Source: Egicoccus sp. AB-alg2 (GTDB lineage: Bacteria > Actinomycetota > Nitriliruptoria > Nitriliruptorales > Nitriliruptoraceae). Taken from it: a stretch of DNA of 64,000 bases. The first letter of the stretch is position 1; each line of letters opens with the position of its first letter. The stretch spans positions 124,001 through 188,000 of the forward strand of contig NZ_JBGUAX010000004.1 of assembly GCF_041821065.1 (NCBI RefSeq). Reading direction: 5' to 3'. The notes beneath the pieces are model-generated. The model worked only from the letters and a program-made list of their open reading frames with translations. It was not told the origin of the DNA and did no database searches. Both the position numbers and the translations under genes were made by a program. Shown one piece after another: positions 1-64,000 of this stretch.

Positions 1-245
1 AGCTGTCCGAGGAGGACAAGGTCACCGTCGCCCGTGCCCGCAAGGCGCAGCGGTTCTTCTCCCAGAACTTCTACGTGGCCGAGCAGTTCACCGGCAACCC
101 GGGCGTGTACGTCCCGGTCAAGGACACCATCGAGGGCTTCAAGGCCCTGATCGAGGGTGACCTCGACGACGTGCCGGAGCAGGCGTTCCTGTACTCCGCC
201 GGCGTCGACGACGTCCTGCGCAAGGCCAAGGAACTGGGCAACTGA
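1..245 (+). CDS. atpD: F1F0 ATP synthase beta subunit, C-terminal end (partial)
   Basis: This is the last 80 codons of the catalytic beta subunit of the F-type ATP synthase, read in the frame beginning at base 3; the gene starts upstream of the window. The C-terminal helical domain is recognisable: [20 protein letters not shown], then [15 protein letters not shown], and the ending KAKELGN. The stop TGA at 243-245 shares its A with the ATG of the next gene, the usual coupling in atp operons. Family and order (beta then epsilon) are unambiguous; only the 5' part is missing. Confidence 0.95.
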
Positions 246-637
246 TGGCCGCCACCATGCACGTCGAGGTCGTGTCGGCGGAGCGCCACGTGCTCTCCGC
301 CGACGTGGTCGAGCTCTACGCCCGCTCCGTCGAGGGCGAGATCGGCATCCTGCCCGGTCACCAGCCGGCGCTGATCGAGCTGGACATCGCTCCAGTGCGC
401 GTCAAGCTCGACGACGGCACCGAGGAGACGATCGCGGTCCACCACGGCCTGCTCTACGTCGGCCGGGACAAGATCATCGTGCTGGCGGACGTCGCCGAAC
501 CGGCCAGCCAGATCGACGCGGACCGTGCGGAGGCCAAGCTGCGCGAGCTCGAGGCCAAGCTCGCCGAGGGCGAGGACGCCGTCGTGCGCGCGTCGGTGCA
601 ACGCGCCCGGACCCGGCTGGCGGTCGTCAACCGCTGA
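245..637 (+). CDS. atpC: F1F0 ATP synthase epsilon subunit
   Basis: A 130-residue epsilon subunit of the F1 central stalk, which couples rotation to catalysis and can inhibit hydrolysis. The N-terminal beta-sandwich is clear, with VEVVSAERHVLSADVVEL followed by the hallmark GEIGILPGHQPAL. A C-terminal helical hairpin rich in Ala, Glu and Arg covers about residues 90-130. The ATG overlaps the atpD stop by one base, so translation is probably coupled. Length and order are typical of actinobacterial atp operons. It is followed by a strong hairpin, so it is probably the last gene of the operon. Confidence 0.96.
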   Translation: MAATMHVEVVSAERHVLSADVVELYARSVEGEIGILPGHQPALIELDIAPVRVKLDDGTEETIAVHHGLLYVGRDKIIVLADVAEPASQIDADRAEAKLRELEAKLAEGEDAVVRASVQRARTRLAVVNR

Positions 638-679
638 CGCGGGGGACCTCGGCCGCGACACCATCGCGCGACGAAACGC

Positions 680-707
680 AAGGGCGGTCCCTTCCGGGAC
701 CGCCCTT
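680..707 (+). terminator. Hairpin terminator after the atp operon
   Basis: A perfect 12-bp inverted repeat, AAGGGCGGTCCC / GGGACCGCCCTT, surrounds a 4-base loop (TTCC). It lies 43 bases after the atpC stop and ends 57 bases before murA. There is no long T tract, as is common for terminators in very GC-rich actinobacteria. The position fits the end of the atp transcript. Confidence 0.75.
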
Positions 708-764
708 CGCGCGTCCGGACCCGTGACGGCCCGCTGCGGCGCGGCGCCGGTAGTCTCGGGGCCC

Positions 765-2057
765 ATGTTGGACCCCACCTCCTCCTCCGACGTCTTCGTC
801 GTCCGTGGCGGTGCCCCTCTGCGGGGCACCGTCCGGCTGTCGGGCGCCAAGAACTCGGCGCTCAAGCTGATGGCGGCCGGCATCCTCTGCGATGGCCCGC
901 TGGACCTGCGGGCGATCCCGCGGATCGCGGACGTGCCCGTCATGGCCGACGTGCTGCGCGGCATCGGGCTGGACGTCGACCTCGACCTCGCGGCCGAGCG
1001 CTGCACCATCGACGCATCGAAGGAGCCGGACTGGCGCCCGCCGCGCGACGCGGTGACCCGCATCCGAGCCTCCATCTCGTGCCTCGGCCCGCTGGTGGGA
1101 CGCGTGCGCCGGGCCCGCATCGCCCTGCCGGGCGGGGACAAGATCGGTGCCCGGCGGATCGAGATGCACGTCCGCGGCCTGATCGCGATGGGCGCCGAGG
1201 TCGAGGAGCGCGCCGACGAGGTCGAGGTGTCCGCCCGCGAACTGCACGGCGCCATCTTCACGCTCGACTTCCCCAGCGTCGGGGCGACGGAGAACCTCGT
1301 CATGGCCGCGGTGCTGGCCGACGGCACGACCGTGCTGGACAACGCCGCGCGCGAGCCGGAGATCCAGGACCTGTGCCGGATGCTGGTCGCCATGGGGGCC
1401 CGCATCGACGGCATCGGCTCGCCGACGCTGGAGATCGAGGGCGTCGACCGGCTGGCACCGGTGACCTGGGAGACCTGCCCGGACCGCATCGAGGCCGGCA
1501 CGTACGCGGTCGCGGCGGCACTCACCGGCGGCGACGTCGTCATCGAACGGGTCCGCCCGGCCGACCTGACCCTGCCGCTGCTGAAGCTGCGGGCGGCGGG
1601 CGTGGCGATCGAGGAGGGCGGCGACTCGCTGCGGGTGAAGGCCGGCGACCTCGATCCCGTCGACTTCGTGACGCTGCCCTATCCCGGCTTCCCGACCGAC
1701 CTGCAGCCGCAGATGATGGTGCTGCTCACCCAGGCCGACGGCACCTCGCGCTGCACGGAGAACGTGTTCGAATCGCGGTTCTCGTTCGTCGAGGAACTGG
1801 GTCGGATGGGGGCGGACATCCGCATCGACGGACACCACGCCCTGATCCGCGGACCGGCACCGCTGGCCGGCGCGACATTCACGGGCCTGGACGTACGTGC
1901 CGGTGCCGCCGGCACGCTGGCCGGCCTGGTGGCACGCGGCACCACCATCGTCCGCGACGTGCATCACGTCGACCGCGGTTACGCCGACTGGATCCCGCGC
2001 CTACAGGCGCTGGGAGCCGACGTGCAGCGCGTGCCCGCCGCCGATGTGGATGGCTGA
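765..2057 (+). CDS. murA: UDP-N-acetylglucosamine 1-carboxyvinyltransferase (MurA), Cys-to-Asp type
   Basis: MurA transfers enolpyruvate from PEP to UDP-GlcNAc, the first committed step of peptidoglycan synthesis in the cytoplasm. The 430-residue protein shows the EPSP-synthase-like fold signatures: GAKNSALKLMAA near the N-terminus (about residues 27-38), RASISCLGPLVGR (101-113), and TDLQPQ in the second half. In the loop that normally carries the fosfomycin-alkylated cysteine (LPGGCAIGAR in E. coli) this protein has LPGGDKIGAR, with Asp at residue 125 (codon 1137-1139). The ATG at 765 is chosen because the protein then starts like other MurA proteins; the frame is open further upstream. Confidence 0.96.
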   Translation: MLDPTSSSDVFVVRGGAPLRGTVRLSGAKNSALKLMAAGILCDGPLDLRAIPRIADVPVMADVLRGIGLDVDLDLAAERCTIDASKEPDWRPPRDAVTRIRASISCLGPLVGRVRRARIALPGGDKIGARRIEMHVRGLIAMGAEVEERADEVEVSARELHGAIFTLDFPSVGATENLVMAAVLADGTTVLDNAAREPEIQDLCRMLVAMGARIDGIGSPTLEIEGVDRLAPVTWETCPDRIEAGTYAVAAALTGGDVVIERVRPADLTLPLLKLRAAGVAIEEGGDSLRVKAGDLDPVDFVTLPYPGFPTDLQPQMMVLLTQADGTSRCTENVFESRFSFVEELGRMGADIRIDGHHALIRGPAPLAGATFTGLDVRAGAAGTLAGLVARGTTIVRDVHHVDRGYADWIPRLQALGADVQRVPAADVDG

Positions 2058-3783
2058 CCGCGGCGACCGCCGGGCACGTCGCCGGCGGCCGCGTCCGGCC
2101 GCGACGCTGCTGGCCGCGACCGTCGCCGTGCTGTCGACCGTGGTCCCGACCCTGCCGGCCGACGCCGCCGAGCCTGTCAGCGGACCACTGCGTGTCGAGG
2201 TGGCCGACGGCGGGGTCGTCGAGGTGACCGACCACGCACGTGGCAGCCGGCGGTTCGTGGACACACTGGAGTTCCACGCCGGATCCGCGGGAACGCTGCT
2301 CGTCAACGACCTCGCGATGGAGGAGTACGTGGCGGGCGTCGCGGAGATGCCGGCGCGCTGGCACCTCGAGGCACTCAAGGCCCAGGCCGTGGCGGCACGG
2401 ACCTACGCCTGGTACTCGATCCGCCTCGGCACGTTCACCCACTACGACATCTGCGCCACCGTGGCCTGCCAGGTCTTCCGTGGCGCCGACACGGTCCTGG
2501 ACAGCGACCTCGGCGGACGCTGGCGTGAGGCCGTCGATCAGACCGCCGGGCAGGTGCTCGTCGACGACGACGGCCGGCCGATCCTGGCCCGCTACTTCTC
2601 CACCTCCGGCGGGCGGACCTATCCCAACGAGGTCGTGTTCCCCGACGACGGCCCGCGCCCGTTCCTGGTCGGCACGGACGACCCCGCCGACGCCGTCTCG
2701 CCCTACCACCGCTGGATCGTCACGTTCACGCGCGAGCAGTTCGACGACATCATCGGCCGCGGCGACACGCTCGCCCGCGCCGCGCCGGTCGCCGACGTGC
2801 GCCGCGAGGGCAGCGTCCACGACCCCTACGCCGACGTCGTCGTGACGGCAGACGACGGCACCGAGGTGCGCGTCGGGGCCCGTCAGTTCCGCGAGTTCGT
2901 CAGCCGGATGGCCGCCGAGCGCTACCCGCAGGACTTCCCGGGCGTCCGCGGCGACGGTGTGCGACGGCTGCCGGAGACCCTGCCCTCGAGTCGGTTCGAG
3001 ATCATCGTCGACGACCAGCACGTCGTCATCGAGGGCCTGGGGTGGGGGCACGGCGTCGGCCTCGGTCAGTACGGCGCGCTCGGTCGCGCGCAGCAGGGCG
3101 AGGACCACCAGGACATCCTCGCCGCCTACTACGACGGACTGACCCCGACCGCGTCCGACGACCTGCCCTCGCGGATCCGGGTCGGCATGGACGTCGGCGA
3201 CACGTTCACGCTGCGCCCGAGCGCCACGATGCGGATCCTGGCCGGCGACACGGTCGTCGAGGAGATCGCGTTGGGCGCCTGGACCGTCGAGCGCCAGGGC
3301 GAGGATTGGGCCCTGACGCCACCCGACGGGCACGACGCCGACCTCGAGGTGGCCGCGACCCGGCCCGCCGCCGGCCTGGACCTCGGCGACGCGGCCGTCG
3401 TGGAGACCGAGGTGAACAAGCCGGTCCTGTTGCGCCTGGTGGTCCGCGACGAGGACGGGTCCGAGGTGCTCGTCCGCGACCTCGGCGCGGCCGACCCCGG
3501 CGTGCACGCCGCCACCTGGCGGTTCGAGGACACGGACGGGCAGCCCGTGCCCGAAGGCGACTACACCCTGACCCTCGTCGGCCGCGACGCCGCCGGCGAG
3601 GAGGACGGCAGCCCGCACACCCTCCGCGTCGGTGCCGAGGCCGTCGCGACCGCACGAGAACGCGCCGCCGACGAGGACGAGGCGGGTGGCGGGACCGAAC
3701 GGGTGCTGCTGGCGCTCGTCGCGCCTGCCACCCTGTTCGTCCTGCTCGCCGCCGCCCGCCGTTCCCGCAGGAGCCCCGCATGA
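2050..3783 (+). CDS. Secreted SpoIID/LytB-domain cell-wall protein
   Basis: A 577-residue exported protein. From the ATG at 2050 it has an Arg-rich n-region, a hydrophobic core and a PADAA cleavage region, i.e. a Sec or Tat-like signal peptide. The SpoIID/LytB domain is visible in LVNDLAMEEYVAGVAEMP, the ALKAQAVAARTYAW helix and GWGHGVGLGQYGALG near residue 340. SpoIID proteins are lytic transglycosylases that act on denuded glycan. A FlgD-like Ig segment (VPEGDYTLTLVGRD) follows, then a C-terminal hydrophobic helix with an Arg-rich tail, a likely membrane anchor. An ATG at 2044 is an alternative start. The gene overlaps murA by 8 bases, which suggests joint wall metabolism. Confidence 0.85.
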   Translation: MADRGDRRARRRRPRPAATLLAATVAVLSTVVPTLPADAAEPVSGPLRVEVADGGVVEVTDHARGSRRFVDTLEFHAGSAGTLLVNDLAMEEYVAGVAEMPARWHLEALKAQAVAARTYAWYSIRLGTFTHYDICATVACQVFRGADTVLDSDLGGRWREAVDQTAGQVLVDDDGRPILARYFSTSGGRTYPNEVVFPDDGPRPFLVGTDDPADAVSPYHRWIVTFTREQFDDIIGRGDTLARAAPVADVRREGSVHDPYADVVVTADDGTEVRVGARQFREFVSRMAAERYPQDFPGVRGDGVRRLPETLPSSRFEIIVDDQHVVIEGLGWGHGVGLGQYGALGRAQQGEDHQDILAAYYDGLTPTASDDLPSRIRVGMDVGDTFTLRPSATMRILAGDTVVEEIALGAWTVERQGEDWALTPPDGHDADLEVAATRPAAGLDLGDAAVVETEVNKPVLLRLVVRDEDGSEVLVRDLGAADPGVHAATWRFEDTDGQPVPEGDYTLTLVGRDAAGEEDGSPHTLRVGAEAVATARERAADEDEAGGGTERVLLALVAPATLFVLLAAARRSRRSPA

Positions 3784-4661
3784 GCCAGCCGCCCGTCCCG
3801 CCGCCCGGTCCCGCCGGCGGCCGTCCCGGTCCGCACGGTGGGCCGCCGGGAGGTCCCGGCTGGCCGCCGGGACCGGCGGGGCCGCCCTCGGGACCGCCGG
3901 GCGGCGACCCGGCCTGGCCCGGTGGCGGCCGCCGCGACGGCAGCCGCGCCGCCGAGGCGTTCCCGGTGCCGTTCTCCGCGGCCGACGGGGCGCTGCTGGT
4001 CCTGTGGAGCCTGGTCGCGCAATTCCTCGTGGTCCTGCCGGCGATGTTCCTCGGCATCGTCGACGGCAACGGCGGCGCGACCATGTTGTTGCTGGTCGTC
4101 GTCGCGCAGGGGGTCGGGCTCGCGGGTGCGCTGGCCTACCTCGCCGCCCGCGGCCGGCTGTCGTGGCGGTTGCTCGGGCCGGTCCGGCCGTCCGGTATCC
4201 ACTGGGCCGTCGGGTTGGTCGTCGGCATCGGCGGGTTCATCGGCGTCAACGTCATCATCGCCGTCGTGCTGCAGTTCATCGGTCCGGTCGACCCACCCGA
4301 ACAACAGCTGCTGCAGGACCTGACCGCGGGCGGCGTCTCCACCGTCCTCGCGATCGTGGCGGCCGTCGTGATGGCCCCGCTGGTCGAGGAGGTCGTGTTC
4401 CGCGGCGTGCTGTTCCAGGGGCTCAAGCGCCGGGTCGGGCTGTGGCCGGCCGCACTGGTGTCCGGCCTGATCTTCGCGGCCGTGCACGTCGAGGTGACCC
4501 AGCCGATCTACAGCGCCGGCCTGCTCGCGCTGGGCGTCGCGCTGGCCTGGTCCATGCACCGGTTCGGCAGCCTGATCGTGCCGATCGTCGGCCACGCCGC
4601 GTTCAACGCCGTATCCGTCGGGCTGACCCTGCTCGGCGGCCGTTTCATGGACACCATCTGA
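3780..4661 (+). CDS. CPBP-family intramembrane metalloprotease with Pro/Gly-rich N-terminus
   Basis: A 293-residue membrane protein of the CPBP (CAAX protease and bacteriocin-processing, Abi) family. Residues 1-60 are an unusual low-complexity Pro/Gly tract, probably cytoplasmic. Several membrane helices follow. The family motifs are present: EEVVFRGVLF (Glu203, Glu204, Arg208), a later AAVHVE histidine and GHAAFNAVSV near the C-terminus, the expected metal-binding and catalytic residues. The ATG overlaps the stop of the SpoIID gene (ATGA), so it is co-transcribed. The substrate is unknown; context suggests envelope-protein processing. Confidence 0.88.
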   Translation: MSQPPVPPPGPAGGRPGPHGGPPGGPGWPPGPAGPPSGPPGGDPAWPGGGRRDGSRAAEAFPVPFSAADGALLVLWSLVAQFLVVLPAMFLGIVDGNGGATMLLLVVVAQGVGLAGALAYLAARGRLSWRLLGPVRPSGIHWAVGLVVGIGGFIGVNVIIAVVLQFIGPVDPPEQQLLQDLTAGGVSTVLAIVAAVVMAPLVEEVVFRGVLFQGLKRRVGLWPAALVSGLIFAAVHVEVTQPIYSAGLLALGVALAWSMHRFGSLIVPIVGHAAFNAVSVGLTLLGGRFMDTI

Positions 4662-6324
4662 TCGAGCAACCTCTGCGAGACGCGGTCGGTGGCACGTCGG
4701 TCACGCCCGCGGCGAACGAAGCGTCGACGCTGATCGTCGTCATGCCGCGACCAACCGCCGTGACGACACGACTTGGCAGCCGCACGTGGAACCCGCCGTA
4801 CGCCCGTGCGCGTCAGAAGGGCAGGGGTCGGGGCCGTCGCCGTGGCCGGGTGCGGGTGGAGGCGGGGCAGCGTCGGCCGGCCCGGGGCGGTGGTGGCCGG
4901 GTGGTTCGGGGCGGGGTGGTGGTCGTCGGCGGGGGTCGTTGGCTGGCGCCAGGTCGCGGGCAGGGTGGTGGTGGTCAGTCCGGAGCGGGTGTGGATCCAG
5001 GTCCGGGTGCCGCCGCGCCGCTGGGAGACCTGCCAGCCCGCCGTTTCCTTGTCGCGGTTCGTGCGGGCGCAGAGCGGGCCGAGGTTGTCGAGGTCGGTCG
5101 TACCGGCCGGCGTGTTTGGCCGGCCGGCCACCAGGGGGCGGCATGGTCGATGTGGGCGCCTCTGGCGGGGCGGTCGCAGCCCGGGCCGGTACAGGTGTCG
5201 TGCACGGCGGTGAGGATGTCGCCGAACCAGCCGGGCGGTCGGCGTGAGGCACGGCCGATGCCGAGGACTTCGCCGTCGTCGTCGATGATGATCGTGCGCA
5301 GCTGGGCGCCGGCACGCTCCAGCAGACGGCCGGCTGCTGTTGCCGTGGTGAGTCGTAGCCGGCCGCCGGTCGGGGTGGTGAGCAGGTCGGTGGGCAGCCG
5401 GTCGTCGAGCAGCGATTCGAACGGCAGGCGGATGAGCAGGCGGGGCGGGGGCAGCGTGTCGCGCCAGTCCGGGGGTGGACCCGACGTGTCGGCGAGCTGG
5501 GCGGCGGGTTCTGCGGCCGCGGGCCCGGCGGTGCCCGGTGAGGCGGGCGAGCAGGGTGTCGAGGCGGGTGCGACGTTGCCGGCGGCCTGGATCGCTTTGG
5601 TGGTGGGGGTGGTGGCGGCGTCGATCAGGGCGAGGCCGGCGGCGTCGAGTTCGGCGTGCAGCGTGCTGCCGGTTGCGTCCAGCCGCGGCTGCAGCTGCAG
5701 GAACCGGCCCGCCTCGGCGCCGCGTTCGCGTGCGGCGAGATCGTGGGGGTCGAGTTCGTCGAGCAGGGCCGACAAGAGCTGGTCGAGCTGGTGGTCGAGT
5801 TCGCGGCGGGCGGTGCGCAGCCCGATCGTGAGACCGCGCAGTTGGGCGAACGAGATCCGGTGGGCACGGACGGCCGCGTGCAGTGACGGCAGGCGCCGCA
5901 GCAGCCGGCCGGCGCGCACCAGCAGCCGGCGGTCCATGCGGGTCTGCGCGCCGATGGCGGCCAGCCAGTGCTCGATACCGACACCGGTGGTGCGCTCGAC
6001 CGCGTCGTCGCCCAGCAGGTCGGCCAGCCCGGCCACGGCGTCCAGCAGCGCGCCGTCCGCGGCCTTCAGACGCTGCAGCACCCCGGCCAGTTGCGGCAGC
6101 TCGGCCAGCACCGGCAGCCCGAACGGTGCCTCGGCCGCCGACGACGAACCCGGCGGCGACGGTACGTCGGGCGTCGGGCCGGCCGGCGACGCCTGGTAGG
6201 CGCCCTGGTGTTCGCCGGCCAGCACGGCGCCACGTGTCCGGCGCCCGGCGTGACGCTGGCGCCGCCCGTGGACGACGGGCGCGTGCGGAGCCGGGTGGTC
6301 GAGTACACGGCCCACAGTCAACAC
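4508..6324 (-). pseudogene. DUF222 / HNH-endonuclease (13E12-type) gene, frameshifted
   Basis: The minus-strand reading frame from the GTG at 6324 encodes a DUF222-type helical region (for example ELPQLAGVLQRLKAADGALL and ISFAQLRGLTIGLRTARREL) and the beginning of an HNH domain (CTGPGCDRPARGAHIDHAAPW). Near 5105-5130, in a run of GGCC repeats, homology jumps to another minus frame, which continues with TTDLDNLGPLCARTNRDKET and GWQVSQRRGG and ends at 4508. The nuclease domain is therefore split by a frameshift (a real mutation or a sequencing error). The distal frame would overlap the CPBP gene antisense, and recognisable homology fades by about 4940, so the true 3' end is uncertain. This family occurs in many copies in actinobacteria and is often associated with mobile DNA. 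Confidence 0.75.
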
Positions 6325-6370
6325 GGACCCTGTGACATGGATCGGCTGCGCGCCCCCGGCGACAGGAGGA

Positions 6371-7744
6371 TCAGTGCTTGACGAGGCGTTCAGCCAGCGA
6401 GCGGCCCGTGGGCGGTCGGCCGGTGCGGGCGCCGCGGGCGTCGATGCGGGCGAGCGCGCCCTGCAGGTAGCGGGCGGCGAGCCAGCGCAGCGGCTCGGGC
6501 TCCCACCGTCGTGGCCGGTGGCCGACCATCGGCAGGTCGGCGAACTCGGTCTGGCCGGTGACGACGAGGTCGGCGAGCACCCGCCCGGCGAGGTTGCTGG
6601 TCGCCACGCCCTGGCCGGTGTAGCCGTAGGCGGCGCCGATGCCGGTGGCCACGTCGAATCGGAACGACGGCAGCCAGTCGCGCGGCATCCCGAGCGGCCC
6701 GCCCCATTCGGCGGCGATCGCGACGCCCTGCAGGGCCGGGAACCAGGCGACGAGTTGGCGGCGCAGTTCGGCGTGGGTCGGCTCGTGATGGTCGTAGGCG
6801 GGCGCGACCGCCGACCCGAAGTGGTAGGGGGCGCCGCGGCCGCCGAACAGGATCCGGCCGTCGATGGTCCGTGACAGGTAGTCGACCGTGTAGCGGTGCG
6901 AGGACAGGCATTCGTGTCCCTGCCACCCGATCTGGGCCCACCGGTCGTCGTCGATCGGTTCGGTGAGGACGATCAGCGAGTAGACCGGCATGACGTCACG
7001 GGCTCGGCGCGGCAGCTGCGGCAGCCACGCCTCGGTGGCCAGCACGACGGCGTCGGCGGTCAGCTCGCCGCGGTCGGTCACGACCGTGACGGCCGGTGGG
7101 CCGGGCCGTACGTCGGTGACGCGGGTGCCCTCGACGATGCGCGCGCCGCGGGCCTCGAGGTGGCGTGCCAGCCCGCGGACCAGCCGCCCGGGATGGACGA
7201 CGGCGCCGTGTCGGTCGAACAGGGCACCGCGGGCGTCGGCGACCCGGATCCGCGCGGCCAGTTCGTCGGCGTCCAGCACCTCGACGCCGTCGTCGACCCC
7301 GAGGCGACGGAGGACGTCGTGACCCTGCTGCAGGGCGGGCTGCTCGTGCCCGCCCCGGGCGATGCGCAGGACCCCGCCCCGCCGGATCTGCGCGTCCAGC
7401 CCGATGCGTGTGCACACGTCGACGATCTCGTCGACGGCGCCGCGGACGGCCCGGATGGTGGCGGCGGCCGCCTCCGGCGAGGTCCGGCGCGCGAGCTCGT
7501 CGGGGGTGACGGCGATGTTGGGGGACAGCCAGGCGCCGTTGCGGCCCGAGGCGCCGAACCCGACCGTCCGCGCCTCGACGACCACGACTTGGAGGGTCGG
7601 GTCGCGCTCCAGCAGGTACCACGCCGTCCACAGGCCCGTGAAACCGCCTCCGACCACGACCACGTCGGCGCGGCCGTCGCCGTCGAGCGGTGGCCGCGGC
7701 GTCAGGTCGTCTCCCGAGGTCGTCAGCCAGTACCCGGCACTCAC
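6371..7744 (-). CDS. FAD-dependent amine oxidoreductase (DAO family, PuuB-like)
   Basis: A 457-residue DAO-fold flavoenzyme. It has an N-terminal Rossmann motif VVVVGGGFTGLWTAWYLLER (about residues 28-47), the FGASGRNGAW segment typical of gamma-glutamylputrescine oxidase relatives, and a C-terminal GYTGQGVATSNLAGRVLADL FAD-binding motif. Such enzymes oxidise primary or secondary amines to aldehydes with release of H2O2. It starts at GTG 7744, overlapping the stop of the upstream PucR regulator (GTGA), so the two are one transcript. A paralogue lies at 13765. Substrate inferred from context: a polyamine or its glutamyl derivative. Confidence 0.82.
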   Translation of the reverse strand: MSAGYWLTTSGDDLTPRPPLDGDGRADVVVVGGGFTGLWTAWYLLERDPTLQVVVVEARTVGFGASGRNGAWLSPNIAVTPDELARRTSPEAAAATIRAVRGAVDEIVDVCTRIGLDAQIRRGGVLRIARGGHEQPALQQGHDVLRRLGVDDGVEVLDADELAARIRVADARGALFDRHGAVVHPGRLVRGLARHLEARGARIVEGTRVTDVRPGPPAVTVVTDRGELTADAVVLATEAWLPQLPRRARDVMPVYSLIVLTEPIDDDRWAQIGWQGHECLSSHRYTVDYLSRTIDGRILFGGRGAPYHFGSAVAPAYDHHEPTHAELRRQLVAWFPALQGVAIAAEWGGPLGMPRDWLPSFRFDVATGIGAAYGYTGQGVATSNLAGRVLADLVVTGQTEFADLPMVGHRPRRWEPEPLRWLAARYLQGALARIDARGARTGRPPTGRSLAERLVKH

Positions 7745-9399
7745 GGCGCCTCCGTGCCGGCGTCCACCTGGCGGGCGTGCAGTTCCAGCGCCAGTCCGTA
7801 CTCGAGGAGGTGCTCACCGGCCCGGGGGTCGCGGCCGGTCAGTTCGCGGATGCGGTCCAGCCGGTAGGTCAGGGTGTGGCGGTGCACGCACAGCTCGGCG
7901 GCGGCCGGGCCAGGCCGGCAGCCGTGGGCGAGGTAGGCCCGCAGGGTCTGCACCAGACGGGTCGACTCGCGACGGTCGTGTTCGATGACCGGACCGAGCA
8001 CCTGGGTCACGAAGTCGGTCGCGCCGAGGTCGTCGCGGATGCCGGCGAGCAGCCCCGACAGGCCCAGCTGGTCGACGTCGTGGACCGGGGAGGCCGCGTC
8101 GAGCACGACGGCGACATGTGCCTCGCGGATGGCGGCACGCAGCGCGTCGAGGTCGGTCTTGACCCGGCTGCGACCCACGCGCGGCGACGGCCAGCCGCGC
8201 GAGCGCATGGCGGTCACGATCCGTTCCGCGGCGTCGGGCTCGTCCTGGGCGTCGGCCACCATCGCGTACAGCTCGCCGTCGAGGTGGCCGACGACCGGGC
8301 GGCCGAGCGGCAGCAGGGCGTCCTCGACGACCATCGACAGGTGCGCCTCGCCGACACCGGCAGGGCGGGCGACGGTGAGCACGCGGTAGGCGGTGGGCGG
8401 GCTGACACCCAGCCGCCGCAGCGCCCGGGCGATCAGGCCGCTGGTGCTGCGTCCCGCAGCGGCCTCCTCCAGCAGCTCGTCCACGCGGGCGCGCTGTGCC
8501 TCGCGCACCGACCGGCGTCGCGACAGCTCGAGCGACACGCCCGCCAGCCCCTGCTCGAACAGCAGCGACTCGTGCTCGAGCAGCGGATGGTCGGTCACGG
8601 CCACCACCACCGCGTCGAGCTCGTCGCCGAGCCGCACCGGGCCGCTGGTCAGCGCCTGACCGTCGGGGAGCTCACTGGTCGCGCCGGACGCGCCGTCGGC
8701 GACCACCTGCTTCCACGCCTGGTCGAGGTCGACCGACGACAGCCGCCCTCCGGGATCGTGGCGACCGAGCTCGGCGCCGGCGAAGTCGAAGGCGACCAGG
8801 GCGGCCGCCGGCATCGCCCGGCCAACCGTGGTGAGGACCGCGCCGATGCCGTGGCCCGACACCACGGCGGCCAGCACCTGGCGGTGCAACGTGATGGCGC
8901 TGCGCAACGTCGCGAAGTGCTCCTCGAACATGTGGCGCGAGACCCGGCGGGTCACGGCGAGGAACGGCACCTCGTAGGGGACCGTGATCAGGGGCAGGCC
9001 GTGCTCGTCGCAGGCGGCTGCCATGGCCGGCGGCACGTCGTCGAGCGACACGCCGGTCCCGAAGCCGACCGCGACGACGCCCCGGGCCGCCAAACCGGCG
9101 ATCAGCCGCTCCTGCAACTGCGGGCTGTCCTTGACGCCCAACCCGGTGGTCAGCAGCAGCTCGCCACCTTCGAGCCAGGGGGTGGGATCGGGCGTGTCGG
9201 AGATGTGGGCCCACCGGATCGGCCCGCGGCGGTCGAGGCCGGCCCGCCCGGCGACCAGTTCGAGCCCCAGGCTGGGGTCTGCCAGCAGTTCGGACGGCCA
9301 GAGCGGCACCGGCGCCCTCGTCTCGACGATCGGCCGAGCGTACTCCGCGGCCGGGCGCCGAGCCCGGTGTTGTCGTGCAGGCGTGTCCAGCCTCGTCAC
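7741..9399 (-). CDS. PucR-family transcriptional regulator
   Basis: A 552-residue regulator. The N-terminal PucR-type ligand domain begins around LWPSELLADPSLGLELVAG and continues with WLEGGELLLTTG. A central CdaR-like region follows. The C-terminal helix-turn-helix domain matches the HTH_30 type (ELCVHRHTLTYRLDRIRELTG at about residues 500-520). Members often activate purine, amino-acid or polyamine catabolism in response to the substrate. It is divergent from the aldehyde dehydrogenase operon starting at 9728 and translationally coupled to the oxidoreductase at 6371, so it probably controls both. The true start may lie internally, since the first 30 residues look non-conserved. Confidence 0.88.
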   Translation of the reverse strand: MTRLDTPARQHRARRPAAEYARPIVETRAPVPLWPSELLADPSLGLELVAGRAGLDRRGPIRWAHISDTPDPTPWLEGGELLLTTGLGVKDSPQLQERLIAGLAARGVVAVGFGTGVSLDDVPPAMAAACDEHGLPLITVPYEVPFLAVTRRVSRHMFEEHFATLRSAITLHRQVLAAVVSGHGIGAVLTTVGRAMPAAALVAFDFAGAELGRHDPGGRLSSVDLDQAWKQVVADGASGATSELPDGQALTSGPVRLGDELDAVVVAVTDHPLLEHESLLFEQGLAGVSLELSRRRSVREAQRARVDELLEEAAAGRSTSGLIARALRRLGVSPPTAYRVLTVARPAGVGEAHLSMVVEDALLPLGRPVVGHLDGELYAMVADAQDEPDAAERIVTAMRSRGWPSPRVGRSRVKTDLDALRAAIREAHVAVVLDAASPVHDVDQLGLSGLLAGIRDDLGATDFVTQVLGPVIEHDRRESTRLVQTLRAYLAHGCRPGPAAAELCVHRHTLTYRLDRIRELTGRDPRAGEHLLEYGLALELHARQVDAGTEAP

Positions 9400-9727
9400 G
9401 TCGCGACGCCTCTCCCGTCGGTCGCGCGGCGGACGCTAGGGAGCATCGGGACCATCATCATCGGCCGAAGACAACAGAAGTCGGACGCCGGGTTGGCCGA
9501 ACGGCGAACGAGACGGCCGGCATGAGGCACACTTCGACAGGTGGCCAATGGCTCGGCGCTGACCGTCGCCGGACGGCCAACGACAGGGGTCCCGGCGGGC
9601 TTCTACGGTCGGCCCCTGGGATGGCAGATGCCTTCTGCTCCGGGTCGACCTGCGCACCGTCGGGAGTCGGTCGCCGATCCGGGCAGGCGTCCAGGCGAGG
9701 CGAGCGCGAAACCGGGAGGTCGAGCCA
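9400..9727. promoter_or_regulatory. Divergent control region between the pucR and aldehyde dehydrogenase operons
   Basis: This 328-bp gap separates two divergent transcripts and must hold both promoters. Several GGCCAA/TTGGCC half-sites (around 9486-9492, 9543-9548 and 9574-9580) could be regulator contacts. A TACGGT at 9604-9609 is a possible plus-strand -10, but its -35 is poor. No convincing gene is present. A GGGAGG-like ribosome site precedes GTG 9728. Confidence 0.4.
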
Positions 9728-11158
9728 GTGCGTGAGGTCAAGAACCTGATCGGCGGGAAGCTGCAGGATCCCGCTTCCGGCGAGACGATGGACCTGGTGA
9801 ACCCGGCCACCGGGCAGGTGTTCGCCACGGCCCCGAAGTCGGGCCCCGAGGACGTGGACATGGCGTGCAAGGCGGCGGCCGAGGCCTTCCCCGGCTGGCG
9901 CGACGCCACGCCCTCCGAGCGCAGCCTCGCATTGCTGCGCATCGCCGACGCCCTCGAGGAGCGCGGCGAGGAACTGATCCGTCTGGAGTGCGAGAACACG
10001 GGCAAGCCGTTCCAGCTGACGATGGAGGAGGAGCTGCCACCGGCGGTCGACCAGATCCGCTTCTTCGCCGGCGCCGCGCGCCTGCTGGAGGGCCGCTCGG
10101 CCGGCGAGTACATGGCCGGGCACACCTCCTACGTCCGGCGCGAGCCGATCGGCGTCTGCGCCCAGGTGGCGCCCTGGAACTACCCGATGATGATGGCGGT
10201 GTGGAAGTTCGCGCCGGCGTTGGCCGCGGGCAACACCGTCGTGCTCAAGCCCAGCGACACCACCCCGGTCTCGACGGTGTGGATGGCGGAGCTGATGCAG
10301 GAGTTCCTGCCGCCGGGCGTCATGAACGTCATCTGCGGCGACCGTGACACCGGCCGCAGCCTGGTCACCCACGAGATCCCACGGTTCGTGTCCGTGACCG
10401 GCTCGGTGCGGGCCGGGATGGAGGTCGCCGAGGCCGTCGCCCGCGATCTCAAGATCACCCACCTCGAGCTCGGCGGCAAGGCGCCCGTGATCGTGTTCGA
10501 CGACGCCGACGTCGAGCACGCCGCCGAGGGCATCGCCGGTGCCGGCTACTTCAACGCCGGTCAGGACTGCACGGCGGCCACGCGTGTGCTGGCCGGCCCG
10601 CGCATCCACGACGACCTCGTCGCCGCGCTGGCCGAACAGGCCCGCAACACGCGGACGGGGGCCCCGACCGACGACGAGGAGGCCGACTACGGGCCGCTCA
10701 ACAACGCCACCCAGCTCGAGCGCGTCGGCGGGTTCTTCGAGCGCACGCCCGAGCATGTCGAGGTGGTGGCGGGCGGGCACCCGCTGGCCCGCGACGGCTT
10801 CTTCTTCGAGCCGACCGTCGTCGCCGGCCTGCAGCAGGACGACGAGATGACCCAGAACGAGATCTTCGGGCCCGTCCTCACCGTCCAGCGCTTCGACGAC
10901 GAGGAGCAGGCGCTCAGCTGGGCCAACGGCGTCAAGTACGGCCTGGCGTCCAGCGTGTGGACCAGGGACCACGGGCGTGCCATGCGCATGGCCAAGGGCC
11001 TGGACTTCGGCGCGGTGTGGATCAACACCCACATCCCGATCGTGGCCGAGATGCCGCACGGCGGGTTCAAGCACTCGGGCCACGGCAAGGACCTGTCGGT
11101 CTACAGCCTCGAGGACTACACGCGTATCAAGCACGTCATGAGCGACATCACGGTGTGA
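9728..11158 (+). CDS. Aldehyde dehydrogenase, gamma-aminobutyraldehyde type
   Basis: A 476-residue NAD(P)-dependent aldehyde dehydrogenase. The catalytic set is complete: Asn in PWNYPMMM (about 151), Glu247 in LELGGK and Cys281 in [12 protein letters not shown]. The GQDC variant and overall sequence resemble 4-aminobutanal dehydrogenases (PuuC/PatD group), which convert 4-aminobutanal to GABA, or 3-aminopropanal to beta-alanine. The start is GTG 9728 with GGGAGG upstream. It is first in a plus-strand operon with aminotransferase, alanine dehydrogenase and Pot transporter genes, which fits polyamine catabolism. Substrate choice among amino-aldehydes is inference. Confidence 0.88.
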
Positions 11159-11163
11159 CGACC

Positions 11164-11205
11164 ACCGGCGCTCCGGGCGTTCCCCCCGTCGCCCGGAGCG
11201 CCGGT
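11164..11205 (+). terminator. Strong intercistronic hairpin after the aldehyde dehydrogenase
   Basis: A perfect 16-bp inverted repeat (ACCGGCGCTCCGGGCG and its complement) has a 10-base loop. It begins 6 bases after the aldehyde dehydrogenase stop and ends 60 bases before the preferred ATG of the aminotransferase. There is no T tract. It may terminate partially or stabilise the upstream message, setting different levels for the two genes. Confidence 0.65.
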
Positions 11206-11264
11206 CCCACGTGTCGCCAACGGCAACGAGCGAGGGCAACGGCGCCCCGGAACAGGCACGAGAC

Positions 11265-12620
11265 ATGAGCACCACCGCGGAACTCGGGCACGGCAACCTG
11301 TGGCTGCACTTCACCCGCACGTCGGACTGGCTCGGTGACCAGCCGACCATCCCCACGCTTGACCGGGCCGAGGGCTGCTACGTCTGGGACACCAACGGCA
11401 AGCGCTACCTCGACGCGCTGTCGGCCCTGTTCTGCGCCCAGATCGGCTACGGCCACCCCTCGATGGGCGAGGCCGCCAAGCGCCAGATGGACAAGCTGCC
11501 GTTCGCGACCAACTGGTCGTACGCGCACCAGCCGGCACTGGACCTGGCCGCGGCCCTGGCCGAGCGCTTCCCGGGTGACCTGAACCACTTCTTCTTCGTG
11601 AACTCGGGCTCCGAGGCGGTCGAGTCCGCGGTGAAGATGGCGCAGCAGTTCCACCGCCTCAACGGCGAGCCCAACCGCAAGCTGGTCATCAGCCGCAACT
11701 ACGCCTACCACGGCACCACCCTGGGGGCGCTGGGCGTGACGGGCCTGGCCGGCCTGCGCGAGCCGTTCGAGCCGCTGCGCCCGGTGCACCACTACGTCCC
11801 CAACACCAACGCCTACCGCCCTCAGCACCCCGACCCGGCCGGTGCGGTGGAGGAGAAGATCCTCGAACTCGGGCCGGAGAACGTCTCGCTGGTGATCGCC
11901 GAGCCGGTGCAGAACGCCGGCGGGTGCTTCACCCCGCCGCCGGACTACTGGCCGCGCCTGCGCGAGATCTGCGACCGGCACGGGGTGCTGCTCGCCTGCG
12001 ACGAGGTGATCACCGCCTTCGGACGCCTCGGCTACTGGACCGGCGCGGAGAAGTACGGCGTGGTCCCGGACCTGCTGACCTTCGCCAAGGGCGTCACGTC
12101 GGCGTACCTGCCGCTGGGCGGCGTGGCGTTCAACGAGCGCATCGGCAAGGTCATGCAGCTCGAGAAGACGACCATGTTCGTCCACGGCGCCACCTGGGGC
12201 GGTCACCCGGTCGCCGCGGCGGTCGCGCTCGAGAACCTGCGGCTGTTCGACGAGCTCGGCGTGCTGGAGAACGTGCGCGCCAACGAGGGTTGGTTCGAGG
12301 AGCAGCTGCGCGGCCTGTACGAGCGCCACGAGATCGTCGGCGACGTGCGCGGGACCGGCTACTTCTGGGCCCTGGAGCTGGTCAAGGACCGCGAGCACAA
12401 GGTGATGTTCGACGACGAGGAGTCCGAGCAGATCCTGCGCGGCTTCCTCTCGGCCCGTCTGCTCGAGCTCGGCATGATCTGCCGCGCGGACGACCGCGAC
12501 GAGCCCGTCATCCAGTTGTCCCCGCCGCTGGTCGCCGACCGGGAGATCCTCGGCGAGATCATCGGAATCCTCGACCAGGTGCTGGCCGAGGCGGACAAGC
12601 GCATGGAGGCCATGCGCTGA
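11265..12620 (+). CDS. Class III aminotransferase, omega-amine/beta-alanine:pyruvate type
   Basis: A 451-residue PLP enzyme of fold type I, class III. PLP contacts are visible: FVNSGSEAVESAVKMA (about 111-126), Asp246 in LLACDEVITAFGR and the Schiff-base Lys275 in LTFAKGVTSAYLPLGG. Members transfer the terminal amino group of diamines, GABA or beta-alanine to pyruvate or 2-oxoglutarate. The next gene, alanine dehydrogenase, would recycle the L-alanine produced from pyruvate, which argues for pyruvate as acceptor. ATG 11265 is preferred to an in-frame GTG at 11211, because the extra 18 residues are unlike the family and would start right at the hairpin. Confidence 0.88.
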   Translation: MSTTAELGHGNLWLHFTRTSDWLGDQPTIPTLDRAEGCYVWDTNGKRYLDALSALFCAQIGYGHPSMGEAAKRQMDKLPFATNWSYAHQPALDLAAALAERFPGDLNHFFFVNSGSEAVESAVKMAQQFHRLNGEPNRKLVISRNYAYHGTTLGALGVTGLAGLREPFEPLRPVHHYVPNTNAYRPQHPDPAGAVEEKILELGPENVSLVIAEPVQNAGGCFTPPPDYWPRLREICDRHGVLLACDEVITAFGRLGYWTGAEKYGVVPDLLTFAKGVTSAYLPLGGVAFNERIGKVMQLEKTTMFVHGATWGGHPVAAAVALENLRLFDELGVLENVRANEGWFEEQLRGLYERHEIVGDVRGTGYFWALELVKDREHKVMFDDEESEQILRGFLSARLLELGMICRADDRDEPVIQLSPPLVADREILGEIIGILDQVLAEADKRMEAMR

Positions 12621-12677
12621 GTGGTGCCGTAGCAACCCTGCGGTGTCGCCGCGGCCGCGTGCCCGGGAGGAGATGAG

Positions 12678-13763
12678 ATGAGCCAGACCTGCGTCATCGG
12701 ACTGCCCACCGAGACGAAGGACCGGGAGCGCCGCGTCGCGCTGACCCCGTCGGCGGTCGCGTCCGTCGTCGACCGGGGGCACCGGGTGCTGGTCCAGGCC
12801 GGCGCCGGCGAGGGCGCCGGCTTCGCGGACAACGACTACAAGGAGGCCGGCGCGGAACTCGTCGCCGGGCCCGACGACGTCTGGGCCGCCGAGGTCGTCG
12901 TCAAGGTCAAGGAGCCGCAGCCGGCCGAGTACGGCTACTTCCGGCCCGACCTGACGCTGTTCACCTACCTCCACCTGGCCGCCGAGCCCGAACTGACCCG
13001 CGCACTGGTGGAGTCGGGCATCCACGCCTACGCCTACGAGACGCTCACCGAACGGGGCCTCCTGCCGCTGCTGGCGCCCATGTCGGAGATCGCCGGGCGG
13101 GCCGCAGCGATCATCGGGGCGGAGAAGCTCTCCGCTGCCCAAGGTGGCTCCGGGACGCTGATGGGCGGCGCTGCCGGGGTCCCGCCGGCGAAGACGCTCG
13201 TCATCGGCATGGGCGTGGCCGGCACGATGGCCGCCCGGGGGCTGCGAGGCGTGGACGCCCACGTCACCGGCGTGGACGTCGACCTGCAGCGCCTCTACGA
13301 CCACCACCTCGACGGCACCATCGACGCCACGCAGGTCAGCGAGACGGCCGCCGTCGCCGCGCACGTCCGCGACGCGGACCTGGTGGTCGGCGCGGCGCTC
13401 GTCCCGGGGGCCCGTGCGCCGGTGGTGGTCACCGAGGAGATGATCGCCACGATGCGGCCCGGCTCGGTGGTGGTCGACCTCGCCATCGACCAGGGCGGCT
13501 GCATCGCGACCGCCCGCCCCACCTCGCTGTCCGACCCGACCTACGTCGAACACGGTGTCGTCCACTACTGCGTCACCAACGTGCCGGGCCAGTTCCCGCG
13601 CACGGCGTCCGCGGCGCTGTCGGCCGCCGTCGCACCGCGGCTGCTCCGCCTGGTCGCCGACCCGACGGATCCCGCACTCGAGGGCGCGCTGAACGTCGCC
13701 GACGGCGCCGTCGTCCACCCGGTCGTGGCCAGCACCTTCCCCGACCTGCCGAGCCGAGCCTGA
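12678..13763 (+). CDS. ald: Alanine dehydrogenase
   Basis: A 361-residue NAD-dependent L-alanine dehydrogenase, which reversibly deaminates alanine to pyruvate and ammonia. The N-terminal substrate domain shows IGLPTETKDRERRVALTP, the lysine-rich VVVKVKEPQPAEY and FTYLHLA, which carries the catalytic histidine. The NAD domain contains the VIGMGVAGTMAARGL nucleotide-binding loop. VVVDLAIDQGGC and HYCVTNVPGQFPRTAS are highly conserved in the family. ATG 12678 follows a strong GGGAGGAG site. In this operon it probably regenerates pyruvate for the upstream aminotransferase and releases the amine nitrogen as ammonium. Confidence 0.96.
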   Translation: MSQTCVIGLPTETKDRERRVALTPSAVASVVDRGHRVLVQAGAGEGAGFADNDYKEAGAELVAGPDDVWAAEVVVKVKEPQPAEYGYFRPDLTLFTYLHLAAEPELTRALVESGIHAYAYETLTERGLLPLLAPMSEIAGRAAAIIGAEKLSAAQGGSGTLMGGAAGVPPAKTLVIGMGVAGTMAARGLRGVDAHVTGVDVDLQRLYDHHLDGTIDATQVSETAAVAAHVRDADLVVGAALVPGARAPVVVTEEMIATMRPGSVVVDLAIDQGGCIATARPTSLSDPTYVEHGVVHYCVTNVPGQFPRTASAALSAAVAPRLLRLVADPTDPALEGALNVADGAVVHPVVASTFPDLPSRA

Positions 13764-13764
13764 C

Positions 13765-15153
13765 GTGACCCGCCCCGCCGCGCCGCCCGACCGCCAGGTG
13801 AGCTACTGGCTCGACGGCGCACGTGTGGCGGGCACGCCCCTGTCGGGCCACCAGACGGCCGACGTCGCGATCGTCGGCGCCGGGTTCACGGGCTTGTGGA
13901 CCGCGCTGGCACTGACCGAGCGCGATCCGAGCCTGCGCGTGCGGGTGGTCGAGGCCGACATCGTCGGCTACGGCGCCTCCGGGCGCAACGGCGGGTTCGT
14001 GGAGCCGTCGCTGACCCACGGCCTGGCCAACGGCCGGCTCCACTTCCCCGACGAGATCGAGGAACTGGTCCGCCTGGGCAACCAGAACTTCGCGGGCCTG
14101 CTCGCCGACGCCGACACGTTCGGCGTGGCGGACGCCTTCGAGCGCACCGGCGTGATCGAGGTCGCCACCGCCCCGTGGCAGGCCGAGGGGCTGGCCGAGG
14201 ACGCCGAGCTGTACGCGCAGCTCGGTGAGCGCCACGAGCTACTGGACGCCGAGGGCGTGCGCGCCGAGGTGGACTCGCCCACCTACCTCGCGGGCCTGCA
14301 CCTGCCCGACGCCGGTGCGCTGGTGCACCCGGGCCGCCTGGTCCGCGCGCTCGCGGCCGAGGCCATCCGGCGCGGCGTCGTGATCCACGAACACAGCCCG
14401 GTGACCGACCTGGAGCCGGCCGGGCCGCAGGTCATCGTGCGGACCGCCATCGGTCGGGTCGTCGCCGACCGGGTCGTGCTGGCCACCAACGCCTACAGCC
14501 ACCGGGTGCTGCGGCGCACCGCCCGCCACTTCGTGCCGGTCTACGACTACGTGCTGCTGACCGAGCCGCTGTCCACCGAGCAGCTGGCCCGCATCGGCTG
14601 GAAGCGCCGGCAGGGGCTGGCCGACACCGGCAACCAGTTCCACTACTACCGGCTGACCGCGGACGACCGGATCCTGTGGGGCGGCTACGACGCGATCTAC
14701 CGGTTCGGCAGCAAGGTCGGGCCCCGCTACGACCACCGTCGCGCCACCTACGACCTGCTCGCGCGCCACTTCCGCCAGACCTTCCCGCAGCTCGGCGACG
14801 TCCGCTTCGAGCGTTGGTGGGGCGGGGCCATCGCCACCACGACCCGGTTCACCGTCACGTTCGGTGACGCCCTGGACGGCCGCGTCGTCTACGCCCTGGG
14901 CTACACCGGGCTCGGCGTGGCGACCACCCGCTTCGCGGCGCAGGTCCTGGCGGACAAGCTGCTGGCTCCGGACTCGCCGTTGCTGGAGCTGCAATTCACC
15001 TCGACGCAGCCCTTTCCGTTCCCGCCCGAGCCGCTGCGGTGGGCCAGCGTGCAGCTCACCCGTCGGGCCATCGCGCGGGCGGACGCCCGCCAGGGCCGGC
15101 GCGGCCCGTGGCTGGGGCTGCTCGACCGCTTCGGCATCGGATTCGACTCGTGA
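13765..15153 (+). CDS. FAD-dependent amine oxidoreductase (DAO family, PuuB-like), second copy
   Basis: A 462-residue DAO-fold flavoenzyme paralogous to the gene at 6371. The FAD motif is VAIVGAGFTGLWTALALTER (about residues 33-52), followed by GYGASGRNGGF. The C-terminal FAD contact is ALGYTGLGVATTRFAAQVL. Shared landmarks with its paralogue include HPGRLVR, VVLATNAY and the DDRILWGGYDAIYRFGS region. It begins with GTG one base after the ald stop and lies directly upstream of potA, so oxidation of the imported amine is the likely role. The reaction would give an amino-aldehyde, H2O2 and ammonia or a primary amine. Exact substrate unknown. Confidence 0.85.
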   Translation: MTRPAAPPDRQVSYWLDGARVAGTPLSGHQTADVAIVGAGFTGLWTALALTERDPSLRVRVVEADIVGYGASGRNGGFVEPSLTHGLANGRLHFPDEIEELVRLGNQNFAGLLADADTFGVADAFERTGVIEVATAPWQAEGLAEDAELYAQLGERHELLDAEGVRAEVDSPTYLAGLHLPDAGALVHPGRLVRALAAEAIRRGVVIHEHSPVTDLEPAGPQVIVRTAIGRVVADRVVLATNAYSHRVLRRTARHFVPVYDYVLLTEPLSTEQLARIGWKRRQGLADTGNQFHYYRLTADDRILWGGYDAIYRFGSKVGPRYDHRRATYDLLARHFRQTFPQLGDVRFERWWGGAIATTTRFTVTFGDALDGRVVYALGYTGLGVATTRFAAQVLADKLLAPDSPLLELQFTSTQPFPFPPEPLRWASVQLTRRAIARADARQGRRGPWLGLLDRFGIGFDS

Positions 15154-15201
15154 GCGCGCCACTCGCGGGTCCTCACGTCGCCATCACCCGAAAGGACCGC
15201 C

Positions 15202-16371
15202 GTGTCTGACGTCTCCGTCTCGGGGCGCGCCGCGCCGGAAGCCGGTCGCCCCACCGCGACCGCGGCTCCCGCCGCGTCCGCTTCCGCCGCCGTCGCGCTG
15301 CACGGCGTGACCAAGCGTTTCCCCGGCCCCAAGGGCGCCGAGGCCGTGACCGCCGTCGACGACATCCACCTCGACATCGCCGACGGGGAGTTCTTCTCGC
15401 TGCTCGGCCCGTCCGGGTGCGGCAAGACGACCACGCTGCGGATGGTCGCCGGGTTCGAGTACCCGACGGCCGGCAGCATCCGCATCTTCGGGCAGGAGGT
15501 GGGGCTCGAGCCGCCCAACAAGCGGCCCGTCAACACCGTCTTCCAGTCCTACGCGCTGTTCCCGCACATGACGGTGGCGCAGAACGTCGCCTTCGGCCTG
15601 GAGATGCAGAACCTCGACAAGGCGGAGATCGCGAAGCGAGTCGCCGACGTCATCGAGCTGGTGCAGTTGCAGGGCCGCGAGAAGCGCAAGCCGAAGCAGC
15701 TCTCCGGCGGGCAGCAGCAGCGCGTGGCCTTGGCGCGCGCCCTGGTCAACCACCCCAAGGTGCTGCTGCTCGACGAACCCCTCGGGGCCCTGGACCTCAA
15801 GCTGCGCCAGGCCATGCAGCTCGAGCTCAAGCAGCTCCAGGAGCGCGTCGGCATCACCTTCGTGTACGTGACCCACGACCAGGAGGAGGCGTTGACGATG
15901 TCCGACCGCATCGCGGTCATGGACGGCGGACGCCTGCTGCAGGTGGGGACCCCCAACGAGATCTACGACCGGCCTCGCACCCGCTTCGTGGCCGACTTCA
16001 TCGGGGACACGAACCTGCTGGCCGCGACGGTCGTGGACGGCGAGACGGTGCGCCTGGCCGACGGCACGACCGTGCGGGCGAAGACGTCGGCCGCGGCCGG
16101 GACGGGCGTCACGCTCGCGATCCGGCCCGAGCAGGCCGGTCTGCGCCACCCCGACTACGAGCAGGACCCTGCGCTCGACGCCATCCACGGTCGCGTCGAG
16201 CGTCTGACGTTCCTCGGCAACGCCATCGCCTACGAGGTCGTCGGTGAGGGGTCGGGCGAGGTCCGCATGCGGGTGCGCCAGGGCAACGCCCCCGGCATCG
16301 AGCACTTCGCCGTCGGTGACCGCGTCCGTGCCCGGTGGATGCCCAGCAGCATCTCCGTCCTGGACGACTGA
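15202..16371 (+). CDS. potA: Polyamine-type ABC transporter ATP-binding protein (PotA-like)
   Basis: A 389-residue ATPase of the spermidine/putrescine importer family. After an Ala-rich N-terminal extension of about 30 residues it has Walker A GPSGCGKT (69-76), a Q-loop in [14 protein letters not shown], signature LSGGQQQR, Walker [12 protein letters not shown] and the H-loop [11 protein letters not shown]-terminal TOBE domain follows (AIRPEQAGL, then [15 protein letters not shown]). The start is GTG 15202 with AAAGGA upstream. It is followed directly by two permease genes and a PotD-like binding protein, the canonical PotABCD order. Amine specificity is inferred from neighbours. Confidence 0.92.
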
Positions 16372-16380
16372 GAGGGTTCG

Positions 16381-17304
16381 ATGTCGACCACCGCCCCCAC
16401 GCCGGACGTCCAGCCCGAATTGAAGGAACCGGCACCGCCGCCCGGCCCCGGGCTCGAGCGCGAGGCCGAGAAGGCCGAGTCCCGTCGCGGCTTCCTCGTC
16501 GGGCTGCCCGGCTACGCCTACCTGCTGCTGTTCTTCGCCACCCCACTGCTCATCGTCGTCGTGTACTCGTTCGCGAGCCGGTCGGTGCGCGGCGCGACGG
16601 TCCTGGCGGACTGGAACCTCGACTCGTACACGCGGATGACCGATTCGCTGGTACTCACCATCGCGTGGCGCTCGCTGTGGATCGCGACGCTGACGACACT
16701 GCTGTGCCTGCTGGTCGCATATCCGTTCGCCTACTACCTGTCGACCCGGCCGGCCCGCACGCGCGCGGTGCTGCTCGTGCTGGTCATGATCCCGTTCTGG
16801 TCCAACTTCCTCGTGCGGACCTATGCCTGGCGCGTGCTGCTGGGCACCGACGGGCCGTTCACCCGGTTGCTGGCAACCGTCGGCCTGGACGCGCAGTTGC
16901 TCTTCACGCCCACGGCCGTGCTGATCGGGCTGGTGTACGGCTACCTGCCGTTCATGATCCTGCCGCTGTACGCGGCGGTGGAGCGGCTGGACCATTCCCT
17001 CGTCGAGGCGGCCCGCGACCTGTACGCCAGCGGCTGGCAGGCGTTCTGGAAGGTGACCTGGCCGTTGTCGCGCCCGGGCGTGATCGCCGGCTCCATCCTC
17101 GTCTTCATCCCGTCGTTCGGCGCATACGTCACGCCGGAGATCCTCGGCGGGCGCGGGTCGACGATGCTCGGCAGTTACATCGCGCGTCAGTTCATCGGCA
17201 CGGCCAGCGACTGGCCCTTCGGCTCGGCGCTGTCGGTCACGATCCTCGTGCTGATGATGTTCGCGGCGGTGGCCTACTTCCGCGCCGGTGGGAAGAACCT
17301 GTGA
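16381..17304 (+). CDS. potB: Polyamine-type ABC transporter permease (PotB-like)
   Basis: A 307-residue inner-membrane permease with about six membrane helices. The conserved EAA loop that docks on the ATPase reads LVEAARDLYASGWQAFWKVT (about residues 208-227). The N-terminal 35 residues are Pro/Glu-rich and cytoplasmic. The sequence RTYAWRVLLGTDGPFTRLL is typical of PotB. The ATG lies 9 bases after the potA stop with GAGAGGG just upstream. It forms the membrane channel with the permease at 17396. Confidence 0.92.
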   Translation: MSTTAPTPDVQPELKEPAPPPGPGLEREAEKAESRRGFLVGLPGYAYLLLFFATPLLIVVVYSFASRSVRGATVLADWNLDSYTRMTDSLVLTIAWRSLWIATLTTLLCLLVAYPFAYYLSTRPARTRAVLLVLVMIPFWSNFLVRTYAWRVLLGTDGPFTRLLATVGLDAQLLFTPTAVLIGLVYGYLPFMILPLYAAVERLDHSLVEAARDLYASGWQAFWKVTWPLSRPGVIAGSILVFIPSFGAYVTPEILGGRGSTMLGSYIARQFIGTASDWPFGSALSVTILVLMMFAAVAYFRAGGKNL

Positions 17305-17312
17305 TGGCGCCG

Positions 17313-17391
17313 GCGGTCTCGGAGGATCGACGGAGCGGCGGTGAAGGCCCCGTGTGGGGTTTTGAGGGGCCTTCAGCGGTCTCGGAGGATC
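17313..17391 (+). repeat. Duplicated ribosome-site segment flanking a hairpin between potB and potC
   Basis: The 16-mer GCGGTCTCGGAGGATC occurs twice, at 17313-17328 and 17376-17391. The second copy supplies the GGAGGA ribosome site of potC. Between them is a 10-bp perfect inverted repeat (TGAAGGCCCC at 17342-17351 and its complement at 17366-17375) with a 14-base loop containing GGGGTTTT. This may be an attenuator or processing element, or a local duplication. No start codon of a real gene follows the first copy. Confidence 0.75.
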
Positions 17392-17395
17392 AAAG

Positions 17396-18277
17396 ATGAG
17401 CGTCTTGGAGATGCCCAGCGGCGGCGGTGCCGACGTCGCCGAGGACTCGCTGGCCAGGCCGAAGAAGGTGGTCGACCGGATCCTCGCGGGCAACGCCTGG
17501 CTGGTGTTCGCCTTCCTGTACCTGCCGATCGTCGTGCTGATCATCTACTCGTTCAACGACAACCAGCGGGTGGGCATCTGGACCGAGGCGTCGTTGCGCT
17601 GGTACGGCGAGATGTTCGCCAACGCCCGTGTGATGGACGCGCTGCGCAACTCGCTGATCGTGATGTTCGTGTCCACGATCGTCGCGACGGTGCTGGGCAC
17701 CATGGCCGCGTTGTCGATGGAGCGCTACCGCTACCGGGGGCAGCGCGCCTACGACGGGCTGCTGTACCTGCCGGTGATCATCCCGGACATCACGATGGCC
17801 GTGATGCTGCTGCTGTTCTTCGTGCAGGCGTTCGATCTCATCTTCCTCGCCAGCGGCGTACAGTTCAGTCGCGGCCTCGGCACCATCATGCTGGCGCACA
17901 TCGCGTTCAACATCTCGTTCGTCGCGCTGGTCGTGCGCGCCCGCCTCGCCGGTCTGGACGCCGACCTGGAGGAAGCCGCGGCCGACCTCTACGCCAGCCG
18001 ATGGCAGGCGTTCCGGCGGGTCACGCTGCCGTTGATCGCGCCCGGCGTCGCCGGTGGTGCGCTGCTGGCGCTGACGCTGTCGCTGGACGACGTCGTGATC
18101 ACCGAGTTCGTCAGCGGTGCCGGGTCGACCACGTTGCCCGTGTACGTGTTCGGTTCGCTGCGGCGTGGGGTGACGCCACTGATCAACGCCGTGTCGGTGT
18201 TGATGCTGGTCGGCTCGATCGTGCTGGTGCTCTTGTCGCTGGCCGTGTCGCGCCGACGGGAGAGTGCGGGGGACTGA
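17396..18277 (+). CDS. potC: Polyamine-type ABC transporter permease (PotC-like)
   Basis: A 293-residue permease with about six membrane helices. The EAA loop is LEEAAADLYASRWQAFRRVT (about residues 192-211), closely matching that of the potB product. The N-terminus has the FLYLPIVVLIIYSFND motif typical of PotC, and SLDDVVITEFVSGAGSTTLP is characteristic of the family. ATG 17396 is preceded by GGAGGA in the second copy of the local 16-mer repeat. It pairs with PotB to form the import channel. Confidence 0.93.
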   Translation: MSVLEMPSGGGADVAEDSLARPKKVVDRILAGNAWLVFAFLYLPIVVLIIYSFNDNQRVGIWTEASLRWYGEMFANARVMDALRNSLIVMFVSTIVATVLGTMAALSMERYRYRGQRAYDGLLYLPVIIPDITMAVMLLLFFVQAFDLIFLASGVQFSRGLGTIMLAHIAFNISFVALVVRARLAGLDADLEEAAADLYASRWQAFRRVTLPLIAPGVAGGALLALTLSLDDVVITEFVSGAGSTTLPVYVFGSLRRGVTPLINAVSVLMLVGSIVLVLLSLAVSRRRESAGD

Positions 18278-18354
18278 GGCGACCGCCGGGGAGCCGCGAG
18301 GCGGTCGGCAAGACCTGGGAAGCGGGTTCACGCGAGAGGGAAGGGAACAAACCG

Positions 18355-19512
18355 ATGAGGTATCGCCTTATGGCGGCACTGCTGGCCAGCACGCTGGTGC
18401 TGGCCGCCTGTGGCCGCGAGGTCGGCGGGGAGACCGCGGACGGCACACCCGAGGGCGGCGAGCCCGCTGGCGAGGCCGGCGGCGGTGGCGGCGAGGCCGC
18501 GGCCCCGCCGGAGTGCGAGGTCGACGAGGTCGATGGCGACCTGCTGCTCTACAACTGGTCCGAGTACATGGACCCCGACCTGCTGACGGAGTTCTCCGAG
18601 CAGTACGGCGTCAGCGCCACCGAGGACACCTACACGTCCAACGAGGCCCTGCTCGCCCAGATCCGTGCCGGTGGCGCCGACTACGACGTGATCGTGCCGT
18701 CCGACTACATGGTCGCGATCATGATCGAGGAGGGGCTGCTGACGCCTCTGAACCACGACGCGATCCCGAACCGCGAGAACGTCGCCGCGGACTTCACCGA
18801 GCCGCCCTACGACCCGGGCCTCGAGTACTCGATGCCCTACCAGTGGGGCACGACGGGCCTGGGTATCGACACCGAGGCGACCGGCCCGGACCCCGAACCG
18901 ACCTGGGGCTGGCTGTTCGACCCGGAGATGGCGGGCCAGCTGCCGCAGGGCGTCTCCATCCTCGACGACCCGCGCGAGGGCATGGGCGCGGCGCTGTACT
19001 ACCTCGGCTACGACCCGAACACGCAGAGCGAGGAGGAGCTGCAGGAGGCTGCCGACCTGATCCAGGAGGCCGGTGCCTGGACCGTGCGCTACGAGTCGGA
19101 CCAGTTCTCCGACCTGGTCATCAACGGGGACACGAACGTCTCGCAGGGCTACAGCGGGCAGTTCCTGGACACGTTCGGGGAGATCGACCCGGAGCGCTAC
19201 CAGTACGTCATCCCCGAGGAGGGCGCGACGATCTGGACGGACAACATGGCCATCCTCGGTTCGTCGGACAGCCCCTGCACCGCGCACACGTTCATCAACT
19301 TCATCCTCGATGCGGAGAACGGGGCTCAGCTCACCAACTGGACCTTCTACGCCTCGCCCAACGAGGCGGCGACGGAGTTCATCGACCCGGAGATCACCGA
19401 CGACCCGGTGATCTATCCGGACGAGGACGTGCGCGAGCGGCTGTTCTTCCTCGAGAACACCGGTGACGCCGAGCGGCTCTACACCGACCTGTTCACCCGA
19501 GCGCAGGGATAG
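18355..19512 (+). CDS. potD: Polyamine-type ABC transporter substrate-binding lipoprotein (PotD-like)
   Basis: A 385-residue binding lipoprotein. The signal peptide MRYRLMAALLASTLVLAACG ends in a lipobox (LAAC, Cys19). An acidic Gly/Glu-rich linker of about 40 residues follows. The mature domain starts DLLLYNWSEYMDPDLL, the PotD/PotF signature (YNWxxY), with FSEQYGV, YDVIVPSDYMV and MPYQWGTTGLGID all typical. These proteins bind putrescine or spermidine on the outer face of the membrane and deliver it to PotBC. ATG 18355 is chosen for the signal peptide; the frame is open far upstream. It closes the potABCD set. Confidence 0.93.
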   Translation: MRYRLMAALLASTLVLAACGREVGGETADGTPEGGEPAGEAGGGGGEAAAPPECEVDEVDGDLLLYNWSEYMDPDLLTEFSEQYGVSATEDTYTSNEALLAQIRAGGADYDVIVPSDYMVAIMIEEGLLTPLNHDAIPNRENVAADFTEPPYDPGLEYSMPYQWGTTGLGIDTEATGPDPEPTWGWLFDPEMAGQLPQGVSILDDPREGMGAALYYLGYDPNTQSEEELQEAADLIQEAGAWTVRYESDQFSDLVINGDTNVSQGYSGQFLDTFGEIDPERYQYVIPEEGATIWTDNMAILGSSDSPCTAHTFINFILDAENGAQLTNWTFYASPNEAATEFIDPEITDDPVIYPDEDVRERLFFLENTGDAERLYTDLFTRAQG

Positions 19513-19518
19513 CGTGAC

Positions 19519-21015
19519 ATGGCGCAGCTGCTCACCCACTGGGTCGGGGGCGCGCCGCTGGCCGACGAATCCGCCCGACGCGGGGAGATCTTCGACCCCG
19601 CGTCGGGGCGGGTCGTCCGCCACGTGCCGCTGGCCGACACCGCCACCGTCGACCGTGCCGTCGCCGCGGCTCGTGAGGCGTTCGACACCACCTGGCGCGC
19701 CAGCACGCTGGCGCAACGCACCCGTGTGCTGTTCGCGTTCCGCGAGCTGGTCGCCGCCCATCGCGACGAGTTGGCGTCGCTGATCGTCGGTGAACACGGC
19801 AAGGTCCACGCCGACGCCGTCGGCGAGGTCCAGCGCGGGCTCGAGGTGGTCGAGTTCGCGTGCGGGATCCCGCAGCTGCTGAAGGGCGGCTATTCGGAGA
19901 ACGTCTCCACCGGCGTCGACAGCTGGTCGTTGCGCCAGCCGTTGGGCGTGGTGGTCGGGATCACGCCGTTCAATTTCCCGGCGATGGTCCCGATGTGGAT
20001 GTTCCCGGTTGCGATCGCCTGCGGGAACACGTTCGTGCTCAAGCCCAGCGAGAAGGACCCGTCGGTCTCGCTGCGGGTGGCCGAGCTGTGGCGCGAGGCC
20101 GGCTTGCCCGACGGCGTCTTCAACGTCGTGCACGGCGACCGTGAGGCCGTGGACGCCCTCCTGCAACATCCGGACGTGGCGGCGGTGTCGTTCGTCGGTT
20201 CGACGCCGATCGCCCGGCACGTGTTCACGACCGCCACCCAGCACGGCAAGCGCGTGCAGGCGCTCGGGGGTGCGAAGAACCACATGGTGGTCCTGCCGGA
20301 CGCCGACATCGAGCTGGCGGCCGACGCCGCGGTCGCGGCCGCCTACGGATCCGCGGGGGAGCGGTGCATGGCGATCTCGGCGGTCGTCGCCGTCGGTGAC
20401 GTCGGTGACCGGCTGGTGCCCGCGATCGCCAAGCGCATGGCGGGCCTGCGGGTCGGGCCGGGCACCGACCCGACGTCGGAGATGGGGCCGCTTGTCACGC
20501 TCGAGCACCGCGACCGGGTCGCCGGGTACGTCGCGGCGGGTGCCGACGCAGGTGCCGAGGTGGTGGTCGACGGCCGTGGGCTGGCGGTCGAGGGCGCGGA
20601 GGAGGGGTTCTGGCTCGGGCCGTGCCTGCTCGACCACGTCCGGCCCGACATGACCGTCTACCGCGACGAGATCTTCGGTCCGGTGCTGTCGGTCGTGCGC
20701 GTCGACGACCACCGGCAGGCGATCCGGCTGGTCAACGACAACCCGTACGGCAACGGCACGGCGATCTTCACCGACTCGGGCACGGAGGCTCGCCGGTTCC
20801 AGCACGAGATCGAAGTCGGCATGGTCGGCATCAACGTGCCGATCCCGGTGCCGATGGCCTACTACTCGTTCGGTGGCTGGAAGCACTCGCTGTTCGGCGA
20901 CACCCACGTCCACGGCACCGAAGGGGTGCACTTCTACACCCGCGGCAAGGTGGTGACGGCGCGCTGGCCCGAGACCCAGGGCCAGACCAGTCTCCACTTC
21001 CCGACTTCGTCCTGA
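19519..21015 (+). CDS. mmsA: CoA-acylating methylmalonate/malonate-semialdehyde dehydrogenase
   Basis: A 498-residue aldehyde dehydrogenase of the CoA-acylating MMSDH group, converting malonate semialdehyde to acetyl-CoA or methylmalonate semialdehyde to propionyl-CoA with NAD and CoA. Diagnostic features are [22 protein letters not shown] (here as ITPFNFPAM then [10 protein letters not shown]), GGAKNH at 250-255 where ordinary ALDHs have the general base Glu in ELGGK, and the catalytic Cys283 in GSAGERCMA. It lies six bases after potD. With the aminotransferase and alanine dehydrogenase upstream it suggests a branch ending in malonate semialdehyde, i.e. beta-alanine from 1,3-diaminopropane or spermidine (inference). 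Confidence 0.92.
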
Positions 21016-21179
21016 CGGAGCCGGGGCTGGGGGCAACGAGCGAACGAGACAGGGGACCCAGCCGGAGCCGGGGCTGGGGGGCAACGAGTGAGCGAAGCGA
21101 ACGAGCGAGGGGAGGACCCAGCCGGAGCCGGGGCTGGGGGGCAACGAGTGAGCGAAGCGAACGAGACAGGGGACCCAGC
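21016..21179 (+). repeat. Three tandem copies of a 47-60-bp intergenic repeat
   Basis: Three head-to-tail copies start at 21016, 21063 and 21123. Each begins CGGAGCCGGGGCTGGGGG and ends with a GGACCCAGC-type segment. Copies 2 and 3 contain GAGTGAGCGAAGCGAACGAG; copy 1 lacks the GTGAGCGAAGC part. Copy 2 has a GCGAGGGGAG insertion-like variant. The array fills the gap between two aldehyde dehydrogenase genes and ends 5 bases before ATG 21185. The GAGCGAAGCGAACGAG core resembles repeats scattered in other GC-rich genomes (recalled, not searched). Contiguous units without spacers rule out a CRISPR. Confidence 0.85.
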
Positions 21180-21184
21180 CGAAC

Positions 21185-22642
21185 ATGACTGACCGAGCGA
21201 TGTGGATCGGTGGCGAGCACGTCACCGCGGCCGAGTGGATCGACAGCCGTGATCCCGCGACGGAGGAGGTCGTCGGCCGGGTGCCCGCCGGCGGGGCCGC
21301 CGAGGTGGATCGCGCCGTCGCGGCGGCCCGGGACGCGTTCGACGGGTGGCGGTGGACGGCGGCCAACGATCGCGCCGAGCTGCTGCACGAGGCCTACGCC
21401 AAGTCGATGGCCCATCACGAGGAGCTCGTGGAGCTGCTCGTCCGCGAGCAGGGCAAGCCCCGCCCCGAACAGGAGGAGGAGGCGGAGTGGGCGCTGACCT
21501 CCCTGCGCTACTACGCCGAGCTGGGACGCAACGGGCTCGGGCGGGTCGTGCCGTCCGCCGAACCGCGCACGCAGCTCAACCTCGTGCTCAAGGAGCCGTA
21601 CGGGGTCGTCGGCGCGATCGTGCCGTGGAACTACCCGTTGCTGCTGCTCTCGTGGAAGCTGGCACCGGCGCTGGCGGCCGGGAACACGGTGGTGATCAAG
21701 CCGTCGGAGCTGACGTCGCTGGTGACGCTGGAATGGATCGAGCGCTGCTTCGACCACTTCCCGCCCGGCGTGGTCAACGTCGTCACCGGCAACGGCGCAG
21801 ACGCCGGCGAGGCCCTGGTCCGGCACCCCGACGTGCGGGTGGTGGCGATGACCGGGTCGGTCGCGACGGGGCAGCGCATCGCGTCGGTGGCGGCGCCGAT
21901 GATGAAGCACCTGCACCTCGAGCTCGGCGGCAAGGACGCGTTCGTGGTCGCGCCCGACGCGGACCTGGGCAGCGCCGTCGACGCGCTCGCCTACGCGGCC
22001 CTGCTGAACGCGGGGCAGGTCTGTACGTCGTCGGAGCGGGTGTTCGTGCCCGCCGGCATGCGCGAGGACTTTGCCGAGGCGCTCACGGACAAGGTCGCGG
22101 CGCTGCGCCTCGGACACGGGCTCGAGGACGGCACGGACCTGGGTCCGCTGGCCGACGACCGCTTCCGTGACAAGGTCGACGCCCACGTGCGCGACGCGGT
22201 GGAGCGCGGCGCCAAGGTGCTCACCGGCGGCCGGCGCCCCGACCGGCCCGGGTACTTCTACGCTCCCACCGTGCTCGTCGACGTCGACGACGGCATGGTC
22301 ATCATGACCGAGGAAACCTTCGGCCCGACCATCCCGCTGGCTTCCTACGACCGCTTCGACGAGGTCATCGACCGCGTCAACGCGTCCGAGATGGGCCTGG
22401 GAGCGACCCTGCGCTCGTCCGATCCGTTGCTGATCAAGCGGTTCTACGAGGGTGTCAAGGCCGGCACCGTCTGGATCAACGACCCGCTCACCGACAACTA
22501 CGCGGGCCCGTTCGGCGGCATGAAGATGACCGGTGGGGGGCGCGAGCTCGGCCCCGAGGGGCTGGAGACCTTCCTCGAGACCAAGCACGTGCACTGGGAC
22601 TTCGACCAGACCCGCAAGGACTGGTGGTTCCCCTACGCCTGA
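21185..22642 (+). CDS. NAD(P)-dependent aldehyde dehydrogenase (succinate-semialdehyde/betaine-aldehyde type)
   Basis: A 485-residue aldehyde dehydrogenase with all catalytic elements: Asn149 in VPWNYPLLL, Glu246 in LELGGK and Cys280 in NAGQVCTSSERV. Unlike its neighbour at 19519 it keeps the general base Glu and so forms free acids. In a GABA or polyamine pathway the expected substrate is succinate semialdehyde, giving succinate, but the sequence alone does not separate this from betaine-aldehyde or other ALDHs. It is the last gene of the long plus-strand block and is separated from mmsA only by the tandem repeats. Confidence 0.83.
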   Translation: MTDRAMWIGGEHVTAAEWIDSRDPATEEVVGRVPAGGAAEVDRAVAAARDAFDGWRWTAANDRAELLHEAYAKSMAHHEELVELLVREQGKPRPEQEEEAEWALTSLRYYAELGRNGLGRVVPSAEPRTQLNLVLKEPYGVVGAIVPWNYPLLLLSWKLAPALAAGNTVVIKPSELTSLVTLEWIERCFDHFPPGVVNVVTGNGADAGEALVRHPDVRVVAMTGSVATGQRIASVAAPMMKHLHLELGGKDAFVVAPDADLGSAVDALAYAALLNAGQVCTSSERVFVPAGMREDFAEALTDKVAALRLGHGLEDGTDLGPLADDRFRDKVDAHVRDAVERGAKVLTGGRRPDRPGYFYAPTVLVDVDDGMVIMTEETFGPTIPLASYDRFDEVIDRVNASEMGLGATLRSSDPLLIKRFYEGVKAGTVWINDPLTDNYAGPFGGMKMTGGGRELGPEGLETFLETKHVHWDFDQTRKDWWFPYA

Positions 22643-23148
22643 CCGAGGAAACTGAACCGGTCCGCGTATGCCGGAGATCAGGCCCCACCGAGCCTCTGGG
22701 CCACCCGGATACGTCAGCACTGAACCGGTCCGGGTTGTCCGGAGGCTCTGGGGTGACCTGGGTTCGGGGGAGTCGGGTGGTTGGATTCTCATGCTGCGGA
22801 GCTCCTGGCTTGGCGGCTGCAGCATCACGACGGCCCACGCTCCGTTGCGGAACCTCAGCCGGCCCCAGAGGTGGGGAAGTTCAGTGAGCAGGTCAGGGAG
22901 TTTCTGTGAGCGCCGTCAGCAGGGGGGCGACGAGTTCGTTCGGCGCAAGATCGCGCTCGGAGTGGGGCCCGTAGTGGGGGCGGGGTTGAGGGTCTCGGAG
23001 AACTCGCGAGCCGGGGGCCACGGACCTGAAGGTCGGCGTTGCGCCGGTCGTGGGGCCGGGTATCCGTCTCGTCTATGTGCAGTATCAGCGCTTCCGGCTT
23101 CCCTGATGCCCCGGCGTGCGGCATCGTGCGCAGCGGGAGGAGAGTTGC
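22643..23148. other. Non-coding junction between the amine and aromatic blocks
   Basis: No convincing gene is present in these 506 bases. A 14-mer direct repeat ACTGAACCGGTCCG occurs at 22651-22664 and 22719-22732. GGGAGGAG at 23136-23143 is the ribosome site of the next gene. Composition becomes less GC-rich from here onward. The promoter of the aromatic operon must lie here, but no clear -35/-10 pair was recognised. Confidence 0.5.
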
Positions 23149-24144
23149 ATGCTGCGAACCAACGACCCGGCGGGTTTCGGACTCGGAACCTTCTCGGCTG
23201 GGGATTCGGGTGCATTTGCCGGACTTGTCCAAGGCGATGAGGTCATCGATCTCTCGACGCAGACGGACCGTCTCGGACTGATCGGCCCGATCAGCACACT
23301 CGTGCTCCTGGAGTCGTGGGACGAGCTGCTGCCGATCCTGCGGGAACTCGCAGCCGACCCAGGCGTCCCGCGACGACCGCTCGAAGGGCTCGAGGTCCAC
23401 GCGCCGGTGCAACCGCGCCAGATTCTGCAGTCGGGGGCGAACTACCGCACGCACGTCATCGACCTGCATCTCGCCCACGCGGAACCGGCCGAAGGCCGCG
23501 ACGAGGAGGAAGCGCGGGCCGAGGCCGAGGCGATCATGGACCGCCGAGCCGCCGAGGGTTCGCCGTACCTGTTCATCGGTCTGCCGAGTGCGGTCACCGG
23601 CCCGTACGACGACGTGCGACTCCCGGCGACCAGCGACCAGCACGACTGGGAGTTGGAGCTGGCAGCGGTGATCGGCCGAGAGGTCTACCGGGTCACCCCT
23701 GAACAGGCACTGTCCCACGTGGCCGGGTACACGATCGCCAACGACCTCACCACCCGTGACGCGGTCTTCCGGCGGGACATGCCGGCGATCGGCACCGATT
23801 GGCTGCAGTCGAAGAACTCGCCGGGGTTCACCCCGCTCGGTCCGTACCTGGTCCCCGCCGCGTTCGTGGGCGACCCGATGAACTTGCAGGTGACCCTGAC
23901 GCTCAACGGTGACGTGATGCAGGACGCCTCGACCGAGGAGATGATCTTCGACGTGGCGGCACTGGTGGCCGCGGCCTCACAAACGGTCCGATTGCTGCCG
24001 GGCGATCTCCTGCTCACCGGGAGCCCGGCAGGCAACGGCATCGCCCTCGGCCGACTGCTTCGCGACGGCGACGTCATGGAGGGCCGCATCACGGGTCTCG
24101 GTATGCAACGAACCCGTGTCGTGGCCGAGGAGGTGGCGCAGTGA
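23149..24144 (+). CDS. Fumarylacetoacetate hydrolase-family protein
   Basis: A 331-residue FAH-fold protein. Landmarks include LQSGANYRTHVIDLH (substrate loop), the metal-binding acidic pair in DWELELAAVIGREVYRV, GYTIANDLTTRD, the KNSPGFTPLGPYLVP segment and LLPGDLLLTGSPAGNG. The family covers hydrolases, decarboxylases and hydratases acting on 2-oxo acids from aromatic ring cleavage, using Mg or Mn. ATG 23149 follows GGGAGGAG. Its stop overlaps the GTG of the cyclase-family gene (GTGA). Being first in an operon with an extradiol dioxygenase, it probably processes a meta-cleavage product; exact reaction not assignable. Confidence 0.85.
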   Translation: MLRTNDPAGFGLGTFSAGDSGAFAGLVQGDEVIDLSTQTDRLGLIGPISTLVLLESWDELLPILRELAADPGVPRRPLEGLEVHAPVQPRQILQSGANYRTHVIDLHLAHAEPAEGRDEEEARAEAEAIMDRRAAEGSPYLFIGLPSAVTGPYDDVRLPATSDQHDWELELAAVIGREVYRVTPEQALSHVAGYTIANDLTTRDAVFRRDMPAIGTDWLQSKNSPGFTPLGPYLVPAAFVGDPMNLQVTLTLNGDVMQDASTEEMIFDVAALVAAASQTVRLLPGDLLLTGSPAGNGIALGRLLRDGDVMEGRITGLGMQRTRVVAEEVAQ

Positions 24145-25133
24145 GCGACCAGGAACGCCAGGCGTTCACCATCGATCCCGCCGACCCGACCGCCGCGGTC
24201 GCGGCTGCGGCGGAGCGGTGCAGCAACTGGGGCCGGTGGGGTGAGGACGACGTCCTCGGAACGTTGAACTTCATCGATGCCCGCAAGCGCCGCGAGGCTG
24301 CCACCCTCGTCCGCGAGGGCGTGTCGTTCTCCCTCTCACAGCGCTTCGACGCCGACGGCCCTCAGAAGGGCTGGCGTCGCCGGACCAACCCGGTGCACAC
24401 GATGCTCGACACCGGCACCGATGCCGAGGCGGGCGTCCAGGGCTTTCCGCACGGCATCGGTGGTGCCGACGGCGTGATCTCGATGCCGCTGCAATGCTCC
24501 ACGCAGTGGGACGGGCTCGGTCACATCTTCGACCACGGTCGCGCCTGGAACGGACGGCGCGCAGGGGACGTGGTGACGAGCATGGGCGACCGGCTCACTG
24601 GCATCGAGACCGCAGCGTCCGCGATCGCGACGCGCGGTGTGCTTCTCGACGTGGGGCGTGCACTCGGTGAGAACGGGGAATTGCCCGACGGCTTCGCGAT
24701 CACTCCGGAGCACCTCGACCAGACGATCGCGGCCCAGGGGCCGACGTCATCAGTCGGCCGGGGCGACGTTCTGCTGGTCCGGACGGGGCAGCTGGCCCGC
24801 GTCCGTCGCGAGGGGTGGGGTGACTACGCCGGTGGCGATGCCCCAGGACTGTCGTTCCTGACGGCGGACTGGCTGCATGCCGCGGAGATCGCCGGCGTGG
24901 CCACAGACACCTGGGGGTTCGAGGTCCGCCCCAACGAGTTCCATGAGTCCTTCCAGCCGCTGCACCAGGTCGCCATCCCGCACATCGGGCTCTACGTGGG
25001 GGAGATGTGGGACTTCGAGGCGTTGGCTGCGCACTGTCGTGACGCGAAGACCTGGGAATTCTGGCTGACGGCGGCGCCGCTGCCCATCACCGGAGCCGTC
25101 GGCTCACCTGTCAACCCCATTGCTGTGCTCTGA
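24141..25133 (+). CDS. Cyclase-family metal-dependent hydrolase
   Basis: A 330-residue protein of the cyclase/kynurenine-formamidase-like family. Conserved pieces are NWGRWGEDDVLGTLNFI at the N-terminus, the metal-site region STQWDGLGHIFDHGR (His and Asp at about residues 128-136), GRGDVLLVRTG and the C-terminal HQVAIPHIGLYVGEMWDFEAL. Relatives hydrolyse amide, lactam or lactone bonds (isatin hydrolase, kynurenine formamidase) and this longer subtype is common in aromatic-degradation clusters. It starts with GTG overlapping the previous stop and is followed 22 bases later by a monooxygenase. Substrate unknown. Confidence 0.82.
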   Translation: MSDQERQAFTIDPADPTAAVAAAAERCSNWGRWGEDDVLGTLNFIDARKRREAATLVREGVSFSLSQRFDADGPQKGWRRRTNPVHTMLDTGTDAEAGVQGFPHGIGGADGVISMPLQCSTQWDGLGHIFDHGRAWNGRRAGDVVTSMGDRLTGIETAASAIATRGVLLDVGRALGENGELPDGFAITPEHLDQTIAAQGPTSSVGRGDVLLVRTGQLARVRREGWGDYAGGDAPGLSFLTADWLHAAEIAGVATDTWGFEVRPNEFHESFQPLHQVAIPHIGLYVGEMWDFEALAAHCRDAKTWEFWLTAAPLPITGAVGSPVNPIAVL

Positions 25134-25155
25134 ACCCACCGCATGGAGAAGACCC

Positions 25156-26277
25156 ATGACCACAGGTAGCACCGTACTCGTCGTGGGCGGCGGCTTCGCC
25201 GGTTGCGCCGCCGCGACGTTCCTTGCGCGTCAAGGGGCGCAAGTCGACGTCGTCGAGATTCGCGACGACGTTCCGAGGGCTGGTTCGGGCATCACGGTGC
25301 AGGGCAACGCGTTGCGTGTGCTCCGCGAGCTCGGGGTGTGGGAGGACGCCGAGGACCACGGGTACGCCTTCACCACGCTCGGGATGCGGACGCCCGACGG
25401 TCACCTCGTGGCGGAATTCGAGGACGTGCGCACGGGCGGGCCGGACCTTCCGGCGACCCTGGGCATGGAACGACCGACGCTCGCACGAATCCTGGCCGAC
25501 GCCGCGCGAGAGGCGGGCGCATCCTTGCGCTTCGGCCTCACGGTCACGTCCCTGGAGCAGGACGCCGCTGGCGTACAGGCCACCTTCAGCGACGGGGCAA
25601 CCGGGCAGTATGACCTCGTCGTCGGTGCAGACGGGGTGAACTCCGCCGTGCGCGAGATGATCGGGATCGAGACAGGACCGAAGCCGCTCGGCATGGGGAT
25701 CTGGCGGGTGTTCATCCCTCGGCCCGAATCGATCCAGCGCACCGAGCTCGCCTACGGAGGTCGATGCTTCATCGCGGGGTTCTGCCCCACTGCGGAGGAC
25801 TCGATGTACGCCTATCTGGTGGAAGAGGCGGAGGACCGCTCGAACCTCACACCGGATCGGCAACGCCAGATCATGGAGGACCTCGCTGCATCGTATGGCG
25901 GCCCCTGGAACGAGATCCGACCGCTCATCAGCGCCGCCGAGGCAATCAACTACACCTGGTTCGAAAGCCACGTCATCGACGGCCCATGGCATCGGGGCCG
26001 TGTGGTCCTCATCGGCGATGCGGCCCACAGCTGCCCGCCGACCCTGGCGCAGGGAGCGGCGATGGCGCTGGAGGACGCACAGGTTCTCGGCCAGGAGATC
26101 GAGGCGCGCGGGCTCGACAAAGGCCTCGCTGCCTTCGTCGAACGCCGTCGCCCACGCGTCGAGCAGACCGTCGCCGCGTCCGTGCAACTTTGCACGTGGC
26201 TGATCGAAGGCACGCAGGACGCGGACGTCCCGGGCTTGATCGGTCGCACCATGGGCATGCTGAAAGAACCGGCATGA
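25156..26277 (+). CDS. FAD-dependent aromatic monooxygenase (salicylate/4-hydroxybenzoate hydroxylase family)
   Basis: A 373-residue group A flavoprotein hydroxylase. It has the dinucleotide motif VLVVGGGFAGCAAATFL (about residues 7-23), the DG motif VVGADGVNSAVREMIG and the GD motif VVLIGDAAHSCPPTLAQG followed by AMALEDA. These enzymes use NAD(P)H and O2 to hydroxylate an aromatic ring, sometimes with decarboxylation. ATG 25156 is preceded by a weak GGAGAAG. Its stop overlaps the ATG of the amidohydrolase (ATGA), so the two reactions are probably consecutive. A relative sits at 35989. Substrate unknown. Confidence 0.87.
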   Translation: MTTGSTVLVVGGGFAGCAAATFLARQGAQVDVVEIRDDVPRAGSGITVQGNALRVLRELGVWEDAEDHGYAFTTLGMRTPDGHLVAEFEDVRTGGPDLPATLGMERPTLARILADAAREAGASLRFGLTVTSLEQDAAGVQATFSDGATGQYDLVVGADGVNSAVREMIGIETGPKPLGMGIWRVFIPRPESIQRTELAYGGRCFIAGFCPTAEDSMYAYLVEEAEDRSNLTPDRQRQIMEDLAASYGGPWNEIRPLISAAEAINYTWFESHVIDGPWHRGRVVLIGDAAHSCPPTLAQGAAMALEDAQVLGQEIEARGLDKGLAAFVERRRPRVEQTVAASVQLCTWLIEGTQDADVPGLIGRTMGMLKEPA

Positions 26278-27350
26278 CGGCGCTCAACGGCGCCGACCTG
26301 GTGGTGGACGTGCACGCCCACGCACTCCTGCCAGCAATCGACGACATCGTCGCCGGCCATCCCATGCTGGACGTTCAGTCGCGCCTCGAACGGATCCGCA
26401 ACGGCGACGAGGCGATGCCGATCAACGGGGAGATGGTCCGCACCCGGCTCCCGCGGCTGTTGGAGCTCGCGCCTCGCCTCGCAGCGATGGACGAGGCGAG
26501 AGTCGACGTCCAGATCGTCTCGCCCTCGCCGAACCAGTACCACTATTGGGCCGACCCGGAACTCGCCCGTCGAATTTGCGACGCGGCGAACGCGTCGATC
26601 GCCGCGCTCGTCGACCAGGCTCCGGACCGGCTCGTGGGCATCGGAATGGTGCCATTGCAGCACCCCCTCCTGGCCGCGGAGATCCTCGATGAGGCGGTCA
26701 GCCGGCATGGCCTCGTCGGTGTGGAGCTCTCGTCGCACGCACCGACCGGAGACGGCGGCACCGTCGAGTTGTCGGATTTCGCGCTCGACGAGTTCTGGTC
26801 ACGAGCCAGCACCCTCGATGCCGTCGTCCTACTGCACCCGTTCGGGTGCTCGCTCGACGCTCGACTGGACCGCTATTACCTGTCGAACATCGTCGGCCAG
26901 CCGGTGGAGAACGCCGTCGCACTCTCGCACCTGATCTTCAGCGGGGTGCTCGACCGGTTCCCCGATCTGCGTCTGATCGCTGCGCACGGTGGTGGGTATC
27001 TGCCGACGTATCTCGGCCGGTCTGACCACGGCTGGCAGGTGCGGCCCGACGCGCGGACCTGCGAAAAGCCACCCTCGCACTACCTTCGACAGATCTACTT
27101 CGATTCGCTCGTCCACACCCCCGACGCCCTGCGGAGCCTGGTCGCCGTGGTCGGTGCTGAACACGTCCTGCTCGGTTCCGACTACCCCTTCGACATGGGG
27201 GTCGAGAACCCCGTCGATCGGCTCGTCGAGGCCGGATTGTCGGATGCGGACGTGCAACGCATCGCGTCGGGCAACGCCCGCGATCTCGGCCTCTTGCCAA
27301 AGCAGGCCATCAACGTCGACCGTCATGCCACCGCCCACGGAGGTTCCTGA
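26274..27350 (+). CDS. ACMSD-type amidohydrolase (probable decarboxylase)
   Basis: A 358-residue amidohydrolase 2 family protein. The N-terminal metal motif is VVDVHAHALLPAI (His-x-His), a mid-chain histidine lies in VLLHPFGCS, another in LRLIAAHGGGYLPTYLGR, and HVLLGSDYPFDMG supplies the conserved Asp near the C-terminus. These are hallmarks of aminocarboxymuconate-semialdehyde decarboxylase, gamma-resorcylate decarboxylase and related hydratases. It is coupled to the hydroxylase upstream (ATGA) and to the extradiol dioxygenase downstream (TGATG), so it likely decarboxylates an aromatic acid or ring-cleavage product between those steps. Confidence 0.85.
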   Translation: MTALNGADLVVDVHAHALLPAIDDIVAGHPMLDVQSRLERIRNGDEAMPINGEMVRTRLPRLLELAPRLAAMDEARVDVQIVSPSPNQYHYWADPELARRICDAANASIAALVDQAPDRLVGIGMVPLQHPLLAAEILDEAVSRHGLVGVELSSHAPTGDGGTVELSDFALDEFWSRASTLDAVVLLHPFGCSLDARLDRYYLSNIVGQPVENAVALSHLIFSGVLDRFPDLRLIAAHGGGYLPTYLGRSDHGWQVRPDARTCEKPPSHYLRQIYFDSLVHTPDALRSLVAVVGAEHVLLGSDYPFDMGVENPVDRLVEAGLSDADVQRIASGNARDLGLLPKQAINVDRHATAHGGS

Positions 27351-28288
27351 TGCCGGACCGCCTGATCACCCATCTTCGCCACGTCGACCTCGCCGTCCCG
27401 GACTTCGACCGACAGAAGCGCTTCTACACCGAGTTGTGGGGCCTCACCGAGGTCGCGACCGACGACGGGTTGAGCTTCCTCGCCGCCGAGGGCTCCGCGG
27501 AGCAGTACATCGTCCGGCTGCGGCGCGACCGCGACAAGCGGGTGGACCTGCTGTCTTTCGGCGTCGCCGACGAAGCAGCAGCCGACCAGATGGCGGAGCG
27601 TCTCGGTCGTGACGGCATCGACCTCGTCTCCGAGCCCGGCCCCCTCGACACGCCGGGAGGAGGCTACGGGTTCCGGTTCTTCGACATCGATGGCCGCACG
27701 GTGGAAGTTTCCGCCGACGTCGCTGTCCGCGAGCATCGCAGGATCGAGGAGGGCGAATCGATCCCGGTGCGGCTCTCCCACGTCGTGGTCAACTCCCCGG
27801 ATCCGAAGCGAACGGTTGCGTTCTATGAGCGACACCTGCAGTTCTCGCTCTCCGACATCCTGAAGCACCCCTACCTGGGTGAGATGATGTGGTTCCTGCG
27901 GTGCAACTCCTGGCACCACAGCTTCGCGGTCGCGCGCGGTCCTCACGTCGCGCTGCACCACGCGTCCTTCGAGATGCGGGGACTCGATGAATACCTGCGC
28001 GGGACGGGACGCCTGCTCCGGGGCGGGGTCCAGAAGGTCTGGGGGCCGGGACGCCATCTGGCCGGCAACAACACCTTCTCGTATTTCCTCGACCCCCACG
28101 GAAACACGGTCGAATACACGACCGAGCTCGAGATCCTCGACGAGGACACCTGGCATCCGCAGGTGTACGACCTCGCGAATGCAGAGGTTGCCGACCAGTG
28201 GGGGACGGCGAACCCGATGACCGAGTTCGTGGCACGCCAGTCCTTCAACGACCCGGACAAGGGCGTGTTCGTTGCCCCACCGGTCTGA
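27350..28288 (+). CDS. Type I extradiol ring-cleavage dioxygenase (VOC fold)
   Basis: A 312-residue two-domain VOC protein similar to catechol 2,3-dioxygenases. The catalytic C-terminal domain keeps the Fe(II) ligands: His144 in RLSHVVVNSPD, a histidine in VALHHASFEM (203 or 204) and Glu255 in GNTVEYTTELE; the FLDPHGN turn is typical. The N-terminal domain (LRHVDLAVPDFDRQKRFY) is the non-catalytic repeat. It would cleave a catechol next to the hydroxyls with O2. ATG 27350 shares a base with the previous stop and has GGAGGT upstream. It is the only ring-cleavage enzyme of this block, so it defines the pathway as meta-cleavage. Confidence 0.88.
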   Translation: MPDRLITHLRHVDLAVPDFDRQKRFYTELWGLTEVATDDGLSFLAAEGSAEQYIVRLRRDRDKRVDLLSFGVADEAAADQMAERLGRDGIDLVSEPGPLDTPGGGYGFRFFDIDGRTVEVSADVAVREHRRIEEGESIPVRLSHVVVNSPDPKRTVAFYERHLQFSLSDILKHPYLGEMMWFLRCNSWHHSFAVARGPHVALHHASFEMRGLDEYLRGTGRLLRGGVQKVWGPGRHLAGNNTFSYFLDPHGNTVEYTTELEILDEDTWHPQVYDLANAEVADQWGTANPMTEFVARQSFNDPDKGVFVAPPV

Positions 28289-28292
28289 TCAC

Positions 28293-28307
28293 GCCCGGTC
28301 GCCGGGC
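28293..28307 (+). other. Small intercistronic hairpin
   Basis: GCCCGG-TCG-CCGGGC forms a 6-bp stem with a 3-base loop, five bases after the dioxygenase stop and about 40 bases before the next start. It is too weak for a confident terminator and may tune expression within the operon. Confidence 0.4.
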
Positions 28308-28348
28308 TCTCGGTCGGTGCCACGCAACCGCTCAGGAAGGCGTCCCGC

Positions 28349-29311
28349 ATGCGATTCGTGACCGTCGAGCACGCGGGCAGGACGGCCGCAGGCGTCCTGG
28401 ACGATGGCCGCGTCTACCTCTTCGACGACGAGACGACCGTGCTGGATCTGGTGCGCTCGGGTCTCGAGGCGGCGAAGGAGGCCGGTGCCTCGGTCCTGAC
28501 CACGCAGCCGGCCGTGCCGTTCGACCAGGTACGCCTTCGCCCACCGCTGCAGCCGCCGACCCTGCGGGACTTCGTCGCCTTCGAGGAACACGTCGAAGGG
28601 ATCGTCAAGAGCGTGTCGCCGGACGCCGTGGTCGTCGAGGAGTGGTACGCCGCTCCGACGTTCTACTTCACCAACCCGCATGCGATCGTCGGTCCCGGCG
28701 ACGAGGTGGCGGTCCCCCCGGGGTGTCGTGAGCTCGACTTCGAACTCGAGGTCGCGGCTGTCGTCGGTCGCGACGGGACGACGCTGGCCCCAGCGGAGGC
28801 CGAGGAGCACATCTTCGGCTACACCATCCTCAACGACTGGTCGGCGCGCGACCTGCAGCGCGTGGAGATGCGGGTCGGGCTGGGGCCGGCAAAGGGCAAG
28901 GACTTCGCCTCCTCGCTGGGCCCATCCCTCGTGACTGCGGACGAACTCGAGACGTTCCGCGACGCCGACGGCTTCCTTGCCCTCGCGCTCACCGTCACGG
29001 TCAACGGCGAGGAGATCGGTCGCGACCTGGCCTCCAACATGGGCTGGCCCTTCCGAGACCTCGTTGCGTACGCATCCCGGGGGACCTGGGTGCGGGCCGG
29101 CGACGTGCTCGGGTCCGGGACATGTGGGAACGGCGGCTGCCTCGCCGAACTCTGGGGTCGACGTGGGCAGAAGGACCCGCCGGCGCTCCAGCCGGGCGAC
29201 GTCGTCGAGCTGAACGTCGAGGGCCTCGGCACCCTCACCAACATCGTCGTCGCCGGCAGGGACGCACCCGCGATCCCACCCGCGCGTCGACGCCCGCGGT
29301 CACGGCCGTGA
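28349..29311 (+). CDS. Fumarylacetoacetate hydrolase-family protein, second type
   Basis: A 320-residue FAH-fold enzyme of a different subtype from that at 23149. It contains LRDFVAFEEHVEG, the metal-binding ELDFELEVAAVVG, GYTILNDWSARDLQR, AKGKDFASSLGPSLVT and the GTCGNGGCLAELWGR loop near residue 260. This pattern is typical of proteins named FAA hydrolase or 2-keto-4-pentenoate hydratase-like in aromatic clusters. It is the last gene before a 558-base gap. The role is probably hydrolysis or hydration of the product of the extradiol dioxygenase, but which is not decidable here. Confidence 0.84.
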   Translation: MRFVTVEHAGRTAAGVLDDGRVYLFDDETTVLDLVRSGLEAAKEAGASVLTTQPAVPFDQVRLRPPLQPPTLRDFVAFEEHVEGIVKSVSPDAVVVEEWYAAPTFYFTNPHAIVGPGDEVAVPPGCRELDFELEVAAVVGRDGTTLAPAEAEEHIFGYTILNDWSARDLQRVEMRVGLGPAKGKDFASSLGPSLVTADELETFRDADGFLALALTVTVNGEEIGRDLASNMGWPFRDLVAYASRGTWVRAGDVLGSGTCGNGGCLAELWGRRGQKDPPALQPGDVVELNVEGLGTLTNIVVAGRDAPAIPPARRRPRSRP

Positions 29312-29869
29312 CGTCACCTCTCTCATGAGCGCCGAAGGAGGCGTCGACGGTGGCGTGCGTTCGGCCGGCGCCTCACGCCGACGGAACGGGCGACTCCGGC
29401 TTCCGTGGCCTCCCGCCCTGCTGTCAGCCGCAGGCTCGGCACAGCAGTGCCGCCATCAGGCTGACTGATGGGCCCAATCAACGAATTAGTGTTCCCTATG
29501 CGCCATGGGGCCGGCATGCTCGAACCGGCCGACGCCAAGACGCTGGGAGAGAGCGTCTCTGCGGTCGCGTATGGGAGGGAGGTACCGGTGATGGTCCTAG
29601 CGGATGCGGTTGATGACCGTTCGCCGAACGTTTCCGTCCGGACGAAGCGCCGCGTGGCTCTCGTTCAGAGGAAGCTGACCAGCTTTCGACTGACACGAGC
29701 AGACCCTCCTCGGTTCCGTGCCGCGTGAGACCGTCGACTTCGTCCTCCTGCAGTTTCGGGATCTCGCTGATTCACCGTCCACCGGCCTTGGCTCGACCCG
29801 CCGACTGAAGCAACGAGACAGGACCGGGGGCGAACCGCTCACCAGACGACCTACAAAAAGGACACGGGA
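29312..29869. promoter_or_regulatory. Gap upstream of the SsuABC-type transporter operon
   Basis: The 558 bases hold no convincing gene; an 86-codon frame at 29468-29728 lacks a recognisable product and a ribosome site. A 14-bp perfect palindrome GTCACGGCCGTGAC (29299-29312) covers the stop of the previous gene. A relatively AT-rich patch at 29478-29500 could be part of a promoter or regulator site, but no clear box pair is seen. AAAAGGAC precedes ATG 29870. Confidence 0.4.
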
Positions 29870-30973
29870 ATGTCTGCAACACGCAAATGGTTTCCGGCGC
29901 TGGGGGTTGCACTCCTGTTGCTGACCGCTTGTGCCGCTGAGGAGTCCGTCGAGGGAGCCGACGAGCCCGCTGCGACCTCGGAAGAGGAAGCGGACGAGTC
30001 GCCAGTCGAGGAGAGCGACGAGGCGGCGGGGGAGGAGGCCGATGACGGCGATTCCGCCGTGGTGGACGAGCCGTTCACCCTGCGCGTCGGCGTCGAGTGG
30101 TTGGCCAATCTCGCCAACATGAACCGAGCCTACGAGCAGGGTTACTTCGCTGACGAGGGACTGGAGATCGAACTCGTCGAAGGCGCCCCCACCAGCGCCG
30201 GGGCTGTACCGCTGCTGCTGGGCGACCAGCTTGACCTCGCGCAGACAGCATCGGGGGGAATCTTCGCCGCCGAAGCGGAAGGCATCCCCCTCACCCTCGT
30301 GAGCAACATCGCCAAGACCGTGCCGCGCCCAGAGGGTGGTCAGCTCGCCATCGTCGCTGGGGAGGACAGCGGTATCGAGACGCTGGAGGATCTCGAGGGA
30401 CGAACGCTGGCCGTACATCAGGTTCTCAGCAGCATGGAAATCTCTTGGCGGTCCGCGATGGACGCTGCCGGCATCGACCACGAGTCCGTCGAGGTTCTTG
30501 CCGTCCCCTTCCCGAACATGCCCCAAGCACTCGCCGACGGCACCGTCGATGCCGTCCTCTCGGTGGTCCCGTTCACGGGAATGGCTCTGTCCGGGGGAGG
30601 ACGCCTTGTCGAGTTCATCGACCTGCTGCTCATGGAGGAGGTCTACGGGGTCGACAACTACGCGCAGGTGTTCTTCTTCGCGACACGCGAGTTCGCCCAG
30701 GATCATGGTGAGGAGTTGGAGCGGTTCCGTCGCGCCCTGCAACGCGCGTCCGAGGAACTCAACGAGGACGAGGAGCTTGCTCGGCAGACGATCGTGGACA
30801 TCACTCCGATGCCGCCCGAGGCGGTCGCGCGTATTCCGCTGCCGTTGTGGGATGGAATGAACCCGGCCGACGACCCTGATGCTCTTCGCGCTCTCGAAGT
30901 GCAGAACGAGGAGAACGCCAGGTACGGCCTGTATGACGAGCCGGTCGACGTGGACGCGGTGCTGCTCCGGTGA
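29870..30973 (+). CDS. ABC transporter substrate-binding lipoprotein (SsuA/NMT1 type)
   Basis: A 367-residue lipoprotein. The signal MSATRKWFPALGVALLLLTA ends in a lipobox with Cys21. A very acidic linker (Glu/Asp-rich, about residues 23-65) follows. The binding domain matches the SsuA/THI5/NMT1 fold: EWLANLANMNRAYEQGYFADEGLE, LLLGDQLDLAQTASGG and DLEGRTLAVHQVLSSMEISW. Such proteins deliver sulfonates, pyrimidines or aromatic acids. It heads a complete importer with two permeases and an ATPase in tight overlap. Location among aromatic enzymes suggests an aromatic acid as ligand (inference). Confidence 0.88.
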   Translation: MSATRKWFPALGVALLLLTACAAEESVEGADEPAATSEEEADESPVEESDEAAGEEADDGDSAVVDEPFTLRVGVEWLANLANMNRAYEQGYFADEGLEIELVEGAPTSAGAVPLLLGDQLDLAQTASGGIFAAEAEGIPLTLVSNIAKTVPRPEGGQLAIVAGEDSGIETLEDLEGRTLAVHQVLSSMEISWRSAMDAAGIDHESVEVLAVPFPNMPQALADGTVDAVLSVVPFTGMALSGGGRLVEFIDLLLMEEVYGVDNYAQVFFFATREFAQDHGEELERFRRALQRASEELNEDEELARQTIVDITPMPPEAVARIPLPLWDGMNPADDPDALRALEVQNEENARYGLYDEPVDVDAVLLR

Positions 30974-31824
30974 GTGTCGTGGATCAGAGCGCTTCGCCCA
31001 TCGTTGGGTCCGGGGACCGCAGGTCCCCGGACCCGGGCGGGCGGAAGCGCCACTCTCGCGGAGACATCGCGAACCGACTGCTACCCATCGCGACGGTGCT
31101 GGGAACGCTTGCCATCTGGGAAGTCGCCAGTCGCCTCGAGTGGTTGCCACGCCGGTCGCTGCCGCCGATCAGCGAAGTGTTGACGTGGCTCATCCGGGAA
31201 CTCGGAAGCACCGAGTTGTATGTCGCGGTGGGGCGAACGCTGCTCCATTGGGGAGGAGGCCTGATCCTCGGCGCCGCGGTAGGGCTGTTGCTCGGTCTCG
31301 TGATGGGACTCAGCCGGAACTTGGAGCAGCTGCTGATCACGCCATCGGAATTCCTCCGACCCGTCCCCTCGGTCATCTACCTCCCCCTCGTACTGCTGCT
31401 GCTCGGCGTCACCACCGAAATGGTGGTCCTTCTGGTCGCGGTCTCGGTGGTCTGGCCGGTTCTCTTTCAGGCCTACTACGGCGCACGAGGAGTCGATTCG
31501 CTCCTCGATGACGTCGGCAGCGCGTATGGATTGTCCCGCCGCCAGCGGCTGTTCTCCGTGATCCTGCCGCAGGTATCTCCCTTTGTCGGTACGGGCGTTC
31601 GGCTGGCCTCGTCGATCGCACTAGTGGTGGCCGTCGCCCTCGAGATGATCAGTGGGGTGGCGGGGACTGGTCGAGCGCTCCGGTCCCTGCAGCTCGCGGG
31701 AATCTCCGAGGGCGTCTATGGCTACGTCGTCGTGCTCGGTGCGTTGGGATACGCCTTGAACGAACTCTTTCAGTTCGCCGAGAAGCGTGTTCTCTGGTGG
31801 CACCGGCCGTACCGAAGGTCTTGA
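30970..31824 (+). CDS. ABC transporter permease (SsuC-like), first
   Basis: A 284-residue permease with about six membrane helices and a 30-residue charged N-terminus. The EAA-like loop is DDVGSAYGLSRRQRLFSVILP (here at about residues 178-197, quoted in part). WEVASRLEWLPRRSLPPISEVL is typical of the nitrate/sulfonate/taurine permease group. It starts at GTG 30970 overlapping the binding-protein stop (GTGA) and its stop overlaps the start of the second permease (TGATG). Two different permeases imply a heterodimeric channel. Confidence 0.87.
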   Translation: MSVVDQSASPIVGSGDRRSPDPGGRKRHSRGDIANRLLPIATVLGTLAIWEVASRLEWLPRRSLPPISEVLTWLIRELGSTELYVAVGRTLLHWGGGLILGAAVGLLLGLVMGLSRNLEQLLITPSEFLRPVPSVIYLPLVLLLLGVTTEMVVLLVAVSVVWPVLFQAYYGARGVDSLLDDVGSAYGLSRRQRLFSVILPQVSPFVGTGVRLASSIALVVAVALEMISGVAGTGRALRSLQLAGISEGVYGYVVVLGALGYALNELFQFAEKRVLWWHRPYRRS

Positions 31825-32606
31825 TGATGACTCGAGAACGGCTTGGCGCGCTCGCTCTCAATGCGCTTCTTCCCGTCGTGGTTCTTGCCGGGTGGTGGTG
31901 GTGGTCGCGTGATAGTGGCTCCGTCTACTTCCCCCCGCTGACCGCCATTCTCGAGAGCTTGTGGGACGTCTGGATGCAGGAGCGTCTGACGTCGGATGTG
32001 GTCCCGAGTCTGCGGAGGATGTTCACCGGGTACGCAGTGGCTATTGTCTTTGGGATCGCGGTAGGCGTTGTCCTCGCCCGCGTGCACGCACTCGGCCGGG
32101 CCCTGAACCCCATAGTGCAGTTCAGTCGGTCCATCCCGCCGGTCGCGCTCGTCCCGGTCGCCGTCCTGCTCCTCGGGATCGGGGACACGATGAAGATTGC
32201 GCTCATCGCCTTCGTGTGCTTCTTCCCAGTTCTGCTCAACACGATCGACGGTGTGCGGTCGGTCAACCAGACGCTAGAGGACATGGCGCGCACGTTTCGT
32301 CTCACCGCCCGTCAGCGTCTTGTCTCACTCCTGCTGCCAAGCGCGGCACCGCAGATCTTTGCTGGGATGCGGATCGCCTTGGCCGTCGCGTTCATCTTGA
32401 TGATCGTCACGGAGATGGTCGCTGCGACCAATGGGATCGGTCACGCCACCTTGAGCTATCAGACCCGCTTCCGCATTTCTGCGATGTGGAGTGGAATGAT
32501 CCTGCTCGCCGTGCTCGGCTACCTCTTCAATGCCGTGTTCGTCGCCATCGAACGGCGCGTACTTCGCTGGCACTATCAGATGACCCGTTCCTCTCAAGGT
32601 GTGTAG
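31824..32606 (+). CDS. ABC transporter permease (SsuC-like), second
   Basis: A 260-residue permease with about six membrane helices. The EAA loop is LEDMARTFRLTARQRLVSLL, and AIVFGIAVGVVLARVHALGR and SIPPVALVPVAVLLLGIGD are family-typical. ATG 31824 shares one base with the previous stop; ATG 31827 is an alternative. It lacks the long N-terminal extension of the first permease, so the pair probably forms an asymmetric channel. The stop is followed directly, with no gap, by the ATPase gene. Confidence 0.87.
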   Translation: MMTRERLGALALNALLPVVVLAGWWWWSRDSGSVYFPPLTAILESLWDVWMQERLTSDVVPSLRRMFTGYAVAIVFGIAVGVVLARVHALGRALNPIVQFSRSIPPVALVPVAVLLLGIGDTMKIALIAFVCFFPVLLNTIDGVRSVNQTLEDMARTFRLTARQRLVSLLLPSAAPQIFAGMRIALAVAFILMIVTEMVAATNGIGHATLSYQTRFRISAMWSGMILLAVLGYLFNAVFVAIERRVLRWHYQMTRSSQGV

Positions 32607-33452
32607 ATGCTGACCATCCGTGATTTGACGAAGACGTACGGGCAGGGCCCCTCACAGGTCCAAGCGGTCGGTGGCATCAGTTTCGACGTCGAGCCCGGCG
32701 AGTTCCTGTGCATCGTCGGCCCATCGGGGGCGGGGAAGACCACCCTCCTGAGGTGCCTCATCGGGCTCTTGAGCCCGACGAGTGGAGGAGTCAGCCTCCA
32801 CGGCACACCCATCGACGGGCCGCCTGAGGCCATGGCGCTGGTCTTCCAGGACTACGGCCGATCACTGATGCCCTGGTACAGCGTCGGCGGAAACGTCGAG
32901 CTGCCGCTGCGCAACAAGGTCGCCAGCGCAACAGAACGCCGCGATCGCGTCCGGTCAGCACTCGCCGAGGTCGGGCTCGAAGGGTTCGTCGACCACTACA
33001 TCTGGCAGCTCTCCGGCGGGATGCAGCAGCGGGTCGCGATCGCTCGGGCACTCGCCTACAAGCCCGACATCCTTTTGATGGATGAACCCTTCGGCTCCGT
33101 CGACGCGCAAACCCGCAGCGACCTCGAAGACCTCATGCTGCAGGTGCATGCCGACCTCGGCGTCACGACCGTGTTCGTCACGCATGACATCGACGAATCC
33201 GTCTATCTCGGCGACCGCGTGCTCGTGCTGACAAAACGACCGAGCGTCATCGCCGACATCGTCGAGGTCGACCTGCCGAGGCCCCGCGACCAGATCGAGA
33301 CCAAGAGCGCTCCCCGTTTCACCGAGCTGCGCACGCAGGTCATGCGGCTGATCCGTCCCGACACGCAGGCTGTCGAGTCGCCACGAGCCGCTGACTCGAG
33401 TGGCGTCCCCTCGCCGGCCACGGCACGCCAAGGTGGGGGAGGTGAAGCTTGA
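32607..33452 (+). CDS. ABC transporter ATP-binding protein (SsuB-like)
   Basis: A 281-residue ATPase with Walker A GPSGAGKT (about residues 38-45), Q-loop in LVFQDYGRSLMPWY, signature LSGGMQQR, Walker B ILLMDEPFGSVD and H-loop VTHDIDES. The type matches nitrate/sulfonate/taurine importers. The C-terminal 40 residues (after RLIRPDTQ) are a low-complexity Ser/Ala/Gly tail. It energises the two permeases upstream. Its stop overlaps the TTG of the next hydroxylase gene, so import and first hydroxylation are translationally linked. Confidence 0.92.
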   Translation: MLTIRDLTKTYGQGPSQVQAVGGISFDVEPGEFLCIVGPSGAGKTTLLRCLIGLLSPTSGGVSLHGTPIDGPPEAMALVFQDYGRSLMPWYSVGGNVELPLRNKVASATERRDRVRSALAEVGLEGFVDHYIWQLSGGMQQRVAIARALAYKPDILLMDEPFGSVDAQTRSDLEDLMLQVHADLGVTTVFVTHDIDESVYLGDRVLVLTKRPSVIADIVEVDLPRPRDQIETKSAPRFTELRTQVMRLIRPDTQAVESPRAADSSGVPSPATARQGGGGEA

Positions 33453-34936
33453 GGGAGACACCGCCCCTCGATGTCGTCGTTGTCGGCGGCGGGCCTGTCG
33501 GCGTCACGCTGAGCAACCTGCTTGCGCAGCATGGGCTACGTGTGACGGCGCTCGAGCGCGAGACCGACGTCTACCACATGCCGCGAGCGCGGCATGTGGA
33601 CTGGGAAGGCATGCGGATATTCCAGACCTTCGGCGCAGCTGACCGGCTCGAGCAGGACATGCTCGCCACCAGAGGGCTACGCGTCCTCGACGCCTCCGGG
33701 GAGCTACTCCTCGAATACACGGCTCCGCCCCTGCACCCGGCCGGGTGGGCGGACTATCAGATGTCGCAGCCGAACCTGGAGGAGACGCTGCGGGGTGCCC
33801 TCGCGAGCACGGCGACGGGTGAACTGCGCACCGCTCATGAGGTGACGGCACTCGAAGACCGTTCGGATCACGTCGTGGTCCATGTACGTGACCTCGTCCG
33901 CGGGACGACAGCCGCTCTTCGCACGCGCTTCGTGGTGGGATGTGACGGTGCGAACTCGATGGTTCGAGACCACATCGGATCCCGCTACCAACCGCTCGGG
34001 CCGGACCATCCCTTCCTCGTCGTGGATGCCGCCGGTGGAAACGGCCAACTGCCGGATCGACCAACGATCGTCTGCGATCCGACGCGGCCCCACTATGTCA
34101 GCCCGGGGGGACGGTTCCCGTCCCGGTTCGAGTTCATGGTGATGCCGGACGATGATCCTGACGAGTTGACGTCAACGGAATCCGTCATCGGCCTGTTGCG
34201 CGACGTCATCCCCACGGGGCAGTTCGAGATCGTTCGAGCTGCGCTGTACCGCTTCCACTCCTTGGCAGTCGACCGTTGGCGTTCCGGGCGAGTCATGATC
34301 GCTGGCGACGCCGCCCACGTGCAGCCACCCTTCATGGGCCAGGGCCTGATGTCCGGCCTGCGCGACGCGGCGAATCTGGCTTGGAAGCTGGCTTTGGTCT
34401 GTCAGGGAGAGAGCGACGAGTCGCTCCTCGATACGTACGAGGCAGAACGCAAGGCGCATGCGCGCGCCTGGATCGAGGAGGCAAACCGCATCGGCGGCAT
34501 CGTCATGACCACGGACGCCGACGAGGCGCGTGCGCGTGACTTACGACTCGCGGAGAACTCCGCAGAGTTGCGGCCCATCGAACCCCAGCTCGGACCAGGC
34601 CTTCACTCCGACGACCCGCCGCCGGCCGGCACGCTGGCGCCCCAACCCCGCCTTGCCGACGGGCGTCGGATGGATGATGTCGTCGGCCCCAGGTTCTTGC
34701 TGGCCGCACGCGCATCGTTGCTGCGCGCAGCCACGACGGATCTTCCCGGGAGCGAGCACATCGTGGTCCTCGACGACGACGATCCCGGCATCGGGCAACT
34801 CCTCGACGGGCTGCGGGCGTCGGCAGTGATCATCCGACCGGACCGTTACGTGCTCGGCCTCGCGCACTCTCCGGAAGGCCTCAGCCGTCTCGTTGACCGA
34901 GTCCCTGTTCGGACACCGGGAAGGCGATGTGCATGA
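33449..34936 (+). CDS. FAD-dependent hydroxylase (MhpA-like)
   Basis: A 495-residue group A flavin monooxygenase similar to 3-(3-hydroxyphenyl)propionate hydroxylase. Motifs: VVVVGGGPVGVTLSNLLAQ (about 9-27), PRARHVDWEGMRIFQ, the DG motif VVGCDGANSMVRDHIG and the GD motif VMIAGDAAHVQPPFMGQGLM. A C-terminal thioredoxin-like domain follows (about 390-495), typical of the MhpA/phenol hydroxylase branch. The start is an unusual TTG at 33449 overlapping the ATPase stop (TTGA), supported by GGGGAGG 7-13 bases upstream. It probably converts the imported phenolic to a catechol for the extradiol dioxygenase (inference). Confidence 0.87.
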   Translation: MRETPPLDVVVVGGGPVGVTLSNLLAQHGLRVTALERETDVYHMPRARHVDWEGMRIFQTFGAADRLEQDMLATRGLRVLDASGELLLEYTAPPLHPAGWADYQMSQPNLEETLRGALASTATGELRTAHEVTALEDRSDHVVVHVRDLVRGTTAALRTRFVVGCDGANSMVRDHIGSRYQPLGPDHPFLVVDAAGGNGQLPDRPTIVCDPTRPHYVSPGGRFPSRFEFMVMPDDDPDELTSTESVIGLLRDVIPTGQFEIVRAALYRFHSLAVDRWRSGRVMIAGDAAHVQPPFMGQGLMSGLRDAANLAWKLALVCQGESDESLLDTYEAERKAHARAWIEEANRIGGIVMTTDADEARARDLRLAENSAELRPIEPQLGPGLHSDDPPPAGTLAPQPRLADGRRMDDVVGPRFLLAARASLLRAATTDLPGSEHIVVLDDDDPGIGQLLDGLRASAVIIRPDRYVLGLAHSPEGLSRLVDRVPVRTPGRRCA

Positions 34937-35880
34937 CGGGCGCGGCAACGCGAAACATCGAGGTATGGGTCCCTCACGACGCGGCACCGGAACTGATCGG
35001 GCCGCTGCCCGACAACATCGTCCTCAGCGTGTGGGATGGCACAGGACCGCTGCCCTCGTCGCCGGATCTCGTCGAGGTGTACGTGCCGCCGTTTGCTCCC
35101 AGCCGGCCTGTAGCGGAGGCGATGCGAGCAATGTCGGGACTATCGGTGGTCCAGGCGCTGACTGCGGGGACCGACCACCTTGAAACGCACCTTCCCGATG
35201 ACGTCGTGCTCTGCAACGCCCGCGGTGTCCACGATCAGTCCGTGTCGGAGTGGGTCGTCGCTGTACTCCTTGCGACGGTGCGAGAACTTCCTGCCTTGGC
35301 CATCGCACAGGAGGAGCGACGGGTTCGCCGGAGGGTGACAGACACGTTGTCAGGGAAAAACGTGCTGATCTTGGGTCACGGATCCATCGGGCGAGCGGTA
35401 GAGCGCCGACTCGCCCCATTCGACGTCGAGATCTGTCGGGTGGCGAGCCGGCACCGCGAGGGCGTCCATGGCCCCGAGTCCCTGCCCGAGCTCCTGCCCC
35501 GCGCCGATGTCGTCGTCCTACTCCTGCCCGAAACCGGGAAGACCCGAGGGATCGTCGACCAGCACTTCCTGGAGCTGCTCCCTCAAGACGCAATTCTGAT
35601 AAATGCGGCACGGGGCGGGCTGATCGACCAGGGCGCGTTGTTGGCAAGCCTGCAGGCAGGGCGGATCCGGGTGGCTCTCGATGCCACGAGCCCTGATCCG
35701 CTTCCCCCGGAGCACCCACTCTGGGCGACACCCGGGGTCCTCTACACCCCGCACATCGCTGGGATGACCCGTACCGCTCTCCCGACGTTGTACCAGCTCG
35801 TTGGTGAGCAACTCCATCGGTACAGCCAGGGGCGGTCGCTTCGGAACATCGTCCCCCGGGTGGCGCCGTCTCCCTCATGA
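34933..35880 (+). CDS. D-2-hydroxyacid dehydrogenase
   Basis: A 315-residue NAD(P)-dependent dehydrogenase. The NAD site is LIGHGSIGRAVERRL-like (VLILGHGSIGRAVERRL, about residues 138-154). Catalytic positions typical of the family are Arg in INAARGGLID and His in TPHIAGMT near the C-terminus; the usual Glu region reads LDATSPDPLPPEHPLW. It reduces 2-oxo acids or oxidises D-2-hydroxyacids, here perhaps a side product of ring cleavage. ATG 34933 makes an ATGA overlap with the hydroxylase; ATG 34927 is an in-frame alternative. The C-terminus is typical in length. Confidence 0.87.
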   Translation: MTGAATRNIEVWVPHDAAPELIGPLPDNIVLSVWDGTGPLPSSPDLVEVYVPPFAPSRPVAEAMRAMSGLSVVQALTAGTDHLETHLPDDVVLCNARGVHDQSVSEWVVAVLLATVRELPALAIAQEERRVRRRVTDTLSGKNVLILGHGSIGRAVERRLAPFDVEICRVASRHREGVHGPESLPELLPRADVVVLLLPETGKTRGIVDQHFLELLPQDAILINAARGGLIDQGALLASLQAGRIRVALDATSPDPLPPEHPLWATPGVLYTPHIAGMTRTALPTLYQLVGEQLHRYSQGRSLRNIVPRVAPSPS

Positions 35881-35988
35881 GTCGGGGAGAAGTCAGGCGA
35901 GGGCGCCAGCAGTCCTGTGGCGGCGGCGTCTCGGGGCGAACAGCAGGACCACCGCTCGTCGGAGCAAGCGACTAGGAGAGGGAAGTCC

Positions 35989-37130
35989 ATGAAGGACCCA
36001 CGTCGAATCCTCGTTGTCGGCTGCGGCTTGGGGGGCGCTACGGCGGCTGCCGCTCTCGCGCAGCGGGGGGCGGTCGTGGACGTGATCGAGCGGCGTCCCC
36101 AGCATGCCGCCTGGGGCATCGGGCTCACACTCGGAGGCAATGCACTTCGCGCGCTCGATTCAGTCGGAGCGCTTGAGGCGACAACCTCCCATGGGGTGGT
36201 GTACGACCGGATCGACCTCTGCGATGTCGAGGGCGAGTTGCTCTCAAGCGTCCAGATCCTGCTCGGCGGTGGGCACATCCCCGCGTCGGTCAGCATCCCG
36301 AGGCCCGAGATCCACCGCATCCTCGTCGAGGTTGCTCGGGCAGCCGGAGCATCGATTCGGATGGCGACAACGGTCACCGAGCTCGAGCAGGGTTCCGCGC
36401 GCGTTGATGTCGCCTTTTCGGATGGCACGAGGGAGACCTACGACGCGGTTGTCGGTTTCGATGGGGTGCACTCTCAGATGCGAGAAATGCTGTTCCCCGA
36501 GGTTCGTCCGACCTACACCGGCTATGTCGTCTGGCGCGTCGAAATGAGCCGGCCCGCCGACCTGGACCGCTTCCGGATGCTCCAGGTCCCAGGCGGGCCG
36601 CGGGCGCTGATGGTCCCCATCTCCAGCGACTCGATGTTCGTCGGCCTGCTGCGTCCAGAGGACAACCCCTCCCGAATTCATTCGAAGGATTACGCCACGG
36701 TCCTTCGCGAGGAACTCCGTGACTTCGAGGCCGGGTTGGGCGACAGCCTGTCGGTCCTGGACGAGCCCGGGCTGGCCGAACTGATCGCATTCACGCCTGT
36801 CGAGCAGGTGTGTTTGGCGCCGCCTTGGTCGGTGGGACACGTCGCGCTCGGCGGCGACGCCGCACACGCGAGCGCCCCGACCCTTGCACAGGGGGCAGGG
36901 ATGGCAATCGAGGACGCCGTCGTGCTGGCGGAGCTTCTTACCGGGGACCCGTCGGTGCCCGAGGCACTCCAGGGGTATGCAGAGCGCCGCTACCCCCGAG
37001 CCAAGTTCGTCCAGGACGTCTCCTACGGCATCCTGAAGGCAGAACTGCAACCATCGGACGAGCCACCGCCCTCGCCCGCAGAGGCGGCCGAGCGGATGCG
37101 ATCGGTTTGGTCTGCGCTGAACGCCCCGAT

Positions 37131-37134
<4 letters not shown>
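35989..37134 (+). CDS. FAD-dependent aromatic monooxygenase (salicylate hydroxylase family)
   Basis: A 381-residue flavin hydroxylase. Motifs are ILVVGCGLGGATAAAALAQ (about 7-25), the DG motif VVGFDGVHSQMREML and the GD motif HVALGGDAAHASAPTLAQG followed by AGMAIEDA. It resembles the gene at 25156 (same PTLAQGA-MAxEDA ending), so the two are probably paralogues with related substrates. ATG 35989 follows AGGAGAGGGA. It is the last plus-strand gene of the block and its 3' end overlaps the convergent lysR by 4 bases. Confidence 0.87.
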
Positions 37135-39310
<2,176 letters not shown>

Positions 39311-39348
39311 GGTCGCGCTCTCGCCCTCCAGCCGACGTCGGCCTCACG

Positions 39349-39377
39349 ATCTTGGTGTCCGAAGGCGTGAAAGTCAA
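39349..39377 (-). promoter_or_regulatory. Possible ligA promoter
   Basis: On the minus strand TTGACT (39377-39372) is followed after 17 bases by CAAGAT (39354-39349), a moderate -35/-10 pair about 38 bases before the ligA ATG. The ATTGT-NN-ACAAT operator at 39382-39393 lies immediately upstream of the -35. Pattern only; the -10 is weak. Confidence 0.4.
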
Positions 39378-39381
39378 CAAC

Positions 39382-39393
39382 ATTGTGGACAAT
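39382..39393. promoter_or_regulatory. GntR-type operator A (galB/ligA divergent region)
   Basis: ATTGTGGACAAT is a perfect palindrome apart from its two central bases. It is one of five copies of ATTGT-NN-ACAAT in block 5 and fits the T-N-G-T...A-C-N-A pattern known for FadR/FCD-type GntR regulators. Its right half overlaps TGGACA, the presumed -35 of galB. Confidence 0.7.
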
Positions 39394-39414
39394 CCGTCGT
39401 GCCCGATCTACGGT
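39386..39414 (+). promoter_or_regulatory. galB promoter giving a probably leaderless mRNA
   Basis: -35 TGGACA (39386-39391), a 17-base spacer and -10 TACGGT (39409-39414). The galB ATG begins 8 bases after the -10, at the expected transcription start, and no Shine-Dalgarno precedes it. The same TACGGT at 17-base spacing occurs upstream of metF. Confidence 0.6.
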
Positions 39415-39421
39415 GTCCGCC

Positions 39422-40156
39422 ATGACCAACGACACCGCGAACCTGTTGATCGTCAGCGCCCACGCCGCGGACTTCGTCTGGCGGGCGGGTGGCGCCGCCG
39501 CGCTCACGACCGCCCGCGGCGGCCGTGCCACCATCGTCTGCCTGTCGTACGGCGAGCGCGGTGAATCCGCACGCTACTGGCGCCAGGGGATGGACCTCGA
39601 CCAGGTCAAGGGCGCGCGGCACCGCGAAGCGGCCGCGGCGGCCGAGGTGCTCGGCGCCGAGCTGCGCACCCTCGACGTGGGCGACTACCCGATCGTGGAG
39701 ACCGACGAGCTGCTGGACCAGCTGGTGCGCATCTACCGCGAGGTGCAGCCCACGGTGGTGCTCACCCACACGACGGTCGACCCCTGGAACACCGACCATC
39801 CACTGGCCAGCCGGCTGGCGCAGAAGGCCCGGATCATCGCCCAGGCCCCCGGCTACCACCCCGGCGAGCAGGTGTTGGGCGCCCCGCCGGTGTTCCTCTT
39901 CGAGCCCCACCAGACCGAGTACTGCGAGTTCCGGCCCGAGGTGCTGCTCGACATCACCGAGGTGTGGGAGACCAAGCTCGCGGCCATGCGCTGCATGGAA
40001 GGCCAGGAGCACCTCTGGAACTACTACACCGACGTCGCCAAGCGGCGCGGGGTGCAGGCCAGGCGCAACTCCGGTCCCAACCTCGGCTTGAAGACCGACG
40101 CCATGGCCGAGGCCTACATGCGGGTCTTCCCGCAGGTCACCGACCAACTCGACTGA
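39422..40156 (+). CDS. galB: 4-oxalomesaconate hydratase, PIG-L/GalB type
   Basis: A 244-residue PIG-L/LmbE-fold protein. The metal region is IVSAHAADFVWRAGGAAAL (about residues 10-28), a GalB variant of the usual PHPDD motif, followed by GERGESARYWRQ and the WNTDHPLAS segment with the third metal histidine. GalB of Pseudomonas putida is a Zn hydratase of this fold that hydrates 4-oxalomesaconate in gallate degradation. Between a ring-cleavage enzyme and the LigK aldolase this assignment is well supported. A deacetylase role is the alternative from fold alone. The frame is open upstream, but ATG 39422 fits the family start. Confidence 0.87.
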   Translation: MTNDTANLLIVSAHAADFVWRAGGAAALTTARGGRATIVCLSYGERGESARYWRQGMDLDQVKGARHREAAAAAEVLGAELRTLDVGDYPIVETDELLDQLVRIYREVQPTVVLTHTTVDPWNTDHPLASRLAQKARIIAQAPGYHPGEQVLGAPPVFLFEPHQTEYCEFRPEVLLDITEVWETKLAAMRCMEGQEHLWNYYTDVAKRRGVQARRNSGPNLGLKTDAMAEAYMRVFPQVTDQLD

Positions 40157-40171
40157 CGCCCGGGAGGGCCC

Positions 40172-40864
40172 ATGCGCAGGAACCTCGTCGTCCGCAGCAT
40201 CGAACGCGCCGACCCCGAGGTCATCGCCGAACTCGGGGAGGTGGGCGTCGCGACCGTGCACGAGGCGATGGGACGTATCGGGCTGCTGGGCACGCACTTG
40301 TCGCCGATCCAGCGCGGTGTCCGCATCGCCGGCTCGGCCGTGACGGTCAGTTGCCATCCGGGCGACAACCTGATGATCCACGCCGCGGTCGAGCAGGTGG
40401 CGGACGGCGACGTGCTGGTGGTCACCACCACCTCGCCATCGACGGACGGGATGTTCGGCGAGCTGCTCGCGACCTCGTTGCGCGCGCACGGCTGTGTCGG
40501 GCTGGTCATCGACGCCGGCGTCCGTGACGTCGCCGAACTCAACGAGCTCGGCTTCCCCGTCTGGGCCCGGGCCGTATCGGCGCAAGGTACGGTCAAGGCC
40601 ACCCCGGGCTCGGTCAACGTGCCCGTGGTCTGTGCTGGTGGCCTGGTCAACCCCGGTGACGTGGTGGTCGCAGACGACGACGGTGTGGTGGTCGTCCCGT
40701 TCGCGAGCGCCGCCGCCGCGAACGAGGCTGCCCGCAGCAGGCTCGAGCGGGAGGCAGCGACCCGGCAGCGACTCGCTGCCGGCGAGCTGGGGCTCGACCT
40801 CTACGGCCTGCGGCAACGACTGGAAGAACTCGGGGTCGCCTACGTCGACCGCCTGGACGACTGA
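40172..40864 (+). CDS. ligK: 4-carboxy-4-hydroxy-2-oxoadipate aldolase / oxaloacetate decarboxylase (LigK/GalC-like)
   Basis: A 230-residue class II pyruvate aldolase of the HMG/CHA aldolase (RraA-fold) family. It has [20 protein letters not shown] at the N-terminus, [20 protein letters not shown], the metal/pyruvate loop [12 protein letters not shown] and [12 protein letters not shown] (Arg and Asp at about 120-122), then [26 protein letters not shown]. It splits 4-carboxy-4-hydroxy-2-oxoadipate into pyruvate and oxaloacetate, the last step of the gallate/protocatechuate 4,5 pathway. ATG 40172 follows GGGAGGG and lies 16 bases after galB. Confidence 0.92.
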
Positions 40865-40872
40865 GGGAGATC

Positions 40873-41541
40873 ATGGCGAACGACGGAGGCCGGACGCTCG
40901 TTGCGAGCCTGCGCGACGACATCATGCGTGGGACGCTCGGGCCGGGCCAGCGGCTGGTGGAAGCCGAGCTCACCGAACGCTACGGCGTGACCCGCGGCGC
41001 GGTGCGTCAGGCGCTGATGAGCCTCGAGGGAGAGGGCCTGGTCGAGCGCGAACGCAACCGCGGTGCCCGCGTCCGCAGCATCAGCCTCGACGAGGCCATC
41101 GAGATCACCGAGGCACGCGCGGTGCTCGAAGGCCTCTGTGCGGCCAAGGCCGCGGTGAACGCGACGCCTCGGGAACGCGACGAGCTGCGCCGTCTCGGCG
41201 ACGTGATGGCGGCCGCCGTCGCCGCCGAGGACGTGATGCGCTACAGCTCCACCACGCAGGACCTCCACCGCTACGTCCGCGAGGTGGCGCGCCAGCAGAC
41301 GGTGGCCGACCTGCTCGATCGGCTGCGCTACCAGAGCGTGCGCTACCACTTCAGTGTCGCGCTGCTGCCCGGACGACCCAGCGTTGGGCTCGCCGAGCAC
41401 CGAGAGGTGATCGAGACGATCGTCGCCGGCGACGCCGACGCCGCCGAGGCGGTGATGCGCGGGCACCTGTTCAGCGTCATCGACGCCCTGCAGGCGCTGG
41501 CCGAGCGCGAGAGCGGCCATCTCGTACGTGCGAGCGGCTGA
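40873..41541 (+). CDS. GntR-family (FCD domain) transcriptional regulator 1
   Basis: A 222-residue regulator. The N-terminal winged HTH is LRDDIMRGTLGPGQRLVEAE, then LTERYGVTRGAVRQALMSLE and GLVERERNRGARV (about residues 10-70). The all-helical FCD effector domain follows, with DEAIEITEARAVLEGLCAAKA, a metal/ligand-binding set in STTQDLHRYV and AEHREVIETIVAGDADAAE, and a C-terminal GHLFSVIDAL. It is the third gene after galB and ligK, with 8 bases between. It is a candidate repressor for the ATTGT-NN-ACAAT operators; a pathway intermediate or pyruvate-like acid may be the inducer. Confidence 0.92.
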   Translation: MANDGGRTLVASLRDDIMRGTLGPGQRLVEAELTERYGVTRGAVRQALMSLEGEGLVERERNRGARVRSISLDEAIEITEARAVLEGLCAAKAAVNATPRERDELRRLGDVMAAAVAAEDVMRYSSTTQDLHRYVREVARQQTVADLLDRLRYQSVRYHFSVALLPGRPSVGLAEHREVIETIVAGDADAAEAVMRGHLFSVIDALQALAERESGHLVRASG

Positions 41542-41569
41542 CCGACGCCGGGCGCGTTTGGTTGGAAAT

Positions 41570-41602
41570 AATGTTGACAATCCTGTCACGATGCGGCAGG
41601 TT
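41570..41602 (+). promoter_or_regulatory. GntR-type operator B with presumed dctP promoter
   Basis: AATGTTGACAAT (41570-41581) matches the ATTGT-NN-ACAAT operator with one mismatch in the left arm. It contains a consensus -35 TTGACA (41574-41579). The best -10 at 17-base spacing is CAGGTT (41597-41602), which is weak. The site lies 155 bases upstream of the TRAP binding-protein gene, just after the gntR1 stop. Confidence 0.55.
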
Positions 41603-41735
41603 GCCCGGACAACGACGGAGGTCGTAGCTCGTCGGCGCAGCCGACGCGGCACAGGGATGCGATGACCGTGCGTGGCGGACTCCGAGGCGTCGGTCCGGCG
41701 CCCGGTCGCGCACCAAGGGTTCGGGAGGAGAAGCA

Positions 41736-42875
41736 GTGAGGATGCACAGCAAGGTGGGCAGAGGCCGTCGGGCCCTGGCCGTCACGGCGGCGCTGGGTCT
41801 CGTGCTGGTGGCCTGCGGCGGTGACGACGAGCCGACGGACACGGGCGAAGCGGCGGAGGAACCCGCCGACGGTGGCGAGGAAGCGACCGGCGACGACGGC
41901 GCAGCCGCCGACCCGGACGCATTCGCCGACGCGCCGGAGGTCGAGGTCGTCTTCGGGCACCCGTTCCCGGATCAGCACCACCTCGCGGTGAACGTGCTGC
42001 AGCCGTGGATGGACGAGGTCACCGAGATGACCAACGGGACGGTGACGTTCGACGTCCAGCCGGCCGGCGCCCTGTCGGGCCCGCCGGACAACTACGAGCA
42101 CCCCGCGGCGGGCGTCACCGACATGGGTTGGGCGCTGCACGGTTACACGCCGGGTCAGTTCCCGATCACCCAGGTCATCGAACTGCCATTCGTGTTCGAC
42201 TCGGCCGTCCAGGGCACCGAGGTGCTGTGGGACCTCTACGAGGAGTTCCCCGAGTTCCAGGAGGAGTACCGCGACGTCCAGGTGCTGGCGCTGTGGGCAC
42301 ACGACGTCGGTGACCTGTTCACGACCAGCAGCCCCGTGGAGTCCACCGACGACGTCCGTGGCCTGAGCATCCGCACGCCGGCCCCGATGCAGAACGCGCT
42401 GGTGGAGACGCTCGGCGGGTCCGCGGTCGGCATGCCGGCGCCCGAGCTGTACGACTCGCTCGACCGCGGCGTCATCGACGGTCTGCTGATCGGTCACTCC
42501 GGCGTCCCGACCTTCGGGCTCGAGGAGGTCCTCGGCCACGTGACCCGCGGCAACTTCTTCGTCGGCACCATGTTCGTGGTCATGAACCCGGCGACCTGGG
42601 AGAGCATGTCGCCCGAGCAGCAGGCCGTGTTCGAGGAGACCGCCTTCGAGAACCTGTCCATGGCCCTGGCCGAGGACATGGACCGCGTCGGCGGCGAGGC
42701 CGTCGACCAGTTCGAGGAGTGGGGCTTCGAGATCCACGAGCTCGACGAGGCGCAGCTGCAGGAGTGGCGCGACGCGACCGCGGGCGTGCCCCAGAGCTGG
42801 ATCGACTCCATGCCGGACGACGTCCCGGCGCAGGAGATGTACGACCGGATGATCGAGTTGGCAGGCGTCAACTAG
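41736..42875 (+). CDS. dctP: TRAP transporter solute-binding lipoprotein (DctP family)
   Basis: A 379-residue DctP-type binding protein, made as a lipoprotein: the signal ends ALGLVLVACGG (lipobox Cys at about 28), then an acidic linker of about 40 residues. The domain begins VEVVFGHPFPDQHHLAVNVL and contains LPFVFDSAVQGTEVL, the signature arginine in VRGLSIRTPAPMQN (carboxylate contact in the family) and GVIDGLLIG. It binds an organic acid outside the cell and passes it to DctQM. GTG 41736 has GGGAGGAG five bases upstream; ATG 41742 is an alternative. An operator in the promoter links it to the aromatic regulon, so an aromatic acid is a likely ligand. Confidence 0.9.
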   Translation: MRMHSKVGRGRRALAVTAALGLVLVACGGDDEPTDTGEAAEEPADGGEEATGDDGAAADPDAFADAPEVEVVFGHPFPDQHHLAVNVLQPWMDEVTEMTNGTVTFDVQPAGALSGPPDNYEHPAAGVTDMGWALHGYTPGQFPITQVIELPFVFDSAVQGTEVLWDLYEEFPEFQEEYRDVQVLALWAHDVGDLFTTSSPVESTDDVRGLSIRTPAPMQNALVETLGGSAVGMPAPELYDSLDRGVIDGLLIGHSGVPTFGLEEVLGHVTRGNFFVGTMFVVMNPATWESMSPEQQAVFEETAFENLSMALAEDMDRVGGEAVDQFEEWGFEIHELDEAQLQEWRDATAGVPQSWIDSMPDDVPAQEMYDRMIELAGVN

Positions 42876-42890
42876 CACACGTCCGAAACT

Positions 42891-42934
42891 GCGGTGCAGG
42901 GGGCGCCGGCCGGCCGGCCCGCCCCCTGCACCGC
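42891..42934 (+). terminator. Stem-loop between dctP and dctQ
   Basis: A perfect 14-bp inverted repeat, GCGGTGCAGGGGGC and its complement, encloses a 16-base GC-rich loop. It starts 15 bases after the dctP stop and ends 21 bases before dctQ. Such elements often stabilise the binding-protein message or partly terminate transcription, so the binding protein is made in excess over the permease. Confidence 0.7.
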
Positions 42935-42955
42935 GTCAACGGGAGAGGGCCCGCC

Positions 42956-43498
42956 ATGCAGCGTTTCGTCGCACGCTTCGCTGGCCTGACCAGGGTCCTC
43001 CACTACGTCTCGGGGGCGCTGATCGTCGGCCTGATGCTCCTGATCGTGGGCAACGTCCTGGGGCGGTGGCTCTTCAGCCGTCCGGTGCGCGGCACCGTGG
43101 AGCTCACCGAGATCGCCATGGTCGGGATCGTCTTCCTCGGTTTCGCGTACGCCCAGGTCCGCGAGGACCACATCCGCGTGGACCTCGTGTACGAGAAGCT
43201 GGGCCGTCGCGGCCGCGTCGTGCTCGGCCTCTTCGCCGCCGCGGTCAGCTTCGCCACGGTGGTGGTGATGGCCTGGCGCCTGTACGACTACACCGGGATC
43301 CTCGCGGCCTCGCGGCGTACGACCAGTGCCCTCGCCATTCCGCTCTACTGGGTCGCGTGGGTCGCGGTGGTGGGACTGGTGATCTACGCCGTCGGTGTGG
43401 TGGTCACCGGCGTGACGCGCACCCGGGCGCCGGACGACCCCGATCCGGCGGAGGGGCCGGTGGCCATCGACCTGCCCGACACCGACGACGAGCGCTGA
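42956..43498 (+). CDS. dctQ: TRAP transporter small permease (DctQ family)
   Basis: A 180-residue membrane protein with four predicted helices: ALIVGLMLLIVGNVLGRW, IAMVGIVFLGFAYAQVREDH, GLFAAAVSFATVVVMAW and WVAWVAVVGLVIYAVGVVV. The residues RxLFSRPVRGTVELTE between helices 1 and 2 and the REDHIRVDLVYEKL segment are typical of DctQ. ATG 42956 follows GGGAGAGGG. It lies between the binding protein and DctM and links them in the membrane. The C-terminal tail is acidic. Confidence 0.9.
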   Translation: MQRFVARFAGLTRVLHYVSGALIVGLMLLIVGNVLGRWLFSRPVRGTVELTEIAMVGIVFLGFAYAQVREDHIRVDLVYEKLGRRGRVVLGLFAAAVSFATVVVMAWRLYDYTGILAASRRTTSALAIPLYWVAWVAVVGLVIYAVGVVVTGVTRTRAPDDPDPAEGPVAIDLPDTDDER

Positions 43499-43501
43499 TC
43501 C

Positions 43502-44803
43502 ATGTCCTCTGAACTCATCGGCCTGCTGGGCTTCGCGGTCCTCGTCCTGCTGCTGCTCGCGCGCGTGCCCGTCGGCATCGCCATGATCGCCGTCTCCGTG
43601 GTCGGCTACGGCCTCGTGGTCCGGCCGGACGCGGCGCTCGCCCGGTTGGGCTCCGACGCCTTCTCCAGCACGGCCAGCTATGCACTGAGCGTCATCCCCC
43701 TGTTCGTCCTCATGGGACTGCTCATGGCGCAGGCCGCGCTGGGACGTGACCTGTACCGGTTCCTCGACGGCCTGCTCTGGCGCCTCAGGGGCGGGCTCGC
43801 CCTGGCCACCATCGGCGCCTCGAGCCTGTTCGGTGCCGTGAGCGGCTCGGCGACGGCATCCGCGTCCACGATGTCGCTCGTCGCCATGCCCGAGATGCGC
43901 CGCTACAACTACGACGAAGGTCTGGGCGCCGCCTGCATCGCCGTCGGCGGCACGCTCGGTTCGCTGATCCCGCCGAGCGCCGTGCTCGTCCTGTACGGCA
44001 TCCTGACCGAGGAGAACATCGGCGCGCTCCTCATCGGCGGGATCCTGCCGGGTCTGATGACCACGATCCTGCTGATGATCACCGCCTACCTGCTGGTGCG
44101 CCGGCGTCCGCGGCTCGCGCCGGGGGTCGAAGGCCACGTGCAGCGCAGCCCGATGTCCAAGCTCCTGCTGCGCGTCTGGTCGGTGCCGGCGATCTTCGGC
44201 CTGAGCATGGGCGGGATCTACGTCGGCGTGTTCACCCCCACCGAGGCCGGCGCCGTCGGCGCCTTCCTGGCGCTGGCGTTCAGCCTGCTGTCACGGCGGC
44301 TGACCTGGAAGGGGTTCGTCGAGGCGGTCAGCCAGACGGTGCGCCTGAGCGCGATGATCTTCCTCGTCGTCATCGGTGGCCGGATGTTCGGCTTCTTCCT
44401 GTCGGCCACCGGCATCCCCCGGGCGCTCGGTGGCTTCATCGGTGACCTCGAGGTCGCGGGCTGGGTCGTGGCCGCGGCGATCCTGCTCCTGTACGTGGTG
44501 CTGGGCGCGTTCATGGACGAGATCGCGATCCTCGTGATCATGACCCCGATCATGTACCCGATCGTGACCGGCCTGGGCTTCGACGGCGTGTGGTTCGGCG
44601 TGCTCAGCATCATGATGCTGCTGACCGGGCTGCTGACGCCGCCCGTCGGGATCATCAGCTTCGTCGTCAGCCGTGTCGCCGAGGTCCCGCTGGAGAAGGT
44701 GTTCCGCTCGGTGGCGCCATTCTGGTTCGCGTTGGTGCTGGCTGCCCTGCTGGTGATCTTCTTCCCCCAGATCGTGCTGGTCCTGCCCGACCTGATGGGC
44801 TGA
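43502..44803 (+). CDS. dctM: TRAP transporter large permease (DctM family)
   Basis: A 433-residue membrane protein with about 12 helices. Family motifs are LLLLARVPVGIAMIAVSVVG, PLFVLMGLLMAQAALGRDLY, the GAVSGSATASASTMSLVAMPEM region, GGTLGSLIPPSAVLVLYG, GVFTPTEAGAVGAFLAL and GAFMDEIAILVIMTPIMYPI. It is the ion-coupled translocating subunit of the TRAP system. It starts three bases after dctQ. The nearest gene downstream is a universal stress protein, a common TRAP companion. Confidence 0.93.
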   Translation: MSSELIGLLGFAVLVLLLLARVPVGIAMIAVSVVGYGLVVRPDAALARLGSDAFSSTASYALSVIPLFVLMGLLMAQAALGRDLYRFLDGLLWRLRGGLALATIGASSLFGAVSGSATASASTMSLVAMPEMRRYNYDEGLGAACIAVGGTLGSLIPPSAVLVLYGILTEENIGALLIGGILPGLMTTILLMITAYLLVRRRPRLAPGVEGHVQRSPMSKLLLRVWSVPAIFGLSMGGIYVGVFTPTEAGAVGAFLALAFSLLSRRLTWKGFVEAVSQTVRLSAMIFLVVIGGRMFGFFLSATGIPRALGGFIGDLEVAGWVVAAAILLLYVVLGAFMDEIAILVIMTPIMYPIVTGLGFDGVWFGVLSIMMLLTGLLTPPVGIISFVVSRVAEVPLEKVFRSVAPFWFALVLAALLVIFFPQIVLVLPDLMG

Positions 44804-44847
44804 GCCGTGTGCCCCCCGCGCTCGCGCCAGCCTGAGAGGAGTCTTCG

Positions 44848-45273
44848 ATGAGCATCGTCGTCTGCACGCCCGGTGGTCCTGCGCAGGACGCCCTCGTCGA
44901 GGCCGGGCAGGAGCAGGCGCGCCAGGCCGGGCGCGACCTGGTGCTGGTCCGCCACGTCAAGCTCCCGGGGTTCGAGCACGACGTCGATCAGGAGATGACT
45001 GCTGCGGCCGACGTCCGGACGCAGCTCGAGGCCACGGCGACGACCGTGAGCGAGCGTGGCGTCTCCTGCCGGGCGCTGGTCGTCACCAGCGGCGACGACA
45101 ACCCGAGCACGGCGCTGCTGGAGGCGGTCGCCGACGCCGAGGCGTCGCTGCTCGTCATCGGGATCCGGGCGCGGTCCCGGGTCGGCAAGCTGCTGCTCGG
45201 TAGCACGACCCAGGACCTGCTGCTCGCGGCGGGGCGTCCGGTGCTGTGCGTGCCGGTGGAGGCACGACACTGA
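44848..45273 (+). CDS. Universal stress protein (UspA family)
   Basis: A 141-residue single-domain Usp protein. The ATP-binding signature G-2x-G-9x-G-(S/T) is approximated by VIGIRARSRVGKLLLGSTTQDLL (quoted here as GIRARSRVGKLLLGST), and the end RPVLCVPV is typical. The DALVEAGQEQARQAGRDLVLV helix-strand fits the fold. ATG 44848 has GAGAGGAG upstream. Usp genes often follow TRAP transporter genes (TeaD regulates the TRAP system TeaABC in Halomonas), so regulation of this importer is plausible. Confidence 0.85.
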   Translation: MSIVVCTPGGPAQDALVEAGQEQARQAGRDLVLVRHVKLPGFEHDVDQEMTAAADVRTQLEATATTVSERGVSCRALVVTSGDDNPSTALLEAVADAEASLLVIGIRARSRVGKLLLGSTTQDLLLAAGRPVLCVPVEARH

Positions 45274-45358
45274 GGTGACGACGGCCGCGGGAAGTGCGAC
45301 GCCGAGGTGACGTCGGCCCCCTAATTGTCGCCTGCGCCCGGGGGAGCGGACGTGACGG

Positions 45359-45634
45359 TCACTGCTCCTGCGGGTGGGTGGCCAGCGGCTCCACGACGAT
45401 GTCCATCCACGGGAAGAACGCCAGCGAGGACAGGGCCTCGTGCAGTTCGGTGGCGTCCTTGGCCTCGTACCAGCCGATCGACGATCGCGTACCCGGCACC
45501 CGCCACAGCTTCTTCAGCAGCCCGGCCTCGCGCAGTTCGGCGGCGCGGGCGCGCTCGGCCTGTTGCAGCTCACGGCGGCGTTCCTCCGGCGTGTCGACCG
45601 GAAGATTGTTGGTCGTGCGAACGAGGAAGTCCAT
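45359..45634 (-). CDS. Muconolactone delta-isomerase-family protein
   Basis: A 91-residue protein clearly of the muconolactone isomerase (CatC) family: MDFLVRTTNNLPVDTPEERR, the charged helix QAERARAAELREAGLLKKLW, RVPGTRSSIGWYEAKDATEL and the ending LSSLAFFPWMDIVVEPLATH. CatC isomerises muconolactone to beta-ketoadipate enol-lactone, but no catA or catB is nearby. In this gallate-type block it could act as an isomerase or tautomerase on an unsaturated dicarboxylic acid, a role otherwise missing (GalD/LigU are unrelated folds). It is 17 bases downstream of the esterase gene and co-directional. Confidence 0.82.
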   Translation of the reverse strand: MDFLVRTTNNLPVDTPEERRRELQQAERARAAELREAGLLKKLWRVPGTRSSIGWYEAKDATELHEALSSLAFFPWMDIVVEPLATHPQEQ

Positions 45635-45651
45635 CGGCTGTGTCCTTCGGC

Positions 45652-46377
45652 TCAGGCGGTGACGCGCTCGTCGGCGGCGACGCGCAGCAGGGCGTCGACG
45701 AGCAGGTCGGGGGCGGTGGCGATCACCTCGTGGTCCGCGTCCAGGCTCTGCACCCGCCAGCCGAGCCCGGATGCGCGCTCGGCCGCCCAGCCGAACGGCG
45801 TGTTCCACCCTTCGCAGGCCAGATAGTGGCCCCGGACGTCGAGTTCGGAGGCGCCGAAGTCGGCGGCGTCGGTGTAGGTCTTGAAGGGATGGTCGACCAG
45901 CCGGGGACGCAGCCATTCGGCCGCTTCCTCGTCGGTGACACCCAGGTTCTGCAGCGGCCGCGGAGGAACCCGCCAGCCGCCGCCCTGCTCCTCGGCCGAC
46001 TCGCGGTAGTGCGCCGCGGCGTGCGGCGGCAGCAGTTCGACGGCGCGCTCGCCACGCTCGGGAACGAAGCCGTCGACCACCACCAGGGTGCCGACCCGGT
46101 CGGCGGCCGCGGCGGCGGCGCCCACGACGACCATGCCGGCGTAGCTGTGCCCGACGAGGATCACGTCGTCGAGTCGTTCGTAGTCGAGCACCGCGGTCAC
46201 GTCGCGGACGTGCGTGTCCAACCCGATCATCGGGTGCGTCAGATGGGCGCGGTGACCAAGACCGGTCAAGGTCGGCAGCACGACCTCGTGGCCGGCCGCG
46301 CGAAGCGCCGGTGTCACGCGTTGCCAGCACCAGGCACCGTGCCAAGCGCCATGGGTGAGGACGAACGTGCGCGCCAT
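45652..46377 (-). CDS. Alpha/beta hydrolase (methylesterase/SABP2-like)
   Basis: A 241-residue cytoplasmic alpha/beta hydrolase. It has the oxyanion region FVLTHGAWHGAWCW (about 5-18), the nucleophile elbow VGHSYAGMV (Ser at about 87) and a C-terminal DADHEVI segment carrying the catalytic histidine. Relatives include plant methyl-salicylate esterase SABP2 and bacterial esterases. No signal peptide is present. ATG 46377 has CGGAGG upstream; TTG 46380 is the alternative. It is transcribed from a promoter containing operator C, so hydrolysis of an aromatic ester such as a methyl ester is a reasonable guess. Confidence 0.82.
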   Translation of the reverse strand: MARTFVLTHGAWHGAWCWQRVTPALRAAGHEVVLPTLTGLGHRAHLTHPMIGLDTHVRDVTAVLDYERLDDVILVGHSYAGMVVVGAAAAAADRVGTLVVVDGFVPERGERAVELLPPHAAAHYRESAEEQGGGWRVPPRPLQNLGVTDEEAAEWLRPRLVDHPFKTYTDAADFGASELDVRGHYLACEGWNTPFGWAAERASGLGWRVQSLDADHEVIATAPDLLVDALLRVAADERVTA

Positions 46378-46405
46378 CAATGCCTCCGGGAGCGGGCCGT
46401 ACCCG

Positions 46406-46434
46406 ACTCAAGTAGCTGCCAACAAGATTGTCAA
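46406..46434 (-). promoter_or_regulatory. Promoter of the esterase-isomerase operon
   Basis: On the minus strand -35 TTGACA (46434-46429) lies inside operator C, and after 17 bases the -10 is TTGAGT (46411-46406), close to the actinobacterial TAGAGT type. The expected start is about 20 bases before ATG 46377. Repressor binding would block the -35. Confidence 0.5.
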
Positions 46435-46438
46435 CAAT
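46427..46438. promoter_or_regulatory. GntR-type operator C (esterase/MFS divergent region)
   Basis: ATTGTCAACAAT is a perfect match to the five-copy ATTGT-NN-ACAAT palindrome. It lies between divergent genes. On the plus strand a TAGGGT at 46453-46458, 16 bases beyond the operator-embedded TCAACA, is a plausible -10 for the MFS-metE-like-MBL operon. Confidence 0.7.
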
Positions 46439-46476
46439 ACCGCGCGTCGCGCTAGGGTCGCCACCACGTTTCCGGC

Positions 46477-47721
46477 TTGGGGGCGTCGTTGGAGGCACCG
46501 GTCCGCTCGGAGGTGCGCGCCGTTGGCGGTGGCGCGCTCGTGTTCGGCATGCTGTTCCTCGACCGCCTGGCGCCGCTGTACCTGATCGTCGTCATCCGCC
46601 AGCAGGAAGGGCTCGCGCCGCGGCAGTTGGCGCTCGTCCCGCTCGCCATCGGGCTCGGGTGGGCCGTCGCCATGGGCATCGGTCGCTGGCTCAGTGGCCG
46701 GCTCTCCGACCGGACCCGCATCGCGTTGGGGGCCGGCGGTGCGGCCATCGTCCACGTCGGCTCCGCTCTGGTGGGCGGCTGGCCGGCCTTCATCCTCCTG
46801 CGGTTCCTCGGGGGCGTCTTCGCCGGGACCGTCGCGCCGCCGCTGACCGGGCTCATCTTCGCCTGGGCGCCCCGCCGGCGGCGCGGCCTCGACGCGGGCA
46901 TCATGTTCTCCGCGACCCGCCTCCTGGGCAGTCTGCTCGCACCCATCGTCGTGTTGGGGGTGGCCGTCCGCGCCGACTGGCGTGCGGCGCTGCTCACGGC
47001 CGCCGTGCTGCTCCTGGTCGCGACCGCGGCATTCTGGGTCGTCACACCGAGCACCCCCGAGGCGGAGCACACCACCTCGGCGCAGCGGCGGCAGCAGGCA
47101 CGCACCGTTCTGGCGCGCCATGGTCGACGCAACATCGCCCTGGCGACGGTCTTCGGCATCCTCTTCGCCTGCTGGCTGAACGTGGTGAGCCAGACGGGCC
47201 CGAGCGTCGTGGTCGCGTCCCTCGACGTGACGCCGGACACCGCCGGTGCGATCGTCGGTGCCTTCGGCATCGGCGGCTGGCTGGCGGCGCTGTTCGTCCC
47301 GATGGCCTCCGACCGGGTCGGCCGGGCGTTGGCCCTCGGCACCAGCACGGCCGTCGGGGGCGCCGCCGGCCTCGGGCTCAGCCTGCTGCTCGCCGGCGGG
47401 AGTGCCCCCGTCTGGGCGCCCGCGGTCCTGTTCGCCTTCGGCGGCCTCGCGCTGGGTGCCCTCCCGCTGGCGCTCTCGATCATCCCGGGTGAAGCCGTGC
47501 TGCGTGGGGATCCCGGCCGTGCCGTCGTCTGGCCCGTCTTCGGCTCCGAGGTCGTCGGCGCCGCCGTGCTGCCGGCCGTTGCCCTGCTCGGCTTCCTGCC
47601 GGAGCGGGCGACGCTCGCCATCGCCGCCGGCGCCCTGCTCGCCAGCGCCGTCCTCGCCAGGGCGCTGGTCCCGCCGGAGCACGAAGACGAAGCTGAGGAG
47701 GTGCCGGCGTCGCCGATCTGA
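46477..47721 (+). CDS. MFS transporter
   Basis: A membrane protein of up to 414 residues with about 12 hydrophobic segments and the typical loop 2-3 motif in MGIGRWLSGRLSDRTRIAL (G-x-L-S-D-R). Further features are APPLTGLIFAWAPRRRRG and the second-half repeat FVPMASDRVGRALALG. Substrate not recognisable; in this regulon an aromatic acid or its export is likely. The start is uncertain: TTG 46477, TTG 46489 and GTG 46513 are all in frame and none has a strong ribosome site. It is divergent from the esterase across operator C. Confidence 0.83.
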   Translation: MGASLEAPVRSEVRAVGGGALVFGMLFLDRLAPLYLIVVIRQQEGLAPRQLALVPLAIGLGWAVAMGIGRWLSGRLSDRTRIALGAGGAAIVHVGSALVGGWPAFILLRFLGGVFAGTVAPPLTGLIFAWAPRRRRGLDAGIMFSATRLLGSLLAPIVVLGVAVRADWRAALLTAAVLLLVATAAFWVVTPSTPEAEHTTSAQRRQQARTVLARHGRRNIALATVFGILFACWLNVVSQTGPSVVVASLDVTPDTAGAIVGAFGIGGWLAALFVPMASDRVGRALALGTSTAVGGAAGLGLSLLLAGGSAPVWAPAVLFAFGGLALGALPLALSIIPGEAVLRGDPGRAVVWPVFGSEVVGAAVLPAVALLGFLPERATLAIAAGALLASAVLARALVPPEHEDEAEEVPASPI

Positions 47722-47813
47722 CCCGCCGCGTGCCATCGGCCGCCGACGGGACGGGCGTCGCACACGTCCTCGCCCCCTAAGGTGAACGGCGTCGAGGCAA
47801 AGGCCACCACGAG

Positions 47814-48935
47814 ATGAACGACCGACCGCCGCCGTTCCGTGCCGACCACGTCGGCAGCCTGCTGCGCCCACCACGCCTGCTCGAGGCGCGCCAGCGACAC
47901 GCGGCCGGAGCATTCGACGCCGCGGAACTGCGTGCTGTCGAGGACGACGCCATCCGTGAGGTCGTCGCGCTGCAACGCGGCGTGGGGCTGTCGGCCGCCA
48001 CCGACGGGGAGTTCCGGCGGACCTCCTGGCACATGGACTTCATCTACCGGCTCGGCGGCATCACGCAGGCGGACGGGAAGATCGAGGTGCACTTCGAGAA
48101 CGAGGAGGGTGGCCTCGACTTCACCGCCGCGGCACTGGCGGTCACCGGACCGGTCGGACTCGACGAGCCGATCTTCGCCGACGACTTCGACTTCACGAAG
48201 TCGCTGGCCGACGAGGCCGGCATGGTCGCGAAGCTGACGATCCCGTCGCCAAGCATGGTGCACTACCGGGGCGGCCGAGCGGCCATCGATCCGGACGTGT
48301 ACCCCGACGAGGAGCAGTTCTGGGCGGATCTGACCCGCGCCTACCGCCACGAACTGCAGGCGATGGCCGAACGCGGCTGCCGCTACCTGCAGCTCGACGA
48401 CACCAGCCTGGCCTATCTCAACGACCCGACGCAGCGCGCCAGGATCGCCGACCTGGGCGGCGACGCCGAACACCAGCACGAGCACTACATCCGGCACCTC
48501 AACGAAGCGGTGGCCGATCGCCCTGAGGGCCTGCGCGTCACGACCCACCTGTGCCGGGGCAACTTCCGGTCGTCGTGGGCGGCATCGGGCAGCTACGACT
48601 TCGTCGCCGAGGCGCTCTTCAACGACCTCGACGTCGACGGCTTCTTCCTCGAGTACGACGACGAACGCTCCGGCGGCTTCCAGCCGCTGCGGTACGTACC
48701 GCCCGGCAAGCAGGTCGTCCTCGGGCTCGTCACGACGAAGCGACCCGCGCTCGAGTCGAAGGACGACCTCAAGCGCCGCATCGACGAGGCCAGCCGGTTC
48801 GTCCCCCTCGAGCAGTTGTGCCTGTCCCCGCAGTGCGGCTTCTCGTCGACGGTGGAGGGCAACGCCCTCACCTTCGACGAGCAGCGCGCCAAGCTCGAGC
48901 TGGTCGTCGAGACGGCCCAGGAGATCTGGGGGTGA
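47814..48935 (+). CDS. MetE C-terminal-domain-like cobalamin-independent methyltransferase
   Basis: A 373-residue protein of the MetE-C (YxjG/YxjH-like) family, about half the length of true MetE and lacking its N-terminal domain. It begins FRADHVGSLLRPPRLLEAR, contains ATDGEFRRTSWHMDF and YLQLDDTSLAYL, and keeps the Zn-thiol ligand set expected of the family: His and Cys in THLCRGN, Glu in FFLEYDDE and Cys in LSPQCGFSS. Such proteins move a methyl group to a thiol. In a regulon centred on aromatic O-demethylation it could drain methyl groups to homocysteine or another thiol. It is downstream of the MFS gene, with no operator of its own. Confidence 0.85.
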   Translation: MNDRPPPFRADHVGSLLRPPRLLEARQRHAAGAFDAAELRAVEDDAIREVVALQRGVGLSAATDGEFRRTSWHMDFIYRLGGITQADGKIEVHFENEEGGLDFTAAALAVTGPVGLDEPIFADDFDFTKSLADEAGMVAKLTIPSPSMVHYRGGRAAIDPDVYPDEEQFWADLTRAYRHELQAMAERGCRYLQLDDTSLAYLNDPTQRARIADLGGDAEHQHEHYIRHLNEAVADRPEGLRVTTHLCRGNFRSSWAASGSYDFVAEALFNDLDVDGFFLEYDDERSGGFQPLRYVPPGKQVVLGLVTTKRPALESKDDLKRRIDEASRFVPLEQLCLSPQCGFSSTVEGNALTFDEQRAKLELVVETAQEIWG

Positions 48936-48994
48936 CGCACCACCAGCCGTACCGTCGTGAGGAGTCCGACGCCCGCCGCTGAGGAGCGAGAACC

Positions 48995-49612
48995 GTGCGC
49001 ATCACCAAGTATCGGCAGTCCTGCCTCGTCGTCGAAGCCGACAACGGCGCCCGCCTGCTGTTGGACGCCGGCTACCACGTGACGCGCACGCGAGCGCTCG
49101 ACGAGTTGGGCAGCATCGACGCCGCGTTGTACTCGCACGAGCACCCCGACCACTTCGGCGAGGAGTGGGTCGGGCCGTTGCTCGAGCGAGGCGTGCCGGT
49201 GTTCGCCGAAGCGTCCGTGTGTTCGATGATCGGGAGCGCCGCGAACACCGTGCAGGGCGGCACGACCTTCGCGGCCGCCGAGGTGCCGGTGGCGGCCTAC
49301 GACCTGCCGCACATGCCGTTGGTCGACGGCCGACCGGGGCCGCCCAACCTCGGCTTCCTCATCGACGGCCGGCTGCTGCACCCCGGTGACGCGAAGGACC
49401 TCCGCGGCGTCGGTGCAGAGGTGCTGGCGACGCCCATCGCCGGGCCCAGCTGCAGCGCGCGTGACGCCTACCTCATGGTCGAGGCGAGCGGCGCGCGTGT
49501 GGCCGTGCCGGTCCACTACGACCACTTCCTCGCCGACCCAGAGCTGTTCGCCAAGCAGTGCCCGATCGCCGAGGTGGCCGTGCTGGACGACGGCCAGACC
49601 CTCGAGGTCTGA
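48995..49612 (+). CDS. Metallo-beta-lactamase-fold hydrolase (UlaG-like)
   Basis: A 205-residue MBL-fold protein. It starts ITKYRQSCLVVEADNGARLLLDAG, has the metal motif SHEHPDHFGEEW (H-x-H-x-D-H, about residues 48-59), a mid-chain DLPHMPL histidine, PGDAK (metal-bridging Asp) and the terminal VPVHYDHF. The size and order match UlaG-like lactonases and related proteins. A lactone or ester from ring-cleavage intermediates is possible but not shown. GTG 48995 is preceded by GAGGAG. It is convergent with the tannase-family gene. Confidence 0.83.
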   Translation: MRITKYRQSCLVVEADNGARLLLDAGYHVTRTRALDELGSIDAALYSHEHPDHFGEEWVGPLLERGVPVFAEASVCSMIGSAANTVQGGTTFAAAEVPVAAYDLPHMPLVDGRPGPPNLGFLIDGRLLHPGDAKDLRGVGAEVLATPIAGPSCSARDAYLMVEASGARVAVPVHYDHFLADPELFAKQCPIAEVAVLDDGQTLEV

Positions 49613-49616
49613 GCGT

Positions 49617-49671
49617 CGGGCGAGACACGCGGGGCGGGACCGTCCGGCCCGCCCCGCGTGCGGCTCGCCCG
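49617..49671. terminator. Bidirectional terminator between the MBL and tannase-family genes
   Basis: A 13-bp perfect inverted repeat (CACGCGGGGCGGG at 49626-49638 and its complement at 49648-49660) has a 9-base loop. It is extended outward by CGGGCGAG / CTCGCCCG arms. It fills the 65-base gap between the convergent stops and can serve both strands. Confidence 0.8.
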
Positions 49672-49677
49672 GTCCGG

Positions 49678-51279
49678 TCAGCCCTTGAAGCCCGGCGCCT
49701 TCATGCACCGGAAGCTCGCGGCGTCGTCCACGTCGCCGCGGAAGTAGCGGGACCAGGTCGGCCACTCGCAGGCCGGGCGGGTGCGGTCGGTGCCGCGCTC
49801 CTGCAGCACCACGTCGCGGGGAGCCTCGCCGTCGGCGGCCCACCGGTCGAGGATCTCGAGCCAGTCGACATCGTTCGGTCCGGCGCCACCACCGTGGTCC
49901 GCCTTCGGGACGGCGTAGGCGCGGAAGAACTTGTCGGTGCGGCCCTTGCCGAGCGTCTCCACCACCGAGGCGTGGTAGTCCAGCCCGGCGAGGGCGCTGC
50001 GGCCGTTGTCGCCGAGGTTCTCCTGCAGGATGAGCTTGCCGCCGCTCGCCGCGAAGGCCGACAGGTCGGGGTCGGTGGCGTCCACCATCTCGGAGACGGC
50101 GAGGATCCGCTCGCGCCACTCGGGTGCGTTGGGGTCGAAGCCGACGGTGTCGAAGTCGGGGTCCTGCGCGACGAAATAGCGGATGAAGTCGGCGCCGAGG
50201 CTCACCGTGAAGCCGGGGTTGCCGTTGGCGCCCATCACCCACTGACGCCAGTCGTTGCCTTCCCCACCGACCGGGAAGCCCGGGTAGCCGGGCACGCCGT
50301 TCGCCAGCGGGTAGTCGAGCACCATCGGGGCGTGGAACTGCTCGACGACGTCGATCTGCGCCTGCGTCAGGCAGCCCGTGGCCTCGCCGGCCTCGCACAG
50401 CAGCGCCTGGAAGTCGACGTGACAGTTCTGTGGGCGGCTGATGATGCCGTCCTCGAGCCCGTCCAGCCCGTCGCAGGTCGCGAGGGTCGTCGCGTGGAGC
50501 AGGTCGACCCCGGCGGGATCGATCCAGCCGCCCGTGAGGATCGGCTCCGCGAGCGCGTTGACGAACAACTGCTGTCCGGTGAAGTTCACGACCGGGACCC
50601 GGCTGAACACGCCGTCGTAGTCGGTCGGGAACCGCTGGGCCACCGTGAGCCCCTCGCGCCCACCCTGTGAGCTGCCGACGAAGTAGGTCTGCTCCGGTGC
50701 GCGCTCGTAGTGGGCCTCGATCAGCGACACCGCGACGTCGCGCGTCTTCTTGAGCGCCGCGTAGGCGAAGTTGACGAGCGATTCCTCGATCAGGGCGAAC
50801 GAACCGCCCGGGTGCACGGTGCTGCTGTGCCCGGAGTCACTGCCGAAGGTGGCGTAGCCCTGCTGCAGTGGCGTGGCGGTCCCGACCGGGGCCGAGGGGA
50901 CGCTCCCGGTCCCCGCCACGACGGTTCCGTTGTAGCCGCCGCCCCCGAAGTGGACGGCCTTGCCGTTCCAGGCCGTCGGGAGGTTCACCCGGAAGCGGAT
51001 GTCGGGCGCCTCCGGGTCGACCGGGGCGATCCGGCCCTCGACGAGGCAGTACGGCGCGGTGGCGCCCTGGGTGGACTCCCGTGCCGAGGTGACCTGCGCA
51101 CCCGACGTGGGCAGGCCGATGTCGGCGGCGTCGATCGTCGTGCCGGCGAGGTCCTCGCACGGGGTGTCTGCGGCTGCCGCGGCCGGCAGCGCTGTCGCCA
51201 CGAGGCCGACGGCCGACAGCGCCGCCAGGCTCCCTCGCCAGCGGCTCGCCCGCGCCCGGACAGCAGTTACTGCGCGCAT
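49678..51279 (-). CDS. Secreted tannase/feruloyl esterase-family hydrolase
   Basis: A 533-residue exported enzyme. The signal peptide ends LPAAAAADTP, and CEDLAGTTIDAA begins the mature chain, as in tannase-family proteins. The nucleophile elbow is YFVGSSQGGREG (catalytic Ser204) and the C-terminal histidine is His462 in KADHGGGAGPND; Asp424 in NLGDNG is the likely acid. Family members cleave galloyl or feruloyl esters. The usual Cys before the catalytic Ser and the Cys after the His are Ser203 and Gly463 here, so the characteristic disulfide is absent. It would release aromatic acids outside the cell for the TRAP or MFS importer. Ester preference unknown. Confidence 0.85.
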   Translation of the reverse strand: MRAVTAVRARASRWRGSLAALSAVGLVATALPAAAAADTPCEDLAGTTIDAADIGLPTSGAQVTSARESTQGATAPYCLVEGRIAPVDPEAPDIRFRVNLPTAWNGKAVHFGGGGYNGTVVAGTGSVPSAPVGTATPLQQGYATFGSDSGHSSTVHPGGSFALIEESLVNFAYAALKKTRDVAVSLIEAHYERAPEQTYFVGSSQGGREGLTVAQRFPTDYDGVFSRVPVVNFTGQQLFVNALAEPILTGGWIDPAGVDLLHATTLATCDGLDGLEDGIISRPQNCHVDFQALLCEAGEATGCLTQAQIDVVEQFHAPMVLDYPLANGVPGYPGFPVGGEGNDWRQWVMGANGNPGFTVSLGADFIRYFVAQDPDFDTVGFDPNAPEWRERILAVSEMVDATDPDLSAFAASGGKLILQENLGDNGRSALAGLDYHASVVETLGKGRTDKFFRAYAVPKADHGGGAGPNDVDWLEILDRWAADGEAPRDVVLQERGTDRTRPACEWPTWSRYFRGDVDDAASFRCMKAPGFKG

Positions 51280-51348
51280 TGCTCTCCCTTCCTCTGGTGG
51301 GCTCCACCCACCAGTAGCCCTACGGACCGTGCGGTTCGTACTAGTCGG

Positions 51349-51376
51349 AGCCTAGGAAGCGGCACAATCTTGTCAA
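51349..51376 (-). promoter_or_regulatory. Promoter of the tannase-family gene
   Basis: On the minus strand -35 TTGACA (51376-51371) is followed after 16 bases by TAGGCT (51354-51349), a good actinobacterial -10. The -35 lies inside operator D. The expected transcript has a leader of roughly 60 bases before ATG 51279. Confidence 0.6.
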
Positions 51377-51380
51377 CAAT
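51369..51380. promoter_or_regulatory. GntR-type operator D (tannase/gntR2 divergent region)
   Basis: CTTGTCAACAAT matches ATTGT-NN-ACAAT with one mismatch in the outer left base. It overlaps the -35 of the tannase-family gene. An additional ACAAT half-site lies at 51364-51368. Confidence 0.65.
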
Positions 51381-51441
51381 TTGTTTGACGACCATCCGTC
51401 GCCTGCCAAGACCAAGGTTGATTGCATGCATGACGACAGGA

Positions 51442-51460
51442 ATGTGCGTTGATCGCACAT
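51442..51460. promoter_or_regulatory. Inverted repeat upstream of gntR2
   Basis: ATGTGCG-TTGAT-CGCACAT is a perfect 7-bp inverted repeat with a 5-base centre in the 411-base gap between the tannase-family gene and gntR2. It does not match the ATTGT operator and could bind another regulator. The rest of this gap holds the two operators/promoters and no recognisable gene. Confidence 0.45.
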
Positions 51461-51690
51461 GCTTACGGCAGGCGACGGCTGGGACGGATGGCATGGAAAA
51501 GCCTCTATAGGAGATGCTGGGACGGGTTCTACAGGCGAGCATGGCCCGTGACGGCCTGCCGCCCATTCGTCTCTTGCATGCAGTCGTGGGCTGTGCCAGG
51601 ATCGCTGGCCAGATCGTGTGCGGCGGCCGGCGTGCGAGCGACGGCGCCGAGATCGCCGGCACAGAGCGACGAGCAGGGAGAGCCACCGTC

Positions 51691-52464
51691 GTGAGCTCAC
51701 TCCAGGAGCCACCCGCTTCACAGCGGATCAAGGCGCTGCTGGCGCTGCGCGAGTTGCTGCTCGGCGGCGCGTTCGCGCCTGGTGAGCGGCTCGCGGAGAT
51801 CCCGCTGTGCGAGCGGCTCGGGGTGTCGCGCACGCCGTTGCGGCTGGCCCTCATCAGCCTCGAGCACGAGGGGCTCGTGCGCCAGCACGGATCCGGCGGC
51901 TACGTCGTGCAGGACTTCAGTGTCGAGGACGTCGCGGATGCCATCGAACTGCGCGGAGTGCTCGAGGGCACGGCCGCCCGGTTCGCCGCCGAACGGCTGG
52001 ACGAACCGGCCTACCTGCTCCCGCTGCGGGAGGTCGTCGAGGAGGCCGACCGGCTCCTCCACGATGACGGCGGCACCGAGTGGGTGTTCGAGGACTACGT
52101 CGCGTTGAACGAACGGTTCCACGCACTGCTGCTGGGGCTCGCCGGCAGCGCCGTCCTGGAGCGGTCGCTCGAGCACGTGTTGGCCCTGCCCTTCGCTTCG
52201 CCCAATGCCCTCGTGAGCGCCCAGGGCCGCGGCGCGCGCCGCTGGATGACCGTCGCCCAGGAACAGCACCGGGCGATCGTGGACGCCATCGCCGCCCGCG
52301 AGGGGGCGCGTGCCGAAGCGGTGGCGAGGGAGCACGCACGGTTGGCCCGCCGCAACCTCGAGCAGGCGCTGGCCGCCGACGAGCCCCTGGCGACGGTGAT
52401 GCCCGGCGGCTCGCTGGTCCGCGCCGCTGCCCCGCCGGGCACCTGGCGCGACGCGTCTGGCTGA
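51691..52464 (+). CDS. GntR-family (FCD domain) transcriptional regulator 2
   Basis: A 257-residue GntR/FCD regulator. The winged HTH is LRELLLGGAFAPGERLAEIP, then LCERLGVSRTPLRLALISLE and GLVRQHGSGGYVVQDF (about residues 14-75). The FCD domain follows, with VEDVADAIELRGVLEGTAA, the DYVALNERFHALLLGLAG motif with the ligand-site Asn and His, and QEQHRAIVDAIAAREG. GTG 51691 is chosen because the upstream frame is non-conserved. It differs clearly from regulator 1 (40873). It is divergent from the tannase gene and upstream of metF, each with the ATTGT operator, so it is a second candidate for those sites. Confidence 0.9.
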   Translation: MSSLQEPPASQRIKALLALRELLLGGAFAPGERLAEIPLCERLGVSRTPLRLALISLEHEGLVRQHGSGGYVVQDFSVEDVADAIELRGVLEGTAARFAAERLDEPAYLLPLREVVEEADRLLHDDGGTEWVFEDYVALNERFHALLLGLAGSAVLERSLEHVLALPFASPNALVSAQGRGARRWMTVAQEQHRAIVDAIAAREGARAEAVAREHARLARRNLEQALAADEPLATVMPGGSLVRAAAPPGTWRDASG

Positions 52465-52468
52465 CGAA

Positions 52469-52501
52469 ATTGTTTACAATTTGGCGAACACCCACTACGG
52501 T
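52469..52501 (+). promoter_or_regulatory. GntR-type operator E and metF promoter
   Basis: ATTGTTTACAAT (52469-52480), flanked to give AAATTGTTTACAATTT, is the most extended copy of the palindrome. It contains -35 TTTACA (52473-52478); after 17 bases the -10 is TACGGT (52496-52501), identical in sequence and spacing to that of galB. It begins 5 bases after the gntR2 stop and drives the C1 operon. Confidence 0.7.
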
Positions 52502-52532
52502 CGACGTGGTCGAGGCAGAGACGGGAGCATCG

Positions 52533-53438
52533 ATGAGCGAGGGTCCTCTGACGGGTGGCCGACCGTCCGAAGCGGACGAGCGGCCGGCGCCGCGAACGGT
52601 CGCCGCCCCGATCGACGTGGCCGGCCTCATCGGCAACGTCAGCTATGAGGTCATGCCCTTCAAGAAGACGGAGGCGTCCGTCAAGCGGCACGTCCCCAAG
52701 GACGTGCCCCTGACGGTCACCGCCACCGAGAGCCGAGGGCTCGACGCGACCCTCGACCTCACCGTCGCGTTGGCGCAGGACGGCTACCGGGTCGCGCCGC
52801 ATCTGGCGGCCCGGCTGGTGCAGGGCGAGGATCACCTCCGGCGCATCGCCGAGCGCCTCGACGACGTCGACGTCCGTTCCCTGTTCGTGATCGGCGGTGA
52901 CGCGCCCGAGCCGCACGGGCCGTTCGACAGCGCCAAGGCCCTGATCGACGCGCTGGACGGCATCGGGTTCCGCTACGAGAGCCTGGGTGTGGGTGGCTAC
53001 CCGGAAGGGCACGCCAGCATCCCGGAGGCCGCACTGGACGCCGCGTTGCGGCAGAAGGCGACCCACGCGGATCGCATCATCACGCAGATCTGTTTCGATC
53101 CGGACACGATCGCTTCCTGGGCGTCGCAGCTCGCACGCTCCGGCGTCGACGTGCCGATCCATCTCGGCCTGCCTGGCCCCGTCAACCGGCAGAAGCTGAT
53201 GCGGATCTCCGCCGGCATCGGACTGGGGCAGTCGGCGCGGTTCCTGCAGAAGCAGCAGAACCTGGTCTGGCGACTGCTGCTGCCGGGTGGGTACAACCCG
53301 ACGCGACTGCTGCGACGGCTGGGCAAGGCCTTGGCTCGGGCCGAGACCCATGTGGCCGGGTTGCACATCTTCACCTTCAACGAGCTCGAGCGCACGGAGG
53401 CGTGGCGGCAGAAGCTGTTGGCGTCGGTGCGCGCCTGA
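52533..53438 (+). CDS. metF: Methylenetetrahydrofolate reductase
   Basis: A 301-residue MTHFR-fold protein. The catalytic Glu39 lies in NVSYEVMPFK (equivalent to FEFFPP of E. coli MetF). TLTVTATESRGLDATLDLTV-like text (PLTVTATESRG), VRSLFVIGGDAPEP and HADRIITQICFDPDTIASW follow the TIM-barrel pattern. It interconverts 5-methyl-THF and 5,10-methylene-THF. In aromatic demethylation it would run in the oxidative direction on methyl-THF made by LigM. ATG 52533 has GGGAG upstream; an in-frame GTG at 52506 is an alternative. It leads the operon metF-purU-ligM. Confidence 0.88.
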   Translation: MSEGPLTGGRPSEADERPAPRTVAAPIDVAGLIGNVSYEVMPFKKTEASVKRHVPKDVPLTVTATESRGLDATLDLTVALAQDGYRVAPHLAARLVQGEDHLRRIAERLDDVDVRSLFVIGGDAPEPHGPFDSAKALIDALDGIGFRYESLGVGGYPEGHASIPEAALDAALRQKATHADRIITQICFDPDTIASWASQLARSGVDVPIHLGLPGPVNRQKLMRISAGIGLGQSARFLQKQQNLVWRLLLPGGYNPTRLLRRLGKALARAETHVAGLHIFTFNELERTEAWRQKLLASVRA

Positions 53439-53454
53439 GCGGAAAGGGACTGTG

Positions 53455-54324
<870 letters not shown>

Positions 54325-54343
54325 CCGCCGCATCTTGCAAGGG

Positions 54344-54372
54344 CCGGTGGTCGGCCTCGGGACCGCCACCGG
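54344..54372 (+). other. Intercistronic stem-loop before ligM
   Basis: CCGGTGGTC and GACC-G-CCACCGG pair with one bulged base around an 8-base loop, 20 bases after the purU stop. It leaves the ligM ribosome site free and may affect message stability rather than terminate. Confidence 0.45.
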
Positions 54373-54417
54373 TACGAGGGAGCAACTGGTGACACCGCGG
54401 ACGACGGAGGAAGTGGC

Positions 54418-55824
54418 ATGAGCAAGGAAAGCCTGAACGATCTGCTGCGCAGCGCGGGCAACCCCGTGGAACTGCTGCGAAACAACCAGGTGGGGCGGTA
54501 CGTCTACCCGACCAAGCCGCCGGAGTTCTCCAACTGGATCGACGAGCAGCGGGCCTGGACCGAGGACTGCATCCTCTACGACCAGACCTGGCACATGGAC
54601 AACATGTTCATCGAGGGTCCGGATGCCGAGCGCCTGCTCCGCGACCTCGGGATCAACACGTTCAACAACTTCGCCGTCGGCAAGGCCAAGCAGTACGTGC
54701 CGGTCAGCCACGACGGGTTCGTCATCGGCGACGGCATCCTGTTCCACCTCGAGGACGAGGTCTACGAGTTCGTCGGCCGCTCGCCGGCACCGAACTGGCT
54801 GCACTACAACGCGGAGTCGGGCGGCTACGACGTCCAGATCACCCGTGACCCGCGCGCGCCGTCCATCACGCTGGGCAAGCCGGTCACCCGCGAGCAGTAC
54901 CGGTTCCAGATCCAGGGCCCGAAGGCCGAGCAACTCATCCGCAAGCTGACCGGCGGCGACCTGCCCGACATCAAGTTCTTCAACTTCGACACCGTCAAGA
55001 TGGCGGGACGGCGCCTGCCGGCCCTGCGCCACGGCATGGCCGGGCAGCCGGGTCTCGAGGTGTGGGGACCCTACGAGGAGTACGACGAGGTCCGCGACGC
55101 GATCCTCGAGGCCGGTGAGGAGTTCGGCATCCGCCCGGTCGGTGCCCGCGCCTACTCGACCAACACCATCGAGTCGGGCTGGATCCCCTCACCGCTGCCG
55201 GCCGTCTACACCGGCGGGAAGATGGAGGGCTATCGCGACTGGCTGCCGGCCAACAGCCTCGAGGGGCGTGGCGGCACCATCGCCGGGAGCTACGTCTCGG
55301 ACGACATCGAGGACTACTACCTGACGCCGTACGAGATGGGATACGGCCACATGGTGAAGTTCGACCACGACTTCGTCGGCCGCGATGCCCTCGAGTCGAT
55401 GGACAAGGAGTCGCAGCGGCGCAAGGTGACGCTCGCCTGGAACGCCGAGGACGTGCTGAAGACCTGGGCCTCGCTGTTCAGCGACGAGGTGCCCTACAAG
55501 TACCTCGACCTGCCCCAGAGCGTGTACGGATCGGCTAGCTACGACCGCGTCCTCCACGACGGCAATGACGCCGGCCTGTCGCTGTTCACCGGCTACACCT
55601 TCAACGAGCGCACCTTCCTGTCGCTGGCGGTCATCGACCCGTCGATCGACGTCGGCACCGAGGTGAAGGTCGTCTGGGGCGAGCCCGACGGCGGGACCCG
55701 CAAGCTCAGCGCCGAGCGCCCACACCGCCAGATCGAGATCCGCGCCACCGTCAGCCCCGTGCCCTACTCGCGGGAGGCCCGCGAGCACTACGCCGAGGGC
55801 TGGCGCACCGCCGGTCGCGCCTGA
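54418..55824 (+). CDS. ligM: Tetrahydrofolate-dependent aromatic O-demethylase (LigM-like)
   Basis: A 468-residue GcvT-fold (aminomethyltransferase-family) protein whose length and N-terminus (LRNNQVGRYVYPTKPPEFSN) match LigM, the vanillate/3-O-methylgallate O-demethylase of Sphingobium. Active-site residues I recall from the LigM structure (Tyr31, Gln57, His60, Val120, Arg122, Tyr247) appear here each one position lower: Tyr30, Gln56, His59, Val119, Arg121, Tyr246. The reaction moves the methyl of an aryl methyl ether to THF, giving 5-methyl-THF and a catechol-type acid. Flanking metF, purU, folD and folC complete the THF cycle. DesA-type syringate activity is possible. Confidence 0.87.
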   Translation: MSKESLNDLLRSAGNPVELLRNNQVGRYVYPTKPPEFSNWIDEQRAWTEDCILYDQTWHMDNMFIEGPDAERLLRDLGINTFNNFAVGKAKQYVPVSHDGFVIGDGILFHLEDEVYEFVGRSPAPNWLHYNAESGGYDVQITRDPRAPSITLGKPVTREQYRFQIQGPKAEQLIRKLTGGDLPDIKFFNFDTVKMAGRRLPALRHGMAGQPGLEVWGPYEEYDEVRDAILEAGEEFGIRPVGARAYSTNTIESGWIPSPLPAVYTGGKMEGYRDWLPANSLEGRGGTIAGSYVSDDIEDYYLTPYEMGYGHMVKFDHDFVGRDALESMDKESQRRKVTLAWNAEDVLKTWASLFSDEVPYKYLDLPQSVYGSASYDRVLHDGNDAGLSLFTGYTFNERTFLSLAVIDPSIDVGTEVKVVWGEPDGGTRKLSAERPHRQIEIRATVSPVPYSREAREHYAEGWRTAGRA

Positions 55825-55836
55825 CCGACGCCAGAT

Positions 55837-55863
55837 CGGGGGCCGGGCACGCTCCGGCCCCCG
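55837..55863 (+). terminator. Hairpin terminator between ligM and folD
   Basis: CGGGGGCCGG and its complement form a 10-bp perfect stem with a 7-base loop, 12 bases after the ligM stop and 42 bases before folD. There is no T tract. It may separate metF-purU-ligM from folD-folC or act as a partial terminator. Confidence 0.65.
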
Positions 55864-55905
55864 GTTCCGTCGACCGATGTCCCCGACGCTCGATCGAGGA
55901 ACGCC

Positions 55906-56778
55906 ATGACCGCCAGGATCATCGACGGCAAGGCACTCGCACAGAAGGTGCGGGCGCGGATCGCGGACGACGTGGCAAGGCTGAAGGCCGAGCACGGCAT
56001 CCAGCCGGGACTGGCGGCGGTGCTGGTCGGTGACGACCCGGCCTCGCAGGTCTACGTCGGGATGAAGCACCGCGCCACCGAGGCCGCCGGCATGTACAGC
56101 CGCCAGCTGGAACTGCCCGACGACACCTCGCAGGCCGACCTCGAGGCGCTCGTCGGCGAACTCAACGCCGACGACGCGATCGACGGGATCCTCGTGCAGC
56201 TGCCGCTGCCCGACGACCTCGACCCGCAGCCGGTGCAGGAGCTGATCGACCCGTCCAAGGACGTCGACGCCCTCAACCCCTACACGGCCGGGCGGCTCGC
56301 GGTCGGCGATCCGACGTTCCTGTCGTGCACGCCGTACGGCGTGCTGGAGCTGCTCGGCGAGGCGGGCGTCGACACCGTCGGCGCGCACGTCGTCGTGGTC
56401 GGGCGCTCGAACCTCGTGGGTCGCCCGTTGTCGAACCTGCTGACGCTCAAGGGCAACGACGCGACGGTCACGCTGGCGCACTCGCGCACGAAGGACCTCG
56501 CCGCGGTGTGCCGCAGCGCCGACGTGGTCGTGGCGGCGGTCGGCCGGATCGGGCTGATCACGGCCGAGATGGTCCGGCCCGGTGCCACGGTGATCGACGT
56601 CGGCACCAACCGTGGGGACGACGGCAAGCTCGTCGGTGACGTGGACTTCGACGCGGTCGCCGAGGTCGCCGGGGCGATCACCCCGGTCCCCGGTGGGGTC
56701 GGCCCCATGACCGTCACGATGCTGCTGCAGAACACCCTCGAGGCCGCCCGCCTCCGCCGAGGCCTCCCGCGGCGCTGA
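55906..56778 (+). CDS. folD: Bifunctional methylenetetrahydrofolate dehydrogenase/cyclohydrolase
   Basis: A 290-residue FolD, converting 5,10-methylene-THF to 10-formyl-THF through methenyl-THF. Catalytic Tyr50 and Lys54 are in ASQVYVGMKHRATEAAGM, IDGILVQLPLP and DVDALNPYTAGRL are conserved, and VVVVGRSNLVGRPLSNLL (about residues 163-180) is the NADP site; PVPGGVGPMTVTMLL near the end is diagnostic. Coming after metF and ligM it would feed formyl-THF to PurU. It may be a second, pathway-specific copy besides a housekeeping one elsewhere (inference). Confidence 0.95.
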   Translation: MTARIIDGKALAQKVRARIADDVARLKAEHGIQPGLAAVLVGDDPASQVYVGMKHRATEAAGMYSRQLELPDDTSQADLEALVGELNADDAIDGILVQLPLPDDLDPQPVQELIDPSKDVDALNPYTAGRLAVGDPTFLSCTPYGVLELLGEAGVDTVGAHVVVVGRSNLVGRPLSNLLTLKGNDATVTLAHSRTKDLAAVCRSADVVVAAVGRIGLITAEMVRPGATVIDVGTNRGDDGKLVGDVDFDAVAEVAGAITPVPGGVGPMTVTMLLQNTLEAARLRRGLPRR

Positions 56779-56783
56779 CCCCG

Positions 56784-58094
56784 GTGACCTCGCAACTCGA
56801 CGATCGCCTGGCGGTGCACTTCGGGCGGCGCCGCTACGGACGACGGCCCGGCCTGCACCGGATGCGTGCACTGACCGGGCTGCTCGGGGACCCGCAGCAT
56901 CGCTACCGCTGCCTGCACGTCACGGGCACCAACGGCAAGACGACCGTGACGCGCCTCGCCAGCGCGGTCCTGGAGGGCCACGGACTGCGCGTCGGGGCCT
57001 TCACCTCCCCGCACCTCGAGGACGTCCGTGAACGGATCGTCGTCGACGGTGAGCCGGTCACCGAGACGGCGCTCCTGGCGGCGCTCGACCGCGTCGAGGC
57101 GGCCGTCGCGGTCGTCGAGGCGCGGCTCAGAGAACCGGTGACGTTCTTCGAGTTGATGACGGCCGCGGCGTGCGTGCTGTTCGCCGACGCCGGGGTCGAC
57201 GTCGCCGTGGTCGAGGTCGGCATCGGGGGGCGCCTCGACCCCACCAACGTCCACCACGGGGACGTGGCGGTCGTCGCGTCCGTCGGGCTGGACCACCCGG
57301 AACTGGGCAGCACCACGGCGCAGGTGGCCGCGGAGAAGGCGGGCATCTTCGAGCCGGGGGCAACCGCGCTCGTCGGGCCGATGGATCCGGCCGCCTCCGC
57401 GGTGGTCACGGAGCGGGCCGCGGCGGTGGGCACGCGCCTGCTCACGTACGGCGAGCACGTCGAGGTCGTCGCACGACGGGACGCCCGCGCAGGCCAGGAC
57501 CTCGCCGTCCGGCTCGCCGGGACGGAACATCGGCTGTGGATCGCGCTGCGGGGCGTGCATCAGGCGGTCAACGCCGCGCTCGCGTTGGCGGCGGGCGCCG
57601 CGGTGCTCGGCCCGGACCGGCCGCTCGACGTGGCGAGGACGCGGGAGGCGCTACTGCGTGCACGGGTCCCCGGTCGAACGGAACGCCTGGCGTACGCCGG
57701 GCGTCCGGAGGTCGTACTCGACGTCGCGCACAACGAGGACGCCGCCCGCGCGCTGGCGGACACGATGGCGACGTGGGGCCGTGGCGTGCCCCTCGCGTTG
57801 GTGGTGGGCGCATCCCCTGGTCGCGACCTGGAGCGCTTCGTCCGGCCGCTGCTTCCGCTGACCAGCGCGGCGTACCTCGTGACGTCCGACGCACCCGATG
57901 GACACCCGGGGGCGGCGGGCCTTCCCCGGTCGCTCGCGCCGGTCGATTCCGTGACACGAGCCCTGACCGCCGCCGAGCGCCAGGTCGGTCCCGACGGACG
58001 GATCCTGGTGACGGGCACGCACCGGCTGGTCGCTGCCGCGCGCGAGTTGCTGCGGCAGGAGTGGTCACCGGGGCGCTCGCCGCAGGTCGCGTGA
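56784..58094 (+). CDS. folC: Folylpolyglutamate synthase / dihydrofolate synthase
   Basis: A 436-residue FolC of the Mur-ligase fold. The P-loop is LHVTGTNGKTTVTRL (about residues 44-58), followed by VGAFTSPHLEDVRERI, VEVGIGGRLDPTNV and ASVGLDHPELGSTTAQVAAEKAGIF (quoted in part as VGLDHPELGSTTAQVAAEKA). It adds glutamates to THF, which retains folate in the cell. It starts with GTG five bases after folD. Its presence completes a set of folate genes probably devoted to the large C1 flux of O-demethylation. It is convergent with the gene at 58111. Confidence 0.92.
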   Translation: MTSQLDDRLAVHFGRRRYGRRPGLHRMRALTGLLGDPQHRYRCLHVTGTNGKTTVTRLASAVLEGHGLRVGAFTSPHLEDVRERIVVDGEPVTETALLAALDRVEAAVAVVEARLREPVTFFELMTAAACVLFADAGVDVAVVEVGIGGRLDPTNVHHGDVAVVASVGLDHPELGSTTAQVAAEKAGIFEPGATALVGPMDPAASAVVTERAAAVGTRLLTYGEHVEVVARRDARAGQDLAVRLAGTEHRLWIALRGVHQAVNAALALAAGAAVLGPDRPLDVARTREALLRARVPGRTERLAYAGRPEVVLDVAHNEDAARALADTMATWGRGVPLALVVGASPGRDLERFVRPLLPLTSAAYLVTSDAPDGHPGAAGLPRSLAPVDSVTRALTAAERQVGPDGRILVTGTHRLVAAARELLRQEWSPGRSPQVA

Positions 58095-58110
58095 GCGACG
58101 GCGTGTGCCG

Positions 58111-58899
58111 CTAGGTCCGCGTGGTGAACGCCCCGCCGAGGTAGCGGTGGTCGACCGCGGTCGGGTCCGGGTCGCCGTGCTGGGCCAGGATCGCGTCCGC
58201 GAACACCTCGGCGTCGTCCTGCGGGTCGTAGCCGAGCCGGCGCGCCTCGGCGAGACTCCACCAGTTGCGGGTGTTGGCCGACACGCCCCACACCACGCGG
58301 AAGCCGGGCGACGGGGCGGTGACCGCCGCCTCGACCAGGCGAGCGGCGTCGTCGGGGGAGAGCCAGGTGGCCAGCGACCGGACGTCGTCGGGCTCCGGCC
58401 GGCACGTGCCGATCCGCAGACAGACCACGTCCATGCCGTAGCGGTCGACGTACAGCGAGGCGAGCCCCTCGGACGCGACCTTGGCGACCCCGTAGAACGT
58501 GTCGGGCCGCGGGAACAGCCAGTCCGGCGCGTCCTCCTCGCCGCGCGGATGGAAGCCGACGGCATGGTTCGACGACGCGTACACGACCCGGGTGATACCG
58601 GACTGCCGGGCAGCCTCGAGCACGGCGTGCGTCGTAGCGAGGTCCTCGAGCGCCGCGTCGAACTGCATCGGGCGACCGGTGGCGACGGTGGCGAGGTGGA
58701 CGACCGCGTCGACGTCGGCGCAGGCCTCGCGCAGCGTCTCGGGGTCACCCGCCGAACCCTGCACGGCTTCCTCGCCGGGGCGCAGGTCGTCGAGGGGCAC
58801 GACGTCGAGGAGGCGGACCGCACGTCCGTCACGTGCCAGGCGCGGCCGCAGCAGCGTCGCAACGCGCCCCGCGGCACCGGTCAGCAGCAGGCGTTCCAT
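58111..58899 (-). CDS. NAD-dependent epimerase/dehydratase-family protein (uronate dehydrogenase-like)
   Basis: A 262-residue extended short-chain dehydrogenase. The NAD motif is LLLTGAAGRVATLLRPRLA (about residues 4-22), VVHLATVATGR follows, VYASSNHAVGFHPR carries the catalytic Ser, and the YxxxK pair lies in TFYGVAKVASEGLASLY. The pattern matches uronate dehydrogenases and related sugar-acid enzymes. ATG 58899 has AGGAG upstream; the longer frame to 58944 is possible but lacks one. No sugar-acid genes are adjacent, so the substrate is open. Confidence 0.83.
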   Translation of the reverse strand: MERLLLTGAAGRVATLLRPRLARDGRAVRLLDVVPLDDLRPGEEAVQGSAGDPETLREACADVDAVVHLATVATGRPMQFDAALEDLATTHAVLEAARQSGITRVVYASSNHAVGFHPRGEEDAPDWLFPRPDTFYGVAKVASEGLASLYVDRYGMDVVCLRIGTCRPEPDDVRSLATWLSPDDAARLVEAAVTAPSPGFRVVWGVSANTRNWWSLAEARRLGYDPQDDAEVFADAILAQHGDPDPTAVDHRYLGGAFTTRT

Positions 58900-58981
58900 C
58901 TGATCTCCTCGATGCGGGGGCGCGACCGTAGTCGTCTGGCTCATGGCGGTTCCATTGCCCGTCCGGCGTTACGCTGCCGCC

Positions 58982-59827
58982 ATGCCGATTGCCATCCGTC
59001 GCACCGCCGCCGTCGACGTGGCCGCCTATCTGCGACGCATCGGCATCCAGGACGACGTCGCGCCGGATCTGCCCACGCTGACGCGGATCGTCGAGGGACA
59101 CACCCGCACGATTCCCTTCGAGAACCTCGACCCGCTGCTCGGCCGACCGGTCTCGCTCGAGCCGGCGGCGTTGCTGGACAAACTCGTCCACCACGGGCGC
59201 GGCGGGTACTGCTTCGAGCACAACGGCCTGCTGCACACGGTGCTCGACGCACTCGGCTACGACGTCGCTGCACTGCTCGCACGGGTGCGCTGGGGTCGTC
59301 CTGACGGCACGTGCCCGCCACGAACCCACCAGGTGCTGCGCGTCGGGATCGGACCGGCGGCCTACCTGGTGGACGTCGGCTTCGGTGGGCCGACCCCTAC
59401 GTCTCCACTGGCCATGGCGCCGGGCCGGGTCCAGGCCACCGCCCACGAGCCATGCCGGCTGCTCCGCGACGGCGAGCTCCTCACGCTGCAGGTCCATCGC
59501 GACGACGGCTGGCGCCCCGCCTACGAGTTCACCCTGGAGCCGCAGCAACGGGTCGACCTCGAGGTGGTCAACCACTACACGGCCACCCACCCGGCGTCGC
59601 GCTTCAGCACGGCGCTGTTGGGCGCGCGGGCCGCCGAAGGCCGGCGCATCGCCCTGACGAACCTCCGCCTGGTCGTACGCCACGCCGACGGCCGCACCGA
59701 GCGACGACCGCTGACGGACGTCGCGGCGCTGCGCGCGGCCCTGGAACACGACCTGGCCATCACCCTGCCGGCCGAGCTGGACCTCGACGCCCTGTTCGAC
59801 CGGCTGAGGTCGGGCGCCAGCGGGTAG
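58982..59827 (+). CDS. nat: Arylamine N-acetyltransferase
   Basis: A 281-residue NAT. The Cys-His-Asp triad is visible: Cys77 in GRGGYCFEHNGLL, His116 in PPRTHQVLRV and Asp131 in AYLVDVGFGG. TIPFENLDPLLGRPVSL and HPASRFSTALL are typical of the fold. It transfers acetyl (or another acyl) from CoA to arylamines or hydrazines and may detoxify aromatic amines. It is divergent from the epimerase gene with about 80 bases between. A leader-like frame extends upstream, but ATG 58982 gives the normal NAT start. Confidence 0.92.
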   Translation: MPIAIRRTAAVDVAAYLRRIGIQDDVAPDLPTLTRIVEGHTRTIPFENLDPLLGRPVSLEPAALLDKLVHHGRGGYCFEHNGLLHTVLDALGYDVAALLARVRWGRPDGTCPPRTHQVLRVGIGPAAYLVDVGFGGPTPTSPLAMAPGRVQATAHEPCRLLRDGELLTLQVHRDDGWRPAYEFTLEPQQRVDLEVVNHYTATHPASRFSTALLGARAAEGRRIALTNLRLVVRHADGRTERRPLTDVAALRAALEHDLAITLPAELDLDALFDRLRSGASG

Positions 59828-60308
59828 CGCAGGGGAGTGCTCCGCAGCAACACGACGGTGTAGCAGTGGATTCTTCGTCGGGAACTCGACGCTGATCGTT
59901 TGGCGTCGGCCAGCGAGGTGTGCGCAGACTGGGAGCGGCCGCGCGAACTGCCGCATTTTCGTCGTGACCGTCTTGCGGGTGCCTACTTTTTGCGCAGGTG
60001 TTGCGGGAGCCCCGGGCACTGTTCCTCATCCACGCGGATATGTCGGGCGTCGAGGTGCTTTCGAACACATCGCGACGGGATGCTGGGCAAGCACCTCGGG
60101 GGGGCAACTCAACGCCCGCGCCGCAGCCCTCGCCGAGCAGTACCGGGGGCTCGGTGACGCCTGGTTCGTCGAGGTGACGTCGACGGCCACGCTGTGACCC
60201 TGGGACGTCCGCGACCGGGGCACCTACCGGCTCGCGTCCTGACCACCGGCGATCGCGACCGGCCGGGCTCGGTAGCGCCCTGCCGGTCGCGGCCGCCCGT
60301 CCGACGTG
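59828..60308. other. Gap between nat and amidohydrolase genes
   Basis: These 481 bases show no recognisable gene. Two short overlapping frames (59900-60157 and 59964-60197) lack ribosome sites and homology. The base composition is uneven, with small AT-rich patches near 59880-59910 and 59980-60000, so it may be a decayed remnant. The terminator hairpin at 60254-60291 lies at its right edge. Confidence 0.4.
60254..60291 (-). terminator. Terminator of the minus-strand amidohydrolase
   Basis: CGCGACCGGC and its complement (60254-60263 and 60282-60291) form a perfect 10-bp stem with an 18-base loop. It is located 18 bases beyond the stop of the amidohydrolase at 60309, on the correct side. Confidence 0.55.
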
Positions 60309-61289
60309 TCAGCGCGTGAAGAGTTTCGCGGCGGTGTCGCCCCGGACGGCGGCCTGCTCGTCGGGGGACAGGGCGTCGACCATGCCGAGGAAGCGCGCCA
60401 TCCGGTCGACGTCGCCGTTGTGCGGGTAGTCGGAACCGAACAGCACATGCTCGGCGCCCATCTTCCGCACGGTCAGGTCGAGGGCCTCGGGCGAGAACGC
60501 CAGGCTGTCGACGAACAGCTGGCCCGGATAGTCCCGCGGCGACCGCGTCGACACGGTGCGGTACATCTCCATGCGCCCGAGCACGAAGGGCAGGAAGCCG
60601 CCGGCGTGCGAGCCGATGACCCGCAGGGTCGGGTACCGCTCGAGGTGGCCCAGCGCGACCAGCCGCTCAAGGGCGTGGGTCGTGTCGAAGTGGAAGCCCA
60701 CCGCGTTGTGCAGCCCATGACGGGCGATCTGCTCGACCCCCGGCGGTGCCGTGGGGTGTATGAGGACCGGGAGTTCGAGTTCGGCGATCTCGCGCCAGAC
60801 GGGCTCGAACTCCGGCGCGGCCAGCGTCACGCCGTCGATGTTGGCCAGGACGGTGACGCCGACGGCGCCCTGTCCGGCGGCACGCCGCAGTTCGACCACA
60901 GCGCGGTCGGGGTGGGGCCAGGGCAGGGTCGCGAGGAACCGGATCCGGTCCGGATTCTGCGCGTGCTGCTCGGCGAGTGCGTCGTTGACCATCGCGGCCG
61001 TGCCGGTGCTGACCTCCGCGTCGCCCCAGTTGGCTTGGGGGGCGGTCAACGAGACCAGGGCGACGTCGACGCCGGCCTCGTCCATCTTGCGCAGCCGGAG
61101 CTCCCAGTCGTACATCGCCGACCAAGGGGCGTTCACGCCGTAGTCGAGGTCACGGATCGCGATGATCGGGTCTCGGTGGCCGTTGTGGTGCTCGGCCACC
61201 TGCCGGACCTCGTACCGACCGCCGTGGGCCGCGAGGCGTTCGACGTAGCCGTCGACGAGCATGTGGGTGTGGACATCGATGACAGGCAT
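60309..61289 (-). CDS. ACMSD-type amidohydrolase (decarboxylase or hydratase), twin 1
   Basis: A 326-residue amidohydrolase 2 family protein. Metal ligands: MPVIDVHTHMLVDGYVERL (H-x-H at residues 7 and 9), LPVLIHPTAPPG, RVIGSHAGGFLPFVLGRME and HVLFGSDYPHNGD (Asp). It resembles aminocarboxymuconate-semialdehyde decarboxylase, 5-carboxyvanillate decarboxylase LigW and the hydratase LigJ. ATG 61289 has GGGAGAG upstream. It has exactly the same length as the divergent gene at 61408, and the two share many blocks (WELRLxKMDEAGVD, DRIRFLATLPW, SHAGGFLPF), so they are paralogues. The function in this aromatic setting is probably decarboxylation. Confidence 0.83.
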   Translation of the reverse strand: MPVIDVHTHMLVDGYVERLAAHGGRYEVRQVAEHHNGHRDPIIAIRDLDYGVNAPWSAMYDWELRLRKMDEAGVDVALVSLTAPQANWGDAEVSTGTAAMVNDALAEQHAQNPDRIRFLATLPWPHPDRAVVELRRAAGQGAVGVTVLANIDGVTLAAPEFEPVWREIAELELPVLIHPTAPPGVEQIARHGLHNAVGFHFDTTHALERLVALGHLERYPTLRVIGSHAGGFLPFVLGRMEMYRTVSTRSPRDYPGQLFVDSLAFSPEALDLTVRKMGAEHVLFGSDYPHNGDVDRMARFLGMVDALSPDEQAAVRGDTAAKLFTR

Positions 61290-61319
61290 GGACGGCTCTC
61301 CCGGTTGGTCCATGCGAAA

Positions 61320-61348
61320 GATGTAGTGCATTTCCTTGACGTGCGCAA
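61320..61348 (-). promoter_or_regulatory. Possible promoter of amidohydrolase twin 1
   Basis: On the minus strand TTGCGC (61348-61343) is followed after 17 bases by TACATC (61325-61320). Its -35 box is one base from the -35 of the opposite promoter, so the two transcripts would compete or share one regulator. Confidence 0.4.
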
Positions 61349-61364
61349 TGATCCAGCTTACTGT
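61336..61364 (+). promoter_or_regulatory. Promoter of amidohydrolase twin 2
   Basis: -35 TTGACG (61336-61341), a 17-base spacer and -10 TACTGT (61359-61364), followed by a T run. The expected start is about 37 bases before ATG 61408. No ATTGT-NN-ACAAT operator is present here. Confidence 0.6.
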
Positions 61365-61407
61365 TTTTGCGGTCGGCGCCGGGAGTCGCGCCGCCTGGGA
61401 GACAGCG

Positions 61408-62388
61408 ATGACGATCATCGACGTGCACACGCACATGCTCACGCAGGAGTGGGTGGAGCTGCTCGGCAGCACGCCCTCGCGGTACCACCTGGCCAAGGAT
61501 CCGACCAAGGCCCGCAGCCCCGAACGCGACCGGATCCACGTGGCCGGGGTGCCGTACTCCTTCCACACGCCCCACCCGCCGTACTTCGACTGGGAGCTGC
61601 GGCTGGAGAAGATGGACGAGGCCGGCGTCGACATCGCCGTCGTCTCGCTCACGTGCCCGTCGGCGAACTTCGGCGACGCCGAGGTCAGCGCCCGTGCGGC
61701 CCGTATCGCCAACGACGACATGATCGCCGCCCAGCAGCGGTGGCCCGACCGGATCCGCTTCCTCGCGACGCTGCCCTGGCAGTACCCCAGCGAGGCACTC
61801 GCCGCACTCGACTACGCGCTCGAGCACGGCGCCGTCGGCGTGTTCACCTGCGCCAACATCGAGAACGACCCGCTGATCCACCCGCGTTTCGCCGAGATCT
61901 GGGCCGAGATCGACCGGCACGCCCTGCCGGTCCTCGTGCACCCCGGCCCCCCGCCGGGCGTCGAGGTGGCGGCCCAGCTGGGCATGAGCAACGCGGTCGG
62001 GTTCCACTACGACACCACGCTGGCGATCGAGCGGATGATCAACACCGGCTTCCTCGACCGCTACCAGCAGCTGTCGATCCTCGGGTCGCACGCAGGGGGC
62101 TTTCTGCCCTTCATCGCCGGACGCCTCGACTACCAGCGCGAGTCGCCCGACATCGTGCCGAGCGAGTACCTGCGTCGCATTTACGTCGACGGCATGGCGT
62201 TCTCGGACGGTGCCTTCGACCTGACGCTCGAAGTCTTCGGGCCGGACAACGTCCTGTTCGGTTCGGACTACCCGTACGGCGGGCTCGGCGGGATGGAGAA
62301 GTTCCTCGCCCTCATCGACGACCGGGTGCCCGAGGCGCACAAGGACGCCGTCCGGGGCGAGACCGCACGCAAGCTGTTCGGGATCTGA
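61408..62388 (+). CDS. ACMSD-type amidohydrolase (decarboxylase or hydratase), twin 2
   Basis: A 326-residue amidohydrolase 2 family protein: MTIIDVHTHMLTQEWVELL (H-x-H at residues 7 and 9), LPVLVHPGPPPG, LSILGSHAGGFLPFIAGRLD and NVLFGSDYPYGG. It parallels the divergent twin in length and layout, with a different segment at about residues 20-55 (PSRYHLAKDPTKARSPERDR), where ACMSD relatives bind substrate. ATG 61408 has GGGAG upstream. It is followed by a binding-protein gene 145 bases away. The two twins may act on related aromatic or ring-cleavage acids. Confidence 0.83.
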   Translation: MTIIDVHTHMLTQEWVELLGSTPSRYHLAKDPTKARSPERDRIHVAGVPYSFHTPHPPYFDWELRLEKMDEAGVDIAVVSLTCPSANFGDAEVSARAARIANDDMIAAQQRWPDRIRFLATLPWQYPSEALAALDYALEHGAVGVFTCANIENDPLIHPRFAEIWAEIDRHALPVLVHPGPPPGVEVAAQLGMSNAVGFHYDTTLAIERMINTGFLDRYQQLSILGSHAGGFLPFIAGRLDYQRESPDIVPSEYLRRIYVDGMAFSDGAFDLTLEVFGPDNVLFGSDYPYGGLGGMEKFLALIDDRVPEAHKDAVRGETARKLFGI

Positions 62389-62533
62389 TCCCGAGCACGA
62401 CCTCGTCAGCAGCCTGGCGAGCACCACACGATCCACCTCGCCTTCCTGGCAGACGGGCGGCGAGTCGAGAGCACGGGACCCACTGGGAGCGGCACGGCAG
62501 CGGACACGCGCCGGGTCGGACAGGGAGAGACAG

Positions 62534-63640
62534 ATGCGCACATCCAAGAAGCTCGCGCTGTTGGCCGCCGTGGGCCTCACCCTCGCGGCGACCGGGTGCG
62601 GCGGGACCGACGGCGGGGACGCACCGGCCGAGGACGCCGCGACCCAGGAGGAGCCCACGACCGACGCGGGTGACGACGGGGACACGGCCGACGACGGCGC
62701 CGAGGGCGAGGCCGCAGGCGGCGATGCCGCGCTCGAGGAGCTCGTGGCGGCGGCCGAGGCCGAGGGCAGCCTGACCTTCTACAGCGTGCCCGACGAGAGC
62801 ATCGCCCAGGGCATCGCGGACGAGTTCAGCAGCCGCTACGACATCCAGGTCGACTTCGTCCGGCTCGTCAGCGCCGACCTCGCGCAGCGCTACAGCGCCG
62901 AGGCGTCATCGGGCGCTCCGGCCGCCGACCTCATCCTCGTCTCCGACTCGCCGTTCCTCACCGAGGCGTTCGAGGAGAACTGGCTGACGCCGCTCTCCGA
63001 GGCGGGTCTGCCCGACTACGGCGACTTCCCGGAGGAGTTCGTGATCCGTGACGGGGCCTCCGCCATCGTCTCGATCAACCCGACCGTCATCGGTTACAAC
63101 ACCAACGAGGCCGAGGAGCCCGCGGACTGGGACGTGCTGGCCGACCCGGAGAACCGCGGCCGGATCGCGATCTCGGACCCGACCACGTCGGTCGCGAACC
63201 TGTTCTTCTGGGACCTGATCCGCGAGGAGTACGGCGACGACTTCCTGCGCTCGATCGGTGAAAACGACCCGATCTTCACGCCGGGCGCCGTGCCCTCCGC
63301 CCAGGCCGTCGGGGCCGGCGAGGTCATCTACGCCACGCCTGCCGTCAGCGCGATCTACGACAACCTCGCCGGTGAGGGCGCGCCGGTCGCCTACGGCTCG
63401 CCGTCGGTGACGACGGGCTCGGAGATCGCCGTCGGCATCTCCACCGAGGCGGCCAACCCGAACGCGGCGCGGCTGTTCGCCTGGTTCATCATGACCCAGG
63501 AAGGCAACGAACTGCTGACGCTGCCGTACAACACCGCCTCGCCGTACGGCGGCGGCCTCCCGGAGGACTACCGCCGTCCGAACAACGCCGCCCTGGCGAA
63601 CGAGGACCTGATCTACGAACTGCTGGGCGTGAATAACTGA
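62534..63640 (+). CDS. ABC transporter extracellular binding lipoprotein (iron/AfuA-like family 1)
   Basis: A 368-residue lipoprotein. The signal MRTSKKLALLAAVGLTLAAT precedes lipobox Cys22. An acidic low-complexity linker of about 45 residues follows. The domain reads AAEAEGSLTFYSVPDESIAQ, GAPAADLILVSDSPFL, NPTVIGYNTNEAEEPADWDVL and NAARLFAWFIMTQEGNELL, typical of the Fe3+/2-aminoethylphosphonate/thiamine-type binding proteins. No permease or ATPase is next to it in the window, and a strong terminator follows. The ligand is unknown; an organic acid of the local pathways is as likely as iron. Confidence 0.85.
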   Translation: MRTSKKLALLAAVGLTLAATGCGGTDGGDAPAEDAATQEEPTTDAGDDGDTADDGAEGEAAGGDAALEELVAAAEAEGSLTFYSVPDESIAQGIADEFSSRYDIQVDFVRLVSADLAQRYSAEASSGAPAADLILVSDSPFLTEAFEENWLTPLSEAGLPDYGDFPEEFVIRDGASAIVSINPTVIGYNTNEAEEPADWDVLADPENRGRIAISDPTTSVANLFFWDLIREEYGDDFLRSIGENDPIFTPGAVPSAQAVGAGEVIYATPAVSAIYDNLAGEGAPVAYGSPSVTTGSEIAVGISTEAANPNAARLFAWFIMTQEGNELLTLPYNTASPYGGGLPEDYRRPNNAALANEDLIYELLGVNN

Positions 63641-63644
63641 GCCA

Positions 63645-63683
63645 CCCGGGGGGCCGCCGCACGTTCGCGGCGGCCCACCCGGG
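63645..63683 (+). terminator. Terminator after the orphan binding-protein gene
   Basis: GGGCCGCCGC (63651-63660) and its complement (63667-63676) form a 10-bp stem with the 6-base loop ACGTTC. Beyond one bulged A the stem continues with CCCGGG/CCCGGG, giving about 16 bp. It begins 5 bases after the stop. Confidence 0.75.
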
Positions 63684-63769
63684 CGGCGCCCGCCGCTAGC
63701 GTTGGGTGCGGGGCGGGGCAGGAGCACACGCCGACGGGGAAGAGTTCGATGGTGGGCCAGGGAGCATCG

Positions 63770-64000
63770 ATGACCGACGTTGGGATCCGGGCGGACCGCA
63801 AGGAGGCGCTGCGGCAGTACGCCGCGGAGGGCCTGCGGCCACAGACACTGCTGTTCACGATGCTGGGACACCACGTCGCCGGGCGTGACCTCGCGGTCGC
63901 CTCGGGCACCTTCATCGCGGCGCTCGAGCAGCTCGGGGTCTCCACGCAGGCGGCCCGCTCCACCCTCGCGAGGATGGTCCGTCGTGGCCACCTGCGCCGC
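63770..64000 (+). CDS. PaaX-family transcriptional regulator, N-terminal part (runs off the window)
   Basis: The first 77 codons of an open frame that continues past the right edge. EGLRPQTLLFTMLGHHVAGR and LEQLGVSTQAARSTLARMVR match the N-terminal winged-helix domain of PaaX-like repressors, which control phenylacetyl-CoA and other catabolic genes. ATG 63770 has GGGAG five bases upstream; ATG 63749, with GGGGAAGAG upstream, is in frame and equally possible. It lies after the terminator of the binding-protein gene and so has its own promoter. Confidence 0.75.
   Translation, partial: MTDVGIRADRKEALRQYAAEGLRPQTLLFTMLGHHVAGRDLAVASGTFIAALEQLGVSTQAARSTLARMVRRGHLRR

Follow-up and report, generated by a model that had tools for sequence, protein, structure and literature searches.

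Gene content of the locus

The window, that is, the whole 64-kb stretch of DNA that was analyzed, carries on its minus strand a gene of the tannase/feruloyl esterase family (Table 1). The encoded protein matches the PF07519 profile with 388.7 bits (cut-off, 29.8) over profile positions 1 to 490 of 490, and a profile search of the 4.84-Mb genome returned this gene as the sole PF07519 match. None of the NCBIfam models matched the protein. A purine-rich stretch (AGGAAGGGAGAG) precedes the start codon, and the basic and then hydrophobic N terminus indicates that the esterase is probably secreted.

Divergent from or near the tannase gene lie a gene for a GntR-FCD regulator, an MTHFR-like gene, purU, ligM, and two ORFs named by eye as folD- and folC-like. 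Further to the left are ligB, ligA, a PIG-L-family gene, which may have a GalB-like role, ligK, the second of the two GntR-FCD genes of the window (40873-41541; 40873 type), and a TRAP transporter. No other gene of the genome matched NF047885 above its cut-off than ligM. According to a passage of PMC6888825, LigM of Sphingobium SYK-6 carries out the tetrahydrofolate-dependent demethylation of vanillate and 3-O-methylgallate and is encoded in an operon with metF. Positions 47814 to 49612 hold a MetE-like gene (NF005085/PRK06520 subfamily, over the cut-off) followed by a gene for a small metallo-beta-lactamase (MBL)-fold hydrolase; both are kept beside the tannase gene of the same-genus genome G003, at 88% and 83%, respectively. 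Scans for consensus promoters and terminators found none.

Table 1. Features of the window discussed in the text
Feature	Position	Strand	Remarks
LigB, class III extradiol dioxygenase beta subunit	38110..38949	minus	
LigA, dioxygenase alpha subunit	38942..39310	minus	122 aa; PF07746, 115.7 bits
Putative operator copy ATTGTGGACAAT	39382..39393		Between ligA (minus) and PIG-L gene (plus); core 39383-39392
PIG-L-family gene	39422..40156	plus	ORF listed from 39383; start by eye
LigK, 4-carboxy-4-hydroxy-2-oxoadipate aldolase	40172..40864	plus	TIGR02798, 325.6 bits (cut-off, 304.5)
Putative operator copy ATTGTCAACAAT	46427..46438		Between alpha/beta hydrolase (minus) and MFS gene (plus); core 46428-46437
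Tannase/feruloyl esterase-family gene (PF07519) without the triad disulfide	49678..51279	minus	533 aa; ATG start
Codons of catalytic His462 and Gly463	49891..49896	minus	Gly463 at the aligned position of the His-side Cys; loop shorter by one residue
Codons of ENLGD, Glu420 to catalytic Asp424	50008..50022	minus	Position 420 most often His in the family
Codons of Ser203 and nucleophile Ser204	50668..50673	minus	Cys at position 203 in 61 of the 102 rows
Putative signal peptide, residues 1 to 37	51169..51279	minus	Basic n-region before a hydrophobic core; hydropathy peaks at residue 17
Putative operator 12-mer CTTGTCAACAAT	51369..51380		90 bp before the tannase start; core TTGTCAACAA at 51370-51379
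GntR-FCD regulator ORF	51514..52464	plus	Likely GTG start at 51691, start by eye; candidate operator binder
Putative operator copy ATTGTTTACAAT	52469..52480		Before MTHFR-like gene, purU, ligM, folD, and folC; core 52470-52479
LigM, vanillate/3-O-methylgallate O-demethylase	54418..55824	plus	NF047885, 717.2 bits (cut-off, 580)

Active-site residues of the tannase-family protein

The triad Ser204, Asp424, and His462 is present in the order expected of the family. The nucleophile motif reads GSSQGG, with SSQGG beginning at residue 203 and thus Ser203 before the nucleophile; the acid motif reads QENLGD, with ENLGD spanning Glu420 to Asp424; and the histidine motif reads ADHGGG, with DHGGG beginning at residue 461 and thus Gly463 after the catalytic histidine. 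Translation and alignment bear out the proposal of the initial annotation, in residues and coordinates alike, that both cysteines of the CS-D-HC motif are changed, to Ser203 and Gly463, and the protein accordingly falls outside the CS-D-HC subset. The aspartates of the calcium loop (Asp270, Asp273, and Asp277) are kept, and so are the eight cysteines at the positions of the four remaining disulfides (Cys41, Cys78, Cys269, Cys286, Cys295, Cys303, Cys504, and Cys525). The gene evolves under purifying selection, with a dN/dS of 0.22 in comparison with its G003 relative L003 (0.18 for ligM and 0.18 for the MBL gene). An AlphaFold2 model computed from a four-sequence alignment had a mean pLDDT of 54.2, with residues 204 to 207, 422 to 431, and 459 to 469 each below 50, and was too uncertain to be of use.

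Distribution of the cysteine loss among relatives

Two relatives are encoded in G003, L003 with 82% and L009 with 59% identity to the window protein; both read GSSQGG, and both are without the cysteine after the histidine. G003 also contains a weak third PF07519 match that falls below the cut-off (L038, G003:C1:2233976-2234140; 4.4e-4). Scanning of named genomes with the window protein, L003, and L009 found three further relatives, with 37 to 41% identity, in a member of the Caulobacteraceae, Acidovorax sp. CF316, and a member of the Rhodanobacteraceae, and all three are without the cysteine pair. Wider searches gave PF07519 matches in 24 of 396 genomes from the phylum of the window and matches to the profile of the cysteine-less clade in 12 of 369 genomes from the class to which Acidovorax sp. 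CF316 belongs. Matches also came from 33 of 300 genomes of the order of that strain, from 24 of 385 genomes belonging to the class of the Caulobacteraceae member, and from 163 plasmid records, 19 of which were taken in. Among viral contigs, no relative was found.

After four ORF matches with a shorter matched part had been left out, the set came to 104 distinct proteins, each matched over at least 380 aa; 61 have both cysteines, 42 have neither, and 1 (L079) has only that on the histidine side. L007 and L017, which belong to a distant GISNGG group and are likewise without the pair, were also left out, and the remaining 102 family rows comprise 61 with both cysteines, 40 with neither, and 1 with only the cysteine after the histidine. 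This sample is nonrandom, having been drawn mostly from searches with the profile of the cysteine-less clade or with the window protein, and the 40 of 102 is thus not the frequency in the family. The sole single-sided case, L079 (G1113:C7:4229-5680), reads GGS on the serine side and HC on the histidine side. After the catalytic histidine, L103 is aligned with alanine and L105 with glycine.

None of the 40 cysteine-less rows has lost a residue of the triad or any of the three calcium-loop aspartates, and all eight other family cysteines are found in 36 of them, the exceptions being three rows with N-terminal gaps and L126. Because the other cysteines are kept, only one disulfide is missing, and the proteins still look oxidatively folded and exported. 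Relocation to the cytoplasm as the cause of the loss is disfavored by these retained cysteines and by the six N termini inspected, which are hydrophobic. An isolated mutation in the window gene is ruled out by L003, L009, and the clade described below.

Two members of the family depart from it at the triad. L069 (G757:C12:71097-72428) keeps both active-site cysteines and has the triad replaced (Ser by His, Asp by Glu, and His by Met); it looks like a pseudoenzyme and a mirror image of the cysteine-less proteins. L091 (G905:C221:37874-39313) has glycine for the catalytic serine and keeps both cysteines.

Phylogeny of the cysteine-less proteins

In a tree built with columns 203 and 463 removed, 39 of the 40 cysteine-less rows form one clade (UFBoot/SH-aLRT, 99/88), 38 of them with support of 100/99. 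The clade has three cysteine-bearing rows as its sister group (support of the 42 rows together, 100/99) and lies deep among cysteine-bearing lineages. Its members span the Pseudomonadota, the genus of the window, and a plasmid gene of the actinomycete Rhodococcus qingshengii (L103). The cysteine-less subgroup is old and widespread, and it is far larger and older than the window gene alone. The suggestion of the initial annotation that the change marks an evolved subgroup rather than a random mutation is thereby supported: 39 of the 102 rows share a clade with signature residues of its own, and the closest relatives found, L003 and L009, which might have kept both cysteines, lack both.

The one cysteine-less row outside the clade is L011, from another genome of the phylum of the window. 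A single clade of all 40 rows, a group defined by the trait after the tree had been seen, was rejected (p-AU, 2.8e-47), so L011 lost its cysteine pair separately. That the change was a loss rather than a gain follows, in a tree whose root was not inferred, from the nesting among cysteine-bearing lineages and from the commonness of the pair elsewhere.

It had also been proposed that the two cysteines were lost as a pair. Both are indeed absent together in the 40 cysteine-less rows, and by rows the co-loss is striking, yet it goes back to only two losses of both cysteines and one single-sided loss; among independent pairs, two changed the same way, none the opposite way, and one showed no difference (p, 0.5).

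Loop length, signature residues, and the ENLGD motif

The distance from His462 to Trp480 is 18 in the window protein and in 19 of the 40 cysteine-less rows in all, compared with none of the 61 cysteine-bearing rows, 48 of which have a distance of 19. An example is L003, with HSGGAGPN, aligned with the cysteine-bearing L004, with HCSGGPGPN. The shorter loop suggests that the histidine-side cysteine of the window protein was probably deleted, not substituted, in which case Gly463 would be the former next residue.

Several further positions distinguish the 39-row clade from the 61 cysteine-bearing rows: Asn170 (39 of 39 versus 11%), Lys177 (95% versus 2%), Asp181 (97% versus 2%), and Ser149 (95% versus 15%). 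On a signature of 19 positions, which was selected on these same rows and is descriptive rather than a test, 38 of the 40 cysteine-less rows score at least 11 and all 61 cysteine-bearing rows at most 6; L051 scores 8 and L011 scores 1.

Glutamate in place of the usual histidine at position 420 is found in nine cysteine-less rows including the window protein, which form a subclade (92/83), and in one cysteine-bearing row, L137. The ENLGD stretch had been read correctly and lies at residues 420 to 424, but its coupling to the cysteine loss does not hold, as 27 of the 40 cysteine-less rows keep the histidine. Glu420 is a second, later change, separate from the loss of the cysteines.

Possible, though in our view doubtful, is a scenario in which an ancient tannase branch spanning Pseudomonadota and Actinomycetota lost the disulfide once and had its Ser-His pair restabilized by other means, the disulfide being dispensable under oxidizing conditions and the acid network of the Glu420 subclade being tuned to hydroxybenzoate esters. 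It is with similar hesitation that we name Asn170, Lys177, Asp181, Ser149, and Tyr455 of the signature, together with Glu420 in the subclade of the window protein, as the residues that might provide this restabilization.

Comparison with characterized enzymes

A disulfide beside the triad was reportedly described by Suzuki in 2014 in AoFaeB, the feruloyl esterase of Aspergillus oryzae (PDB 3WMT). This PF07519 enzyme was matched by the clade profile at 1.2e-46; its Cys202-Cys458 bridge, which joins Ser203 and His457 according to a passage of PMC6986724, is absent in the window protein. In passages of Palm 2019 (PMC6461665), the bridge is noted in PDB 3WMT and 6G21, and the Ser-His disulfide is called typical of the family, with more than 80% conservation, a figure that already implies its absence in some members. 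In the PDB, the window protein is closest to MHETase and to fungal feruloyl esterases/carboxylic ester hydrolases. The clade profile matched 12 PDB sequences, and the five inspected, all MHETase, have both cysteines.

MHETase of Ideonella sakaiensis (PDB 6QZ1, 6JTT, and others) has PF07519 in common with the window protein, along with the GxSxGG and histidine motifs, which follow one another in the same order, the CDxxDGxxDG loop, and the C-terminal RTRPxC motif. In contrast to Ser203 and Gly463 of the window protein, it has Cys224-Cys529 beside the triad, per a passage of PMC7568301, and its sequence reads GCSEGG and HCSGG. The same source (Knott 2020) states that the ten cysteines are highly conserved across 6,671 sequences and that bridge-less MHETase variants either ended up in inclusion bodies or failed to express. 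Tan410, a PF07519 esterase of bacterial origin from a soil metagenome, has a signal peptide and, as reported in PMC7936011, hydrolyzes esters of gallate, protocatechuate, and vanillate; it carries the CS-D-HC motif that the window protein is without.

Members of the same cysteine-less clade are encoded on pAt of Agrobacterium fabrum C58, in Variovorax sp. SRS16, and on plasmids of Rhodococcus qingshengii, where they are annotated only as tannase/feruloyl esterase family. The Glu420 motif of the window protein is shared by the Variovorax relative but not by those of A. fabrum C58 or R. qingshengii. Within the titles, opening parts of abstracts, and some passages of the open-licence literature, no description of this cysteine-less clade was found. 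A natural clade that is without the bridge and keeps the rest poses directly the question of what the Ser-His disulfide does. Its members, with one disulfide less, are also candidate esterases for production in bacterial hosts, which may be relevant to the processing of tannins, lignin-derived compounds, and PET intermediates.

A putative operator shared within the window

The palindrome core TTGTNNACAA occurs at exactly four sites in the genome, and all four lie within the window. The initial annotation had placed an operator, its operator D, before the tannase gene, and at the level of sequence this candidate site is confirmed (Table 1). A reversed control pattern of the 10-mer core has three genome sites versus four for the core, so the number of sites is unremarkable; their confinement to 64 kb is the point. 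The 12-mer ATTGTNNACAAT has three sites, compared with none for its control. When up to two mismatches to the 12-mer were allowed, the window contained five matches versus 2.15 expected, a number reached in 7 of 100 shuffles and not significant. The palindrome is probably bound by one or the other of the GntR-FCD proteins encoded in the window.

The orthologous locus in G003 (L147) keeps ligM, purU, folD, the MBL, MetE-like, MFS, and hydrolase genes, the GntR gene of the 40873 type, and the TRAP transporter at 83 to 93%, along with the MTHFR-like gene at 81% and a partial folC match at 69%; a GntR regulator gene adjoins that for L003. Although G003 keeps the neighborhood, its operator sites are poorly preserved, which counts against a regulon. 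The 12-mer has one perfect site there, at the hydrolase/MFS position, and one with a single mismatch, while the site at the tannase gene, ATCGTTGACAAC, has two mismatches. No site within two mismatches of the 12-mer was found upstream of the ligM operon of G003, nor was an operator site found for its second tannase copy.

Proposed function and alternatives

Building on the observed sequence, clade, motif loss, shared palindrome, and pathway genes, we favor, as moderately probable, the reading that the gene encodes a probably secreted tannase-family esterase, free of the triad disulfide, for hydroxybenzoate esters (of the vanillate, protocatechuate, gallate, or O-methylgallate type), which would feed O-demethylation by LigM and ring cleavage by LigAB/LigK under control of the palindrome. 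Such a serine esterase would rely on the usual charge relay and, with its nucleophile and histidine loops untethered, release the hydroxybenzoate from its ester; it keeps the oxyanion-region glycines, the triad, the aspartates of the calcium loop, and the cysteines for the remaining four disulfides. The freed acid would be taken up into the cell and O-demethylated by LigM with tetrahydrofolate, and its ring would be opened by LigAB, the route ending with LigK and leading to central metabolites. One of the two GntR-FCD proteins may control these genes via the one palindrome. Export, substrate class, regulator, and catalytic competence are the predicted parts of this explanation. That Tan410 acts on esters of gallate, protocatechuate, and vanillate lends plausibility to the substrate class, though no proof; to our knowledge, no activity has been assigned to any member of the cysteine-less clade. 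The local palindrome offers a simple route from the inducer to the natural substrate.

Ferulate degradation gives vanillate, a LigM substrate, and the protein might accordingly be a feruloyl (hydroxycinnamate) esterase acting on a ferulate-like ester, with vanillate reached after side-chain shortening. MHETase and the fungal feruloyl esterases, as best PDB matches, fit such an activity, but neither a feruloyl-CoA synthetase nor an enoyl-CoA hydratase/aldolase is among the annotated window genes, which are a subset of the ORFs, and we consider a hydroxycinnamate substrate unlikely. A different ester altogether (a sugar ester, a short-chain ester, or a synthetic aromatic one such as an MHET-like compound), with the gene only loosely a member of the regulon, is improbable in view of the palindrome common to the ligM, ligA, and PIG-L/ligK promoters and its four exact genome sites. 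In its favor are the poorly preserved operator sites of G003 and MHETase as the nearest solved relative (E value, 3.1e-42), whose specificity is set almost wholly by the lid according to a passage of PMC6461665; specificity is not readable from the sequence of the window protein.

Finally, the loss of a normally conserved feature, together with the insoluble or unexpressed MHETase variants without the bridge in the cited part of PMC7568301, might point to a decaying or inactive protein in which the missing disulfide reflects relaxed constraint. With the low dN/dS, the triad intact throughout the 40 cysteine-less rows, and an old and diverse clade set against it, decay seems very improbable to us, and an active hydroxybenzoate esterase remains our preferred reading.

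Neighborhoods of the relatives were surveyed for LigA, LigB, LigC, LigK, or LigM within 10.5 kb of each locus or within the shorter available flank. Such neighbors were found at 4 of 40 cysteine-less loci (L039, L147, L159, and L204; the window not counted) and at 2 of 35 cysteine-bearing loci (L175 and L187), so a special link between cysteine-less enzymes and ring cleavage was not shown. Five of the eight other loci of the Glu420 subclade are without pathway markers in these flanks (L148, L149, L150, L160, and L115, the last with a flank of 5 kb), and L101 has an annotated 4-oxalomesaconate tautomerase as its sole marker. At L204 (G353:C3:1342500-1362400), some 3.5 kb separate a LigM-like gene (59% identical) from the gene for L011, which lost its cysteine pair independently; proximity to LigM is common to L011 and the window enzyme, these being two cases only.
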